Notes under the pieces: generated by a model | Database searches by the model: none | The model's input: the letters and a program-made list of their open reading frames with translations, nothing else | Told to the model about the DNA's origin: nothing | NCBI GenBank assembly: GCA_021463145.1 | Contig: JAJTWZ010000034.1 | Coordinates: 1 to 45,916 of the forward strand | Reading direction: 5' to 3' | Origin: Blastocatellia bacterium | GTDB taxonomy: Bacteria; Acidobacteriota; Blastocatellia; UBA7656; JADIYM01 | Length of the DNA: 45,916 nt | Position numbers and translations under genes: made by a program | Shown here: positions 1 through 45,916 of the stretch, in pieces | Numbering within the stretch: the stretch's first letter is position 1 | How the letters are laid out: every line of letters starts with the position of its first letter

Positions 1-323
1 GGATGAAGAGTGGTTAAAGCCCCGGAGGGGCGAAAGAAGTCCGGACTCGTGTTTCGCCCCTCCGGGGCTCGACCGAAATTGGGCGCCATACCCACGGCTC
101 ACGCCGTGGGCTCTGGCTCTTTCGCGCCTACGGCGCTTAAGAATGGCCATCGGACCCGAACCGCTGCTCGTTTCGTACGAGGCGGTGCGCCGCAGGCGCG
201 TGGGGAACCGCTAACGACCTCATCGCATGTAGGCGCATACCGGTCCGATTCATGAGAACAGACATGCGTTCGCCCGGGAGAAAGAGGAACACGGGTCGCC
301 GGATCCGTGTTCCTCTTCGGGTC
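1..323. other. Gene-free, palindrome-rich stretch
   Basis: No convincing gene is seen here. Apparent reading frames run straight through inverted repeats. Besides the long hairpin at 18-69, there is an 8-bp stem at 91-98/103-110 (cccacggc...gccgtggg) and a short palindrome at about 125-137 (gcgcc-tac-ggcgc). Such compact GC-rich palindromes are typical of REP-like intergenic sequence. The right end is the downstream flank of the PepSY gene, which is transcribed towards it, so part of the region may act in transcript termination. Confidence 0.6.
18..69. repeat. Perfect 18-bp inverted repeat (hairpin)
   Basis: The left arm 18-35 (agccccggaggggcgaaa) is exactly complementary to the right arm 52-69, with a 16-base loop. 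There is no T-run on either side, so a REP-like palindrome is likelier than a simple intrinsic terminator. Similar GC-rich palindromes recur at 10802-10846 and at the far right end of the window. Confidence 0.85.
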
Positions 324-1217
324 TCACGCTCCAGGCGCGGGATTGCCCGTTGCTGCGTCGAAATGAGTCGTCGCTCCGTCGGCCGTGACGACCTCGAAGA
401 TCACGCCCGGCTGTCCCTTCGGGTGCTTGAATTCGATCTCGAGGACTGCGTTACCCGTCGCTTTCGAAACCTGGCCGATGATGTCCGTGAACGTCTTGAG
501 ACTCTTCGAGTCGGTCGCAAGCGGGGTCAGCAATGCGAGCTTCCGCGGATCCTTCTGCTTCTCGCCAAGAATCTCGCCGGTCTCGGCGTTCATCTCGTAC
601 TCGGTGCCGGACGAGAACGTGACGTCGCAGGTTGCGATCTCACGGAATGCGTCGTACTCGAGATCGATCTGGAGCACGTCGCCCGTGCCACCGGCCTTTC
701 GGGCCTTCGCGATCGCGTCTGACATCGACACGTATGGCGCGGTAGCGAGGAGCGAGCCCGCGGCGGTAGCGGGTGCCGCCGTCACCGGTGCAACCGGCTC
801 GGCCTTCGAGGCGGGATCGGCGGACTGAACCGCGTCGTCCACGCTTCCCCGCATGGCTTCGTCGTTGCGCGCGAGTACCTCTCCAGACCCATTCTTCGCG
901 CCGTCCTTGTCGTCCGAGTCCCCGTCCTTCTCGTCCGAGTCCCCGTCCTTGTCGTCCGAATCGTCGTCGTCGTCAGACTTCGACTTCTTGTGATGGGACG
1001 ACTCTTCGGAGTCGTCATCGTCGTCCTTCGACTCGTCCCGTTCGTCCTTATCCTTGTCTTTCTTCTTGTCCTTCTTCTTACCGCCGTCGTCGATCAGTAA
1101 CGGCGACGGGCCGGCGAATGCGGATGAGACCGGCAGGACCACTGCGATTGCGACTGCCACCACGATGGCCAACACGAACCGGAAAGCGGGCGTAGGGGGG
1201 GCGAATCCTGCTGCCAT
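324..1217 (-). CDS. Secreted PepSY-domain protein with long acidic/lysine linker
   Basis: This 297-aa protein has a signal peptide (hydrophobic stretch about residues 13-30, likely cut after SSAFA near 35). Residues 43-107 are a low-complexity stretch of Lys, Asp, Glu and Ser, including a repeated DGDSD.KDG unit. An Ala/Pro-rich spacer follows. Two PepSY-like modules occupy about 163-220 (ending in the hallmark YEMNAETGEI) and 239-292 (HFDAATGN). PepSY domains are known in periplasmic or surface proteins and protease propeptides, where they inhibit or fold partners. The start at 1217 is chosen over an upstream frame because AGGAGG sits 6 bases before it and the signal peptide then begins correctly. 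Only the domain call is secure. The charged linker could bind cations or cell wall, which is inference. Confidence 0.8.
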   Translation of the reverse strand: MAAGFAPPTPAFRFVLAIVVAVAIAVVLPVSSAFAGPSPLLIDDGGKKKDKKKDKDKDERDESKDDDDDSEESSHHKKSKSDDDDDSDDKDGDSDEKDGDSDDKDGAKNGSGEVLARNDEAMRGSVDDAVQSADPASKAEPVAPVTAAPATAAGSLLATAPYVSMSDAIAKARKAGGTGDVLQIDLEYDAFREIATCDVTFSSGTEYEMNAETGEILGEKQKDPRKLALLTPLATDSKSLKTFTDIIGQVSKATGNAVLEIEFKHPKGQPGVIFEVVTADGATTHFDAATGNPAPGA

Positions 1218-1355
1218 GACGAACCTCCTGACTGTCCTTTTAAATCGCCGCAGGTGTCGCCGCGGCCGGGATACTGCCTTGATGCCGAAATCCGCGAAGT
1301 GCGTTGCACGAGGGGGGCGTCGAAGCGGCCACTCCACCTCGACGCACCCTGCGGT

Positions 1356-2000
1356 TCAACGCTTGCGGAACGACCAGTCGACGAGCTCCGTCGTCGACTT
1401 CACCGATCCTGAATCGGTGGTGGATTTGACGAGGCCGATCCAGTTCGCATACCAGTAGGTCTTGAGCACCTTCGTGCCACCCTGCATCACCGTCCAGTCG
1501 ATCCGGAACGCCTTGAAGGTTCCGGAACCGATCACGACGTCCTCGACGCCGATCACCGTTGCGGTCTCGTCGATGTCGACGTTCAGCACCCCCTTGCCCT
1601 TCCACGACCACGTCTGTCCTTTCGCGAGAGGGTTCTTGATCAGGGTGCGCACGGGACTGAACGCGGCTGACTGATTGTTCTTCAGGTACGCCTCCTGGTG
1701 CCACGAGACGACGCCGTTGCCCTTCGAGTACCACTCCTTGATCGGAAATACACTCTCGACCTCGACTGTCGTCGTGCCAACGTCGCCTAGCTTCTCTTCG
1801 CCCGTGACCTTGATCGTAAACTCCGAAGACGCGCCGGCATCGGTCGTCGACTTGTACTTCCACCAGGCGCCCGCCGGAAGCGGACAGTAATCGGGCGGCG
1901 GTTCCTTGGCAGGCGGTTTCTGCGCCGGTCGCTGCGCCGCCGACGTTCCCGCCACGAGTGCGATCGTGACGACGACTAGTGCCGTGGTTCGTTTCAACAT
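1356..2000 (-). CDS. Secreted protein of unknown function
   Basis: This 214-aa protein has an N-terminal signal peptide (residues 1-22, ending near TSAAQ), a short Pro-rich spacer, then a beta-rich domain with many Thr/Val/Trp residues. A motif near residue 38 (YCPLPAGAWWKY) resembles secreted proteins whose domain begins with 'P...G..W.Y' and that measure about 200 residues. The start is supported by CAGGAGG seven bases upstream. The PepSY gene follows 138 bp downstream on the same strand, so the two may be co-transcribed. I do not recognise a named family and see no catalytic motif. Confidence 0.75.
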   Translation of the reverse strand: MLKRTTALVVVTIALVAGTSAAQRPAQKPPAKEPPPDYCPLPAGAWWKYKSTTDAGASSEFTIKVTGEEKLGDVGTTTVEVESVFPIKEWYSKGNGVVSWHQEAYLKNNQSAAFSPVRTLIKNPLAKGQTWSWKGKGVLNVDIDETATVIGVEDVVIGSGTFKAFRIDWTVMQGGTKVLKTYWYANWIGLVKSTTDSGSVKSTTELVDWSFRKR

Positions 2001-2174
2001 GAAGGCCTCCTGTTGTGTGTAGGGGAGAATTGCCCAGGATGGAAAAGATCTGGAGACGATTCACAGGACGCGAGAAGGCGCTTCGAGCGCGCAGCCCGTC
2101 ATCTTCCAGGCCCTGAAAGTCCTCCTCAAACCCCGTTCGTCCCGATTGCTCACCCTCTCTCGACCCACAAATTC

Positions 2175-2975
2175 CTACGGTTCCTGCGGACCGAGCGCGC
2201 GAATCTCGGCGACAACACGATCGGCGACCGCACGGTAAAGATCGTATTCGGCGCCACGCTCCACCGGCAATGGCCGGTCCAGCAGTTCGGACATGTCGAG
2301 CGGTTCGCCGATGTACACCTGCACAGTCTGGAACATTCTCGGAATGACGCGGCCAACGCCAAGCACGTTCTCCATACCCATCATCCGAACGGGGATCACC
2401 ATCGGCCGCGCGTCGTAGATCATCTTCCCGACCCCGGGCTTTCCCGTCCCGATCGTGCCGGATCTCGACCGCGTGCCTTCCGGAAACACGACGACGATGT
2501 TCTGTCGCAGCAACTCCACCCACTCGTCCACCTGCTCCAGATCGCCGCGCTTGCGATCTACCGGATATGCCCGCAGGTGTGTGAAGAAGTACTTCCCGAG
2601 CAGCCGCAATACGCGGTCCTTCAACCGCCGCGACTTGGGATCGCCGAAAAAGTTCTTCCTGTCGGCGAGGTTGACCGGCAGGTACTTGGGCTGGAAAAGG
2701 ACCTTCGGCAGATACGCGACACTCTCGAACGCGAAATTGTCGATCAGCGAGCTGTGGTTCAGGCAGTAAAGGACGTTCTCGTGCTCGACCGGTATGTTCT
2801 CGCTGCCGTGCACGTGCATGCGGTTCATCAACCGGAACAGCACGACCGAGCTGACGGCGACGGTGCCGAGCGCGGCGGCGAAGCCTACGCCGACCCGGAC
2901 CTTTCGGCTGGCACCGAGACGAGCTGCCTCGTCGTCGGCCGTCAGATCTTCGATGTCGTCGGTTCGTGAGGTCAT
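2175..2975 (-). CDS. plsC: 1-acyl-sn-glycerol-3-phosphate acyltransferase (PlsC-type)
   Basis: This enzyme transfers an acyl chain to the sn-2 position of lysophosphatidic acid at the inner membrane, making phosphatidic acid for phospholipids. The protein has 266 aa. A membrane segment lies at about residues 28-48. The catalytic HxxxxD motif is at His74/Asp79 (NHSSLID), and the substrate-binding FPEGTRS block is at 164-170. A later P-V-(R/K) block (VIPVRMMG) matches motif IV. Length is usual for the family. It is not clearly in an operon: gaps of about 170-210 bp flank it, and the upstream one carries an imperfect inverted repeat. A glycerophosphate or related lysolipid acyltransferase with different specificity cannot be excluded. 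Confidence 0.88.
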   Translation of the reverse strand: MTSRTDDIEDLTADDEAARLGASRKVRVGVGFAAALGTVAVSSVVLFRLMNRMHVHGSENIPVEHENVLYCLNHSSLIDNFAFESVAYLPKVLFQPKYLPVNLADRKNFFGDPKSRRLKDRVLRLLGKYFFTHLRAYPVDRKRGDLEQVDEWVELLRQNIVVVFPEGTRSRSGTIGTGKPGVGKMIYDARPMVIPVRMMGMENVLGVGRVIPRMFQTVQVYIGEPLDMSELLDRPLPVERGAEYDLYRAVADRVVAEIRALGPQEP

Positions 2976-2980
2976 GAGAG

Positions 2981-3180
2981 TGGACAGGATTACAGGATTC
3001 GAGATGGATTCACAGAAGAATCGGAGGAAGTACGGGGCTAGTCGTGTGCCTCGCGAGAATCCGGTTCGCGAGGGTGGGCATGATTAGCTGGATTCGCGCA
3101 AGTACCGGGGAAAGTCCGGAGCTGCTCTCGTCCCTTCCCAGACCCCCGTTCATCCGTCGCAAATCCCGTCGATCCTGTCC
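2981..3180. repeat. Imperfect inverted-repeat element with 'acaggatt' arms
   Basis: The left arm (2981-3010) contains ggacaggattacaggatt. The right arm (3153-3180) read on the other strand is ggacaggatcgacgggattt and continues in register. The arms face each other across about 140 bp of non-coding sequence between plsC and the hybrid-kinase gene. A second element of the same design lies at 9362-9518. The arrangement suggests a dispersed, MITE- or REP-like intergenic repeat, or a long hairpin in the 3' region of a transcript. Confidence 0.6.
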
Positions 3181-3189
3181 TCTCTCCTC

Positions 3190-6100
3190 TCATCTCACGG
3201 TTCGGCCGTTGCCGGAAGCGCGGTCAACCGTCTCCAGGATCTCTTCGAACTGGTAGCGGCGCGCAAGCTCGCGCAGCCGGTTGCCGAGTGGCTCGTCGCA
3301 ATCGCAGATCCGATTGATCGTCGCGTGAATTGCCTCGAGGTCGCCGACCTGCACGCCCTTTGCGAGTTGCACGACAAGCTCGCGAGGAAGCGCGGCCATC
3401 CGCGATGGTGTCAGTACCGGTGCAGCGTCGGGATCCGCCGGCTCGAGTGGCCCGGTCCGGCCCGTCCGCTCGTAGACGAACGTCACGCCAAGGTGTTCGC
3501 CCAGCTTCTCGAAGATCGTCGATTCCTTGAATGGCTTCGTCACCAGGTCGTCACAGCCCCCGTCCATGACCGTCCCGTGCTCGTGGTCGAACACGCTCGC
3601 CGTCAAGGCGATGACCTTCACGGGAGTGAGCGGCTCGCCATCCACGCCCTCGGCCTCGAGCCGCCGAATCTCTCGCGTCGCCGACACGCCGTCCATCACC
3701 GGCATCCGGATGTCCATCCAGATCAGGTGCGGATGCCAGCGCATCCGGTGCTCCACCGCTTCGCGGCCGTTTACCGCTTCACGGACGTAGAAGCCCACGC
3801 TCGACAACAGCTTCACGAGGAGCTTGCGATTCTCGAGTGTGTCGTCGACGACCAGGATGCGCACCGGCGACTGACCGGGCTCGAGTGAGATTACCTGGCG
3901 CTCGACCGGATGAGGGCCGGTCTCGGCAGTTGCCGGCAACGCGACAGTAACCCGAAAGGTCGTGCCTACGCCGGGAGACGAATCGGCCGTGATGTCGCCC
4001 GACATCAGCCGTGCGAAACTCCGGCTGATCGCAAGCCCGAGACCCGTGCCTTCCTGCGCCGTGCGGCCGCTCTCCGACTGCACGAAGGCGCCGAACACCT
4101 TGTCGATATCCGACTCTCCGATGCCGGGACCCGTATCCTCCACATCGAAGTAGGCGCGACCTTCCTCCCACGTCGCGCGCAGCACGACGCCACCTTCCTC
4201 CGTGAACTTGAACGCATTGCCCAGCAGGTTGATCAGTATCTGCCGGACCTTTCCCTCGTCGCCGCGCACGAATCGCGGCAGCTCGCGGCCGACCTCGACA
4301 TCGAACGTGAGATCCTTCGCTTCGGCTCTCAACCGGAATGTGTCTCGCAGTCCATCCAGCATTCGCGGAAGGTCGAAGGCGTGCACGTTCAAGGTGATGT
4401 GGCCTGCTTCGATCTTCGAGATCGACAGAACGTCGTTGATGAGTGCCAGCAGGTGCTCGCCCGAACGCTCCACGATGGACAGGTTCTCGCGCTGTTCACC
4501 GCTCAGTCCCCGATCGCGCTGCATCAACTGGACGAATCCAAGGATCGCATTCATCGGTGTCCGCAGCTCGTGACTCATGTTCGCGAGGAACGTCGACTTC
4601 GCCCTGCTTGCCTCGAGCGCACGCCGCTCCGAGCGCGCAAGGGCCTCGGTTCGAGAGGTGACCTCCGTCTCCAGCAGATCCGTCCGCCGCCTGAGCGCGA
4701 GGATTCTAAGGCGGTGCGCTCCGTAGATCGCCCCGCCGATCGCGAGCGCATAGAGTCCGATCGCCCACCAACTCCACCACATTGGCGGCGGAAGCGTGAA
4801 GCGCATCGACGCGCCTGCCTCGTTCCACACTCCATCGTTGTTCGCCGCCTGAACGCGGAAGGTGTACTCACCGGCCGGCAGCGGGTTGTAGTACGCCACC
4901 CGGCGGGAACCGGCGTCGATCCACTCGTCGTCGATACCCTCGAGCCGGTAACGGAAGCGGACCTTCTCGGGGACGAGGAAGCTGAGGCCGTCGTAATGGA
5001 ACTCGAACCTGCCGCTGCGCGCGGGCAGTTCGGCGCCGTCGGTTCGCGGCCGCGACTCGCCATCGACGACGAACTTCGAAATGATCACCGGCGGTGGAAT
5101 GTCGTTGAGCTTGATCGCGGAAGGATCGACCACCGACACGCCAGCCACGGTCGGAAACCAGAGGCGTCCGTCGCGCCCACGCCAGCCCGCCGGCTGCGAA
5201 GCGCCGTTGCACTGGGTGCTGCCCATTCCGTCCTCGCGTCCGTAAGCGACGCACCGTACCTGGGCGCGGTCGCCCCGCGCCACGGCGACGAGGTCATCCA
5301 CTTCGGCGCGGTAAACGCCCTTGTTGCAGCTCATCCAGAGCTTGCCGTCGCCATCCTCCAGCAGCGAGAAGGCCAAGTCGTCGTAGAGCCCCTCGGCCGT
5401 CGTCAACACCCTCCACTCGCCGTCGATGCGGACCGAGAGGCCGTCACTGGAACCGACCCACACGCGGCCCTCCGCGTCGGGCAGAATCGAAAAGACGACG
5501 TCGCCGGCAAGACCGTCCGCCACGCGCGTCGTCGTCCATGTACGGCCGTCGAAGTAGCTGACCCCGCCGCCGTTCGTTCCGATCCAGACGCCTCCGCGTC
5601 CGTCGCCGATCACCGCTCGGACGTCGTTGGATCCAATGCCGTCCTTCGTTCCAAAGCTCTCGAAAGTGCCACTGCGCATCCGTGCAACGCCGTCGCCGCC
5701 GGTTGCGATCCAGACGTCGCCGTCGGAGCCCGCCCATATCGCGCGGATGTCGTTGGACGGTAATCCGTCCGCGGTCGTGTAACGCTTCACCGACGTATCG
5801 GTGATCAGAAACAGGCCGGCATCGACCGTGCCGGCCCAGACGCCTCCGCCGGGATTCGGCCACAGGGCGCGAACGAAATCGCTCGGGAAGCCCGTCTTGC
5901 GGGACATCGACGTAATGCTCGAGCCCTCGAGCCTGTTGATGCCGCCGCCATCCGTGCCGATCCAGACGATCCCCTTTTCGCCCTCGCACACCACGCGGGT
6001 GTACTCGGTTGAAAGACCGTCGCGGGTGTGCCAGGCAACGAACTTGCCTTCCTTGAGCCGGTTCAAACCTCCATTCGTGCCGATCCAGAGGCTGCCCTCG

Positions 6101-7041
6101 CGGTCTTCCCAGAGCGCGCGAACATAGGCGTCGGAGAGACCTTCGCGGATCGATCGCACCTGGAATCGGCCATCGAAATAGCGGGCGAGCCCGCCGCCGT
6201 CCGTGCCGATCCAGAGGCAGTTCTGTCTGTCCTCCCACAGCGCCGAGATTCGATCGCTGGGCAGACCGTCCGCGGCCGTGATGCGCGTGAACGTTCCGCC
6301 GGCGTACTTTCCTACGCCAGCTCCGTCCGTGCCCAGCCAGATCGCGCCGGCGTGGTCTTCGCGAATCGTGGTTATGACCCCGGCAGGCAATCCATCCGCG
6401 GATGTGAACGCCACGAACCGGCCGTCAACGTAGCGGAGGAGCCCGCCTCCATCGGTGCCGATCCAGAGCGAGCCGTCCCGCGCAGCGCAAAGAGACCTGA
6501 CGCGGTCGCTAGTCATTCCGTCCGCTATCGTGAAGTTCGTGATCGATCCATCGAGGAAACGGCTGAGTCCCCCGGTCGTACCGGCCCACACGCCGCCTTC
6601 CTGGTCTTCGGCCAGCGCATAAACGAAATTGCTCGCGAGCCCTTGTTCGGTCGTCCACGACTTGAAGACGCCGTCACGGTAGGTGAGAAGTCCGGCGCTG
6701 GCGGTTCCCACCCAGAGTGTTCCCGCGCGGTCTTCATAGAGGGCTCGCATTCCGTTGTTTCGGATTGCAGGGGTGTTCGACTTGTCGAACACGGTGAACT
6801 CGACTCCGTTGAATCGGACCAGCCCCTCGTAGGTGCCCAGCCAGAGGTATCCGTCGCGTGTCTGAAGAACGGTATGAACTGTGTTCTGGGGAAGCGCGTC
6901 CTGCCAGACGTCGTGGCCATATCGCGCGACGGGTGTTTTCGGATCGAGTCCGAAAACGGGCGAGACTGCGGACAATGCCGTGGCCACGAGGGCACACGAC
7001 ACGGCGACGGCCCAGTTTGCACGGCGCAGTCTCTGAGTCAC
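3190..7041 (-). CDS. Hybrid sensor histidine kinase, Reg_prop propeller + Y_Y_Y + HisKA/HATPase + receiver
   Basis: This 1283-aa one-protein signalling system resembles Bacteroidetes/Acidobacteria hybrid two-component sensors. It has a signal peptide (1-31), then about 14 Reg_prop repeats (40-640) with the recurrent G.(L/I).R/W(I/V)GT.GGG pattern forming periplasmic beta-propellers. A Y_Y_Y domain follows (about 690-760, ending PAGEYTF), then one membrane helix (about 765-790, WWSWWAIGLYALAIGG). The HisKA phospho-acceptor is His824 (NMSHELRTPMN), with HATPase motifs (NLLGNAFKFT, DTGPGIG, GTGLGLAIS). The receiver has Asp1110 (WMDIRMP) and Lys in VTKPF. Unlike many relatives it has no C-terminal AraC helix-turn-helix. 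Its last ~75 residues instead resemble the helical tail of other hybrid kinases. It must therefore signal to a separate protein, and no cognate regulator gene lies beside it. The ligand is unknown; relatives often sense polysaccharide fragments. Confidence 0.92.
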   Translation of the reverse strand: MTQRLRRANWAVAVSCALVATALSAVSPVFGLDPKTPVARYGHDVWQDALPQNTVHTVLQTRDGYLWLGTYEGLVRFNGVEFTVFDKSNTPAIRNNGMRALYEDRAGTLWVGTASAGLLTYRDGVFKSWTTEQGLASNFVYALAEDQEGGVWAGTTGGLSRFLDGSITNFTIADGMTSDRVRSLCAARDGSLWIGTDGGGLLRYVDGRFVAFTSADGLPAGVITTIREDHAGAIWLGTDGAGVGKYAGGTFTRITAADGLPSDRISALWEDRQNCLWIGTDGGGLARYFDGRFQVRSIREGLSDAYVRALWEDREGSLWIGTNGGLNRLKEGKFVAWHTRDGLSTEYTRVVCEGEKGIVWIGTDGGGINRLEGSSITSMSRKTGFPSDFVRALWPNPGGGVWAGTVDAGLFLITDTSVKRYTTADGLPSNDIRAIWAGSDGDVWIATGGDGVARMRSGTFESFGTKDGIGSNDVRAVIGDGRGGVWIGTNGGGVSYFDGRTWTTTRVADGLAGDVVFSILPDAEGRVWVGSSDGLSVRIDGEWRVLTTAEGLYDDLAFSLLEDGDGKLWMSCNKGVYRAEVDDLVAVARGDRAQVRCVAYGREDGMGSTQCNGASQPAGWRGRDGRLWFPTVAGVSVVDPSAIKLNDIPPPVIISKFVVDGESRPRTDGAELPARSGRFEFHYDGLSFLVPEKVRFRYRLEGIDDEWIDAGSRRVAYYNPLPAGEYTFRVQAANNDGVWNEAGASMRFTLPPPMWWSWWAIGLYALAIGGAIYGAHRLRILALRRRTDLLETEVTSRTEALARSERRALEASRAKSTFLANMSHELRTPMNAILGFVQLMQRDRGLSGEQRENLSIVERSGEHLLALINDVLSISKIEAGHITLNVHAFDLPRMLDGLRDTFRLRAEAKDLTFDVEVGRELPRFVRGDEGKVRQILINLLGNAFKFTEEGGVVLRATWEEGRAYFDVEDTGPGIGESDIDKVFGAFVQSESGRTAQEGTGLGLAISRSFARLMSGDITADSSPGVGTTFRVTVALPATAETGPHPVERQVISLEPGQSPVRILVVDDTLENRKLLVKLLSSVGFYVREAVNGREAVEHRMRWHPHLIWMDIRMPVMDGVSATREIRRLEAEGVDGEPLTPVKVIALTASVFDHEHGTVMDGGCDDLVTKPFKESTIFEKLGEHLGVTFVYERTGRTGPLEPADPDAAPVLTPSRMAALPRELVVQLAKGVQVGDLEAIHATINRICDCDEPLGNRLRELARRYQFEEILETVDRASGNGRTVR

Positions 7042-7205
7042 GGCAAAATCGGTAGGAGGTCCCGCAGAAAGAAATCCGGGAGAATCGTAGCACAGCGAGC
7101 CTGTCGAAGCCGCGCTACCGGCGCCAGGCCCGGCGCCGCACGCCGGCCCTTCGATAGATGCCGTCGATCCTCCCCCCGATCCCCCGGAAATCCTGACTTC
7201 GCTCC

Positions 7206-9335
7206 CTACTTTTTCTTTTCCGGCTTCAACCCTCGCTCGACGATCAGCGGCTCGACTATCGGATCCCGCCCGCGGAACGCCTTGAACATTGCGGCCGCCG
7301 GCTTCGTGAGCCCGCGCGAAAGAATCATGTCCCGGTACCGCTGACCGTTCTTACGCGTCATCCCGCCGTTCTCGCGGAACCAGTAGTAAGTGTCCTGGTC
7401 GAGCACCTCGCTCCACAGGTACGCGTAGTAACCCGCCGCGTAGCCTCCGCCCCATATGTGCGAAAAGATCGTCGTGCGATACCTTGGCGGCACCTCCGGA
7501 ACCGCAATGCCGTACTTCGCGAGCGCGGCCTGCTCGAAGACGTCCGGATCCTGAGGCGCTGCGTCGGCCGGCAGCGTGTGCCACGCCATGTCGAGCAGCG
7601 CTGCCGCGAGGTACTCGGTCGTGTCGTAGCCCTGGTTGAAGGTGCTCGCCTTGCGGATCTTCTCGACCAGATCCCTGGGCATGGGCTCGCCAGTCTTGAA
7701 ATGACGCGCGTAGTTGGCGAGCACGGACGGCTCCAGCGCCCAGTGCTCGTTGAACTGGGACGGATATTCGACGAAGTCGCGCGGGACTGCCGTTCCCGAG
7801 ATGGTCGGATACTTCACCGCCGAGAAAATCCCGTGCAGCGCGTGACCGAACTCGTGAAACATGGTCGAAGCGTGATCGTACGTCAGCAGCGCCGGATCGC
7901 CTGGCGCCGGCTTCGGGAAGTTGCAGACATTGAAGACGACCGGCTTCGTGCCGGTAAGTCCGTTCTGGTCGACGAACGAGCTCATCCACGCACCGCCGGC
8001 CTTCGAAGGACGAGCGAAATAGTCGGCGTAAAAGAGCGCGAGCGAGCTGCCGTCGGCGTCGAATACCTCGAAAACGCGAACGTCCGGATGGTAGACCGGG
8101 ATGTCTTTCCGCTCTTTGAACGTGATGCCGTACATCTTGTTCGCCGCGAAAAACACGCCGTGCTCGAGCACGCGATTCAGCTCAAAGTACGGCTTCACCT
8201 GCGACTCGTCGAGGTCGTACTCGGCCTTTCGCACCTTCTCCGCGTAGTAGGACCAGTCGCCGGCCTCCAGCTTGAAGCCTCCCTTTTCGGCATCGATGAG
8301 CGCCTGCATCTTCGCGGCCTCGCCGCGCGCCTTCGCAGTCGCCGCGGCGACGAGATCCGTGAGCAGCTTCTCGGCGCGAGCCGGCGTCTCCGCCATCTGA
8401 TCGTCCAGCGAATACGCGGCGTGGTTGGGGAATCCGAACAACCTGGCCTTCTGAGCGCGTATCTGCGCGAGGCGCGTCGCGATTGGCCGGGTGTCGTTCT
8501 CGCCAGACCGTCCGCGCTCGACCGATGCCTTGTGAATCCGCAGCCGCAGCGCACGGTTCGTCATCGCAGTCGTGATGGGCTGGCGCGTCGTGTTCGTCAG
8601 CGCGATGACGTACTTGCCGTCGAGCCCACGGTCTTTCGCACGTTGCGCCGCCGAAGCGACCTCGTCAGCGCTCAATCCGTCGAGTTCCTCTCGCGTGTCG
8701 ACGACGACGGCCGCCGCGTTCGACGCGGCGAGCAGCTTCGCGCGAAACGACGTCGACAGCGTCGCCTGCTCCTGGTTGAGCGCTTTGAGCGTTTCCTTGT
8801 CGGCGTCCGTAAGCTGGGCGCCTCCGCGAACGAACTGGCGATAGACGCGGAAGACGAGGAACTTCGAATCGGCATCCAGGCCGAGTTTCTCGCGCCGGTC
8901 GTAGATCGACTTCACACGAGCGAAGAGCTTCGGATTGAGGAGGATCGCATCGTTGTGCGCCGAGAGCTTCGGCGCAATCTCGGCCTGGATCTTCTGAATC
9001 GCCGGATTCGTGTTCGACTGCGCGAGCGCGAAGAAGACCTTTCCGACTCGGCCAAGCAGCTCTCCGGAGCGCTCCATCGCAACGATCGTGTTCTCGAATG
9101 TCGGCGCCTCGGCCGAACCGGCAATCGCCGCGATCTCGGCGTCGTGCTGCTTCATGCCCTCTTCGAAAGCGGGCAGGTAGTCGGCGTCGCCGATTCTGTC
9201 GAACGGCGGCGCCTGATATGGAAGCGTGCTGACGCTGAAGAATGGATTCGCTTCGTCTGGCATCCGGGTAGTGGCTTCGGTCGAGACGGAGAGAAATGAC
9301 GTGACGGCGGCGATCAGGGCAAGGACTCTTTTCAT
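7206..9335 (-). CDS. dcp: M3-family zinc peptidase (peptidyl-dipeptidase Dcp/oligopeptidase type)
   Basis: This 709-aa enzyme hydrolyses short peptides. The zinc motif HEFGH is at 494-498 (MFHEFGHALHG), with the downstream Glu expected in the M3 fold (FVEYPSQFNEHW). C-terminal blocks YRTTIFSHIWGGGYAAGYYAYLWS are written here only in part but match Dcp. The N-terminus after the chosen start has a signal-like stretch (KRVLALIAAVTSFLSVSTEA), so the enzyme is probably periplasmic, as in E. coli Dcp. Start 9335 is preferred over 9410 because it begins the signal peptide, although no strong Shine-Dalgarno sequence precedes it. Family length is about 680-720 aa. The gene appears to be a stand-alone unit, with 160-190-bp gaps on both sides. 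Confidence 0.9.
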   Translation of the reverse strand: MKRVLALIAAVTSFLSVSTEATTRMPDEANPFFSVSTLPYQAPPFDRIGDADYLPAFEEGMKQHDAEIAAIAGSAEAPTFENTIVAMERSGELLGRVGKVFFALAQSNTNPAIQKIQAEIAPKLSAHNDAILLNPKLFARVKSIYDRREKLGLDADSKFLVFRVYRQFVRGGAQLTDADKETLKALNQEQATLSTSFRAKLLAASNAAAVVVDTREELDGLSADEVASAAQRAKDRGLDGKYVIALTNTTRQPITTAMTNRALRLRIHKASVERGRSGENDTRPIATRLAQIRAQKARLFGFPNHAAYSLDDQMAETPARAEKLLTDLVAAATAKARGEAAKMQALIDAEKGGFKLEAGDWSYYAEKVRKAEYDLDESQVKPYFELNRVLEHGVFFAANKMYGITFKERKDIPVYHPDVRVFEVFDADGSSLALFYADYFARPSKAGGAWMSSFVDQNGLTGTKPVVFNVCNFPKPAPGDPALLTYDHASTMFHEFGHALHGIFSAVKYPTISGTAVPRDFVEYPSQFNEHWALEPSVLANYARHFKTGEPMPRDLVEKIRKASTFNQGYDTTEYLAAALLDMAWHTLPADAAPQDPDVFEQAALAKYGIAVPEVPPRYRTTIFSHIWGGGYAAGYYAYLWSEVLDQDTYYWFRENGGMTRKNGQRYRDMILSRGLTKPAAAMFKAFRGRDPIVEPLIVERGLKPEKKK

Positions 9336-9361
9336 CCGTGCAGTATGCCAAACACGGAGGG

Positions 9362-9518
9362 TGGATTGGACAGGAATTACGGGATTTACGAAGGATTTAC
9401 AGGACTGCAAATCGGCCGGGTGCCCGGTTCACGACTCAGGTACACCCTTCACGAAAAAAACTCTGGATATGCCCGGTTCCTGCAAAGACTCCTGAAATTC
9501 CGCCAATTCTGTCCAATC
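9362..9518. repeat. Second imperfect inverted-repeat element with 'acaggatt' arms
   Basis: The left arm 9362-9402 reads ggattggacaggaattacgg and continues with further gggattta/aggatttac units. The right arm 9491-9518, read on the other strand, begins gattggacagaattggcgg. Both arms therefore start with the same gattggacag sequence in opposite orientation, with about 90 bp between them. It fills the gap between the peptidase gene and fabH. Its design matches the element at 2981-3180. Confidence 0.6.
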
Positions 9519-9522
9519 ACCC

Positions 9523-10524
9523 TCAGAATGCCCAGCGCGCAAGGACCGAGCCGGCCGTGAAGCCCGCGCCGACCGCGGTAAAGAGCACCAGGTCTCCCTT
9601 CTTCAGCTTTCCTTCGGCTATTGCGTCGCACATCGCAAGCGGGATAGTCCCGGCCGTCGTGTTACCGAACTTGTGAATGTTCTTGATCACCTTTCCGGGA
9701 TCGAGGCCCAGCTTCTCCGCCGTCGCGTCGATGATCCTAAGGTTCGCCTGATGCGAAATGAACGTGTCGATGTCTTCACCCGTCAGGTTGTTGCGCTCGA
9801 GCATTCCCCTGCCGAGTTCCTCCATCTTGCGGACGGCGTACTTGAAAACCTGCGGGCCCTTCTGGTGGACGAAATGCATCTTCCGGTCGACCGTCTCGTG
9901 CGACGAAGGATTCAGACTGCCGCCGCCGGGCATGTACAGCGACTCGCCGCCCGCGCCGTCAACCTCGTGGTAGAAGTCGAGAATCCCGACGTCCTCTCCC
10001 TCCTCGGCGGGTTCCAGAAGGACGGCTCCCGCGCCGTCGCCGAACAATACGAGAGTGGTCCGGTCCTCCGGATTGAGTATTGAAGTCATGACGTCGGCGC
10101 CCACCACCAGCACCTTGCGATGCGCGCCCGAGACGACGAACTGCGTCCCGACGGTCACCCCATAGAGGAATCCGGAGCACGCGGCCGACAGATCGAATCC
10201 CCACGCCTTGTGCGCACCGATTTTGTTCTGCACGAGGCACGCCGTCGCCGGGAAGAACATGTCGGGTGTCACGGTGACGACAATGATCAGGTCGATTTCG
10301 CTCGCGTCGATGCCGCGAACACGAAGGGCCTCTTCGGCGGCGCGCGCGGCGAGGTCGGAGGCGGCAACGCCCTTCTCCACGACGTGTCGCTCGCGGATGC
10401 CCGTGCGTTCGAGAATCCATTCGTTCGACGTGTCGACGATCTTCGCGAGGTCGTCGTTGGTCACGACCTTCGGCGGGACGTAGCTGCCGACGGCCGTGAT
10501 CTTGGCTCTGCGCGGTGCGGTCAT
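9523..10524 (-). CDS. fabH: Beta-ketoacyl-ACP synthase III (FabH)
   Basis: FabH condenses acetyl-CoA (or a short or branched acyl-CoA) with malonyl-ACP, the first step of type II fatty-acid synthesis in the cytoplasm. The protein is 333 aa, the family's usual size. The catalytic Cys is Cys116 in [10 protein letters not shown]. The His (FISHQANLR) and Asn (GNTTAGTIP) of the Cys-His-Asn triad are present. The N-terminus I-x-x-V-G-S-Y-V-P-P and TGIRERH are typical. A strong AGGAGG sits 8 bases before the ATG. It does not lie in a fab cluster, so it may be a second copy or supply branched primers. That would fit the branched-chain amino-acid transporter upstream, but this is inference only. Confidence 0.93.
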
Positions 10525-10679
10525 TCGTGCCTCCTGGAATCGGAAGCAGGCATTGTAGCGACGTGGGACGACCGCGAGAACCCCGCGGACGAGGAAGCGT
10601 CCAAGGACCCGGGCCGAATGACACGGGTCCGCGGCCGATCCTTGTTCATCCTTTCCGATCGACTAGTTCATCCGTGCCT

Positions 10680-10741
10680 ATCGATTGGCCCGCCCAGGTC
10701 GATCGATTGGCCCGCCCAGGTCGGTCGATTGGCCAGCCCAC
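10680..10741. repeat. 22-bp tandem direct repeat, about 3 copies
   Basis: The unit is tcgatcgattggcccgccca plus gg. Two nearly identical copies are followed by a diverged third (tcggtcgattggccagccca). Copies abut with no spacers, so this is a simple tandem repeat and not a CRISPR array. It lies about 160 bp upstream of the fabH start codon, where copy-number change could alter expression. Confidence 0.75.
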
Positions 10742-10801
10742 GAGGAAATGCCGACGACGCATTCTTGATCTGGAGGACCGCGAAGCGGTCCAACACGATA
10801 G

Positions 10802-10846
10802 CCGGGGGTCACGGCGGTGAGCGAAGCGATCCGCCGTGACCCCCGG
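10802..10846. repeat. Perfect 16-bp-arm inverted repeat
   Basis: Arms ccgggggtcacggcgg (10802-10817) and its exact complement (10831-10846) enclose a 13-base loop. There is no adjoining T-run. It could end or stabilise the liv operon transcript coming from the right, or be a REP-type element. Confidence 0.8.
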
Positions 10847-11015
10847 GACGCACCCCCAAAAAAGGATCTCGACCGCGGAGCGGTCGCACTGATTCTCGAG
10901 GGATGCACACCTCCCGATGTTCGTCGTGACGGCGGGATTGCGATCGCTCCGCGGTCGCGGACCCGCCTGCGCGCCACCCACCGTTAATCCACCGACCGCT
11001 CTGCGGCAGGCGGAC

Positions 11016-11720
11016 TCACTCGCCCAGGTACGCTTCGCGGACGCGTGGGTCGGCGGCGACGTCGGCCGCCGCGCCCTCGAGAATCACTGCGCCCGTCTCG
11101 AGCACGTACCCGCGATCCGAATGCTTCAGCGCCGCGTTCGCATTCTGCTCGACCAGAAGCACCGTCGTCCCCGTCGCCTTGATATCGTCGATCGTCGCGA
11201 AAATCGTCTGGCAGACGAGCGGCGCGAGCCCCAGAGACGGTTCGTCGAGCAGCAACAGCTTCGGACGGGACATCAGCGCCCGCGCCATCGCAAGCATCTG
11301 CTGCTCACCTCCCGAGAGCGTGCCGGCCTTCTGCTTGATCCGCTCTTTCAATCTAGGAAAGAGCGTCAGACCCCGCTCCATGTCCGACGCGATGTCCGCC
11401 TTGTTCTTCCGAAGGTACGCGCCCATCTCGAGGTTCTCGAGCACCGTCAGGTTGGCGAAAACGCCGCGCCCCTCGGGCGACATAGAGATCCCACGAGCCA
11501 CCAGCTTGTGCGCCGCGATTCCGGTGATGTCGTCGCCCTCGAAAAGCACGCGGCCCTTTCGAGGCGTCAGCAACCCGGTGACCGCCCGAAGCGTCGTCGA
11601 CTTTCCGGCGCCGTTCGCGCCGATCAAAGTTACGACCTCGCCCTGGTTTACTGTCAGCGAAACACCGCGCAGCGCATGAATGGCGCCGTAGTAAACGTCA
11701 ATGTTCTCGAGTGTGAGCAT
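11016..11720 (-). CDS. livF: Branched-chain amino-acid ABC transporter ATP-binding protein LivF
   Basis: This is one of the two cytoplasmic ATPases driving the Liv-type (HAAT) importer. The 234-aa protein shows Walker A (GANGAGKST, near residue 37), the ABC signature LSGGEQQMLAMARAL, Walker B LLLLDEPSLGLAP, and the switch His region LLVEQNA. It is last in the operon livK-H-M-G-F, starting 14 bases after the livG stop. An upstream in-frame start would overlap most of livG's 3' end in another frame. The ATG at 11720 begins exactly at the conserved MLTLENIDVYYG, so it is chosen. Length matches E. coli LivF (237 aa). Confidence 0.95.
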   Translation of the reverse strand: MLTLENIDVYYGAIHALRGVSLTVNQGEVVTLIGANGAGKSTTLRAVTGLLTPRKGRVLFEGDDITGIAAHKLVARGISMSPEGRGVFANLTVLENLEMGAYLRKNKADIASDMERGLTLFPRLKERIKQKAGTLSGGEQQMLAMARALMSRPKLLLLDEPSLGLAPLVCQTIFATIDDIKATGTTVLLVEQNANAALKHSDRGYVLETGAVILEGAAADVAADPRVREAYLGE

Positions 11721-11734
11721 CCCTGAACTATGCC

Positions 11735-12517
11735 TCAGGCGCCGCCGAGGTAGGCTTCGATGACCGCCGGGTTCTTCTGGATCTCGTCGGGCGTGCCTAG
11801 CGCGATGCACTTGCCGTAGTCGATCACCTGAATGCGCTCGCAAATGCCCATGACGACTTTCATGTTGTGCTCGACGAGAAGGATCGTGAGCTTGAACTCG
11901 TCGCGCAGCCATCCGATGAGTTTCATCAGATCGATCGACTCCTGCGGATTCATACCCGCGGCCGGCTCGTCGAGCAGGAGCAGCGACGGCTCGGTGGCCA
12001 GCGCTCGCGCTATTTCCAGCCGACGCTGATTGCCATACGGCAGGCTCGTGGCGCCTTCGTTCGCGACGCCGTCCAGATCGAAGATCTTCAGCAGTTCCAT
12101 CGCCCGGTCGCGCGTCTCGCGCTCCTCGTGCCGATGGCGCGGCGTGCCTACGACTGCGTCGAGCAGTACCTGCCGGCTGCGGATGTGGTGCGCCGTCATT
12201 ACGTTTTCGAGCACCGTCATGTCGCCGAACAGCCGGATGTTCTGGAAGGTCCGTGCCACGCCGAGCTTCGTGATCTCGTACGGCTTTCGACCCGCAACGT
12301 CCGTGCCCTTGAAGTGGATGGAGCCCTCGGTCGGCGTGTAGACGCCGGTCAGCAGGTTGAAGATCGTCGTCTTGCCGGCGCCGTTCGGTCCGATCAGGCC
12401 GTAGAGCGCGCCCGGCGGCACGTCCATCGATAGTTCCCTGACGGCTGTCAGGCCGCCAAAGCGCTTCGTCATTGCGTCGACTTTCAGCACGGCCGTGGCC
12501 GCGGATGCATCAGACAT
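11735..12517 (-). CDS. livG: Branched-chain amino-acid ABC transporter ATP-binding protein LivG
   Basis: This is the partner ATPase of LivF. The 260-aa protein has Walker A GPNGAGKTT, signature region LPYGNQRRLEIARAL (a LivG-specific variant of LSGGQ) and Walker B LLLLDEPAAGMNP. A G-rich Shine-Dalgarno (GGGAGGGGG) precedes the ATG at 12517. The start overlaps the livM stop by 8 bases, indicating translational coupling. Length fits LivG (about 255 aa). Confidence 0.95.
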   Translation of the reverse strand: MSDASAATAVLKVDAMTKRFGGLTAVRELSMDVPPGALYGLIGPNGAGKTTIFNLLTGVYTPTEGSIHFKGTDVAGRKPYEITKLGVARTFQNIRLFGDMTVLENVMTAHHIRSRQVLLDAVVGTPRHRHEERETRDRAMELLKIFDLDGVANEGATSLPYGNQRRLEIARALATEPSLLLLDEPAAGMNPQESIDLMKLIGWLRDEFKLTILLVEHNMKVVMGICERIQVIDYGKCIALGTPDEIQKNPAVIEAYLGGA

Positions 12518-13556
12518 CGGCGCCCCCTCCCGTACTTGCCGGCGCAAGTGGCGCCTTGCGGCGCCGGAACCAGTTGACGCTGAACTCCTTGCGGCCAAGC
12601 AATCCCTGCGGGCGGAAAATCATTAGCAGGATGAGCAGCAGGGAGTAGATGACCATCCGAAGTCCGGGAAACTGACGGTCGACGTCACGCAGCGCCTCGG
12701 GAAGGATCGTGATCGTAGCCGCGCCGAACACGGCGCCGGTAATCGAACCAATCCCTCCAAGCACGATCATCACGATCACTTCGATCGACTTCACGAAGTT
12801 CAGGTTCTGCGGATTGAGCGGGTTGGCGAACAGCTGACCCGACAATCCGCCGGCCACTCCGGCAAGCGCCGCACTGATGACGAATGCAAGCACCTTGTAA
12901 CGCGTCGTGTTGATTCCCATCGCCTCGGCAGCGATCTCGTCCTCGCGAATCGCAGACAAGGCGCGCCCGAACGTCGAAGAGCGGATGTTCGCGACGATGA
13001 CTATCGTGAGGATGGCCATCGCGAAGATCCAGAAGAAGTTCGCTATCGGCGTCGTGTTCGTGAACCCGGTCGCTCCGCCGACAGCCGGAATGTTCAGGAT
13101 GATGACTCTAATTATCTCGCCGAACCCGAGCGTCACGATCGCAAGGTAATCGCCCTTGAGGCGAAGCGACGGGACGCCGACAGCCAGCCCTGCCACGGCC
13201 GCGGCAATCGCACCGACGGCCAGACTGATCGGCATCACCAGCGCGGCTCCAGCGACCTCGCCAAGCGAGCTGCCAATGAGTCCGGCTATCTGCTGGCCGT
13301 GATAAACGGTCACATACGTCGCCGAGTAGCCTCCGACGGCCATGAAGCCCGCGTGGCCCAGCGAAAACTGTCCCGCGAGACCGTTGATCAGGTTGAGGCT
13401 GACGGCAAGCGTGATCGCGATCCCGATGAGGCTGACGATGCGAGCTTCGTATCCACGGATCTGGAAGTCGCCAACGCCGTGCTCGAATACCTGATTGAGC
13501 AAGAGCAGGACGCCGATGGTGACGACGAAGTAGAGAACCTTCCGCGTTGTACTCAT
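12510..13556 (-). CDS. livM: Branched-chain amino-acid ABC transporter permease LivM
   Basis: This is an inner-membrane permease subunit that pairs with LivH. The 348-aa protein has about 9 hydrophobic segments, the conserved GLAGQFSLGHAGFMAVGGYSA-type block near residue 55, and the EAA-like loop FGRALSAIREDEIAAEAMGI that contacts the ATPases. The start at 13556 gives the usual N-terminal membrane helix. It begins 7 bases after the livH stop. The C-terminus (RPQGLLGRKE) is typical of LivM. Confidence 0.94.
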   Translation of the reverse strand: MSTTRKVLYFVVTIGVLLLLNQVFEHGVGDFQIRGYEARIVSLIGIAITLAVSLNLINGLAGQFSLGHAGFMAVGGYSATYVTVYHGQQIAGLIGSSLGEVAGAALVMPISLAVGAIAAAVAGLAVGVPSLRLKGDYLAIVTLGFGEIIRVIILNIPAVGGATGFTNTTPIANFFWIFAMAILTIVIVANIRSSTFGRALSAIREDEIAAEAMGINTTRYKVLAFVISAALAGVAGGLSGQLFANPLNPQNLNFVKSIEVIVMIVLGGIGSITGAVFGAATITILPEALRDVDRQFPGLRMVIYSLLLILLMIFRPQGLLGRKEFSVNWFRRRKAPLAPASTGGGADV

Positions 13557-13563
13557 TGCCGAT

Positions 13564-14463
13564 TCAGACCTTCTCCGCCGCCGTGGAACCCATGATTCCC
13601 GACGGCCGGATGAGCAGGACCAGAATGAGCACGCCGAACGCGACCGCGTCGCGATACGTCGAGTAGGACGTCGCGCCAATCCAGGTTTCCATCAGCCCTA
13701 TGATCATGCCGCCGAGCATGGCGCCGGGGATGCTGCCGATGCCGCCGAGCACGGCGGCAACGAAGGCCTTGAGTCCAGTCATCAGGCCCATCAGCGGGTC
13801 GATCTTTGGAATCGCTAGTGCAACCATCACTCCCGCAGCGGCGGCGAGCGCCGAACCGAGCGCGAAGGTGAAGGCGATCACGAAGTTGGTGTTGATGCCC
13901 ATGAGCTTCGCGACCGAGAGGTTGTGCGACGTCGCGCGCATCGCCTTTCCAATCTTCGTCCTGTGCACGATGAACTCGAGCCCGAACATCAGGATGATCG
14001 AAACGACGATTATCAGCAGGCTCTGGTTGGTGATCTGAACCTTGCCGATCGCGTAGGTCTCCGAGCGGATCATCTGCGGGAAGAACCGCGGATTCGCGGT
14101 GAAGACCACCTGACCGCCATACTCGAGCAGGAGCGATACGCCGATTGCCGTTATGAGCGACGTGAGACGCGAATGCTGACGGACTGGCCGGTAGGCCAGT
14201 CTTTCGATGATGACGCCGATTGCCGCGCAGATCGCCATCGACCCCATCGTCACGACGATCGCGCCGAGTATCGAGGGGTTTGCGTCCAGGTTCATCGCGT
14301 TCGCGATGAAGTACCCCGCAAATGCCCCGAGCATGTAGACGTCGCCGTGCGCGAAATTGATGAGCCGCAGCACGCCGTAAACCATCGTGTAGCCCAGCGC
14401 GATGAGCGCATAAATAGCGCCGAGCGAGAGCCCGTTGATGACCTGCTGAAAAAAAAGTTCCAT
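13564..14463 (-). CDS. livH: Branched-chain amino-acid ABC transporter permease LivH
   Basis: This is the second membrane subunit of the importer. The 299-aa protein has about 8 transmembrane helices. The N-terminal sequence NGLSLGAIYALIALGYTMVYG followed by RLINFAHGDVYMLGAF is the LivH hallmark. The EAA-like loop is KIGKAMRATSHNLSVAKLMGI. Length is usual. It lies 111 bp downstream of livK and 7 bp upstream of livM. No strong Shine-Dalgarno is visible before the ATG. Relatives import leucine, isoleucine and valine, but also urea, amides or aromatic acids, so substrate is not certain. Confidence 0.95.
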   Translation of the reverse strand: MELFFQQVINGLSLGAIYALIALGYTMVYGVLRLINFAHGDVYMLGAFAGYFIANAMNLDANPSILGAIVVTMGSMAICAAIGVIIERLAYRPVRQHSRLTSLITAIGVSLLLEYGGQVVFTANPRFFPQMIRSETYAIGKVQITNQSLLIIVVSIILMFGLEFIVHRTKIGKAMRATSHNLSVAKLMGINTNFVIAFTFALGSALAAAAGVMVALAIPKIDPLMGLMTGLKAFVAAVLGGIGSIPGAMLGGMIIGLMETWIGATSYSTYRDAVAFGVLILVLLIRPSGIMGSTAAEKV

Positions 14464-14574
14464 TGAGACCGGCCGGAAGCGCCTTCGGAAGTGTGATGCG
14501 ATTCGAGTCCGCCGCCAGCGGGCGTCATCCGCTCGAGAGCGGCCGCGGGCGGCGGACCATACCGCAGGCAGTAC

Positions 14575-15756
14575 CTACGGTCCAGGGTTGATCGTCGTCT
14601 TGTAGACGAATTTCACCTCGCCGTTTACGAACGTTACCTCCTGGATGACGGCGGGCTTGTCGACGTTCCGCTCGGCGTTCATCTTGAGTTGACCCGTTAC
14701 CCCGCCAAGGTCGAGCTTCGCAATCGCGTCGCGGAGCTTCGGTCCTTCGGTCGAATTCGCCCGCGTGATCGAATCTGCAAGCACCTTTACGCTGTCGTAG
14801 GCGAGAGCTGCGATCGAATCGGGTTCGCGATTGAACTTCGCCTTGTAAGCTTTCACGAAGTTCTGCACGACCGGAGCGGGATTGTCCGCCGAGTAGTGGT
14901 TGGAGATGAACGAATTCGCCAGGGCTTCCCGCCCGTTCTTCAGGGCGTCGCCGACCCATCCGTCGCCGCCAAGGAGCGGCATCTTCATTCCGAGCTCGCG
15001 CGCCTGGCGCGCGATGATCGCCGCTTCCGTGTAGTAGCCCGTCACGAAGATCGCGTCCGGGTTCTGGCCGCGAACCTGCGTCAGGATCGCTTTGAAGTCG
15101 GGATCGCCGCCGCTGTAGCTGACGGGATCGAGGACCGTGCCACCAAGCGCCGTGAAGTTCTTCGTGATCGAGTCAGTGAGGCCAACCGAATAATCCTGCG
15201 AAATGTCCTTGAGGATGGCGACCTTGCGGGCCTTCAGGTCGTTGTAGGCGAACTTCGCCAGTACTTCGCCCTGGAACGGGTCGATGAAGCAGATGCGGAA
15301 GATGTAGTCGCCGATCTTCGTGACGCCCTCGTTAGTCGACGACGGCGTGATCATCGGCACCTGGTACTTCTGGCAGACGGGCGCGGCGGCAAGCGAACGA
15401 CGGCTGGCGACCTCGCCGAGCACCGCGACGACCTTGTCCTGCGTGACGAGCTTGGTGACCGCGCTCGAGGCCTCGTCGGGCTTGCTCTGGTCGTCTTCGA
15501 CGATCAACCGGAGCTTCTTGCCCAGGACGCCGCCGGCGGCATTGATCTCTTCGACAGCCAGTTCCGATCCTTCCTTGGAGGACTGGCCGAATGACGCGCC
15601 GTCGCCCGTTAGTGAGCCATAGAATCCGACGGCGATATCCGACGACGACGAACCGTCACCGGCGGATCCGGCCTTTCGCTCACATCCGGTGGTTGACGAG
15701 ATGACGAGCGAGCCGGCGAGAACGAGCAAGCCGAGACGTCCAAGAATTGCGTTCAA
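14575..15756 (-). CDS. livK: Periplasmic branched-chain amino-acid-binding protein (LivJ/LivK type), TTG start
   Basis: This is the solute receptor that delivers substrate to LivHM. The 393-aa protein has an N-terminal signal sequence (about 1-26) ending in a possible lipobox STTGC, so it may be a lipoprotein. A Ser/Gly linker follows, then a Peripla_BP_6 fold: IAVGFYGSLTGDGASFGQ, AVEEINAAGGVLGKKLRLI, ITPSSTNEGV and VFVTGYYTEAA-like blocks. The start is assigned to TTG at 15756. AGGAGG lies 8 bases upstream and the signal peptide begins there, while the only upstream ATG would add an uncharacteristic Arg/Ser-rich leader. It is the first gene of the liv operon. Confidence 0.92.
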   Translation of the reverse strand: MNAILGRLGLLVLAGSLVISSTTGCERKAGSAGDGSSSSDIAVGFYGSLTGDGASFGQSSKEGSELAVEEINAAGGVLGKKLRLIVEDDQSKPDEASSAVTKLVTQDKVVAVLGEVASRRSLAAAPVCQKYQVPMITPSSTNEGVTKIGDYIFRICFIDPFQGEVLAKFAYNDLKARKVAILKDISQDYSVGLTDSITKNFTALGGTVLDPVSYSGGDPDFKAILTQVRGQNPDAIFVTGYYTEAAIIARQARELGMKMPLLGGDGWVGDALKNGREALANSFISNHYSADNPAPVVQNFVKAYKAKFNREPDSIAALAYDSVKVLADSITRANSTEGPKLRDAIAKLDLGGVTGQLKMNAERNVDKPAVIQEVTFVNGEVKFVYKTTINPGP

Positions 15757-15764
15757 ACTGTGGT

Positions 15765-15770
15765 CCTCCT
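15765..15770 (-). promoter_or_regulatory. Shine-Dalgarno that fixes the livK TTG start
   Basis: A full AGGAGG on the minus strand stands 8 bases before TTG at 15756. No ATG or GTG in frame lies at a suitable distance, so this site decides in favour of the rare TTG start. Confidence 0.8.
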
Positions 15771-15915
15771 GCGATTTGCGGCGATCGTGGGTGCGTCTGC
15801 CCGACTTAGCGGGGGAGATACTAACGAGAACCTCGAGAAATAGTCCACAAAATCGGTCCGATGGCATGGATCCACGCGCGGTCCGCCGGCCGCGATAGGC
15901 CGGGCTGCGACGGAA

Positions 15916-18705
15916 TCACTCCTCACCATCGGAATCGGAGAATGCACGGAACGCCGGCAATTCGACCGTGAACATCGCACCGCCTTCCGGGACGTTGATC
16001 GCTCTAATCTTGCCGTGGTGCGCTTCGACGATCGTGTGCGCAATGTAGAGTCCCATGCCGAGTCCGTCGGGCTTGGTCGTGTTGAACGGCTGAAACAACT
16101 TCCCGAGCCGGCGCGCGTCGATGCCCGGCCCGGTGTCCTCAACCGACAGTCGAACGCCGGACGGCTCGCCCGGACGGGTACGAATCGAGATCCTTCGAGC
16201 CGGTTGCGAGTCAACGGCATCCATCGCATTCAGGATGAGGTTCAGCAGTACCTGCTGCATCTGGATGCGGTCCGCGCGCACGGGATCGAGCCCGGTTGCC
16301 AGATCCGTCTCGATCGTCACCCTGCGCAAGCCGGCGACGCTCGCCACGAGCTTGACGACCTCCGGGACGACGCCGTTCAGGTCGACTTCCGCTGGATCGG
16401 CTTGACCCGATTGGAGCATCGCGCGCAGCCTTCGGATGACCTCGCCTGCCCTTCGATCGTCGTCGATTATGTCACCCAGGATTTCCTTTACCTCGACCAG
16501 GTTCGGGGGATCCGCGTCGAGGAATCGAACTGCGGCCTGAGCGTTGGCGAGCACGCCAGCCAGGGGCTGGTTCAGTTCGTGGGCGAGCGATGCGGCGAGC
16601 TCCCCCATGACGGTGACCCTCGAGTAGTGCGTCAGCTCTCTGCGCCGCTGCTCCGCGTCGAACTCCGCGCGCTTGCGGGCCGTCACGTTCTGGTTCGAGA
16701 CGACGGCGCCGCCTTCGGGCCGCTTCAGCCGTTCAGCGTTGACGACGTACCACGTCTCCTCCTCGTCGCGCGAGACACGATACTCCATCGCGAAGCTCGA
16801 CTCGCGGCCATCGACAACCGACCTGATTCCGTCGTGGATCGCCTGGGACTCGGGATTCCGGCAGGGCTCGTGCGCGTCGCACCAGACTCCACACGGCCTG
16901 TGCGTGATGGAACAAGCAATCTCGACTCCTTCCGACGGCACCGACTGCCGCCACGCGTCATTGCCCGTCACTACCTCACCCGCTCGATTCATCACGCAGA
17001 TCTGAGCGGAGATGGAGCCGAGAACCGCTTCGTTGAGTTCCGTGCTTCGGCGGATCTCCTCGGAGGCTTCCAGCCGGCCTAAGGCGTTGGCGAACAGATC
17101 GGCGAGAATCCGCAACCGCTCGGCTGCAGTATCGCTCCAACCGCGAGCCCGGCTCGTGCGTACGGCGCCTAACGCTCCGATGTCGGCTCCAGATACGTGG
17201 AGCGGTACGGCTACGACTGTGGAGATACCCTCGCGCTTCAGAACGGCGTGCGTGACCGGCATCGCCCCCGCTACGTCGCCGGCCTCGTCTACTAGAGCGA
17301 CCTGTCCGGCAGCGACCCTGCCGACGATCTCCTCGCAGCCGGCGAGCGTGTCCGCAAGCGCTGGAAAGCCATTCGATCCGCAGCTGACGGCGCCGTTCGA
17401 AACGGGATCGAAGCGGAATAGCCCGAGACCGTCGGCCGCCAGGACTTGACGTGCGGATTCCAGGGCGGCGGCAATCGTCGTATCGGCGTCGCGCCCGGTC
17501 ACGTCTGCAAGAACGGTCGAGATCTCGGCGGCGAGTCTCTCGAACTCCGCCTGCTCCTGGAGCGAGCGTTGCGCTTCCTCGGCTCGCCGGCTCTGGAAAA
17601 CCAATGCCGCTATCAACAGGGCCTGCAGGAAGATCACGGCCGCGACGGCGAGGATGTGCCAGCCGTATTGCTGCCAGGCCGAGGGTGGCCGGCCAACTAT
17701 CTCCGCACCCTCCGGAAGGCGGCTGTCGGGAATCTTCCAGCGCTCGAGCTCCTTTGCGTCGAAGGCGAGCCGATTACTGGCCACTCCCTGGAGCGCTCCA
17801 GGCGCAAGGCTCTTGCCATCGAGGATGTCGACCACCAGGCGGCCCGTCTCGAATCCGGTCACGCGATGGGTTGTCAGAGTTCCACCGACGATTCCATAGC
17901 CGAGCATCGCCTCGAAAACGCCGTAGATCGGGACCGGACAGACTTCGTGCGCCCGCGCGAGAATCGTCCGGACCGGAAAGTTCATCCCGTTCGCATCGCG
18001 AAAGAACGTGCACCACAGGACGATAGTGTCCTCCGGTAGCGCCGCGATCCGGGCCAGAAGGTCCTCGGCCGCAAGTCCCGATAAATCGATCAGCTCCAGG
18101 TTCGGGTCGACAGTGAGAATCTCGGCCCGTGTCTTATCCACCCAGATCCGCTCGCCCTGGCTCGAACCGAAGACATAAGCGACTCGCCGGGTTCCCGGGT
18201 GGCAGCGCAGAGCGATCGCCAAATTTCCCGGGACGTCGTGAACCGAAGCGATTCCGACGGCATCCGGCGGAATGACGCCTTCGTCGACGAACCGGCGATC
18301 CATGGCTCCGAACACCAATCTTGCGTCCGGAAAGATGGAATCGCGCATTCGCCCGGCGAAAAGCAGGCCCGACACCGAGACGCCGACGACGACTTCGATT
18401 CGCAGTCCCGCGTACTTCTGACGAAGGTACGAGGTCACCGCTTCCTCGTACGCGCTGCCTCGCGCCATGATCACGTCCAGGTACTCGGTGTGAACCTCTA
18501 TCTGCCTGGATGGATCGGCGCGAATCGAGTCGATGAAGGACGTCTGGAACTCGTCGAACAGGCTCGCCCCCTGCGTCGAGCCCTGAATCACGAGCACGTG
18601 CCTGGCCGGCTCCGTGGACGGACTGGCGTATGCGCCAACGGACAGCACGGCCGCAACCAGCCCGATCGTGACGGACCGGACGAGCATTCGCGGCCGATGT
18701 TTCAT
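15916..18705 (-). CDS. Membrane sensor histidine kinase: ABC_sub_bind-like sensor, GAF, Cys-rich PAS, HisKA/HATPase
   Basis: In this 929-aa kinase a signal/anchor (1-27) precedes a periplasmic region (about 35-350) that resembles the ABC_sub_bind family fused to kinases (HVLVIQGSTQGASLFDEF; FPDARLVFGAMDRRFV). One membrane helix lies at about 355-378. A GAF domain (about 390-550) and a PAS domain (about 555-680) follow. The phospho-acceptor block is HELNQPLAG, the FixL-like subtype, with NLILNAMDAV, VEDTGPGID and GLGMGLYI ATPase motifs. The PAS domain carries four cysteines, Cys598, 605, 609 and 615, that could bind a metal or respond to redox. The start at 18705 is 16 bases after the FixJ-type regulator's stop, so the two form an operon and probably a cognate pair. 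The signal is unknown. Confidence 0.9.
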   Translation of the reverse strand: MKHRPRMLVRSVTIGLVAAVLSVGAYASPSTEPARHVLVIQGSTQGASLFDEFQTSFIDSIRADPSRQIEVHTEYLDVIMARGSAYEEAVTSYLRQKYAGLRIEVVVGVSVSGLLFAGRMRDSIFPDARLVFGAMDRRFVDEGVIPPDAVGIASVHDVPGNLAIALRCHPGTRRVAYVFGSSQGERIWVDKTRAEILTVDPNLELIDLSGLAAEDLLARIAALPEDTIVLWCTFFRDANGMNFPVRTILARAHEVCPVPIYGVFEAMLGYGIVGGTLTTHRVTGFETGRLVVDILDGKSLAPGALQGVASNRLAFDAKELERWKIPDSRLPEGAEIVGRPPSAWQQYGWHILAVAAVIFLQALLIAALVFQSRRAEEAQRSLQEQAEFERLAAEISTVLADVTGRDADTTIAAALESARQVLAADGLGLFRFDPVSNGAVSCGSNGFPALADTLAGCEEIVGRVAAGQVALVDEAGDVAGAMPVTHAVLKREGISTVVAVPLHVSGADIGALGAVRTSRARGWSDTAAERLRILADLFANALGRLEASEEIRRSTELNEAVLGSISAQICVMNRAGEVVTGNDAWRQSVPSEGVEIACSITHRPCGVWCDAHEPCRNPESQAIHDGIRSVVDGRESSFAMEYRVSRDEEETWYVVNAERLKRPEGGAVVSNQNVTARKRAEFDAEQRRRELTHYSRVTVMGELAASLAHELNQPLAGVLANAQAAVRFLDADPPNLVEVKEILGDIIDDDRRAGEVIRRLRAMLQSGQADPAEVDLNGVVPEVVKLVASVAGLRRVTIETDLATGLDPVRADRIQMQQVLLNLILNAMDAVDSQPARRISIRTRPGEPSGVRLSVEDTGPGIDARRLGKLFQPFNTTKPDGLGMGLYIAHTIVEAHHGKIRAINVPEGGAMFTVELPAFRAFSDSDGEE

Positions 18706-18721
18706 CTCACAATCGAGGCAC

Positions 18722-19363
18722 TCAACGAGTGTGGGACGCCGCGAGTTGATCGACGACCCGGACGAGCTCGGCAACCGACGAGACCTGCATCTTTTCCATC
18801 ACCCTGGCGCGATGCACTTTCACCGTTTTTTCGCTCGTTCCGAGATCGAAGGCGATCTGCTTGTTGAGCAGGCCGGTCGCCACCAGTTTCATTACCTCGG
18901 TTTCCCGTGCCGTCAGCCTTGCCGCCCTTTCCAGAATGGACTCGATCCGCGCGGTACGCGCTCGCCGCTCGGCGCCGGCCCGGAGCGCCCTTGGCAGAAC
19001 CTCGAACAGTTGGCCAGCCTCGACTGGTTTCGTCAGGAAGTCGATTGCTCCGTCCTTCATGGCACGAACACTGGTTGGAATATCGCCGTGCCCGGTCAGA
19101 AAAACGATTGGCAGATCCACCATCTCGTCCGTCAGCCGCCTCTGGAACTCGAGACCGTCAAGGCCCGGCAACTGGACGTCGACGATGAGACAGCCCGGAT
19201 ATCGCTGAAAACCGCTGTCGAGGAACTGCTCGGCCGATTCGAACGCCTCGACGCGGTAGCCAGCTGATGACAACAGCCGTCCAAGCGCTCGCCGAAGCGA
19301 ACTGTCGTCATCTACGACGAAGACATAGGTGTCTTCGCCGGCTTTCGCCGCCGAGGTAGTCAT
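18722..19363 (-). CDS. FixJ/LuxR-family response regulator
   Basis: This 213-aa transcription factor has an N-terminal receiver with phospho-acceptor Asp62 (CLIVDVQLPG), Thr in FLTGHGD and Lys in LTKPV. A C-terminal LuxR-type helix-turn-helix (about 145-205) reads LTARETEVMKLVATGLLNKQIA followed by the recognition helix SEKTVKVHRARVMEKM. The latter is FixJ/StyR-like and shares EKTVK with mycobacterial DosR. It lies between a lone receiver gene and a kinase with a FixL-like H-box, so it is probably that kinase's target. It is my leading candidate for the protein that binds the GGACCAWRGTCC palindromes in this window, but that is inference. No clear Shine-Dalgarno precedes the ATG at 19363. Confidence 0.92.
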   Translation of the reverse strand: MTTSAAKAGEDTYVFVVDDDSSLRRALGRLLSSAGYRVEAFESAEQFLDSGFQRYPGCLIVDVQLPGLDGLEFQRRLTDEMVDLPIVFLTGHGDIPTSVRAMKDGAIDFLTKPVEAGQLFEVLPRALRAGAERRARTARIESILERAARLTARETEVMKLVATGLLNKQIAFDLGTSEKTVKVHRARVMEKMQVSSVAELVRVVDQLAASHTR

Positions 19364-19438
19364 AAGCGCAACGTGACATTAGGGCAGCGGGCGCGCGGGC
19401 GGCAAGCCGAATTCAACCTGCCGTTCCCGTGAACGCAG

Positions 19439-19828
19439 TCAACTCGGCGGCCTGTCGACCTGTCGTCCTATTGCGCTACCGATGGCCGCTATCAATGCGG
19501 AATCGTCGAATGGCTTTCTGAGATATCCCGGGGCGCCACTCTGACCGATGCTCTCAAGAGTCGCATCGTCGTCGTGAGCAGTAATGAGAATCACGGGTGG
19601 ATGAGTCTCTTCCCCGTGGATGCGATGCCGAAGTTCGATACCGCTCATCCCGCCCAGGTGGATGTCCAGCACCACGCACTCGACCTCGTCAGTAGAAGCC
19701 GCAGAAAGATATTCGTCCGCCGACGCAAACGTCTCGACCGCAAATCCGCAGGAGCGCACGAGTCTGGCGAGCGCCCTTCGAACGGACGGATCGTCGTCGA
19801 CGATTCGGATCAGGTGCTCCCCTGTCAT
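19439..19828 (-). CDS. Single-domain response regulator (FixJ-type receiver)
   Basis: This 129-aa stand-alone receiver has acidic pocket DDD near residue 11, phospho-acceptor Asp55 (CVVLDIHLGG), Thr/Ser region ILITAHDD and Lys in YLRKPF. It has no output domain. The gene has GAGG 6 bases before the start and lies 75 bp upstream of the FixJ-type regulator. It could compete for phosphate from the kinase or pass it on. Receivers of this kind (FixJ-like, lacking HTH) often accompany FixL/FixJ-type pairs as modulators. Confidence 0.88.
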   Translation of the reverse strand: MTGEHLIRIVDDDPSVRRALARLVRSCGFAVETFASADEYLSAASTDEVECVVLDIHLGGMSGIELRHRIHGEETHPPVILITAHDDDATLESIGQSGAPGYLRKPFDDSALIAAIGSAIGRQVDRPPS

Positions 19829-19933
19829 TTCTGCCTCGCCTGGATTCGCTCGCGGCTTCTCCGCGGAGTTCCGGGCCGCGTCAGGCGCGCTCCCGGAACC
19901 CCACGTTCCAAGCCGTTGCCGGCGCCGGCCGGC

Positions 19934-22369
19934 CTACCGCCTGCCTCCACGGCGTCCCCCGCCGCCGCGCATTCCACCACCGCGCATTCCACCGCCGCTA
20001 TAACCGCCACGGTTCATGGACGGAGCCCGCCCGCGATCGATCGACCTGCTTCGGTCGTATGAGTTGAAGTCCCGGGACCGCTTCTCGCCGAAGTCACGCT
20101 GCTTTTGATCTCTATCGAGGCGCTCGGCGGTCTCGCGCGATGCGCGCCGTTCTCCTTCCGCCCTCATGGTGTCGCGGCCGCCGGCCTTCGGATCCCGGCC
20201 GACCTTGTCCCAGCCGTCCTGCCCCTTCTTGTAGACGTTGCCGTCGCGTCCGGCATAGACGTTGTCGCCGAGTTTCACGGCGCCGCCCTGATCGCCCTTG
20301 ATACCGCCGACGCGGGTGGCATTTCCGGTATTCGGGTTGTAGACGATGCCCTTGCCCGCCGACACCGAGTTGCCCGAAAAGACGTTACCGACCGTGGCCT
20401 TTCGTCCGGCGGCGAGCGTTCCCGTGCGCGAGTTGTATGCCGCGCCGAGCTCTCGAGTGTAGTAGTTCCCGTTCATCCTGTTGTAGCCGGCGCCTCGCCT
20501 GCTCACCACGGACGTAGAGCCCCATCGGTTGAACACGTTTCCGGTCGAACCGACCCATCCACGCGGACCCCACGCAATGGCGCCGCCCCAGGGCCCGGTG
20601 CCCCAGCCCCAGCCGATGCCGCCGATCGAGTTCCATCCCCAATGGCCGCCGCATCCCCAACCCCAGCCGAGCCAGGGCGTCCAGGTCATGCCCCAGCCCC
20701 AGCCCCAGGCGTAGGGATAGCCCCACCAGTAATCGCTGATCCACGGATCGTAATAGTAGCCCGTGCCATAGACGACCGAGTCGGCTTCGCCATCGTCGTC
20801 CTCGTCTTCCGCCACTGCGCCGTAGTAGCCGTCCGTGTACCCGACCTGAACGTCGTCGTACGTCGAGTTGTAGACCTTCACGTACGTCACGTAATGGAGC
20901 GGCGAGCTAGGCGGAATCGAATAAATGACGGCCGGCACCGAGCCCGCAACCGACCACGGACCCTGCGGCGACGCCGCCGTGAACCACACCGCATCCTTCA
21001 CCGCGTAGTAGCTGAGGTCGTCGATCTTTATGACCGGGAGCTCGCAGTTCACGGCGTAGAAGAGCGGCGTACCTTCGATGGGCTCGAACCGGGGCGCGCC
21101 ATCATAGAGGATCGGCCCAAGCGACGTGCCGTCGCGACGAATCGTCGCCGTCTGTGGGATCTCGTTGGCAATCAGGGCTTCCTTCGCCTGAGCCGTGCCC
21201 GGAATCGACGCCTTCACGTTCTCTTTAGGGCTGCTGTCGGGAATCGCCTTGAACTCGGCCGGAAGCTGCGTTCCGGGAACGTATGTCCACGGGCCCGAAG
21301 CGCCCGCCGCGCGGAACCAGCGTCCGGACAGCAGCACGTAAATGCTCTGGTCGGCGAGCGCCTTGAAGACGTTCGCCGTGGTGTTCGTAACGTAAAGGAG
21401 TTGCGTGCCCTCGAGCGGCGCATAGTTGGGAGTTCCTTCCGTAACGATGACTTCAGTGCCGCCAGTGCTAACGAGGATCGCGGGAACGGGCCCGGTCGAA
21501 AGCGACGGCGGCTTGACCGCCTTGCCTTCGCCCGCGTCCTCCGGGTTCGTGCCTTCGAGCAGATCGACACGTCCGCGCTTGAGAACTTCGTTCATCGCAT
21601 CGTCGAGGCCCTTGGGCGCGGAGGTCGCGACCGTCCAGGGACCGTCGATCGCGCCGGACGTCATCCAGCCGTCATAGAGCCGAAGGTACAGTTGTTTCGG
21701 AGCGGTGTCCGAGACAATGAGCTGGCGGGTGTTCAATACGCGATCGAAGCCGGGCGCGCCAGTGGGCTTCATCACCGGCTTGCCGTCTATTGGCACGTGC
21801 AGCGTGGGCACGTCCGTGAACACGATTCGTGGAGCGTCGTGCTTGAGCGCCTTCGACGAAGTTCCACGGGCGGACTTCTCGGCCATTGCGGCCTCCAGCC
21901 GGTCCAGCCCGATCGTGCGCGTGCGGCCGAGAACTACCTTCTGCATTGCAGCCATGTAGCGTTCGCCGTTCTCGGGATCGGACGGGAAGTTTGCCCGCTG
22001 CACGTTCAGATCGAGAAACGTGACGCGCCGCAGTTCCTTGTCGACCTCCGTTCGCGACGCGACCCATATCACGCCATAGACGGGAGGCGTCGATTTGTCC
22101 TTCTCGATTGCGACCGCCGCGTGGCCTTCGAATCGGGCCCCGTCCCACGAGTCGAGCTGTGGCTGGTAAAAAAGGATGTTTCCGTCGGGCGACGCAAAGG
22201 ACCTCGGCCACGCATCTTCGGCAGCCGCGGCGCTTCGAACCACCGTGGTGGACGGCGGCGCCTGCGCCAGCACCGCCGAACACGGCAACGCAAGCGATGC
22301 CACGGCCAGGCCGGTAACGCACTTGCCAGTTTGCCGCCGGACCATTCGGACGAGACCGATCAAACCCAT
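19934..22369 (-). CDS. Large secreted Trp/Gly-rich protein (so-called carbohydrate-binding family V/XII type)
   Basis: This 811-aa exported protein has a signal peptide ending near residue 36 (VLAQA). The middle (about 60-500) contains several repeats built on 'W...(A/S).GPW' (GPWTVAT, GPWTYVPG, GPWSVAGS) separated by FEPIEGT/APLEGT motifs. Residues about 540-600 are an extraordinary Trp/Gly/Tyr block (WGYPYAWGWGWGMTW). Short 'Y-N-x-x-T-G' repeats follow, then an Arg/Gly/Ser-rich charged tail. Database relatives are often labelled carbohydrate-binding family V/XII, but I see no proof of binding. It is divergent from the DUF3300 gene and shares its promoter region, where a perfect palindrome precedes it. 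I infer a cell-envelope role. Confidence 0.82.
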   Translation of the reverse strand: MGLIGLVRMVRRQTGKCVTGLAVASLALPCSAVLAQAPPSTTVVRSAAAAEDAWPRSFASPDGNILFYQPQLDSWDGARFEGHAAVAIEKDKSTPPVYGVIWVASRTEVDKELRRVTFLDLNVQRANFPSDPENGERYMAAMQKVVLGRTRTIGLDRLEAAMAEKSARGTSSKALKHDAPRIVFTDVPTLHVPIDGKPVMKPTGAPGFDRVLNTRQLIVSDTAPKQLYLRLYDGWMTSGAIDGPWTVATSAPKGLDDAMNEVLKRGRVDLLEGTNPEDAGEGKAVKPPSLSTGPVPAILVSTGGTEVIVTEGTPNYAPLEGTQLLYVTNTTANVFKALADQSIYVLLSGRWFRAAGASGPWTYVPGTQLPAEFKAIPDSSPKENVKASIPGTAQAKEALIANEIPQTATIRRDGTSLGPILYDGAPRFEPIEGTPLFYAVNCELPVIKIDDLSYYAVKDAVWFTAASPQGPWSVAGSVPAVIYSIPPSSPLHYVTYVKVYNSTYDDVQVGYTDGYYGAVAEDEDDDGEADSVVYGTGYYYDPWISDYWWGYPYAWGWGWGMTWTPWLGWGWGCGGHWGWNSIGGIGWGWGTGPWGGAIAWGPRGWVGSTGNVFNRWGSTSVVSRRGAGYNRMNGNYYTRELGAAYNSRTGTLAAGRKATVGNVFSGNSVSAGKGIVYNPNTGNATRVGGIKGDQGGAVKLGDNVYAGRDGNVYKKGQDGWDKVGRDPKAGGRDTMRAEGERRASRETAERLDRDQKQRDFGEKRSRDFNSYDRSRSIDRGRAPSMNRGGYSGGGMRGGGMRGGGGRRGGRR

Positions 22370-22441
22370 TGGGAACCTCCTTGTTCGTCGACGGCGAATT
22401 CCAATTGCGACCCGCAGTCAATGCCCGGGCGGCGATTTCTC

Positions 22442-22487
22442 ACCGTACTGACTCTATGCAACGGTCTCAATTGGACCATGGTCCAAT
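22442..22487 (-). promoter_or_regulatory. Palindrome-controlled promoter of the Trp/Gly-rich gene (box f)
   Basis: ATTGGACCATGGTCCAAT at 22470-22487 is a perfect 18-bp palindrome. On the minus strand, TACGGT (22447-22442) begins 25 bp after the GTCC edge, matching the spacing of the other six copies. It is 100 bp upstream of the ATG at 22369. The hexamer itself is a weak -10. Confidence 0.65.
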
Positions 22488-22521
22488 GGGAGCCGGTGTC
22501 CTGATGAATTCGCCGGACGGT

Positions 22522-22568
22522 ATGGGACCAAAGTCCAATGTCACGCGATACGGAATCGTCAAGATAAT
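22522..22568 (+). promoter_or_regulatory. Palindrome-controlled promoter of the first DUF3300 operon (box e)
   Basis: ATGGGACCAAAGTCCAAT lies at 22522-22539. GATAAT, a good -10 match, starts 26 bp after GTCC at 22563-22568. The DUF3300 start codon follows 35 bp later. This copy and box f are back to back and read outward. Confidence 0.75.
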
Positions 22569-22603
22569 GCGCTCGACTTCCAGACTCCGGAGGCGTGTTC
22601 CCA

Positions 22604-24106
22604 ATGACATTTCCGTTCAGACGCACCCGAAGGTGGGGAGCCTTCGCGGCCGGTATCGTGTTAACGCTCGCGATGCTGGCACCGGCTCCCGCGCACGCGC
22701 AGCAGTCTGCCGCCGAGCTCGAAACGCTCGTAGCGCCGATCGCGCTCTATCCGGATCCGCTGCTGGCACAGGTCCTTCCGGCGTCGACGTATCCGGACCA
22801 GGTCGCCGAGGCTGCGAGTTACGTCGCCAACAACGGCGTCTCCGGCGTCGAAAATCGGGGATGGGACCCTTCAGTGTCCGCAGTCGCTCGTTACTCTGAA
22901 GCCATCCAGTTACTCGGTTCTGATCCACAGTGGACGAATGACCTCGGCACGGCGTTTCTCGATCAGACGTCGGCCGTAATGGATGCCATCCAGCAGATGC
23001 GGAGCCGCGCAAAAGCGTCGGGCGCGCTGAAGGACTCGCCCCAGCAGACCGTGGTCTATCAGGAAGAGGTCGTGCGGATTCTGCCGGCGGACAACGAGAT
23101 CATCTACGTGCCGCAATACGACCCGCAGGTCGTGTACGTCGAGTCGGAGCCGCAGGAGATCGAGATCGAGATCGAGGACGACTGGTACGGGTGGGACGAT
23201 GCCGTCTGGTCCGGTGTCATCGGCTTCGGCGCCGGCGTGGCGATGGGAGCGTGGTTCGACATGGATTGCGACTGGTGGGGCGGCGGCTGCTACTACCACG
23301 GTTTCGGCTGGGGGGGCGGTTCCAACTACTGGCACGGCGGCAACTACAACAACTTCAACCGCAACACCAACATCAACGTCGACCGTCCGGCGTGGAGCAA
23401 TCCTGGAAGGCCAGGCGGGATCGGCAACCGTGGCGATCGAAATCGTCCGTCGCAACTCCCGTCCGACCGGCGCAACAATCGGCAGGACAACCGCGCCGAC
23501 AGGCGTGGCGAACCGGGCCGCGCCGACAACAGGACCAATCGACAGGACAACCGCGCCGACAGGCGTGGCGAACCCGGCCGCGCCGACAACAGGACCAATC
23601 GCCAGGACAACCGCGCCGACAGGCGTGGCGATGCCGGGCGTGGCGGCGACAGGGAACGTCCATCCCAACGTCCGTCGTCGAAGATGGATCAGGATCGTGC
23701 GCGGAAACGCGAGGCGGCTCAGCGCGAGATGCGCGGACGGATGCCTTCGACGAGCGATCGTCGCGCAGGCAGCGCGGCGAACCGTGGCGACGGCGGAAGG
23801 ACCGGCGGCGGTTCTCGAGCGGACCGGCCGAAGGCCTCGGACCGCGGATCGAGCGGCCGAAGTGGCGCTGGCGATCGAAAGTCGCGCGATCCGATGCGCG
23901 GCTACGAGCGGGGATCCGATGCGAGGAGGTCCTCGGATCGTGGTGCGCGCAGCCGGAACAACTCGTCGTTCGATCGAGGGGGTGGCGGAAAGAGCATGCG
24001 CAGCGGCGGAGGCGGCCGGGCGAGCCGGCCGAGCGGCGGCAGCCGCGGCGGTGGCGGACGAAGTGGCGGCGGTGGCCGCGGAGGAGGTGGCCGCCGTGGA
24101 AGATAG
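22604..24106 (+). CDS. DUF3300 secreted protein, copy 1, with 20-aa tandem repeats
   Basis: This 500-aa exported protein has a Tat-like basic N-terminus (FRRTRRW) and a signal peptide to about residue 33 (AHAQQ). The conserved DUF3300 core (about 38-200) reads LVAPIALYPDPLLAQVLPASTYPDQV then DAIQQMRSRA and IIYVPQYDPQVVY. A Trp/Gly/His/Cys patch follows (DMDCDWWGGGCYYHG, about 220). The C-terminal 240 residues are Arg/Gly/Asn/Ser-rich and disordered, with a 20-residue unit repeated from residue 292. The ATG at 22604 is preferred to GTG at 22595 because GGAGG is 10 bases before it and only 1 base before the GTG. The DUF2950 gene follows closely. DUF3300 function is unknown; an envelope role is likely. 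Confidence 0.88.
   Translation: MTFPFRRTRRWGAFAAGIVLTLAMLAPAPAHAQQSAAELETLVAPIALYPDPLLAQVLPASTYPDQVAEAASYVANNGVSGVENRGWDPSVSAVARYSEAIQLLGSDPQWTNDLGTAFLDQTSAVMDAIQQMRSRAKASGALKDSPQQTVVYQEEVVRILPADNEIIYVPQYDPQVVYVESEPQEIEIEIEDDWYGWDDAVWSGVIGFGAGVAMGAWFDMDCDWWGGGCYYHGFGWGGGSNYWHGGNYNNFNRNTNINVDRPAWSNPGRPGGIGNRGDRNRPSQLPSDRRNNRQDNRADRRGEPGRADNRTNRQDNRADRRGEPGRADNRTNRQDNRADRRGDAGRGGDRERPSQRPSSKMDQDRARKREAAQREMRGRMPSTSDRRAGSAANRGDGGRTGGGSRADRPKASDRGSSGRSGAGDRKSRDPMRGYERGSDARRSSDRGARSRNNSSFDRGGGGKSMRSGGGGRASRPSGGSRGGGGRSGGGGRGGGGRRGR
23477..23640 (+). repeat. 60-bp in-frame tandem repeat inside DUF3300
   Basis: Two almost identical 60-bp units (23477-23536, 23537-23596) and a partial third encode NRQDNRADRRGEPGRADNRT-type units. 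Near-identity at DNA level implies recent duplication, so copy number probably varies between strains. The repeat falls in the disordered basic tail. Confidence 0.85.
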
Positions 24107-24128
24107 GCTACTCGGAGGACTGCTCACG

Positions 24129-25088
24129 ATGAACGCAATTCCAGCAGCGCGACGCGTACGATACCGCGGTATTGCACTGACATTCGCCTTCGCACTGATC
24201 CTCGCGACGCCGGTATTCGCCCAGAATCCGGCGCCCGCGGCCGGGGCCGGCCAGTCAACCTATGCGTCGCCGGAAGAGGCCGTTTCGACTCTGAAGGCGG
24301 CGGTGGCGGCGGGCGACCGATCCGCGCTGCCGAAACTCTTCGGACCTTCGAGCGCGGAGTTCTCGTCCGGAGACGCGGTTGCGGACAAGGCGGCAATTAC
24401 CCTTTTCGCAAAGAGGTTGGCAAAGCAGTCGCACCTCGTGAAGCGAGCCGACGGCGCCGTCATCCTCTATCTGGGAGCCGAAAACTGGCCGTTCCCCGTC
24501 CCGATCGTCAAAGCCGGGGACCGCTGGTTCTTCGACGGCAATGCCGGACTCGACGAGATGTCCGGCCGGCGGATCGGCGCGAACGAGCTCCACACCGTGA
24601 AAGTCTGCCGCGAATTCGTGCGAGCGCAGCGTGAATACGCGGATGACGATCGCGATGGCGACGAGGTCATGGAGTTCGCGCAGCGTTTCTCGAGCAAGCC
24701 CGGACAGAAGGACGGCCTCTACTGGCCGACGGCGGAGGGCGAGGAGGAAAGTCCTTTCGGCCCGCTGGTCGCCTATGCCGAGAGTGAGAACTACAACTCG
24801 GCAAACGGGCCGCAGCCGTTTCACGGATACATCTTCAAGATCGTTACGCGGCAGGGTGCGGCTGCTCCGGGTGGCGCCTATGGTTACGTAATCAACGGCA
24901 ATATGATCGGCGGTTTCGCGCTCGTGGCTTATCCGGCGGACTGGGGCAGTTCGGGTCTCACGACTTTCATCGTGAATCAGCAGGGGAAGGTCTTCGAGAA
25001 GGACCTCGGCCCGAGGACTTCCGCCATCGCTGCGGGTATGCGGGTCTACAACCCCGATTCCACGTGGACGGCCGTCGACGAAGACTGA
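24129..25088 (+). CDS. DUF2950 secreted protein, copy 1
   Basis: This 319-aa protein has a signal peptide (about 1-31, ending ATPVFAQ). The DUF2950 domain occupies almost the whole mature chain: FGSP/YASPEEAVSTLKAAVAAGD at the start, YLGAENWPFPVPIVK and WFFDGNAG near the middle, YADDDRDGDEVMEFAQ, GLYWPT, and the C-terminal GAYGYVINGNMIGGFALVAYPA. Relatives are found in Gram-negatives next to DUF3300 genes, as here, but no function is established. GGAGG precedes the ATG by 10 bases, and the stop of DUF3300 is 22 bases upstream, so the two are co-transcribed. The second copy in this window (43715-44680) is clearly homologous, with many identical blocks. Confidence 0.88.
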   Translation: MNAIPAARRVRYRGIALTFAFALILATPVFAQNPAPAAGAGQSTYASPEEAVSTLKAAVAAGDRSALPKLFGPSSAEFSSGDAVADKAAITLFAKRLAKQSHLVKRADGAVILYLGAENWPFPVPIVKAGDRWFFDGNAGLDEMSGRRIGANELHTVKVCREFVRAQREYADDDRDGDEVMEFAQRFSSKPGQKDGLYWPTAEGEEESPFGPLVAYAESENYNSANGPQPFHGYIFKIVTRQGAAAPGGAYGYVINGNMIGGFALVAYPADWGSSGLTTFIVNQQGKVFEKDLGPRTSAIAAGMRVYNPDSTWTAVDED

Positions 25089-25116
25089 TTGGCAATTCGC
25101 ATAGGGTGAACTCGAA

Positions 25117-26826
25117 ATGACCATGGCGCGAAGGCTTCTCATGTTCGCCGCGCTCACGGGCGCGGTCGTGCTTTCACTTACCGCCGAGCCGGCGCTCGCG
25201 CAACAGGCCAGCTCAGGGGGTAATACCGACGACCGTATCGAGGCGCTCGAGCGGCGGCTCGAGTCATTCGAGCGCGCCACGAAGGCAGAGATCGAAACGC
25301 TCCGTCGCGAACTCGACGCGCGAACGGCCGAACTCGCCGCCGAGCGCGCGAAGCGCGAGGAGGCCGAACGGCGCGCCGCCGGTGCAGCAGTGGCGCCCAC
25401 CGTCCAGGGTCCACCGGCCGCGCCGGGAACCGTCGCGGTGGCGCAGGTGCCAGAGGGCCATCCGTCGCTCCAGACCGGCGCCGATCAGCGCAACGACCGT
25501 TCCGATCCCCTGCGTGACATGCCGATGAAGGGTGGAGACCTGATCGGCAACGTCTACACCAATGACGCATTCAAGGTCCGGATCGGAGGCTCCCTGCGAA
25601 CTACGATCCAGCACAACTCGACACCCGTCGGCGATGGCGTTTCTCAGGCTCTGCTGCCGAGTCCGACGACGCCAGGCGGCGGCGACAACGCCGGGCGCGA
25701 CAGCCTCCGGATGTTCGCCGGGCAGTCGCGCATGCTGCTCGCGGTGCAGGGGCCCACGACATTGGGCGGAAAGACGTTCGGCTATCTCGAGTTCGACTTC
25801 GCCCGCAACCTGAGCGGCGGCGAGAACGGAGCGATCAATCCGAACCCGCGACTCAGGCACGGCTACCTGCGGTGGATCTTCAACGACGTGGGCAAGGAAG
25901 GCTCCGAGTTGCAGTTCACGGTCGGCCAGACGGGCGGGTACGCGGACCTGATCCCCGACACGGTCGACTTCAACGCGATGACGGGAGGCCTCGGCGTGGT
26001 GCTGCGCCGAAATCCGCGTGCGATGGTCGCCTACCTCATCCCTGTCGGCGGCGGCGGCCGCATCGGAATCGTCGGGGGCGTCGAGCGGCCGTTCCTTGGC
26101 AACGACTCGGTTGGCGGCGACCTGGGCAACGGCGATGTCGGCGAGATCCCGGTGTTCAGTATCGGCGCCGGCTACGAGACGACTTCCCGGCTGCGCATGG
26201 GCGATGATTTTGGAATGCGGAAGCTGCGCTTCGGTGCGCGCTTCGCGACGGGGCGCTGGATCGAGCGGTTCGATGACGGAACGATAGATCCGGACTTCAA
26301 CCTTCAGTCCGGCTTCGACGAGCGCTCGTTCACCGCGAAGGCCATCCACGGCGGTATCTCGATCGACGACCTCGGGTTCAATGCCGAAGGCCGTGCCCGT
26401 ACGTTCTCGTTGCGGATGGGTGGGCTCTGGACCAACGGCGAGGCGCGTTACCTCGATGCGGGCTTCGACCGGCGGGTCGTCGTCGGCGCGGACGGAGATC
26501 TCGAGGCGGCCCGCAGCGCCGGCGGGTTCGTCAATCCGATGTTCTTCTTCACGAACACCGTCAGCGTCAGGTGGGCTGGCGGGGCGCAGTACGCGCTCGA
26601 CGCGTCGCGCCCGGTGGTGACGGGGTCGCTGACGAGTGGGTACTTCCGGACGCGCAACTGGAGCTCGGAAGCGAGCGCCTGGTGGACGCCGGGACCGTTC
26701 ACGTTCGCGGTCGCGTACAACTTCATCAAGACTAACTTTCGGAACGTGGATTTCATGACCGGCGCAAGCACGGATCTCGTGAACAGCAACACGAAGTTCG
26801 AGGCGATCGCGTGGTTCAGTTTCTGA
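25117..26826 (+). CDS. Coiled-coil outer-membrane porin (DcaP-like)
   Basis: This 569-aa outer-membrane protein has a signal peptide (about 1-28, ALAQQ). Residues about 36-90 form a heptad-rich coiled coil (RIEALERRLESFERATKAEI). A linker follows, then a C-terminal beta-barrel of alternating strands from about residue 150 (FKVRIGGSLRTTIQH) to the terminal aromatic residue (IAWFSF), the usual BAM signal. This layout matches DcaP-type trimeric porins, some of which take up dicarboxylates. The next gene is a C4-dicarboxylate carrier, which supports that substrate by context. It starts 28 bp after DUF2950, so it may belong to the palindrome-controlled operon. No good Shine-Dalgarno is visible. 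Confidence 0.8.
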   Translation: MTMARRLLMFAALTGAVVLSLTAEPALAQQASSGGNTDDRIEALERRLESFERATKAEIETLRRELDARTAELAAERAKREEAERRAAGAAVAPTVQGPPAAPGTVAVAQVPEGHPSLQTGADQRNDRSDPLRDMPMKGGDLIGNVYTNDAFKVRIGGSLRTTIQHNSTPVGDGVSQALLPSPTTPGGGDNAGRDSLRMFAGQSRMLLAVQGPTTLGGKTFGYLEFDFARNLSGGENGAINPNPRLRHGYLRWIFNDVGKEGSELQFTVGQTGGYADLIPDTVDFNAMTGGLGVVLRRNPRAMVAYLIPVGGGGRIGIVGGVERPFLGNDSVGGDLGNGDVGEIPVFSIGAGYETTSRLRMGDDFGMRKLRFGARFATGRWIERFDDGTIDPDFNLQSGFDERSFTAKAIHGGISIDDLGFNAEGRARTFSLRMGGLWTNGEARYLDAGFDRRVVVGADGDLEAARSAGGFVNPMFFFTNTVSVRWAGGAQYALDASRPVVTGSLTSGYFRTRNWSSEASAWWTPGPFTFAVAYNFIKTNFRNVDFMTGASTDLVNSNTKFEAIAWFSF

Positions 26827-26902
26827 TTGCGGTGCGGACCGATCGCTCTGGCTCTTTGTGCACTACTGCTCCTGCGGCGTTACCCGCTCGCTGTTTGACT
26901 GG

Positions 26903-27019
26903 CGCTGCCGTGCCGCATCCGCCGCGCCACCCGCTCGCTGTCGCTCGCGGTACCGATCCTCGCCGCGCCGTGCCGAATCCGCCGCGCCGCCCGCTCGCTG
27001 TCGCTCGCGGTACCGATCC
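26903..27019. repeat. 60-bp-period direct repeat upstream of dcuA
   Basis: Two copies of about 57 bp (26903-26959 and 26963-27019) differ at only a few positions and end in cgctcgcggtaccgatcc. Part of the unit, acccgctcgctgt, also occurs just before them at 26882. They occupy most of the 275-bp gap between the porin and dcuA. Coding frames across them give a repetitive Arg/Pro peptide with no start signal. Confidence 0.8.
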
Positions 27020-27101
27020 CGCACAAGTGACCAGTCACGAGCCATAGGCCTGTGACCTCTCGCAGCCCCCGTCGACACTCGGTTCTTCGGAGAACGACAT
27101 C

Positions 27102-28445
27102 ATGACAATCAAGATCCTGCTCGAATTCCTCGTCGTCCTCGGAGCCCTCGCGATAGGCGCCCGCGTCGGCGGCGTCGGCCTTGGCGTGTGGGGCGGCGTG
27201 GGACTGCTCGTCCTGACGGTCGTCTTCGGCATCGCGCCGACGGCGCCCCCCGTCGATGTCATTCTCATTATCGTCGCCGTCATCATGGCGGCTTCGTCTA
27301 TGGAGGCAGCAGGAGGCGTGGACTACCTCGTCTCCGTCGCCGAGGGGCTGATCCGAAGAAATCCGAAGCGGATCACGATCGTGGCGCCGATCGTGGCGTA
27401 CGCGTTTTCGTTTGCGGCCGGAACGGGCCACATCTTCTATCCGCTGCTCCCCGTCATGTACGAGGTCGCGAGAGAGAACGGTATCCGTCCCGAACGCCCG
27501 ATCGCCGTGTCCACTATCGCATCGCAACAGGCGATCACCGCGAGTCCCGTGTCGGCGGCGACCGCCGCCATGCTCACGCTGCTAGGTCCGGCGAACGTCG
27601 GCCTCGTCGACATCCTCGTCATCACGGTGCCCGCGACGCTCATCGGCGTCATCACCGCGGCGCTCGTCCAGACGCGGATCGGAAAGGAACTCGACGACGA
27701 TCCCGAATACCAGCGGCGGCTTGCGGCCGGCGAGCTCGAACCGGTCAAGTTGAAGGCACCCGACGACGAGAAGTCCGTGGCGCCTGCCCTGCCTGCGGGC
27801 GCCGGACTGAGTGCCGGTCTCTTCTTGGCCGGCGTGGCGCTCATTATCGTGGCCGGCGCTGCACCGCAGATCCGGCCGCAAGTGCCCGGCGCGAACGGAG
27901 CGATGGAACCTGTCGGAATGCCGGTGATCATCGAGATCGTCATGCTCGCCGTCGCGGCCGTGATCCTCCTGCTCTCGAAAGCCCCCGTCGCGAGCGTTCC
28001 ACGCACCAAGACCTGTCAGGCCGGCATCACGGCGGTCGTCGGGATACTCGGCCTGGCGTGGATGGGCGACTCGTTCATCGCCGCCAACAAGGACGTGCTC
28101 CTCGGAGCCCTCGGCGAGACGGCGACGAACTATCCGTCGTTCTTCGCGCTCGGCCTCTTCGCAGCGTCGGTGCTGCTCTACAGTCAGGCGGCGACCACGC
28201 GAGCGCTGATGCCGCTCGGCATCAGCCTCGGCATCGCACCTTACAACCTCATCGCGATGTTCCCGGCCGTCAACGGCTACTTTTTCCTTCCGAACTACGG
28301 AACGATCATCGCCGCGATCAATTTCGACCGCACGGGCACGACTGGTATCGGAAGCTACGTGCTCAATCACTCGTTCATGCTTCCAGGCTTCATCGCGACG
28401 ATCGTCGCGATCGTCGTCGGGCTCGGCATCGCATCCATCTGGTAA
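27102..28445 (+). CDS. dcuA: C4-dicarboxylate transporter of the Dcu family (DcuA/DcuB)
   Basis: This 447-aa inner-membrane carrier has about 11-12 hydrophobic segments. Family hallmarks include IAPTAPPVDVILIIVAVIMA near residue 45, AFSFAAGTGHIFYPLLPVMYEVA and STIASQQAITASPVSAATAA. E. coli DcuA/B exchange fumarate, aspartate or malate for succinate during anaerobic growth. The protein is slightly longer than E. coli DcuA (433 aa), with a hydrophilic central loop. The aspartase fusion begins 10 bp downstream, so transport and use of aspartate are coupled in one operon. DcuA versus DcuB cannot be decided here. Confidence 0.92.
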   Translation: MTIKILLEFLVVLGALAIGARVGGVGLGVWGGVGLLVLTVVFGIAPTAPPVDVILIIVAVIMAASSMEAAGGVDYLVSVAEGLIRRNPKRITIVAPIVAYAFSFAAGTGHIFYPLLPVMYEVARENGIRPERPIAVSTIASQQAITASPVSAATAAMLTLLGPANVGLVDILVITVPATLIGVITAALVQTRIGKELDDDPEYQRRLAAGELEPVKLKAPDDEKSVAPALPAGAGLSAGLFLAGVALIIVAGAAPQIRPQVPGANGAMEPVGMPVIIEIVMLAVAAVILLLSKAPVASVPRTKTCQAGITAVVGILGLAWMGDSFIAANKDVLLGALGETATNYPSFFALGLFAASVLLYSQAATTRALMPLGISLGIAPYNLIAMFPAVNGYFFLPNYGTIIAAINFDRTGTTGIGSYVLNHSFMLPGFIATIVAIVVGLGIASIW

Positions 28446-28455
28446 CGGAGGAGTC

Positions 28456-30318
28456 ATGGGTATCCCGGAAAGCGTTCTCGATCAGGCAGCTTCAACCATG
28501 GGCATTCGGCCCGAAGATCTTCGCGACTTCCTGGCGCACGGCGAATCGGTCAAGTTTGCCGCCGGCGATGTGCTTTTTCACGAGTCGACGCCACGGCAAT
28601 GGTTCGGACTCGTGGAGAGTGGCGAGGTCGCCATCGTTCGAGGGCTCCACGGCTCGACGACTCACCTCAGTTCGATAGGCGACGGCGGCATCCTTGGCGA
28701 GGGCATCTTCCTCGACGACTCGCCGCATTCGGTGGGCGCCGTCGCGAGACGCGACACGGTTGTGCTCCAGATTCCGCGCCGCGAAGTCGAAGCCCTTCGC
28801 GAATCCTCTCCCGACGTTTACTACCGGCTCGTGGCGCGCATCGCCCGCCGTATGCACGAACGCCTTCAGCATCTTTCGGAGCGGCTCGCCGGCCAGGCCG
28901 ATGCGGACCGGGTTCTGACCAGCGTCCGGCGCGAGCACGACCTGCTCGGCGAAAGGGAGCTGCCGGGCGACGTCTACTACGGAATTCAGACAATGCGGGC
29001 GCTCGAGAACTTCCCGATCTCGGGAATCAAGCTAAACAACTTCGACCACTTCATCACGGCACTTGCATTCGTGAAGAAGGCGGCCGCCAAAGCGAACGCG
29101 GATCTGGGCGTGCTCGCGGCGGATCGCGCCGGCGCAATCGCCGCCGCGTGCGACGAGATCATCGCGGGCGAACTGCGTTCGCATTTCGTCGTCGACATGA
29201 TCCAGGGCGGAGCCGGGACGTCGACGAACATGAACGCCAACGAGGTGATCGCCAACCGTGGCCTCGAACTGCTGGGCCACGTGAAGGGCGAATACACGTA
29301 CCTGCATCCGAACGACGACGTGAACTGCTCGCAGTCGACCAACGACGCATATCCGACCGCAATCAAGCTCGGCGTGATCCTTGCGCTCAAGGACACCCTG
29401 GGCGCGATGGGAGAGCTGGCCCTGGCGCTCGACGCGAAGGCGGCCGAGTTCGCCGACGTCATCAAGATGGGCCGCACCGAAAATCAGGACGCGGTTCCTA
29501 TGACACTCGGCCAGGAGTTCGGCGCGTATGCCACGATGATCCGGAGCGCGATGCGAAGCCTGGAACGCGCCGGTGAGGAACTGCACTACATCAACATGGG
29601 CGCAACGGCCATCGGCACCGGAATCAACAGCCCGCCAGGATACGCCGACCGCGTAACGGAGCACCTGCGGGAGGTGAGCGGCTTGCCTGTGGTGAAGGCC
29701 GACGACCTGGTCGAGGCGACTCAGAACGCCGGCGGGTTCGTCCAGATGTCCGCAAACATGAAACGATCGGCCGTTCAGGTCTCGAAGATCTGCAACGACC
29801 TGCGGTGGCTTTCGTCCGGGCCTCGCTGCGGACTCTTCGAGATCCGCCTCCCGGCCATGCAGCCGGGTTCGTCGATCATGCCGGGCAAGGTGAACCCGGT
29901 CATCCCGGAAGTCGTGAGCCAGATCTGCATGCAGATCATCGGCTACGACATGACGATCTCGATGGCGGCCGAAGCTGGCGAGCTCGAGTTGAACATGGCC
30001 GAGCCGATCATGGCCTTCGACCTGTTGCACGGCCTGATGATCCTCAAGAACGCGTGCGTGATTCTTGCGACACGGTGCATCAATGGTATCGAGGCGAATC
30101 GCGACCGCTGCCGCGAGTATGTCGAGAACTCCATCGGGCTCGTCACCGCGCTGGTGCCGGTCATCGGGTACGAGCGCTCGGCATCGGTCGCGAAGACGGC
30201 CCTCGAGTCGGGTGGAAGCGTTTACGAGCTCGTTCTCGAGAACGGGTATCTCACCAAAGCAGAATTGGACGAGCTTCTCACGCCTGAAAAGATGACCGCT
30301 CCGCGCTCGGTCAAGTAA
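28456..30318 (+). CDS. aspA: Aspartate ammonia-lyase fused to an N-terminal cyclic-nucleotide-binding domain
   Basis: This 620-aa protein is about 145 residues longer than ordinary aspartase. Residues about 20-145 form a CRP-type beta-roll (FAAGDVLFHEST, GLVESGEVAIV, ILGEGIFLDD, PHSVGAVARRDTVVLQIPR) followed by a helix. No DNA-binding domain follows. From about residue 155 the chain is a complete aspartase (HDLLGERELPGDVYYGIQT): conserved TSTNMNANEVIANR, NDDVNCSQSTNDAYPTA and the catalytic-loop signature GSSIMPGKVN at 471-480, whose Ser is the general base. It converts L-aspartate to fumarate plus ammonia in the cytoplasm. The fused domain suggests control by cAMP or another ligand, or by heme-like redox input. 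That is inference. GGAGG precedes the start, and dcuA ends 10 bp upstream. Confidence 0.93.
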   Translation: MGIPESVLDQAASTMGIRPEDLRDFLAHGESVKFAAGDVLFHESTPRQWFGLVESGEVAIVRGLHGSTTHLSSIGDGGILGEGIFLDDSPHSVGAVARRDTVVLQIPRREVEALRESSPDVYYRLVARIARRMHERLQHLSERLAGQADADRVLTSVRREHDLLGERELPGDVYYGIQTMRALENFPISGIKLNNFDHFITALAFVKKAAAKANADLGVLAADRAGAIAAACDEIIAGELRSHFVVDMIQGGAGTSTNMNANEVIANRGLELLGHVKGEYTYLHPNDDVNCSQSTNDAYPTAIKLGVILALKDTLGAMGELALALDAKAAEFADVIKMGRTENQDAVPMTLGQEFGAYATMIRSAMRSLERAGEELHYINMGATAIGTGINSPPGYADRVTEHLREVSGLPVVKADDLVEATQNAGGFVQMSANMKRSAVQVSKICNDLRWLSSGPRCGLFEIRLPAMQPGSSIMPGKVNPVIPEVVSQICMQIIGYDMTISMAAEAGELELNMAEPIMAFDLLHGLMILKNACVILATRCINGIEANRDRCREYVENSIGLVTALVPVIGYERSASVAKTALESGGSVYELVLENGYLTKAELDELLTPEKMTAPRSVK

Positions 30319-30415
30319 AATGCCGCGAATATGGCCGGGAGAGCGCTCCGGCCCGATATCCGCCGAGGCCGCCAGCTCCTGGTTGACGGCCCCGGCAACG
30401 AAAGGAGCGGCCCCC

Positions 30416-31243
30416 ATGCGAATTGCAGGTTCCGGCGCTCGTGCTCGGCTCTTGACGGCCCTGTGTTTCGCATTCGCCTGCGCAACGCCGGGCTTTGCCT
30501 GGCGGACACTCGCTCAGCACGAAACGCCTCACTGGGACTATGCCGAACATGGTCCGGCAACCTGGGGGGCCCTTTCCCCGGAGTTCGTCGCTTGCGCCGA
30601 GGGGCACAGCCAGTCCCCGATCGACATACGCGACGTCCGGACGACCGAGGAGCCATCCGTCCGCACGAACTTCAGGCCCGCGAGCCTGCGCATCGTCCAT
30701 AACCTCGGCGCGGCGGACCTGATCAATACCGGCCATTCGATTCAGGTGAATTTCCCTCAGGGCGATGCTCTGACGATCGGAGGCGAGGTGTACTCGCTCG
30801 TACAGTTCCATTTTCACGGTCCGAGCGAGCACACCGTGCGGGGCAGGCGATTTCCAATGGAGATGCACCTGGTCCACATGTCCGCGGAACGGAAGCTGGC
30901 GGTGATTGCCGTTCTCATCGAGCAGGGAAAACCGAACAAGGCGTTCGATCCGATCTGTTCGAACCTGCCGGCGAAGCGCGGCGTCGAAGATCACCTCGAG
31001 CACGTGCCGATAGACGTCGAGTTGATTATGCCGAGGGATCGATCGGCGTACCGATACGACGGATCGTTGACGACACCTCCCTGCACCGAAGGCGTCAAGT
31101 GGATCGTTCTCAGGCAACCGGCGCATATCTCGGCGACGCAGATCCGAGCGTTCCGGAAGGTTCTCTGGAAGAACAACCGGCCCGTCCAACCGCTCAATGG
31201 ACGTGCTGTTCTCGCCGACGTGATGCAGGCCGAAGACGAGTGA
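30416..31243 (+). CDS. Alpha-class carbonic anhydrase, periplasmic
   Basis: This 275-aa enzyme interconverts CO2 and bicarbonate. A signal peptide (about 1-30) exports it. The zinc ligands are His132 and His134 (QFHFHGPSEH) and His151 (MEMHLVH), with the gatekeeper Glu in PSEH. SQSPIDI and SLTTPPCTEGVKW are family blocks. Two cysteines (CAEGHS and PPCTEG) can form the usual disulphide. The ATG at 30416 is chosen because AAAGGAG lies 8 bases before it and the signal peptide starts there. It follows the aspartase gene by 97 bp on the same strand. A beta-class enzyme is encoded at 39910-40770, so the cell has both a periplasmic and a cytoplasmic form. Confidence 0.94.
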   Translation: MRIAGSGARARLLTALCFAFACATPGFAWRTLAQHETPHWDYAEHGPATWGALSPEFVACAEGHSQSPIDIRDVRTTEEPSVRTNFRPASLRIVHNLGAADLINTGHSIQVNFPQGDALTIGGEVYSLVQFHFHGPSEHTVRGRRFPMEMHLVHMSAERKLAVIAVLIEQGKPNKAFDPICSNLPAKRGVEDHLEHVPIDVELIMPRDRSAYRYDGSLTTPPCTEGVKWIVLRQPAHISATQIRAFRKVLWKNNRPVQPLNGRAVLADVMQAEDE

Positions 31244-31302
31244 CGAGAGCCCGAGTCGCTACAGCAGATCTCGGTGAGCACGGGAGGTAGATCATCGAGG
31301 AG

Positions 31303-31704
31303 ATGCTGCAGCGCTTCTGGACGAACCTCGCCGGCCGAATCGGCGGGCCGATGTCGTTCCGCCTGATCCTGCAGCCGCTCGTCGTCCTGTTCTTTGCCGT
31401 ACGCTCGGGAATCCGCGATGCCAGCGGGGGCCACGCGCCGTTCCTGGCCCGTCTCTTTACGGCGGGCGCCCGGCGCCGCGACATCGCGCTTCAGGCGTGG
31501 GGGGACGTGGCTCGCGTCTTCGCGACCGCCGTCATCATCGACGCCGTTTACCAGATTTTCGTACTGCACTGGTTCTACCTCGGTGAAGCGTTGATCACAG
31601 CGACCGCGCTCGCTATCGTGCCGTACGCGCTGCTGCGAGGGCCGGCGGCGCGGATGGCGCGCTGGTGGCGAAACCGCCGGCGGCATTCCAGGCAACCTGA
31701 GTGA
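31303..31704 (+). CDS. Small membrane protein of unknown function
   Basis: This 133-aa protein has three likely membrane segments (about 18-36, 70-88, 92-112) and a strongly basic C-terminal tail (RWWRNRRRHSRQ). I do not recognise a named family. It lies 59 bp after the carbonic anhydrase gene and 13 bp before the next gene, so it is probably in the same transcript. A weak GAGG-type site sits very close to the ATG and GGGAGGT lies about 14 bases upstream, so the start is uncertain by a few codons. Confidence 0.65.
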   Translation: MLQRFWTNLAGRIGGPMSFRLILQPLVVLFFAVRSGIRDASGGHAPFLARLFTAGARRRDIALQAWGDVARVFATAVIIDAVYQIFVLHWFYLGEALITATALAIVPYALLRGPAARMARWWRNRRRHSRQPE

Positions 31705-31717
31705 GGAGATTTTCGGC

Positions 31718-32701
31718 GTGACAGACACCACGAATCGCCGCGAATGCGAAACGTCCAGACGGGGATCTGTCTCAACGGCGTGCTGCCTGGCACTGGTTGC
31801 CGTGGTGACACTCGCGACTACCGCGGCGCGCCCTTGCTATGCGCAGGACCTTGAGCCCCGCGCGTACTCGTCGGCGCCAATCGGTACGAATTTCTTCGTT
31901 GCGACATATGGCCGGTCCACCGGTTCGGTGGTGATCGACGCATCGCTTCCAATCGAGGATGTCGAGGCGGAGATCAACGGCGCGGCCATCGGATACGGCC
32001 GCACGTTTTCGTTGTTCGGCCGGCAGGCGCTCGTGACCGGTGCGATTCCGTACACGTGGGGCGACGTTTCCGGCACGGTGCGCGAGCAGGCGACCACGGT
32101 TCGGCGGTCGGGGCTCGGAGACGCACGAGTGAAGCTCTCGGTGAACCTGCTCAACGGCGAGGCGATGCCGGTACCCGATTTCGTGAAGCGTCCACCGCCC
32201 CGGACCATCGCCGGCGCGAGCCTCACCGTCGTCACTCCGACCGGCCAGTACGATCCCGCGAAACTCGTCAACCTTGGCAGCAACCGTTGGGCGTTCAAGC
32301 CTGAGGTTGGCCTGTCCCACTCGATTGGCAAGTGGGATCTCGATGCATACGGAGGCGTGTGGTTCTTCTCGGACAACCGGGACTTCTTTACTGGTGGCGT
32401 GCGCCGCCATCAGCAACCCTTGCTCTCGATGCAGAGCCACGTGAGTTACACGTTCAAGCCGCGGCTCTGGGCCGCATTCAATGGCACCTGGTATGTCGGC
32501 GGCGCCTCGGCGCTCGACGGTGGAATCGCCAGGAGCCCGTTCAACAACGTGAGGCTCGGCGCGACATTGTCGCTCCCGGCCGGTCAGCGGCAGGCTTTGA
32601 AGTTGCTGTACGGTACCGGCGTCCGGGCGACCGCCGGCTCTGATTTTCACACCTTTGCCATCGCGTATCAGCTCACGTGGTTCGACCGCTCGAAGCCTTA
32701 G
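31718..32701 (+). CDS. Outer-membrane protein, MetA-pathway phenol-degradation (transporter) type
   Basis: This 327-aa protein begins at GTG (31718), with GAGGAG 9 bases upstream. It has a signal peptide (about 1-42, ending CYAQ) and a predicted beta-barrel: NFFVATYGRSTGSVV, then repeated amphipathic strands such as AGASLTVVTPTGQYD and NRWAFKPEVGLSH. These blocks match the Phenol_MetA_deg family of outer-membrane proteins found near aromatic or organic-acid catabolic genes. Its substrate here is unknown. It lies 13 bp after the small membrane gene. Confidence 0.72.
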   Translation: MTDTTNRRECETSRRGSVSTACCLALVAVVTLATTAARPCYAQDLEPRAYSSAPIGTNFFVATYGRSTGSVVIDASLPIEDVEAEINGAAIGYGRTFSLFGRQALVTGAIPYTWGDVSGTVREQATTVRRSGLGDARVKLSVNLLNGEAMPVPDFVKRPPPRTIAGASLTVVTPTGQYDPAKLVNLGSNRWAFKPEVGLSHSIGKWDLDAYGGVWFFSDNRDFFTGGVRRHQQPLLSMQSHVSYTFKPRLWAAFNGTWYVGGASALDGGIARSPFNNVRLGATLSLPAGQRQALKLLYGTGVRATAGSDFHTFAIAYQLTWFDRSKP

Positions 32702-32823
32702 TCCGCGAGCGGAGCGCCGCATCCCGAGGTTGTTTCGAAGGCCTTCGAGGTTGTGGTGGGCTGTCCGTGACACGCCCCAGGATCGCAGTACGCCGCGCGG
32801 ACTTTAGCCCGAACGCCGAACGG

Positions 32824-32870
32824 ATGGGACCAAAGTCCTATGGCCCGCACTCGGTCCGATGCCATAGGGT
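32824..32870 (+). promoter_or_regulatory. Palindrome-controlled promoter of the 32909 outer-membrane gene (box a)
   Basis: ATGGGACCAAAGTCCTAT lies at 32824-32841. TAGGGT starts 26 bp after GTCC (32865-32870), and the start codon is 38 bp further. A degenerate second copy, cggactttagcccg, lies at 32798-32811. The previous gene ends 123 bp before the box, so this is a separate promoter. Confidence 0.75.
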
Positions 32871-32908
32871 ACGAACCGAACTAATTCACATCGTTCAAGG
32901 AGCCCCGC

Positions 32909-33904
32909 ATGCTCTCGCGCATTCGCAACCTGATCGTCGCCGCGACCTTCTTCATTGCCTTGTCGGCTTCGGCCATCTCGGCGTCGGCCACTCCAGGTCC
33001 ATCGACCGGCCACGTTGCCGTTGCCCCGCCCCTGGCCGACGGCCCGTCGGAAGCGATTCCGGTTCCTGCCCCGGTACTGTCAGAGGAGGCTCCCGCTGTC
33101 GCGATTCCGCCAGCGCCGGCCGTTCCAATCGCCGCTCCCGCCGTCCATCCGTGGATTCCGGTAGGCGCTGCGGCTGAACCTGCCGGAAACGGTTCGGGAT
33201 CCGATGACGACGACTGGCAGGCCAGCTTCCAGATCTACGGCTTCCTCTCGGCCGTCAACGGCGAACTTCGCGCTCGCGACGTAGTCGTCGACGTCGACCG
33301 CAGCTTCGGCGATATCTCTGACGTCTTGAAGTTCGCAGTGGGACTGCGGTTCGACGTGCAGAAGGACAAATGGGGATTCGCGTTCGACAACAACTACATG
33401 CACCTCGGCGATGACGTGGAGACCGAACAGCGGATCGTCCCGGACTACCGCTTCGACCTCGCCATCAACGTCACCGAGATAGAAGGGACTTACCGCCTTT
33501 ACCGCACGGGGTCACAGGACGATCCGGTTGGCGGTCCCAGGTTCGCCATCGATGCGCTCGGCGGCGTGCGCATCGTCCACCAGAGTACCGACATCGAGCT
33601 GCGCCGGCTGATTGCCCCCGATTCGGTCCGTGACGCGAGCGCGACCTACGTTCACGGCTACCTTGGCAATCGCTTCGTCGTGGCGCCGTCCAAATACGTT
33701 GCGCTGATCGGCCGCTACAATCTCAGCCTCGCGTCGGACCTTTCGTGGTTCGTAAACGGCACGGTTGAAATCCGGCCGTGGGAACACGTGGCGTTCGGCG
33801 CGGGTCTCCAGGTACTGGACCTGAGCCTCGAGAACGACTCGTCCGAAACCGCCGTCGACGCCCGGTTCTTCGGACCGGTGTTCTATCTGAAGTTCCACTT
33901 CTGA
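32909..33904 (+). CDS. Outer-membrane beta-barrel protein of unknown function
   Basis: This 331-aa protein has a signal peptide (about 1-27) and a Pro/Ala/Val-rich linker (about 35-95) with repeated PxP units that could span periplasm or murein. An acidic patch (GSDDDDW) and an OmpA/OmpW-like barrel (about 100-331) follow. Strands include FQIYGFLSAVNGELR, WGFAFDNNYMHLGDD and AFGAGLQVLDLSLEN. The last residues LKFHF end in Phe as BAM substrates do. CAAGGAG precedes the ATG. It has its own palindrome-controlled promoter and is transcribed alone. A terminator hairpin follows at 33913. Confidence 0.8.
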   Translation: MLSRIRNLIVAATFFIALSASAISASATPGPSTGHVAVAPPLADGPSEAIPVPAPVLSEEAPAVAIPPAPAVPIAAPAVHPWIPVGAAAEPAGNGSGSDDDDWQASFQIYGFLSAVNGELRARDVVVDVDRSFGDISDVLKFAVGLRFDVQKDKWGFAFDNNYMHLGDDVETEQRIVPDYRFDLAINVTEIEGTYRLYRTGSQDDPVGGPRFAIDALGGVRIVHQSTDIELRRLIAPDSVRDASATYVHGYLGNRFVVAPSKYVALIGRYNLSLASDLSWFVNGTVEIRPWEHVAFGAGLQVLDLSLENDSSETAVDARFFGPVFYLKFHF

Positions 33905-33912
33905 AAGCGCAC

Positions 33913-33949
33913 GAGATGCCGGGGCGGGCCAGTCCGGCCCCGGCATCTC
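33913..33949. terminator. Bidirectional terminator-like hairpin between convergent genes
   Basis: Arms gagatgccgggg (33913-33924) and ccccggcatctc (33938-33949) pair perfectly over 12 bp. The hairpin starts 9 bases after the barrel gene's stop and touches the stop of the convergent lyase gene. A short t-rich stretch follows on the plus strand. It can serve both transcripts. Confidence 0.75.
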
Positions 33950-35516
33950 ATTTCACGGACTGCCGGGCTTCTTCTTTCAGCCGCTTCGTTGCATCCTGCC
34001 GCTCGGTCACCTGTTTGTACGCGATGTAGTACTTGTAGATGTTTCCCACGTACGTGACCGTCTCGCGCCCAACGCGCTGCGCGACGACGAGTTCGACGTT
34101 CTGAAACCATACGTTCGGATCCAGGCCTCGCTCGCCGGCTTCCTTCCGAAGCCTGGCGATCTTCGCGGGGCCGGCATTGTAGGACGCGAACGCAAACAGG
34201 CATTTGTTGACGTCGTCCATCTGCGCGTCCTTGAAGTACTCGTCCATCATGAACCGCATGTACTTCACGCCGGCGTGGATGTTGTTGTCGGTGCTCGTCT
34301 CGATGTCCTTGATGTTGATTGGATTTCCGGCCGCGGTGCTCGGCAGCACCTGCATGACGCCGACAGCGCCAGCCGGGCTTCTCACGCTCTGATCGATGCC
34401 CGATTCCTGATAAGCCTGGGCCGCGACCATCAGGTAGTCGAACCCGTATTGCTTCCCGTACTTCCTGAAAAGATCGACGATTGCGCTCATCTTCGCCATC
34501 TCGTCGGCAGAAGTCGCGGTGCGAATCCACTTCGCGTCGCCGAGATACTTTCCGAGAACCATGTTTCCGAATGCTGTGCCCTGTTTGTGCGTCGCGACGA
34601 AAGCGTTCACGGTTTCGGCGAGTTTCGGACAGTTCTTGCGTATCGCCCAGGCGATGTCGCCGCCAGAATGCACTACGGCCTGCGGGTGCACCTTCACGTT
34701 CTCGAATACCTGGCTCCAGATCTTCGCAATGTGTGCGTCGACGACGATGGCCGGATAGACGCCAGCGTTGACCATCTCCAATAGGTCTTCGTCCTCCAGA
34801 CTCTCGGCGGCGGCGCGGATCGAAATCCGGGGCCTGCCGGCGGCCTCCAGCGCCGCGTTTCGCTCCGTGAGGTGCGTGAAGTAACTGCTCGTCTTCCTGA
34901 CGAAGACTTCCCGGCCGGAGAGATCGTCAACGGTCTCGACTGCGGGCGCATCAGCCGACGTGACGACTATCTCGCTGACGTTCGACATCACGGGCGACGA
35001 GAAGTCCACGATGGCCTCGCGTTCCGGCGTAGTCGTAAGGTTGCCGAGCGCTATGTCGCCGCGGCCCTCCGCGAGGTATCGCAGCAGGTTGTCGCGTCGA
35101 ACGGGAACGACAACCACCCTGACCGGCCGGGTCCTGTCGCCCACCGATTCGTTGATCACCTTTTCGAACTCGAGGAGCGCATCCAGGGAAGCGCCCCGCT
35201 GCCGGCCGTGGCCGTCGATGAAGTAGAGAGTGCGGCTGTATGGGACGAGCGCGCGTACGTACCGTCTCTCGACCATCTCGCCGTAGTCGCCCGAAAACGG
35301 CTCGAGCGCCCGGGCGATGACCTCGGGCTGCTCGGGTTCCGTTCCTTCATCCGTCCCCTGCTCGATTGAAACTACGGCATTCGACGCAGGCGGCCCTGCT
35401 ACCGGCCCGGTCGTGCAACCGAGCGTCAGGACGAGAAACGCGCAGCCGAAGGCCGCACCCAGAGGTAGGAGCCGGCGGCCCGTCAGCGCCCGGCCGTCGT
35501 CAGGCTGCCGCGTCAA
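33948..35516 (-). CDS. mltF: MltF-like lipoprotein: solute-binding domain + lytic transglycosylase
   Basis: This 522-aa predicted outer-membrane lipoprotein has lipobox LVLTLGC near residue 34. The first half (about 75-330) is a family-3 solute-binding domain (ALGNLTTTPEREAIVDFSSPV, IVVDAHIAK). The second half (about 355-490) is an SLT goose-lysozyme-like domain with catalytic Glu371 (AQAYQESGID), AVGVMQVLPST and FASYNAGP. MltF enzymes cleave murein glycan non-hydrolytically, and ligands such as muropeptides act on the sensor domain. The start overlaps the upstream DUF4956 gene by 17 bp, so translation is coupled. It is the last gene of the operon transcribed from about 37020 downward. Confidence 0.9.
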   Translation of the reverse strand: MTRQPDDGRALTGRRLLPLGAAFGCAFLVLTLGCTTGPVAGPPASNAVVSIEQGTDEGTEPEQPEVIARALEPFSGDYGEMVERRYVRALVPYSRTLYFIDGHGRQRGASLDALLEFEKVINESVGDRTRPVRVVVVPVRRDNLLRYLAEGRGDIALGNLTTTPEREAIVDFSSPVMSNVSEIVVTSADAPAVETVDDLSGREVFVRKTSSYFTHLTERNAALEAAGRPRISIRAAAESLEDEDLLEMVNAGVYPAIVVDAHIAKIWSQVFENVKVHPQAVVHSGGDIAWAIRKNCPKLAETVNAFVATHKQGTAFGNMVLGKYLGDAKWIRTATSADEMAKMSAIVDLFRKYGKQYGFDYLMVAAQAYQESGIDQSVRSPAGAVGVMQVLPSTAAGNPINIKDIETSTDNNIHAGVKYMRFMMDEYFKDAQMDDVNKCLFAFASYNAGPAKIARLRKEAGERGLDPNVWFQNVELVVAQRVGRETVTYVGNIYKYYIAYKQVTERQDATKRLKEEARQSVK

Positions 35517-36489
35517 CCGGCTTCACGTCTATCGCCCGGACGGAGTTCCCGAGCGCCTTCTCGATCTGCGATTCGAACCCGACGGCGACCTCGCCGTCAT
35601 CCAGGCGTACGAGGTATTCGAGCGTGGTGAATCCATCGCCCGGCGTCACGGTAACGAGGTGCCAGGGGATCTCGAGGGCGCCCAGCGTCTGGCTGAGGAA
35701 CTGGATGGCGGCCTCCGAATCGACCGCCTCGAGCAAGACGACCGTGTTCGGACGCTTCACTCCCCGGTCCTTGTCCTTGAGCGAGTCGGCGATACGCTCG
35801 AGCCGGCCCGCCGGCGGTTCGTCGCCCTTTCCGTTCTTGTCCTTCTTCTTTTTCTTGTCCTTCTTGTCTTTCTTGTCGTCGATGAACCCGCCCTCGCCAG
35901 CCGGGAGCTCCCCGACCTTGTATCGGCTCAGAACCAGGAACGTGATGCACATGATGATCGTCATCCAGAGTGCGACTCGATACACCTGAAGGCCCGCGCC
36001 CATACCGATGCCGATCGCGATAAGCAAATAGACGGCATCCTTCGGATCGCGCAGGTTGGTTCTGAACCGCACTGCCGACACGACGCCAACGAGCGCCAGC
36101 GCGCGCGAAAACTGGTCCTGGATGAGCATCATCATCCCGCAGACCACCATCGCCATGACGACCAGCGTCTGTACGAGTCCCGGATCGAATCCCGCTTTCT
36201 TCTTCGTGTACGTGTAGACCCAGCCGACCGGGAACACCAGCAGCACCGTCAACAGCAGCGAGAATACGGTCACGATCGAGTCGTCCCGATGCTGAACGAC
36301 GTCGAGCGACTCCTGGATTATCGCGTTGAGCTTCGCGAAGCCCTGGAGGGACGCCGATCCCTCGAGCATCGCGAAGAGCATGCCGCCCAGCTTCGCAAAC
36401 ACGAGTATGCCGACGAAGTAGGCGACGAGCAGCCAGGGGCTAAAGGTCTTCTCCGCAGCCGGGGCGGATCCGTTCTGAGCTTCCATCAA
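35500..36489 (-). CDS. DUF4956-family membrane protein
   Basis: This 329-aa inner-membrane protein has about five hydrophobic segments (about 20-40, 72-95, 105-122, 150-168, 172-190). The hallmark FSRALALVGVVSAVRFRTNL then RDPKDAVYLLIAIGIGMGAG identifies DUF4956. A Lys-rich loop (DDKKDKKDKKKKK, about 200) separates the membrane part from a cytoplasmic alpha/beta domain (about 245-325). DUF4956 proteins occur in Gram-positives and Gram-negatives next to polyphosphate polymerase-type VTC genes or CotH kinases, but their role is not established. Here they sit between an NlpE-like and a MltF-like gene, and a putative kinase-like secreted protein is divergently encoded. Confidence 0.82.
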   Translation of the reverse strand: MMEAQNGSAPAAEKTFSPWLLVAYFVGILVFAKLGGMLFAMLEGSASLQGFAKLNAIIQESLDVVQHRDDSIVTVFSLLLTVLLVFPVGWVYTYTKKKAGFDPGLVQTLVVMAMVVCGMMMLIQDQFSRALALVGVVSAVRFRTNLRDPKDAVYLLIAIGIGMGAGLQVYRVALWMTIIMCITFLVLSRYKVGELPAGEGGFIDDKKDKKDKKKKKDKNGKGDEPPAGRLERIADSLKDKDRGVKRPNTVVLLEAVDSEAAIQFLSQTLGALEIPWHLVTVTPGDGFTTLEYLVRLDDGEVAVGFESQIEKALGNSVRAIDVKPVDAAA

Positions 36490-36920
36490 GATTTCTCCAG
36501 CGCTATCGGTTCTGAAACGGCCGCAGCCCCGCCCGTTCGAACGAAGGTGAGCCCGACGTAAGGGGACCTGCGCCCCTCGATATCCTTCACGACGAACGAT
36601 CCGTCCCGCGGATCGAGCGTCACGGCGACCGGGTTGGACGGGTCGTCAGGATTCTTGAGCACGACCTGGATCGTGCCGCCGTCCGAGATCCATCCGCCAG
36701 CATACGAAACGGGCCCGGCCTCGCCGCCCTGAGGTGTAGCACGAAAGGCAGCCGTCGAGTCCGTGGCGAGCGTCAGGATGCAGCGAATGCTACCTTGCGC
36801 CGTCACTAGCTCGGCCTCGTAAGATCCTGCCATCGCCCGAACGGCAGGCGACGAAGACTGCATGAGGGTGCCGGCTGCCAGGAGCAGCACAAGCGCCGCA
36901 AACGTTGCGCGTTCGGTCAA
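36486..36920 (-). CDS. Small secreted protein, NlpE-like fold possible
   Basis: This 144-aa exported protein has a signal peptide (about 1-22). The remainder is beta-rich: GSYEAELVTAQGSIRCILTLA, then YAGGWISDGGTIQVVL and PYVGLTFVRTG. The order of strands, G-x-Y-x-A/G-x-L followed by L-T-L and G-x-W, recalls the N-terminal barrel of copper-homeostasis/envelope sensor NlpE. The Cys-x-x-Cys motif of that family is missing, and only one Cys is present. The stop overlaps the DUF4956 start (ATGA), so it heads the operon. It has the palindrome-controlled promoter in front. Function is not known. Confidence 0.72.
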   Translation of the reverse strand: MTERATFAALVLLLAAGTLMQSSSPAVRAMAGSYEAELVTAQGSIRCILTLATDSTAAFRATPQGGEAGPVSYAGGWISDGGTIQVVLKNPDDPSNPVAVTLDPRDGSFVVKDIEGRRSPYVGLTFVRTGGAAAVSEPIALEKS

Positions 36921-37022
36921 TTCACATTCTCACGACGAAACTGGAACGCATGCAATCCGTCACAGTGCCGCTGCGACGATCGAATAGCAGGCTGCATACT
37001 GTAGCGACCAGGATCGGTGAAG

Positions 37023-37069
37023 TATATAGAAGAGTCGCGGCCTCGCCGGCAATGGGACCATAGTCGTAT
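37023..37069 (-). promoter_or_regulatory. Palindrome-controlled promoter of the NlpE-like/DUF4956/mltF operon (box g)
   Basis: On the minus strand ATACGACTATGGTCCCAT (37069-37052) is the most diverged copy of the palindrome. TATATA (37028-37023) starts 26 bp after GTCC and is the best -10 of the seven. The first gene starts about 100 bp downstream at 36920. Confidence 0.7.
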
Positions 37070-37092
37070 CCTGCCGGGCCCTTTTGGTGTCC

Positions 37093-37139
37093 GTGGGACC
37101 ATGGTCCAATACCGTGCTCGACGGGTTGATCTCTAGAGT
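37093..37139 (+). promoter_or_regulatory. Palindrome-controlled promoter of the 37178 operon (box d)
   Basis: GTGGGACCATGGTCCAAT lies at 37093-37110. TAGAGT (37134-37139) starts 26 bp after GTCC, and the start codon is 38 bp further. Boxes g and d are 41 bp apart centre to centre and read outward to the two divergent operons. Confidence 0.78.
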
Positions 37140-37177
37140 GAGAACTGCCGAGAACTACAGGAAAGGAATCCCGCATT

Positions 37178-38158
37178 ATGTCATTCAAGCTCGCGCCAGG
37201 AGCCGTCGCCCTGGCAGCCCTGCTCGTATCGTTCGCAACTCCGGTCACGGCGTGGCCGCAGCGCGACCGCACTGTTGTATGGACGTCGCCGGGACGCGTC
37301 GAGCGGCTCGACCTGGCCGGCGGCCCGGGCGGAAGCGTCGGTGCACCTAAAGCGCCTTTCACGTTCCTGGAGGAGGACACTGGAGGCACGAATCCGAAAA
37401 TCAAGGTTCGTGACGCTCGCGGCGTCGAGTGGGGCGTGAAATGGGGAGAGGAGGTGAACTCCGAGGTTTTCGCTTCGCGACTCGCCTGGGCGGTTGGGTA
37501 TTTCGTCGAACCGAGCTACTTCGTCGCGAAGGGGAAGATCGACGGCGTTAGCGGGCTCGACCGCGCGAAGAAGTTCGTCGGGCCGGACGGCACGTTTTCC
37601 GACGCGAGATTCGAACGCAAGGACAAGGGCGTCACGAAGCTGGGCGACGAGCAGAGTTGGCGCTGGGACGACAATCCTTTCGTCGGAACGAAGGAGCTCG
37701 ATGGCTTGAAGGTCATGATGATGCTCGTCTCGAACTGGGACAGTAAGGATCAGCGAGATGCCGGTCGCGGTTCGAACACGAAGCTGTTCGTCATCAACAC
37801 CCGTGCGGGGAAAGAGACGCGCTACGTGGTTTCGGATTGGGGTGGCACGATGGGGAAATGGGGCGGATTCTTCCGCCGCGCGAAATGGGACTGCGACGGT
37901 TACGCAGGTCAGAACGACGAGTTCGTGAAGGGCGTGAAAGAGGGAATGGTGGAGTTCGGTTATTCAGGGCAGCACACCGGTACGATAAAGGACGGCATAC
38001 CTGTCGCTCACGTGAAGTGGCTGATGACATATCTCGGAAAACTCACCGACAACCAGATTCGAGCAGCGCTGCGCGCGAGCGGCGCGTCGCCCGGCGACGA
38101 GGAGTGCTTCGCCAGGGCGGTGCGCGGACGGATCTCGGCCCTGCAGGCAATACGGTGA
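37178..38158 (+). CDS. Secreted protein with possible atypical kinase-like fold
   Basis: This 326-aa protein has a signal peptide (about 1-25). The body contains features seen in PI3K/HipA/CotH-like atypical kinases: KIKVRDARGVEWGVKWGEEV with conserved Lys then Glu (E..SE.FASRLAWAVGY), NWDSKDQR followed by an Asn (catalytic-loop-like D...N), and VVSDWGGTMG, resembling the metal-binding D-x-G. I have not shown that all catalytic residues are present. Family databases usually call relatives hypothetical. It heads a tight operon with a DUF3616 lipoprotein (7 bp downstream) under its own palindrome-controlled promoter. AAAGGAA precedes the ATG weakly. Confidence 0.7.
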   Translation: MSFKLAPGAVALAALLVSFATPVTAWPQRDRTVVWTSPGRVERLDLAGGPGGSVGAPKAPFTFLEEDTGGTNPKIKVRDARGVEWGVKWGEEVNSEVFASRLAWAVGYFVEPSYFVAKGKIDGVSGLDRAKKFVGPDGTFSDARFERKDKGVTKLGDEQSWRWDDNPFVGTKELDGLKVMMMLVSNWDSKDQRDAGRGSNTKLFVINTRAGKETRYVVSDWGGTMGKWGGFFRRAKWDCDGYAGQNDEFVKGVKEGMVEFGYSGQHTGTIKDGIPVAHVKWLMTYLGKLTDNQIRAALRASGASPGDEECFARAVRGRISALQAIR

Positions 38159-38165
38159 CGCCACG

Positions 38166-39221
38166 ATGACGATCGTAAACACTGGCTCCCGCCGATTGCC
38201 GGCGCGCGTTGGCGTCGCGGCCTGCACGCTGCTTCTGGCGTGCTCGTTCGTGGCCGGGTGCGATTCCGCCGGCGGAAAGAAGGGTCCGAAAGCCGAGGCG
38301 CCCCCCGATGCACCCAACGCCATAGCTCCAATTGCCTTTGCGGAGACGAACGGCAAGGACCCATACAACGCGTCCGGCATCGTGCCGGTCGGCGATTCGA
38401 GGTTCATTTTCGTCGACAACAACACGAACGACGCGCTGCTCGAACTGGACCTGACCGCCGATGGAAAGGCCGCGAAGCCTATCGTCCGGCTTCCGCTCGC
38501 GGGGCTGGCCGAAAAGTCCGTCGACGATATCGAGGATCTTGCGCTGGCGGAAGCGAACGGCCGGCGGTACATCTTCGCGACACCTTCGCTGTCGATCAAA
38601 GCGGGCTCGAAAAAGAAGGGAAAGGACGACAAGGCAAGGCCCGCGGCTCTGTTGAGGATCGCGATTGGGGAGGACGGAACCCTCACGACGGAGGCAATGA
38701 CCGGCTTCCGCGAATGGTTCGTGGAGAACGTGCCGGCAATCACTCCCGCGGCGACGAACGATCCGGAGTACGGCGGTCTCAATATCGAAGGGCTGGCCTG
38801 GGACCCGGAGCGGCAGGCGCTGTTGTTCGGAATCCGGACTCCGGTCGTCAGCGCCGGACCCATCGTCATTCCGGTGAAGATCAAGGATGTGACCGGACCG
38901 TGGACCACTTCGAACCTGGAACCGATGCAGCCGATCCTGCTCAAGGTCGAGAACGCGATCAGCGACCAGGGTATTCGCGGAATGGCCACCGGGCGCGAGG
39001 GAAAGGGATTTCTTGTAGTTGTAGCCAATGCCACGAGCGACGATGAGGCTCCGTTCGCCGTTTACGAATGGAACGGCAGCGAGACCGGTGAAGTGAAGAA
39101 GCTGCCGTATACGTTCGTAAAGAAGATGAAGCCGGAAGGCTTGGCCGTCGGCACCGTCGGCGGACGCCCGGCCATCGTGTTCGTCGACGACAACGGCGGT
39201 TTCCAGGTTGTCTGGCTTTAA
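38166..39221 (+). CDS. DUF3616-type lipoprotein, probable beta-propeller
   Basis: This 351-aa protein has an N-terminal lipoprotein signal (LACSFVAGC, Cys near residue 29). A Lys/Pro-rich spacer precedes a mature chain whose repeats resemble propeller blades: SGIVPVGDSRFIFVDNNTN, then NIEGLAWDPERQALLFGIRTP, GIRGMATGREGKGFLVVV and PEGLAVGTVGGRPAIVFVDD. 'EGLAWD' blocks are the mark of DUF3616. A lysine-rich loop (KAGSKKKGKDDK) interrupts the chain near residue 150. Function is unknown. It starts 7 bp after the kinase-like gene and is 54 bp before the next gene. Confidence 0.8.
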   Translation: MTIVNTGSRRLPARVGVAACTLLLACSFVAGCDSAGGKKGPKAEAPPDAPNAIAPIAFAETNGKDPYNASGIVPVGDSRFIFVDNNTNDALLELDLTADGKAAKPIVRLPLAGLAEKSVDDIEDLALAEANGRRYIFATPSLSIKAGSKKKGKDDKARPAALLRIAIGEDGTLTTEAMTGFREWFVENVPAITPAATNDPEYGGLNIEGLAWDPERQALLFGIRTPVVSAGPIVIPVKIKDVTGPWTTSNLEPMQPILLKVENAISDQGIRGMATGREGKGFLVVVANATSDDEAPFAVYEWNGSETGEVKKLPYTFVKKMKPEGLAVGTVGGRPAIVFVDDNGGFQVVWL

Positions 39222-39275
39222 CGGATGGAAAGGTCAACGGCTCGTGATTCAACGCGGAAAGCAAGGAGGACAACG

Positions 39276-39863
39276 ATGCGAAGACGCAGCTTTCACCGGG
39301 CCTTGATCCTTGGGATCGGCTTCTCATTTCTCGCGCTGACATGTGCGCCCGCCGTCCCGGCTCAGGAAGGCGAGTTCAAGTCGATGCGCATCGAGTCGAT
39401 CGCCCAGGGCACCGGAACGCAGCTCGGCCAGATCATCCGGGTCGACATTACGATTCGCGAACTTTCGACCACGGAGGAACGAGACGCGCTGATTGCAGCA
39501 TTCAAGGCAAAGGGCTCGACCGGACTCGGCCGCGCTTTGAGCAAGATGCCGTCGCGTGGCCGGATTTCGGTAACTGGCACTCTCGGTTACGACATTAACT
39601 ACGCGCGCATCGTGCAGACGCCGAGCGGACTGAAGCTGAGGTTCGTGACCGACCGCGCGATCAGCTTCCGCGAAGCCTGGTACGACACCAGGTCGCGGGA
39701 CTATGACCTGTCGGCCGGTGAAATCGACCTGACAAATGCGGATGGCGACGGGACCGGGACGTTGATGCCGGCCTGCATGTTCACGATCGGAAAGGACAAC
39801 CAGGTCGAGATCGAGCTCCGGCGCAATGCGTGGAAGCTGACGAGCGTGAAGGTGCATCAGTAG
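39276..39863 (+). CDS. Small secreted protein of unknown function
   Basis: This 195-aa protein has a signal peptide (about 1-29, ending VPAQE). The mature domain is beta-rich (FKSMRIESIAQGTGTQLGQI, RISVTGTLGYDINYARIV, LRFVTDRAISFREAWYDT) and contains DLTNADGDGTGTLMP, which recalls a calcium-binding loop. I do not recognise the family. AAGGAGGA stands 6 bases before the ATG, which fixes the start at 39276, not 39225. It is third in the operon after DUF3616, and a hairpin follows its stop. Confidence 0.75.
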   Translation: MRRRSFHRALILGIGFSFLALTCAPAVPAQEGEFKSMRIESIAQGTGTQLGQIIRVDITIRELSTTEERDALIAAFKAKGSTGLGRALSKMPSRGRISVTGTLGYDINYARIVQTPSGLKLRFVTDRAISFREAWYDTRSRDYDLSAGEIDLTNADGDGTGTLMPACMFTIGKDNQVEIELRRNAWKLTSVKVHQ

Positions 39864-39880
39864 GACCCGGGTTGGAGGCC

Positions 39881-39905
39881 CGTGCGCCCGCTCCGGGGGC
39901 GCACG
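39881..39905. terminator. Hairpin between convergent genes
   Basis: Arms cgtgcgccc (39881-39889) and gggcgcacg (39897-39905) form a 9-bp perfect stem with a 7-base loop, 18 bases after the 39276 gene's stop and 5 bases before the stop of beta-carbonic anhydrase. A short t/c stretch follows. It is likely to end both transcripts, though without a clear T-run. Confidence 0.6.
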
Positions 39906-39909
39906 GTCT

Positions 39910-40770
39910 CTATCCCGGCGCGCCGCCCAGCAGTGCCTCGATCGCGGAACTTCGCGCGACCGCTTCACTAATAGGCACGAGTCCACCTGCCGCGTCCGGC
40001 GCCAACGCGAGTCTCGCCTCCGCCGTGTCGTCCGATGGCAGGCCAACACGTTGCGTGGCGAGGTCATACACCCCAAACGCAACTTCAACCTTTTCGGCCC
40101 CAAGCATCGTCGCGGTTCGCCTCAACTGGAGCGCCGACTCGGCCGCGTTCGTGCAGACGGCCATCTCGATAAGCGCCGCACGATACCCCGGCCGGCGGGT
40201 GACTTCACTGCCCCAGGCCGACTCGAGCCGGCGCGCCGCCGCGTGAACCGGCAACAGCAGCTTGTCCACGAGAGATCGGATCGAACGCGTCGATCCGATC
40301 TCTTCGAACCGAAGAGGTGTGAGGTAGACGTCCACAGCCGCGGTAACGGCGCCGCAACCCGAGTGTCCGAGCACGACGACCAACCGCAACCCGGAACTCA
40401 GATGCTCGAGCGCGTACTCGACGCTTGCGAGCACTTCGCTCCCGATGACGTTTCCGGCCACACGGACCACGAACATCTCGTTCGACATCCGGCGAAAAAT
40501 CATCTGTGGCGGCACACGCGCATCCGCGCATCCGACGATCGCCGCAAAGGGCTCCTGCCGCAGCGATCCACCATCAGGATCGGCTCCCAACAACCGGACG
40601 TCACACGGAACCACGAGCGTCGTTCCGGTGTGCTCGCCCGCTCGCGTCCTCGCAACGATGTCGCAGAACTGGCCGTTACCCTGCTCGAGGATCGTGCGGG
40701 CCTCGGCACCGCTCTCGGGCTGGACCCGCTCGAGTTCGGCGTCGGGATCGAAGCGATAGATGATGTCCAT
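39910..40770 (-). CDS. Beta-class carbonic anhydrase
   Basis: This 286-aa cytoplasmic zinc enzyme shows all zinc ligands: Cys81 with Asp83 and Arg85 (VGCADARVPP), His136 and Cys139 (LGHSGCGAV). The VRVAGNVIGSEVLASVEYAL block is typical. There is no signal peptide, so it converts CO2/bicarbonate inside the cell. It is longer than most bacterial members (about 220 aa), with an N-terminal extension of about 40 residues and a longer C-terminal tail. The start codon overlaps the MscS gene's stop by one base (TAATG), so the two are translated together. Confidence 0.94.
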   Translation of the reverse strand: MDIIYRFDPDAELERVQPESGAEARTILEQGNGQFCDIVARTRAGEHTGTTLVVPCDVRLLGADPDGGSLRQEPFAAIVGCADARVPPQMIFRRMSNEMFVVRVAGNVIGSEVLASVEYALEHLSSGLRLVVVLGHSGCGAVTAAVDVYLTPLRFEEIGSTRSIRSLVDKLLLPVHAAARRLESAWGSEVTRRPGYRAALIEMAVCTNAAESALQLRRTATMLGAEKVEVAFGVYDLATQRVGLPSDDTAEARLALAPDAAGGLVPISEAVARSSAIEALLGGAPG

Positions 40771-42413
40771 TACTTTTCCACTATCCGGAAACCTGGCGCC
40801 TCGTAACCGTCCGGCAGCGATGACGCCGGTCTGGCCGCGGCGTTGCCGTCACGCAGAGCAGCGAAATGCGGTGACATGATCTCCACGCCTGCTTCATTGA
40901 ATCTGTCCTGGATGTTCTGGTGCAGTTCGGCATAGATCAGCATCATCCGGCCAGGGTTGCGCGTGAAAGCGTTGATCTCGTAGGACACGAAGAAGTCGTC
41001 GAGCGATGTCTGCAACACGAACGGCGCTGGGTCGTCGAGAATGCCGTTCGTCGAGAGCGCCGCCGCGACGAGCAGTTCGTGGACCTGCCGCCACGCTGCG
41101 TCGTAGCCGATGGTGACCGTTGTGTGAAGGATGAGGCCTGCATCGCGTGCCGCGTGCGAGTAGTTCACGATGTGGCTGGACAGCACGAGCGCGTTCGGGA
41201 TTGCGATGTCCACGTTCTTCGCGGTCCGGATGCGCGTCACGAGAAGGGTCTTGTCCACCACGTCGCCAAATGCCTCCGCGATCCGCACCCGGTCGCCGAG
41301 CCGGAATGCACCCGTATAAGTGAGGATGACGCCGGCGATGATGTTCGATATCGCCGAACTCGACGAAAGCGATATGAGAAGCCCGAGAAAAAGCGAAACA
41401 GCCTGGAATGCGTGCGACTGCGAGCCCGGCAAATACGGGAATGCCATCACGGCCGAGAGCGCGAGAATGAGGAAAACGGCGATCTTGGACGTCGGCTCGG
41501 ACCACTCGGGGTCGAAACCCGGAAGCGAGAGCGTTCCGCGCGCCACCTCGCCGAAGATAAACCGCGCAAGTCGAATCACGAGGTACGTGATCACGCCGAT
41601 GACCACGAGGAACATCAGGTTCGGGATGTAGCCGGCAAGCGCCTTCCACACAGTAGCAAGGACGTCGAGCAGACGGTCGAGCAGGTCGACGGCTACGAAT
41701 CGCGACCTCGGGAAGAAGCTCATGACGACGAACAGCCAGATGCCGATCGATGCAAGCAGGAACAGCGTCCTCGAGCCACGAACGAGCTTCGCGAGGAATG
41801 GCCGAATCGGGAACCGGTGCATCAGATCGGGGGCCGCCGGACCTGTCTGCATGTCTTCCGGACGCTCGGCCGCGAGCTTGCCGGCGTAAGCCGCAAGACG
41901 GCGGCGTACGAATCCAACGACGAACCACATTGCGGCCGAGAAAGCAGCGGTAGCCAGGAAAGAAACCGCGAGTCGCTTGGGCCGCCAGTAATCGGCTCGT
42001 CTTGCCGCGACCTCGTTTCGGAGTAACTCGAGCCGGGCGGCAGCAAGTTCGGACCTCGGACGGGCTTCGGCGGCGGCGTCGGCGTCGGTCACCGCGATGA
42101 CGAACCTGTCGCCGAAGTGGATCTCGCTGCGGCCCTCGAGTTCGCGCAACGCAAAGTCACCCGACGGACGAAACGGGTTGAGCGCGAGGTCGTAGAGCCG
42201 ATCCTCGACGAGCCTTGCGCGCTCGTCGGCCGATTTCTGGTCGATTCCGGTGTGGAGGCGGAACAGCTCTTTCCCATCGAGACGCACCGGGACGCCGGCC
42301 GGTTCGGCGGTCTGTGCGCCGGCATTGGTGCATATGACGAAGGCTGCCGACAGCGCCAGGACGAGCGCAATGGCGGCGAGACCCAGCCGGCGAACAGGAA
42401 CGGTCGAATTCAC
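40770..42413 (-). CDS. MscS-family small-conductance mechanosensitive channel
   Basis: This 547-aa protein has a signal-like N-terminus (VPVRRLGLAAIALVLALSAAF), a periplasmic domain (about 40-165), then about five membrane helices. The MscS core (about 335-540) includes the pore helix region AVSLFLGLLISLSSSSAISNIIAGV, the beta-domain RLGDRVRIAEAFGDVVDKTLLVTRI, and PNALVLSSHIVNYS. Channels of this family relieve turgor on hypo-osmotic shock, but large ones can pass bicarbonate or small organic ions. It is co-translated with beta-carbonic anhydrase. The GTG start at 42413 is chosen because the coding pattern and signal begin there. No Shine-Dalgarno is visible, and TATACA lies about 8 bases upstream, so the mRNA may be leaderless. 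Confidence 0.88.
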   Translation of the reverse strand: MNSTVPVRRLGLAAIALVLALSAAFVICTNAGAQTAEPAGVPVRLDGKELFRLHTGIDQKSADERARLVEDRLYDLALNPFRPSGDFALRELEGRSEIHFGDRFVIAVTDADAAAEARPRSELAAARLELLRNEVAARRADYWRPKRLAVSFLATAAFSAAMWFVVGFVRRRLAAYAGKLAAERPEDMQTGPAAPDLMHRFPIRPFLAKLVRGSRTLFLLASIGIWLFVVMSFFPRSRFVAVDLLDRLLDVLATVWKALAGYIPNLMFLVVIGVITYLVIRLARFIFGEVARGTLSLPGFDPEWSEPTSKIAVFLILALSAVMAFPYLPGSQSHAFQAVSLFLGLLISLSSSSAISNIIAGVILTYTGAFRLGDRVRIAEAFGDVVDKTLLVTRIRTAKNVDIAIPNALVLSSHIVNYSHAARDAGLILHTTVTIGYDAAWRQVHELLVAAALSTNGILDDPAPFVLQTSLDDFFVSYEINAFTRNPGRMMLIYAELHQNIQDRFNEAGVEIMSPHFAALRDGNAAARPASSLPDGYEAPGFRIVEK

Positions 42414-42482
42414 GGTAGCGTGTATACCGCAGGCCGGGAGCCGGGCATAGTGGAGTTCGGCGACGCGAGCACGCTGGATCAC

Positions 42483-42529
42483 CCGGGACCAAAGTCCTAT
42501 TTCATGGGCGGTTGTGGCGCGGATAGACT
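42483..42529 (+). promoter_or_regulatory. Palindrome-controlled promoter of the second DUF3300 operon (box b)
   Basis: CCGGGACCAAAGTCCTAT lies at 42483-42500. TAGACT (42524-42529) starts 26 bp after GTCC. The DUF3300 start is about 35 bp downstream. The core is identical to boxes a and e. The opposite-strand MscS gene shows no matching hexamer, so it does not seem to use this site. Confidence 0.78.
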
Positions 42530-42563
42530 CAGCGCGAACGCTATTCGTGAGGAATCGCCTGTG

Positions 42564-43700
42564 ATGAATGGAATCCTGTATCGACCAGCCTCGCGGGCCG
42601 TCGCTCCGCTTACGACCGCCGTGCTCGTACTCTCGCTTCTTTGTTACATCCCGGCGATCTCCGCCGCCCAGCGCACAACGACTTCCATGGAAGCGCTGGT
42701 TGCGCCGATAGCCCTCTTTCCGGATCCACTTCTTGCTCAGTTGCTGCCGGCGGCCACGTATCCGGACCAGGTCTCTGCGGCAGCGGCGTTCGTGGCGACG
42801 AACGGTTCGACGGGCATCGAGAGTCATGGCTGGGACGCGACGGTCGAGGCCGTCGCGCGATACCCGGAGGCTATCGAGTTGCTCGGTAACGATCCCCGGT
42901 GGGCCGACGAGCTCGGAATCGCGTTTCTCGACGAGACGGGCGCCCTGATGGATGCGATTCAGCAGATGCGGGCTCGAGCGCTGGCGTCCGGAGCCCTGCG
43001 GGACACGCCTCAGCAGCGCGTCGTGATCGAGGACGAGATGATCCGCATCGTGCCGGCCGAGGCCGAGACGCTCTACGTTCCGGAGTACGATCCAGCCGTG
43101 GTCTATTCCGAGGAGGAGAGCGGCGAATGGGACGATGCCTACTGGGACACCGTGTTTGCGTACAGCGCCGGTTACGCGATGGGCGCCTGGATGGACATGG
43201 ACTGTGACTGGTGGGGGCACGGAATTTACTTCCACGGATGGCACGGCTGGGGCGGCGGCGGCAACTACTGGCAGGATCGGAACTACATCAGCCATCACCA
43301 GCGAGCAGGCGGCGGCAACAAGGTCTGGAACAACCCCAACCGTCCTGGCGGCTCGGGCAATCGCAATCGCCCTGGAACTGGTGGCGGGAACCGGGTGAAT
43401 TCCGATCGCCCGAGACCGGCAACCCAGCCGTCGACGAAACTGGACGACAACATCTCTACAAAACGAGAGTCGGCAAAGCGCGAGATGCGCGGAAAGATGC
43501 CCGAGGCGGGCAATGGATCCGGAGATCGAGGCGCGTTCGATGGCTACGAGCGCGGCTCCGATGCGAAGAATTCCTCCGACCGCGGATCGAAGAGCCGAAA
43601 GGAATCGTCGATGGACCGCGGCGGCGGCCGTTCGGGGCCATCGATGAGCCGGCCAAGCATGGGCGGAGGCGGAAGACGTGGCGGCGGACGGCGCCGGTAG
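42564..43700 (+). CDS. DUF3300 secreted protein, copy 2
   Basis: This 378-aa paralogue of the gene at 22604 has a signal peptide (about 1-31) and the same core: LVAPIALFPDPLLAQLLPAATYPDQV, WADELGIAFLDETGALMDAIQQM, TLYVPEYDPAVVY and a metal-suggestive DMDCDWWGHGIYFHGWHGWGG. The tail again is Arg/Gly/Asn/Ser-rich but lacks the 20-residue repeats, which explains its smaller size. TGAGG lies 11 bases before ATG 42564 and 8 before an in-frame GTG at 42561, so the start may be one codon earlier. DUF2950 copy 2 follows 14 bases later. Confidence 0.86.
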   Translation: MNGILYRPASRAVAPLTTAVLVLSLLCYIPAISAAQRTTTSMEALVAPIALFPDPLLAQLLPAATYPDQVSAAAAFVATNGSTGIESHGWDATVEAVARYPEAIELLGNDPRWADELGIAFLDETGALMDAIQQMRARALASGALRDTPQQRVVIEDEMIRIVPAEAETLYVPEYDPAVVYSEEESGEWDDAYWDTVFAYSAGYAMGAWMDMDCDWWGHGIYFHGWHGWGGGGNYWQDRNYISHHQRAGGGNKVWNNPNRPGGSGNRNRPGTGGGNRVNSDRPRPATQPSTKLDDNISTKRESAKREMRGKMPEAGNGSGDRGAFDGYERGSDAKNSSDRGSKSRKESSMDRGGGRSGPSMSRPSMGGGGRRGGGRRR

Positions 43701-43714
43701 ACGGAGGACACGAG

Positions 43715-44680
43715 ATGAACGGGAACCGATGTGTTGAACTGGTGAAAGTGGTCCGCCTCTTGTTTCTGATGGGTGCGGTTGCAGGATTCTGCGTGGCTCC
43801 GGTTCACGCACAGAACGGCGGGCCGGGGAGGGCGCCGGAAGGAAATCAGCGGACGTTCGGTTCGGCCGACGAAGCCCTCGCCGCACTCGCCTCGGCCGCG
43901 GCGGCAGCGGATCGGGAAGCACTGAAGGGCATCTTCGCCTCTTCCTACGAAGAGATCTCGTCCGGCGACGCAGTTGCCGACAAGGCCTCGTACGAGAGAT
44001 TCTCGAGGCGGCTCAAGAAGCGAGCCAACCTGGTGAAGAAGGGCGATTCGAAGGTGATTCTCTACGTGGGCGCCGAGAATTGGCCATTTCCATTCCCGAT
44101 CGTGCGCGCCGGAGATCGATGGTACTTCGACGGAGAAGCTGGACGGCTCGAGCTGTTCGATCGCCGCATCGGAGCCAACGAACTGCGTGCCATAAAGGTA
44201 TGCCGGGAACTGGCCAGGTCTCAGCGGGAATACGCGGAACGGGATCGCGACGGAGACGAAGTCCTCGAATATGCGCAGCGCTTCCACAGTTCACCCGGCA
44301 AGAAGGATGGGTTGTACTGGCCGGGCACGGGCGCGGACGAGAGCCCACTTGGTCCGGCCGTGGCCGCCGCATCCGACGAAGGCTACGCACTTTCGCGCAA
44401 GTCTCAGCCGTTTCACGGATACCGTTATCGCATAATCGCGCGACAGGGGCCGAAGCCTCCCGGTGGAGCGTACGGCTACGTAATCAACGGGAACATGATC
44501 GGAGGCTTCGCCGTCGTCGCTTATCCGGCGAAGTGGGGAAGTTCGGGGCTGAAGACCTTCATCGTCAACCAGCAAGGCAAGGTGTACGAAAAGGACCTCG
44601 GCGCAAGAACGGAGGCGCTGGTTGCGGGAATGCGCGCCTACAATCCCGATTCGACCTGGAGTCCTGTAGAAGGCAAGTAG
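43715..44680 (+). CDS. DUF2950 secreted protein, copy 2
   Basis: This 321-aa paralogue of the gene at 24129 has a signal peptide (about 1-33, ending VHAQN). It shares FGSADEALAALASAA, ISSGDAVADKASYERFSRRL, YVGAENWPFPFPIVRAGDRW, ERDRDGDEVLEYAQRF and GGAYGYVINGNMIGGFAVVAYP with copy 1. Conservation is spread over the whole chain, so both copies are presumably functional. GGAGG is 7 bases before the ATG. It is co-transcribed with DUF3300 copy 2. No terminator is obvious before the PPK2 promoter 80 bp further. Confidence 0.87.
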   Translation: MNGNRCVELVKVVRLLFLMGAVAGFCVAPVHAQNGGPGRAPEGNQRTFGSADEALAALASAAAAADREALKGIFASSYEEISSGDAVADKASYERFSRRLKKRANLVKKGDSKVILYVGAENWPFPFPIVRAGDRWYFDGEAGRLELFDRRIGANELRAIKVCRELARSQREYAERDRDGDEVLEYAQRFHSSPGKKDGLYWPGTGADESPLGPAVAAASDEGYALSRKSQPFHGYRYRIIARQGPKPPGGAYGYVINGNMIGGFAVVAYPAKWGSSGLKTFIVNQQGKVYEKDLGARTEALVAGMRAYNPDSTWSPVEGK

Positions 44681-44760
44681 CCCAAGCTTCAGCCGCGCAT
44701 CGGTGATGAGGGCGCTGACGAATCCTGCGCGCGGCCGTTCGTTGGCTCGAGAACGTAACC

Positions 44761-44806
44761 GTAGGACCAAGGTCCTATATCGAAGCCCGATTGCGCGCCA
44801 TAGCAT
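44761..44806 (+). promoter_or_regulatory. Palindrome-controlled promoter of the PPK2 gene (box c)
   Basis: GTAGGACCAAGGTCCTAT lies at 44761-44778, with 7-base perfect arms TAGGACC/GGTCCTA. TAGCAT (44801-44806) starts 25 bp after GTCC. The start codon assigned here is 37 bp downstream. The promoter position argues against an in-frame start at 44703, since the mRNA would begin after it. Confidence 0.76.
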
Positions 44807-44843
44807 GCGTGCGAAGCGGAACGACTGCACCCAGGAGCTCGCC

Positions 44844-45755
44844 ATGGCAAAGAAGTCGAAGAAGAAGGTCGAGGAAAAGGGCATCCAGGAGGGCGCCCCG
44901 GCGGAAGAAGCGGCCGTAGAGGTCAAGGGCGGAGGCAAGGAGAAAGGCAAGGAGAAGGAGAAGGAAGCCGGAAAGGCGAAGATCTCGCGCAAGGAGTACG
45001 ACAAGGAGATCCGCCGGCTTCAGAGTGAGCTCTGTGAGTTGCAGGAGTGGGTCAAGCAGACCGGCGCCCGAGTCATCGTCGTATTCGAGGGCCGCGATGC
45101 TGCCGGGAAGGGCGGGATCATCCGGACGATCACGGAGCGGGTCAGCCCGCGCGTGTTTCGCGTCGCTGCGTTGCCGGCGCCGTCGGATCGCGAGAAATCG
45201 CAGATATACCTCCAGAGATACATCCAGCACTTCCCCGCCGCGGGCGAGATCGTCATTTTCGACCGGAGTTGGTACAACCGGGCAGGCGTCGAACGGGTGA
45301 TGGGTTTCTGCACCAAGGAACAGTACGAAAACTTCCTGGTTGTGTGTCCGAGGCTCGAGGAGCAGTTCGTCAAGGGCGGCATCATCCTGCTGAAGTACTG
45401 GCTCGAAGTCAGCAACGAAGAGCAGGCTAAGAGGTTCGAGGCGCGGCAGAAAGATCCGATGCGTCAGTGGAAGCTGAGCGCGATGGACCTGCCGTCGCGG
45501 GCAAAGTGGTACGACTACTCGCGGGCTCGAGATGCGATGCTTGCGTCGACGGACACGCACGTGTCTCCGTGGCACATCGTTCGATCGGACGACAAGAAGC
45601 GGACGCGGTTGAACGTCATCTCCCACTTGCTGTCCAACTTCCCGCACAAGCCACTTAAGCCCAAGAAGGTCAAGCTGCCCAATCGCGACAAGAAGAACGC
45701 GTACGACGATGCGGCGCCGATGGTCGGACGCCGGTGGATTCCGGAGAAGTACTGA
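44844..45755 (+). CDS. ppk2: Polyphosphate kinase 2 (PPK2 family)
   Basis: This 303-aa cytoplasmic enzyme transfers phosphate between polyphosphate and nucleotides. Walker A is GRDAAGKGG (83-91), the lid region is KSQIYLQRYIQHFPAAGEI, and Walker B is VIFDRSWYNRAGVE. KYWLEVSNEEQAKRFEAR and SPWHIVRSDDKKRTRLN complete the family pattern. About 45 residues before the core are Lys/Glu-rich and probably disordered. Start 44844 has AGGAG 6 bases upstream and lies downstream of the predicted promoter. Family classes I-III (ADP, AMP or both as acceptor) cannot be told apart here with certainty. The palindrome-controlled promoter places it among stress genes. Confidence 0.94.
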   Translation: MAKKSKKKVEEKGIQEGAPAEEAAVEVKGGGKEKGKEKEKEAGKAKISRKEYDKEIRRLQSELCELQEWVKQTGARVIVVFEGRDAAGKGGIIRTITERVSPRVFRVAALPAPSDREKSQIYLQRYIQHFPAAGEIVIFDRSWYNRAGVERVMGFCTKEQYENFLVVCPRLEEQFVKGGIILLKYWLEVSNEEQAKRFEARQKDPMRQWKLSAMDLPSRAKWYDYSRARDAMLASTDTHVSPWHIVRSDDKKRTRLNVISHLLSNFPHKPLKPKKVKLPNRDKKNAYDDAAPMVGRRWIPEKY

Positions 45756-45860
45756 TTCTCGTCGAATCTATTCGGCGCCCGAGAGACTGATGCCGCGAGG
45801 CGGTCGCGTCGATTCACGAAGCACACGATTTGATTCGTGATCGTTTCGGGACCGGCGGTG

Positions 45861-45877
45861 CGACCGCTCCGCGGTCG
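45861..45877. repeat. Copy of short intergenic palindrome GACCGC-nnn-GCGGTC
   Basis: Seven-base arms cgaccgc/gcggtcg enclose tcc. Copies with the same arms but loops gaa, gga and tcc lie at 10776, 10871 and 10942. The sequence to the window edge (gcgcgttggcgc, gtgaccgcgggtcgc) is also palindrome-like and has no gene. A weaker inverted repeat tcacgaa/ttcgtga at 45814-45840 may end the PPK2 transcript. Confidence 0.65.
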
Positions 45878-45916
45878 GCGCGTTGGCGCTGGGGTGACCG
45901 CGGGTCGCGCGCGGCG

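Follow-up and report, generated by a model that had tools for sequence, protein, structure and literature searches.

A widespread aspartase fused to a cyclic-nucleotide-binding domain with a non-canonical pocket, possibly controlled by a ligand other than cAMP

We analysed a 45,916-nucleotide stretch of the genome of a Blastocatellia bacterium (contig JAJTWZ010000034.1; hereafter, the window), in which a single open reading frame, uninterrupted from ATG to TAA and without an internal stop, encodes a cyclic-nucleotide-binding (CNB) domain joined in frame to an aspartase (Table 1). Pfam detected cNMP_binding (PF00027) in residues 32-117 with 56 bits (cut-off 27.5), Lyase_1 in residues 165-496 with 303 bits and FumaraseC_C in residues 562-614. 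In the AlphaFold model, the CNB beta-roll is followed by a long C-helix, a low-confidence linker (residues 144-155) and the aspartase fold. Fold prediction, which the preliminary description of this locus had proposed as a check, confirmed a CRP-type CNB fold: the domain model aligned with GlxR-cAMP (3r6s) at Z 17.6 and an rmsd of 3.0 over 147 residues, and the closest solved folds to the CNB domain alone were GlxR and CRP with cAMP (Z of about 17). As that description had also stated, no helix-turn-helix was found in the protein by Pfam or in the AlphaFold model; the C-helix leads straight to the aspartase, and the C-terminal helix-turn-helix that characterizes CRP/FNR transcription factors is absent.

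Table 1. Positions in the window of the fusion gene, its domains and key residues, and the adjoining transporter gene
Feature	Position	Strand	Basis
DcuA-type C4-dicarboxylate transporter (PF03605, 450 bits)	27102..28445	+	Pfam, NCBIfam
Ribosome-binding site GGAGG, 5' of the fusion ATG	28447..28451	+	Sequence
CNB domain-aspartase fusion, 620 aa	28456..30318	+	ORF, Pfam, NCBIfam
CNB beta-roll (PF00027), residues 32-117	28549..28806	+	Pfam; fold match to GlxR-cAMP
R47, beta2-beta3 loop arginine (101/102 fusions)	28594..28596	+	Alignment
E82, equivalent of CAP Glu72 (99/102)	28699..28701	+	Alignment
H91 at the CAP Arg82/PKA Arg209 position (102/102)	28726..28728	+	Alignment, gapless versus PDB CNB domains
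C-helix, residues 119-150	28810..28905	+	AlphaFold model
R136 in the C-helix (102/102)	28861..28863	+	Alignment
Flexible linker between C-helix and aspartase, residues 144-155 (pLDDT <50)	28885..28926	+	AlphaFold model
Aspartase, residues 155-617	28918..30306	+	PRK12273, 717 bits; Z 43.6
E342 at the Q/H active-site position (GRTENQDAVP)	29479..29481	+	Alignment
Catalytic SS-loop GSSIMPGKVNP	29866..29898	+	Alignment of fusions

The gene for the DcuA-type transporter ends 10 bp upstream of the fusion. An operon with dcuA, as proposed earlier, is consistent with the arrangement in the window but is not a general property of the family: among the 81 fusion loci compared, a Dcu gene adjoins the fusion only in the window and in two others (L010 and L011), and a gene for an AspT aspartate-alanine antiporter only in L009 and L010. 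We thus rejected the dcuA operon as a general feature; it is restricted to the small, horizontally scattered clade of the window. Because Dcu or AspT adjoins fusions in that clade, these neighbours support aspartate as the probable substrate there, and there only. Directly behind the fusion lies an open reading frame for an alpha-type carbonic anhydrase (PF00194; 30320-31243, forward strand, start probably near 30416), which possibly belongs to the same transcription unit. On the same strand, upstream of dcuA, are a porin-like open reading frame (25117-26826, 569 aa, with a coiled-coil-like N-terminus) and a gene for a DUF3300 protein with a long, repetitive Arg/Gly/Asp-rich tail (22595-24106). 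The porin-like product had no Pfam or PDB sequence match, leaving its earlier label, DcaP-like, unsupported. A role in anaerobic fumarate respiration, which had also been suggested, was not established, because the genome encodes a haem-copper oxidase, its SDH/FRD homologues score below cut-off, and it carries a second, unfused aspartase-family paralogue (L147; G000 C108:95548-96924; PRK12273, 634 bits).

The enzyme half scored 717 bits against the NCBIfam aspartate ammonia-lyase model PRK12273 (cut-off 510) and 664.7 against the equivalog TIGR00839, slightly below its cut-off of 681.2. We rejected a class II fumarase identity, because the fumC_II score was only 485 (cut-off 664.75). The closest solved structures are aspartases (Z 42-44). 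The aspartase part shows 48-54% identity and Z 40-43 to AspA of Escherichia coli (1jsw), AspB of Bacillus YM55-1 (1j3u/3r6v) and the Elizabethkingia enzyme (6wng), and shares with them the SS-loop and the catalytic residues; unlike the fusion, these enzymes have no N-terminal sensor domain. The intact catalytic loop reported in the preliminary description was borne out by the alignment of 81 fusions, in which the SS-loop (GSSxMPxKxNP), with the catalytic Ser and the substrate-binding residues, is invariant or nearly so. Judged from these features, the enzyme half is a complete aspartase, predicted to convert L-aspartate to fumarate and ammonia. One active-site position differs: where AspA/AspB have Gln191/His188 and the motif reads GRTQL or GRTHL, the clade of the window has GRTEN (E342). 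In AspB, this position is occupied by His188, which forms part of the carboxylate pocket and contacts the amine (PMC11744663). A change of substrate through E342 was considered and played down, and E342 is probably a tolerated variant, because unfused aspartases (L154, L157, L168 and L177) also carry GRTE at this position.

The CNB pocket was analysed by alignment and per-position entropy in 102 distinct fusions, whose CNB domains mostly have about 25-35% identity with that of the window. The positions of lowest entropy are G56, H91, R136, R47 and E82; the signature R47-E82-H91-R136 is kept, whereas most other CNB positions vary. We take E82 and R136 to be the counterparts of CAP Glu72 and Arg123. 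The fusion thus has these equivalents and the CNB fold in common with GlxR (3r6s), MtCRP (4a2u) and CAP (1g6n), but differs from CRP and GlxR in the attached enzyme in place of a helix-turn-helix, the replacement of Arg82 by His and the extra loop arginine R47. The cassette reads approximately LGEGxLxDDSPHSTSARA in the fusions versus GELALxxxxPRAATVxA in canonical domains, with no gaps; CNB domains in the PDB align with it equally without gaps and have Arg where the fusions have His. The Gly at the beta2-beta3 site (G169 in PKA) is present in only 17 of the 102 fusions and is Ser in the window. Among the hallmarks of canonical cNMP binding, the CNB fold and the cassette are therefore present, but Arg209 is absent and Gly169 is mostly lost, and these two residues are co-conserved in canonical cAMP-binding families, as described by Kannan et al. 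(PMC2246266). Divergent cassettes are known to bind other ligands, such as haem in CooA and chlorophenol acetic acid in CprK (PMC2246266). The alteration of the RxA/S phosphate-binding motif noticed earlier is hence real and family-wide, and is accompanied by a new loop arginine. We conclude that the pocket, as far as conservation can tell, is under strong selection and non-canonical.

For comparison, we examined further CNB domains of the same genomes or phylum; in most of them, the canonical PRSA motif is retained and R47 is absent. The His change is not confined to fusions, because a stand-alone CNB protein (L128) has PHSA, without the loop arginine. Another stand-alone CNB protein of 165 aa (L142:5885-6382; G241 C270) bears the R47/H91 signature (FAPREWFG ... 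NHSTGA); it adjoins an Rnk-like gene, with no aspartase, and is possibly a trans-acting version of the domain.

We scanned 84,980 species genomes and obtained 242 relatives; the best 80 of these are all full-length fusions of the same architecture. They comprise 42 from Bacteroidota, 14 from Ignavibacteriota, 3 each from Gemmatimonadota and Zixiibacteriota, 2 each from Pseudomonadota and Thermodesulfobacteriota, and one each from Myxococcota, Verrucomicrobiota and Electryoneota, the rest having no phylum assignment; the named bacterial phyla with the fusion number at least nine. In the phylum of the window, at least 36 of the 297 sampled genomes match through the linker into the start of the aspartase, and 21 fusions besides that of the window were examined at full length and included in the set of 102. 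In the phylum of L013, 11 of 198 genomes contain the fusion. The family thus has a broad but patchy distribution. The preliminary description had named misassembly as a finding that would overturn the fusion. An artificial join of adjacent genes, by misassembly or by loss of a stop codon, has practically no chance of being correct and is refuted by the comparative data, since the identical join is present in 80 of the 80 best loci, from independent assemblies that include isolates (Propionivibrio limicola and Perlabentimonas gracilis) and complete chromosomes (CP053447 and CP058732).

Horizontal spread is suggested by the closest relatives of the fusion in the window, which come from Rhodocyclaceae, a Myxococcota MAG, Desulfobacteraceae and Verrucomicrobiales; among the order-mates of the window that were searched, only unfused enzymes were found. 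On the aspartase-domain tree, which was built quickly and has some long branches, the fused label requires 3 changes, of which at least two are forced, versus a mean of 22.5 for shuffled labels. This would indicate a near single origin, possibly one gain followed by two losses. Two unfused aspartases (L163 and L165) branch inside the fused clade; they have probably lost the sensor domain, and the CNB domain would thus be dispensable in some lineages.

What the CNB domain does can be explained in several ways. In a canonical second-messenger switch, cAMP or cGMP would bind to the domain and activate or inhibit the aspartase, in line with the confirmed CNB fold and the retention of E82 and R136, and R47 could stand in for the phosphate contact. 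Searches for cyclases of class III (PF00211) and class I (PF01295) found class III enzymes in the genome of the window and in 25 of 30 fusion genomes, so that cNMP binding in a different mode is possible. At this frequency, however, cyclase presence is uninformative as a predictor, except in the complete Kapaibacterium genome (L058/G050), which contains the fusion but no class III or class I cyclase and thus counts against a canonical switch. Since H91 replaces the phosphate-binding Arg in all 102 fusions and R47 is new, a simple cAMP switch appears unlikely, and the plain cNMP-gated switch proposed in the preliminary description fits poorly with a pocket in which the residues that define cAMP binding (R209 and G169 in PKA numbering) have been replaced. 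The regulatory subunit of kinetoplastid PKA, in which the canonical cassette Arg is likewise replaced, provides a proven case of ligand change: it binds nucleosides, and a Glu at the Ala202 site contacts the ribose (PMC10959531). We rejected a nucleoside pocket of this trypanosome type, because the defining Glu is absent from the fusions, where the Ala202 site is mostly Ser or Ala (Ile in the window).

The His at the Arg209-analogous position of CooA ligates haem (PMC2246266), and the invariant H91 could similarly make the domain a haem sensor in which the CO or NO state gates the aspartase. We consider this very unlikely: the 102 fusions contain no second conserved Cys or His and no conserved N-terminal Pro as a candidate second axial ligand, the cassette segment can be aligned to nucleotide-binding CNB domains with no gaps, and E82 and R136 are retained. 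The fusion also differs from CooA in having an enzyme in place of the helix-turn-helix. The domain may instead have ceased to bind any ligand and serve in oligomerisation, stability or protein interaction, which would agree with its loss from L163 and L165 and with the free variation of the linker and of the sequence outside the pocket. This explanation, too, is quite unlikely, because the most conserved residues lie at ligand-pocket positions rather than on the helix surface, and H91 and R136 are invariant at a domain identity of about 30%.

The reading that we favour, with moderate confidence, is that the locus encodes a genuine aspartase of a widespread family whose activity is set by the CNB domain fused to it, in which the pocket has been re-engineered. 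We infer ligand control from the conservation of this pocket; the domain most likely gates the aspartase through a ligand other than cAMP, and the ligand is probably not cAMP or cGMP bound in the usual mode. The ligand bound in the pocket would be small, probably a non-canonical nucleotide or an anionic metabolite, and R47 and H91 would hold it in place of the usual arginine. In CNB domains generally, ligand binding moves the cassette helix and the C-helix. In the fusion, binding would shift the phosphate-binding helix and the C-helix, and the short linker would transmit this movement to the aspartase, where it would reach the N-terminal part of the tetramer and the active site. As the C-helix is followed almost immediately by the first strands of the aspartase, such a movement could alter the dynamics of the tetramer or of the active-site loops. 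In the clade of the window, the gated step would be the formation of fumarate and ammonia from aspartate that DcuA or AspT has imported.

Aspartase is a classical enzyme and an industrial biocatalyst, and we know of no sensor-domain control of it. In the open literature, to which our search was limited (subscription papers lay outside it), no paper describing an aspartase-CNB fusion was found, and the fusion is apparently undescribed in the literature searched. Mycobacterial Pat acetyltransferases, in which a CNB domain is fused to a GNAT domain, are likewise bacterial enzymes with an N-terminal CNB domain, and the fusion gave a weak match to the NCBIfam model ActPatMycb56; however, their enzyme is different, and they are under canonical cAMP control.

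In this study, we described a multi-phylum protein family in which, as we tentatively propose at somewhat less than even confidence, the CNB fold has been re-tooled by an Arg-to-His change and a loop Arg so that a metabolite other than a cyclic nucleotide directly controls an aspartase and sets nitrogen and fumarate flux. The interest of the system lies in the ligand of the pocket more than in the operon, and the four-residue signature R47-E82-H91-R136 makes the question of this ligand directly testable. If the proposal is correct, the CNB fold would gain a new class of ligand, nitrogen and fumarate flux would be set by a new allosteric signal, and, in anaerobic and facultative bacteria, a cellular signal would act directly, at the post-translational level, on the junction of aspartate, fumarate and ammonia.
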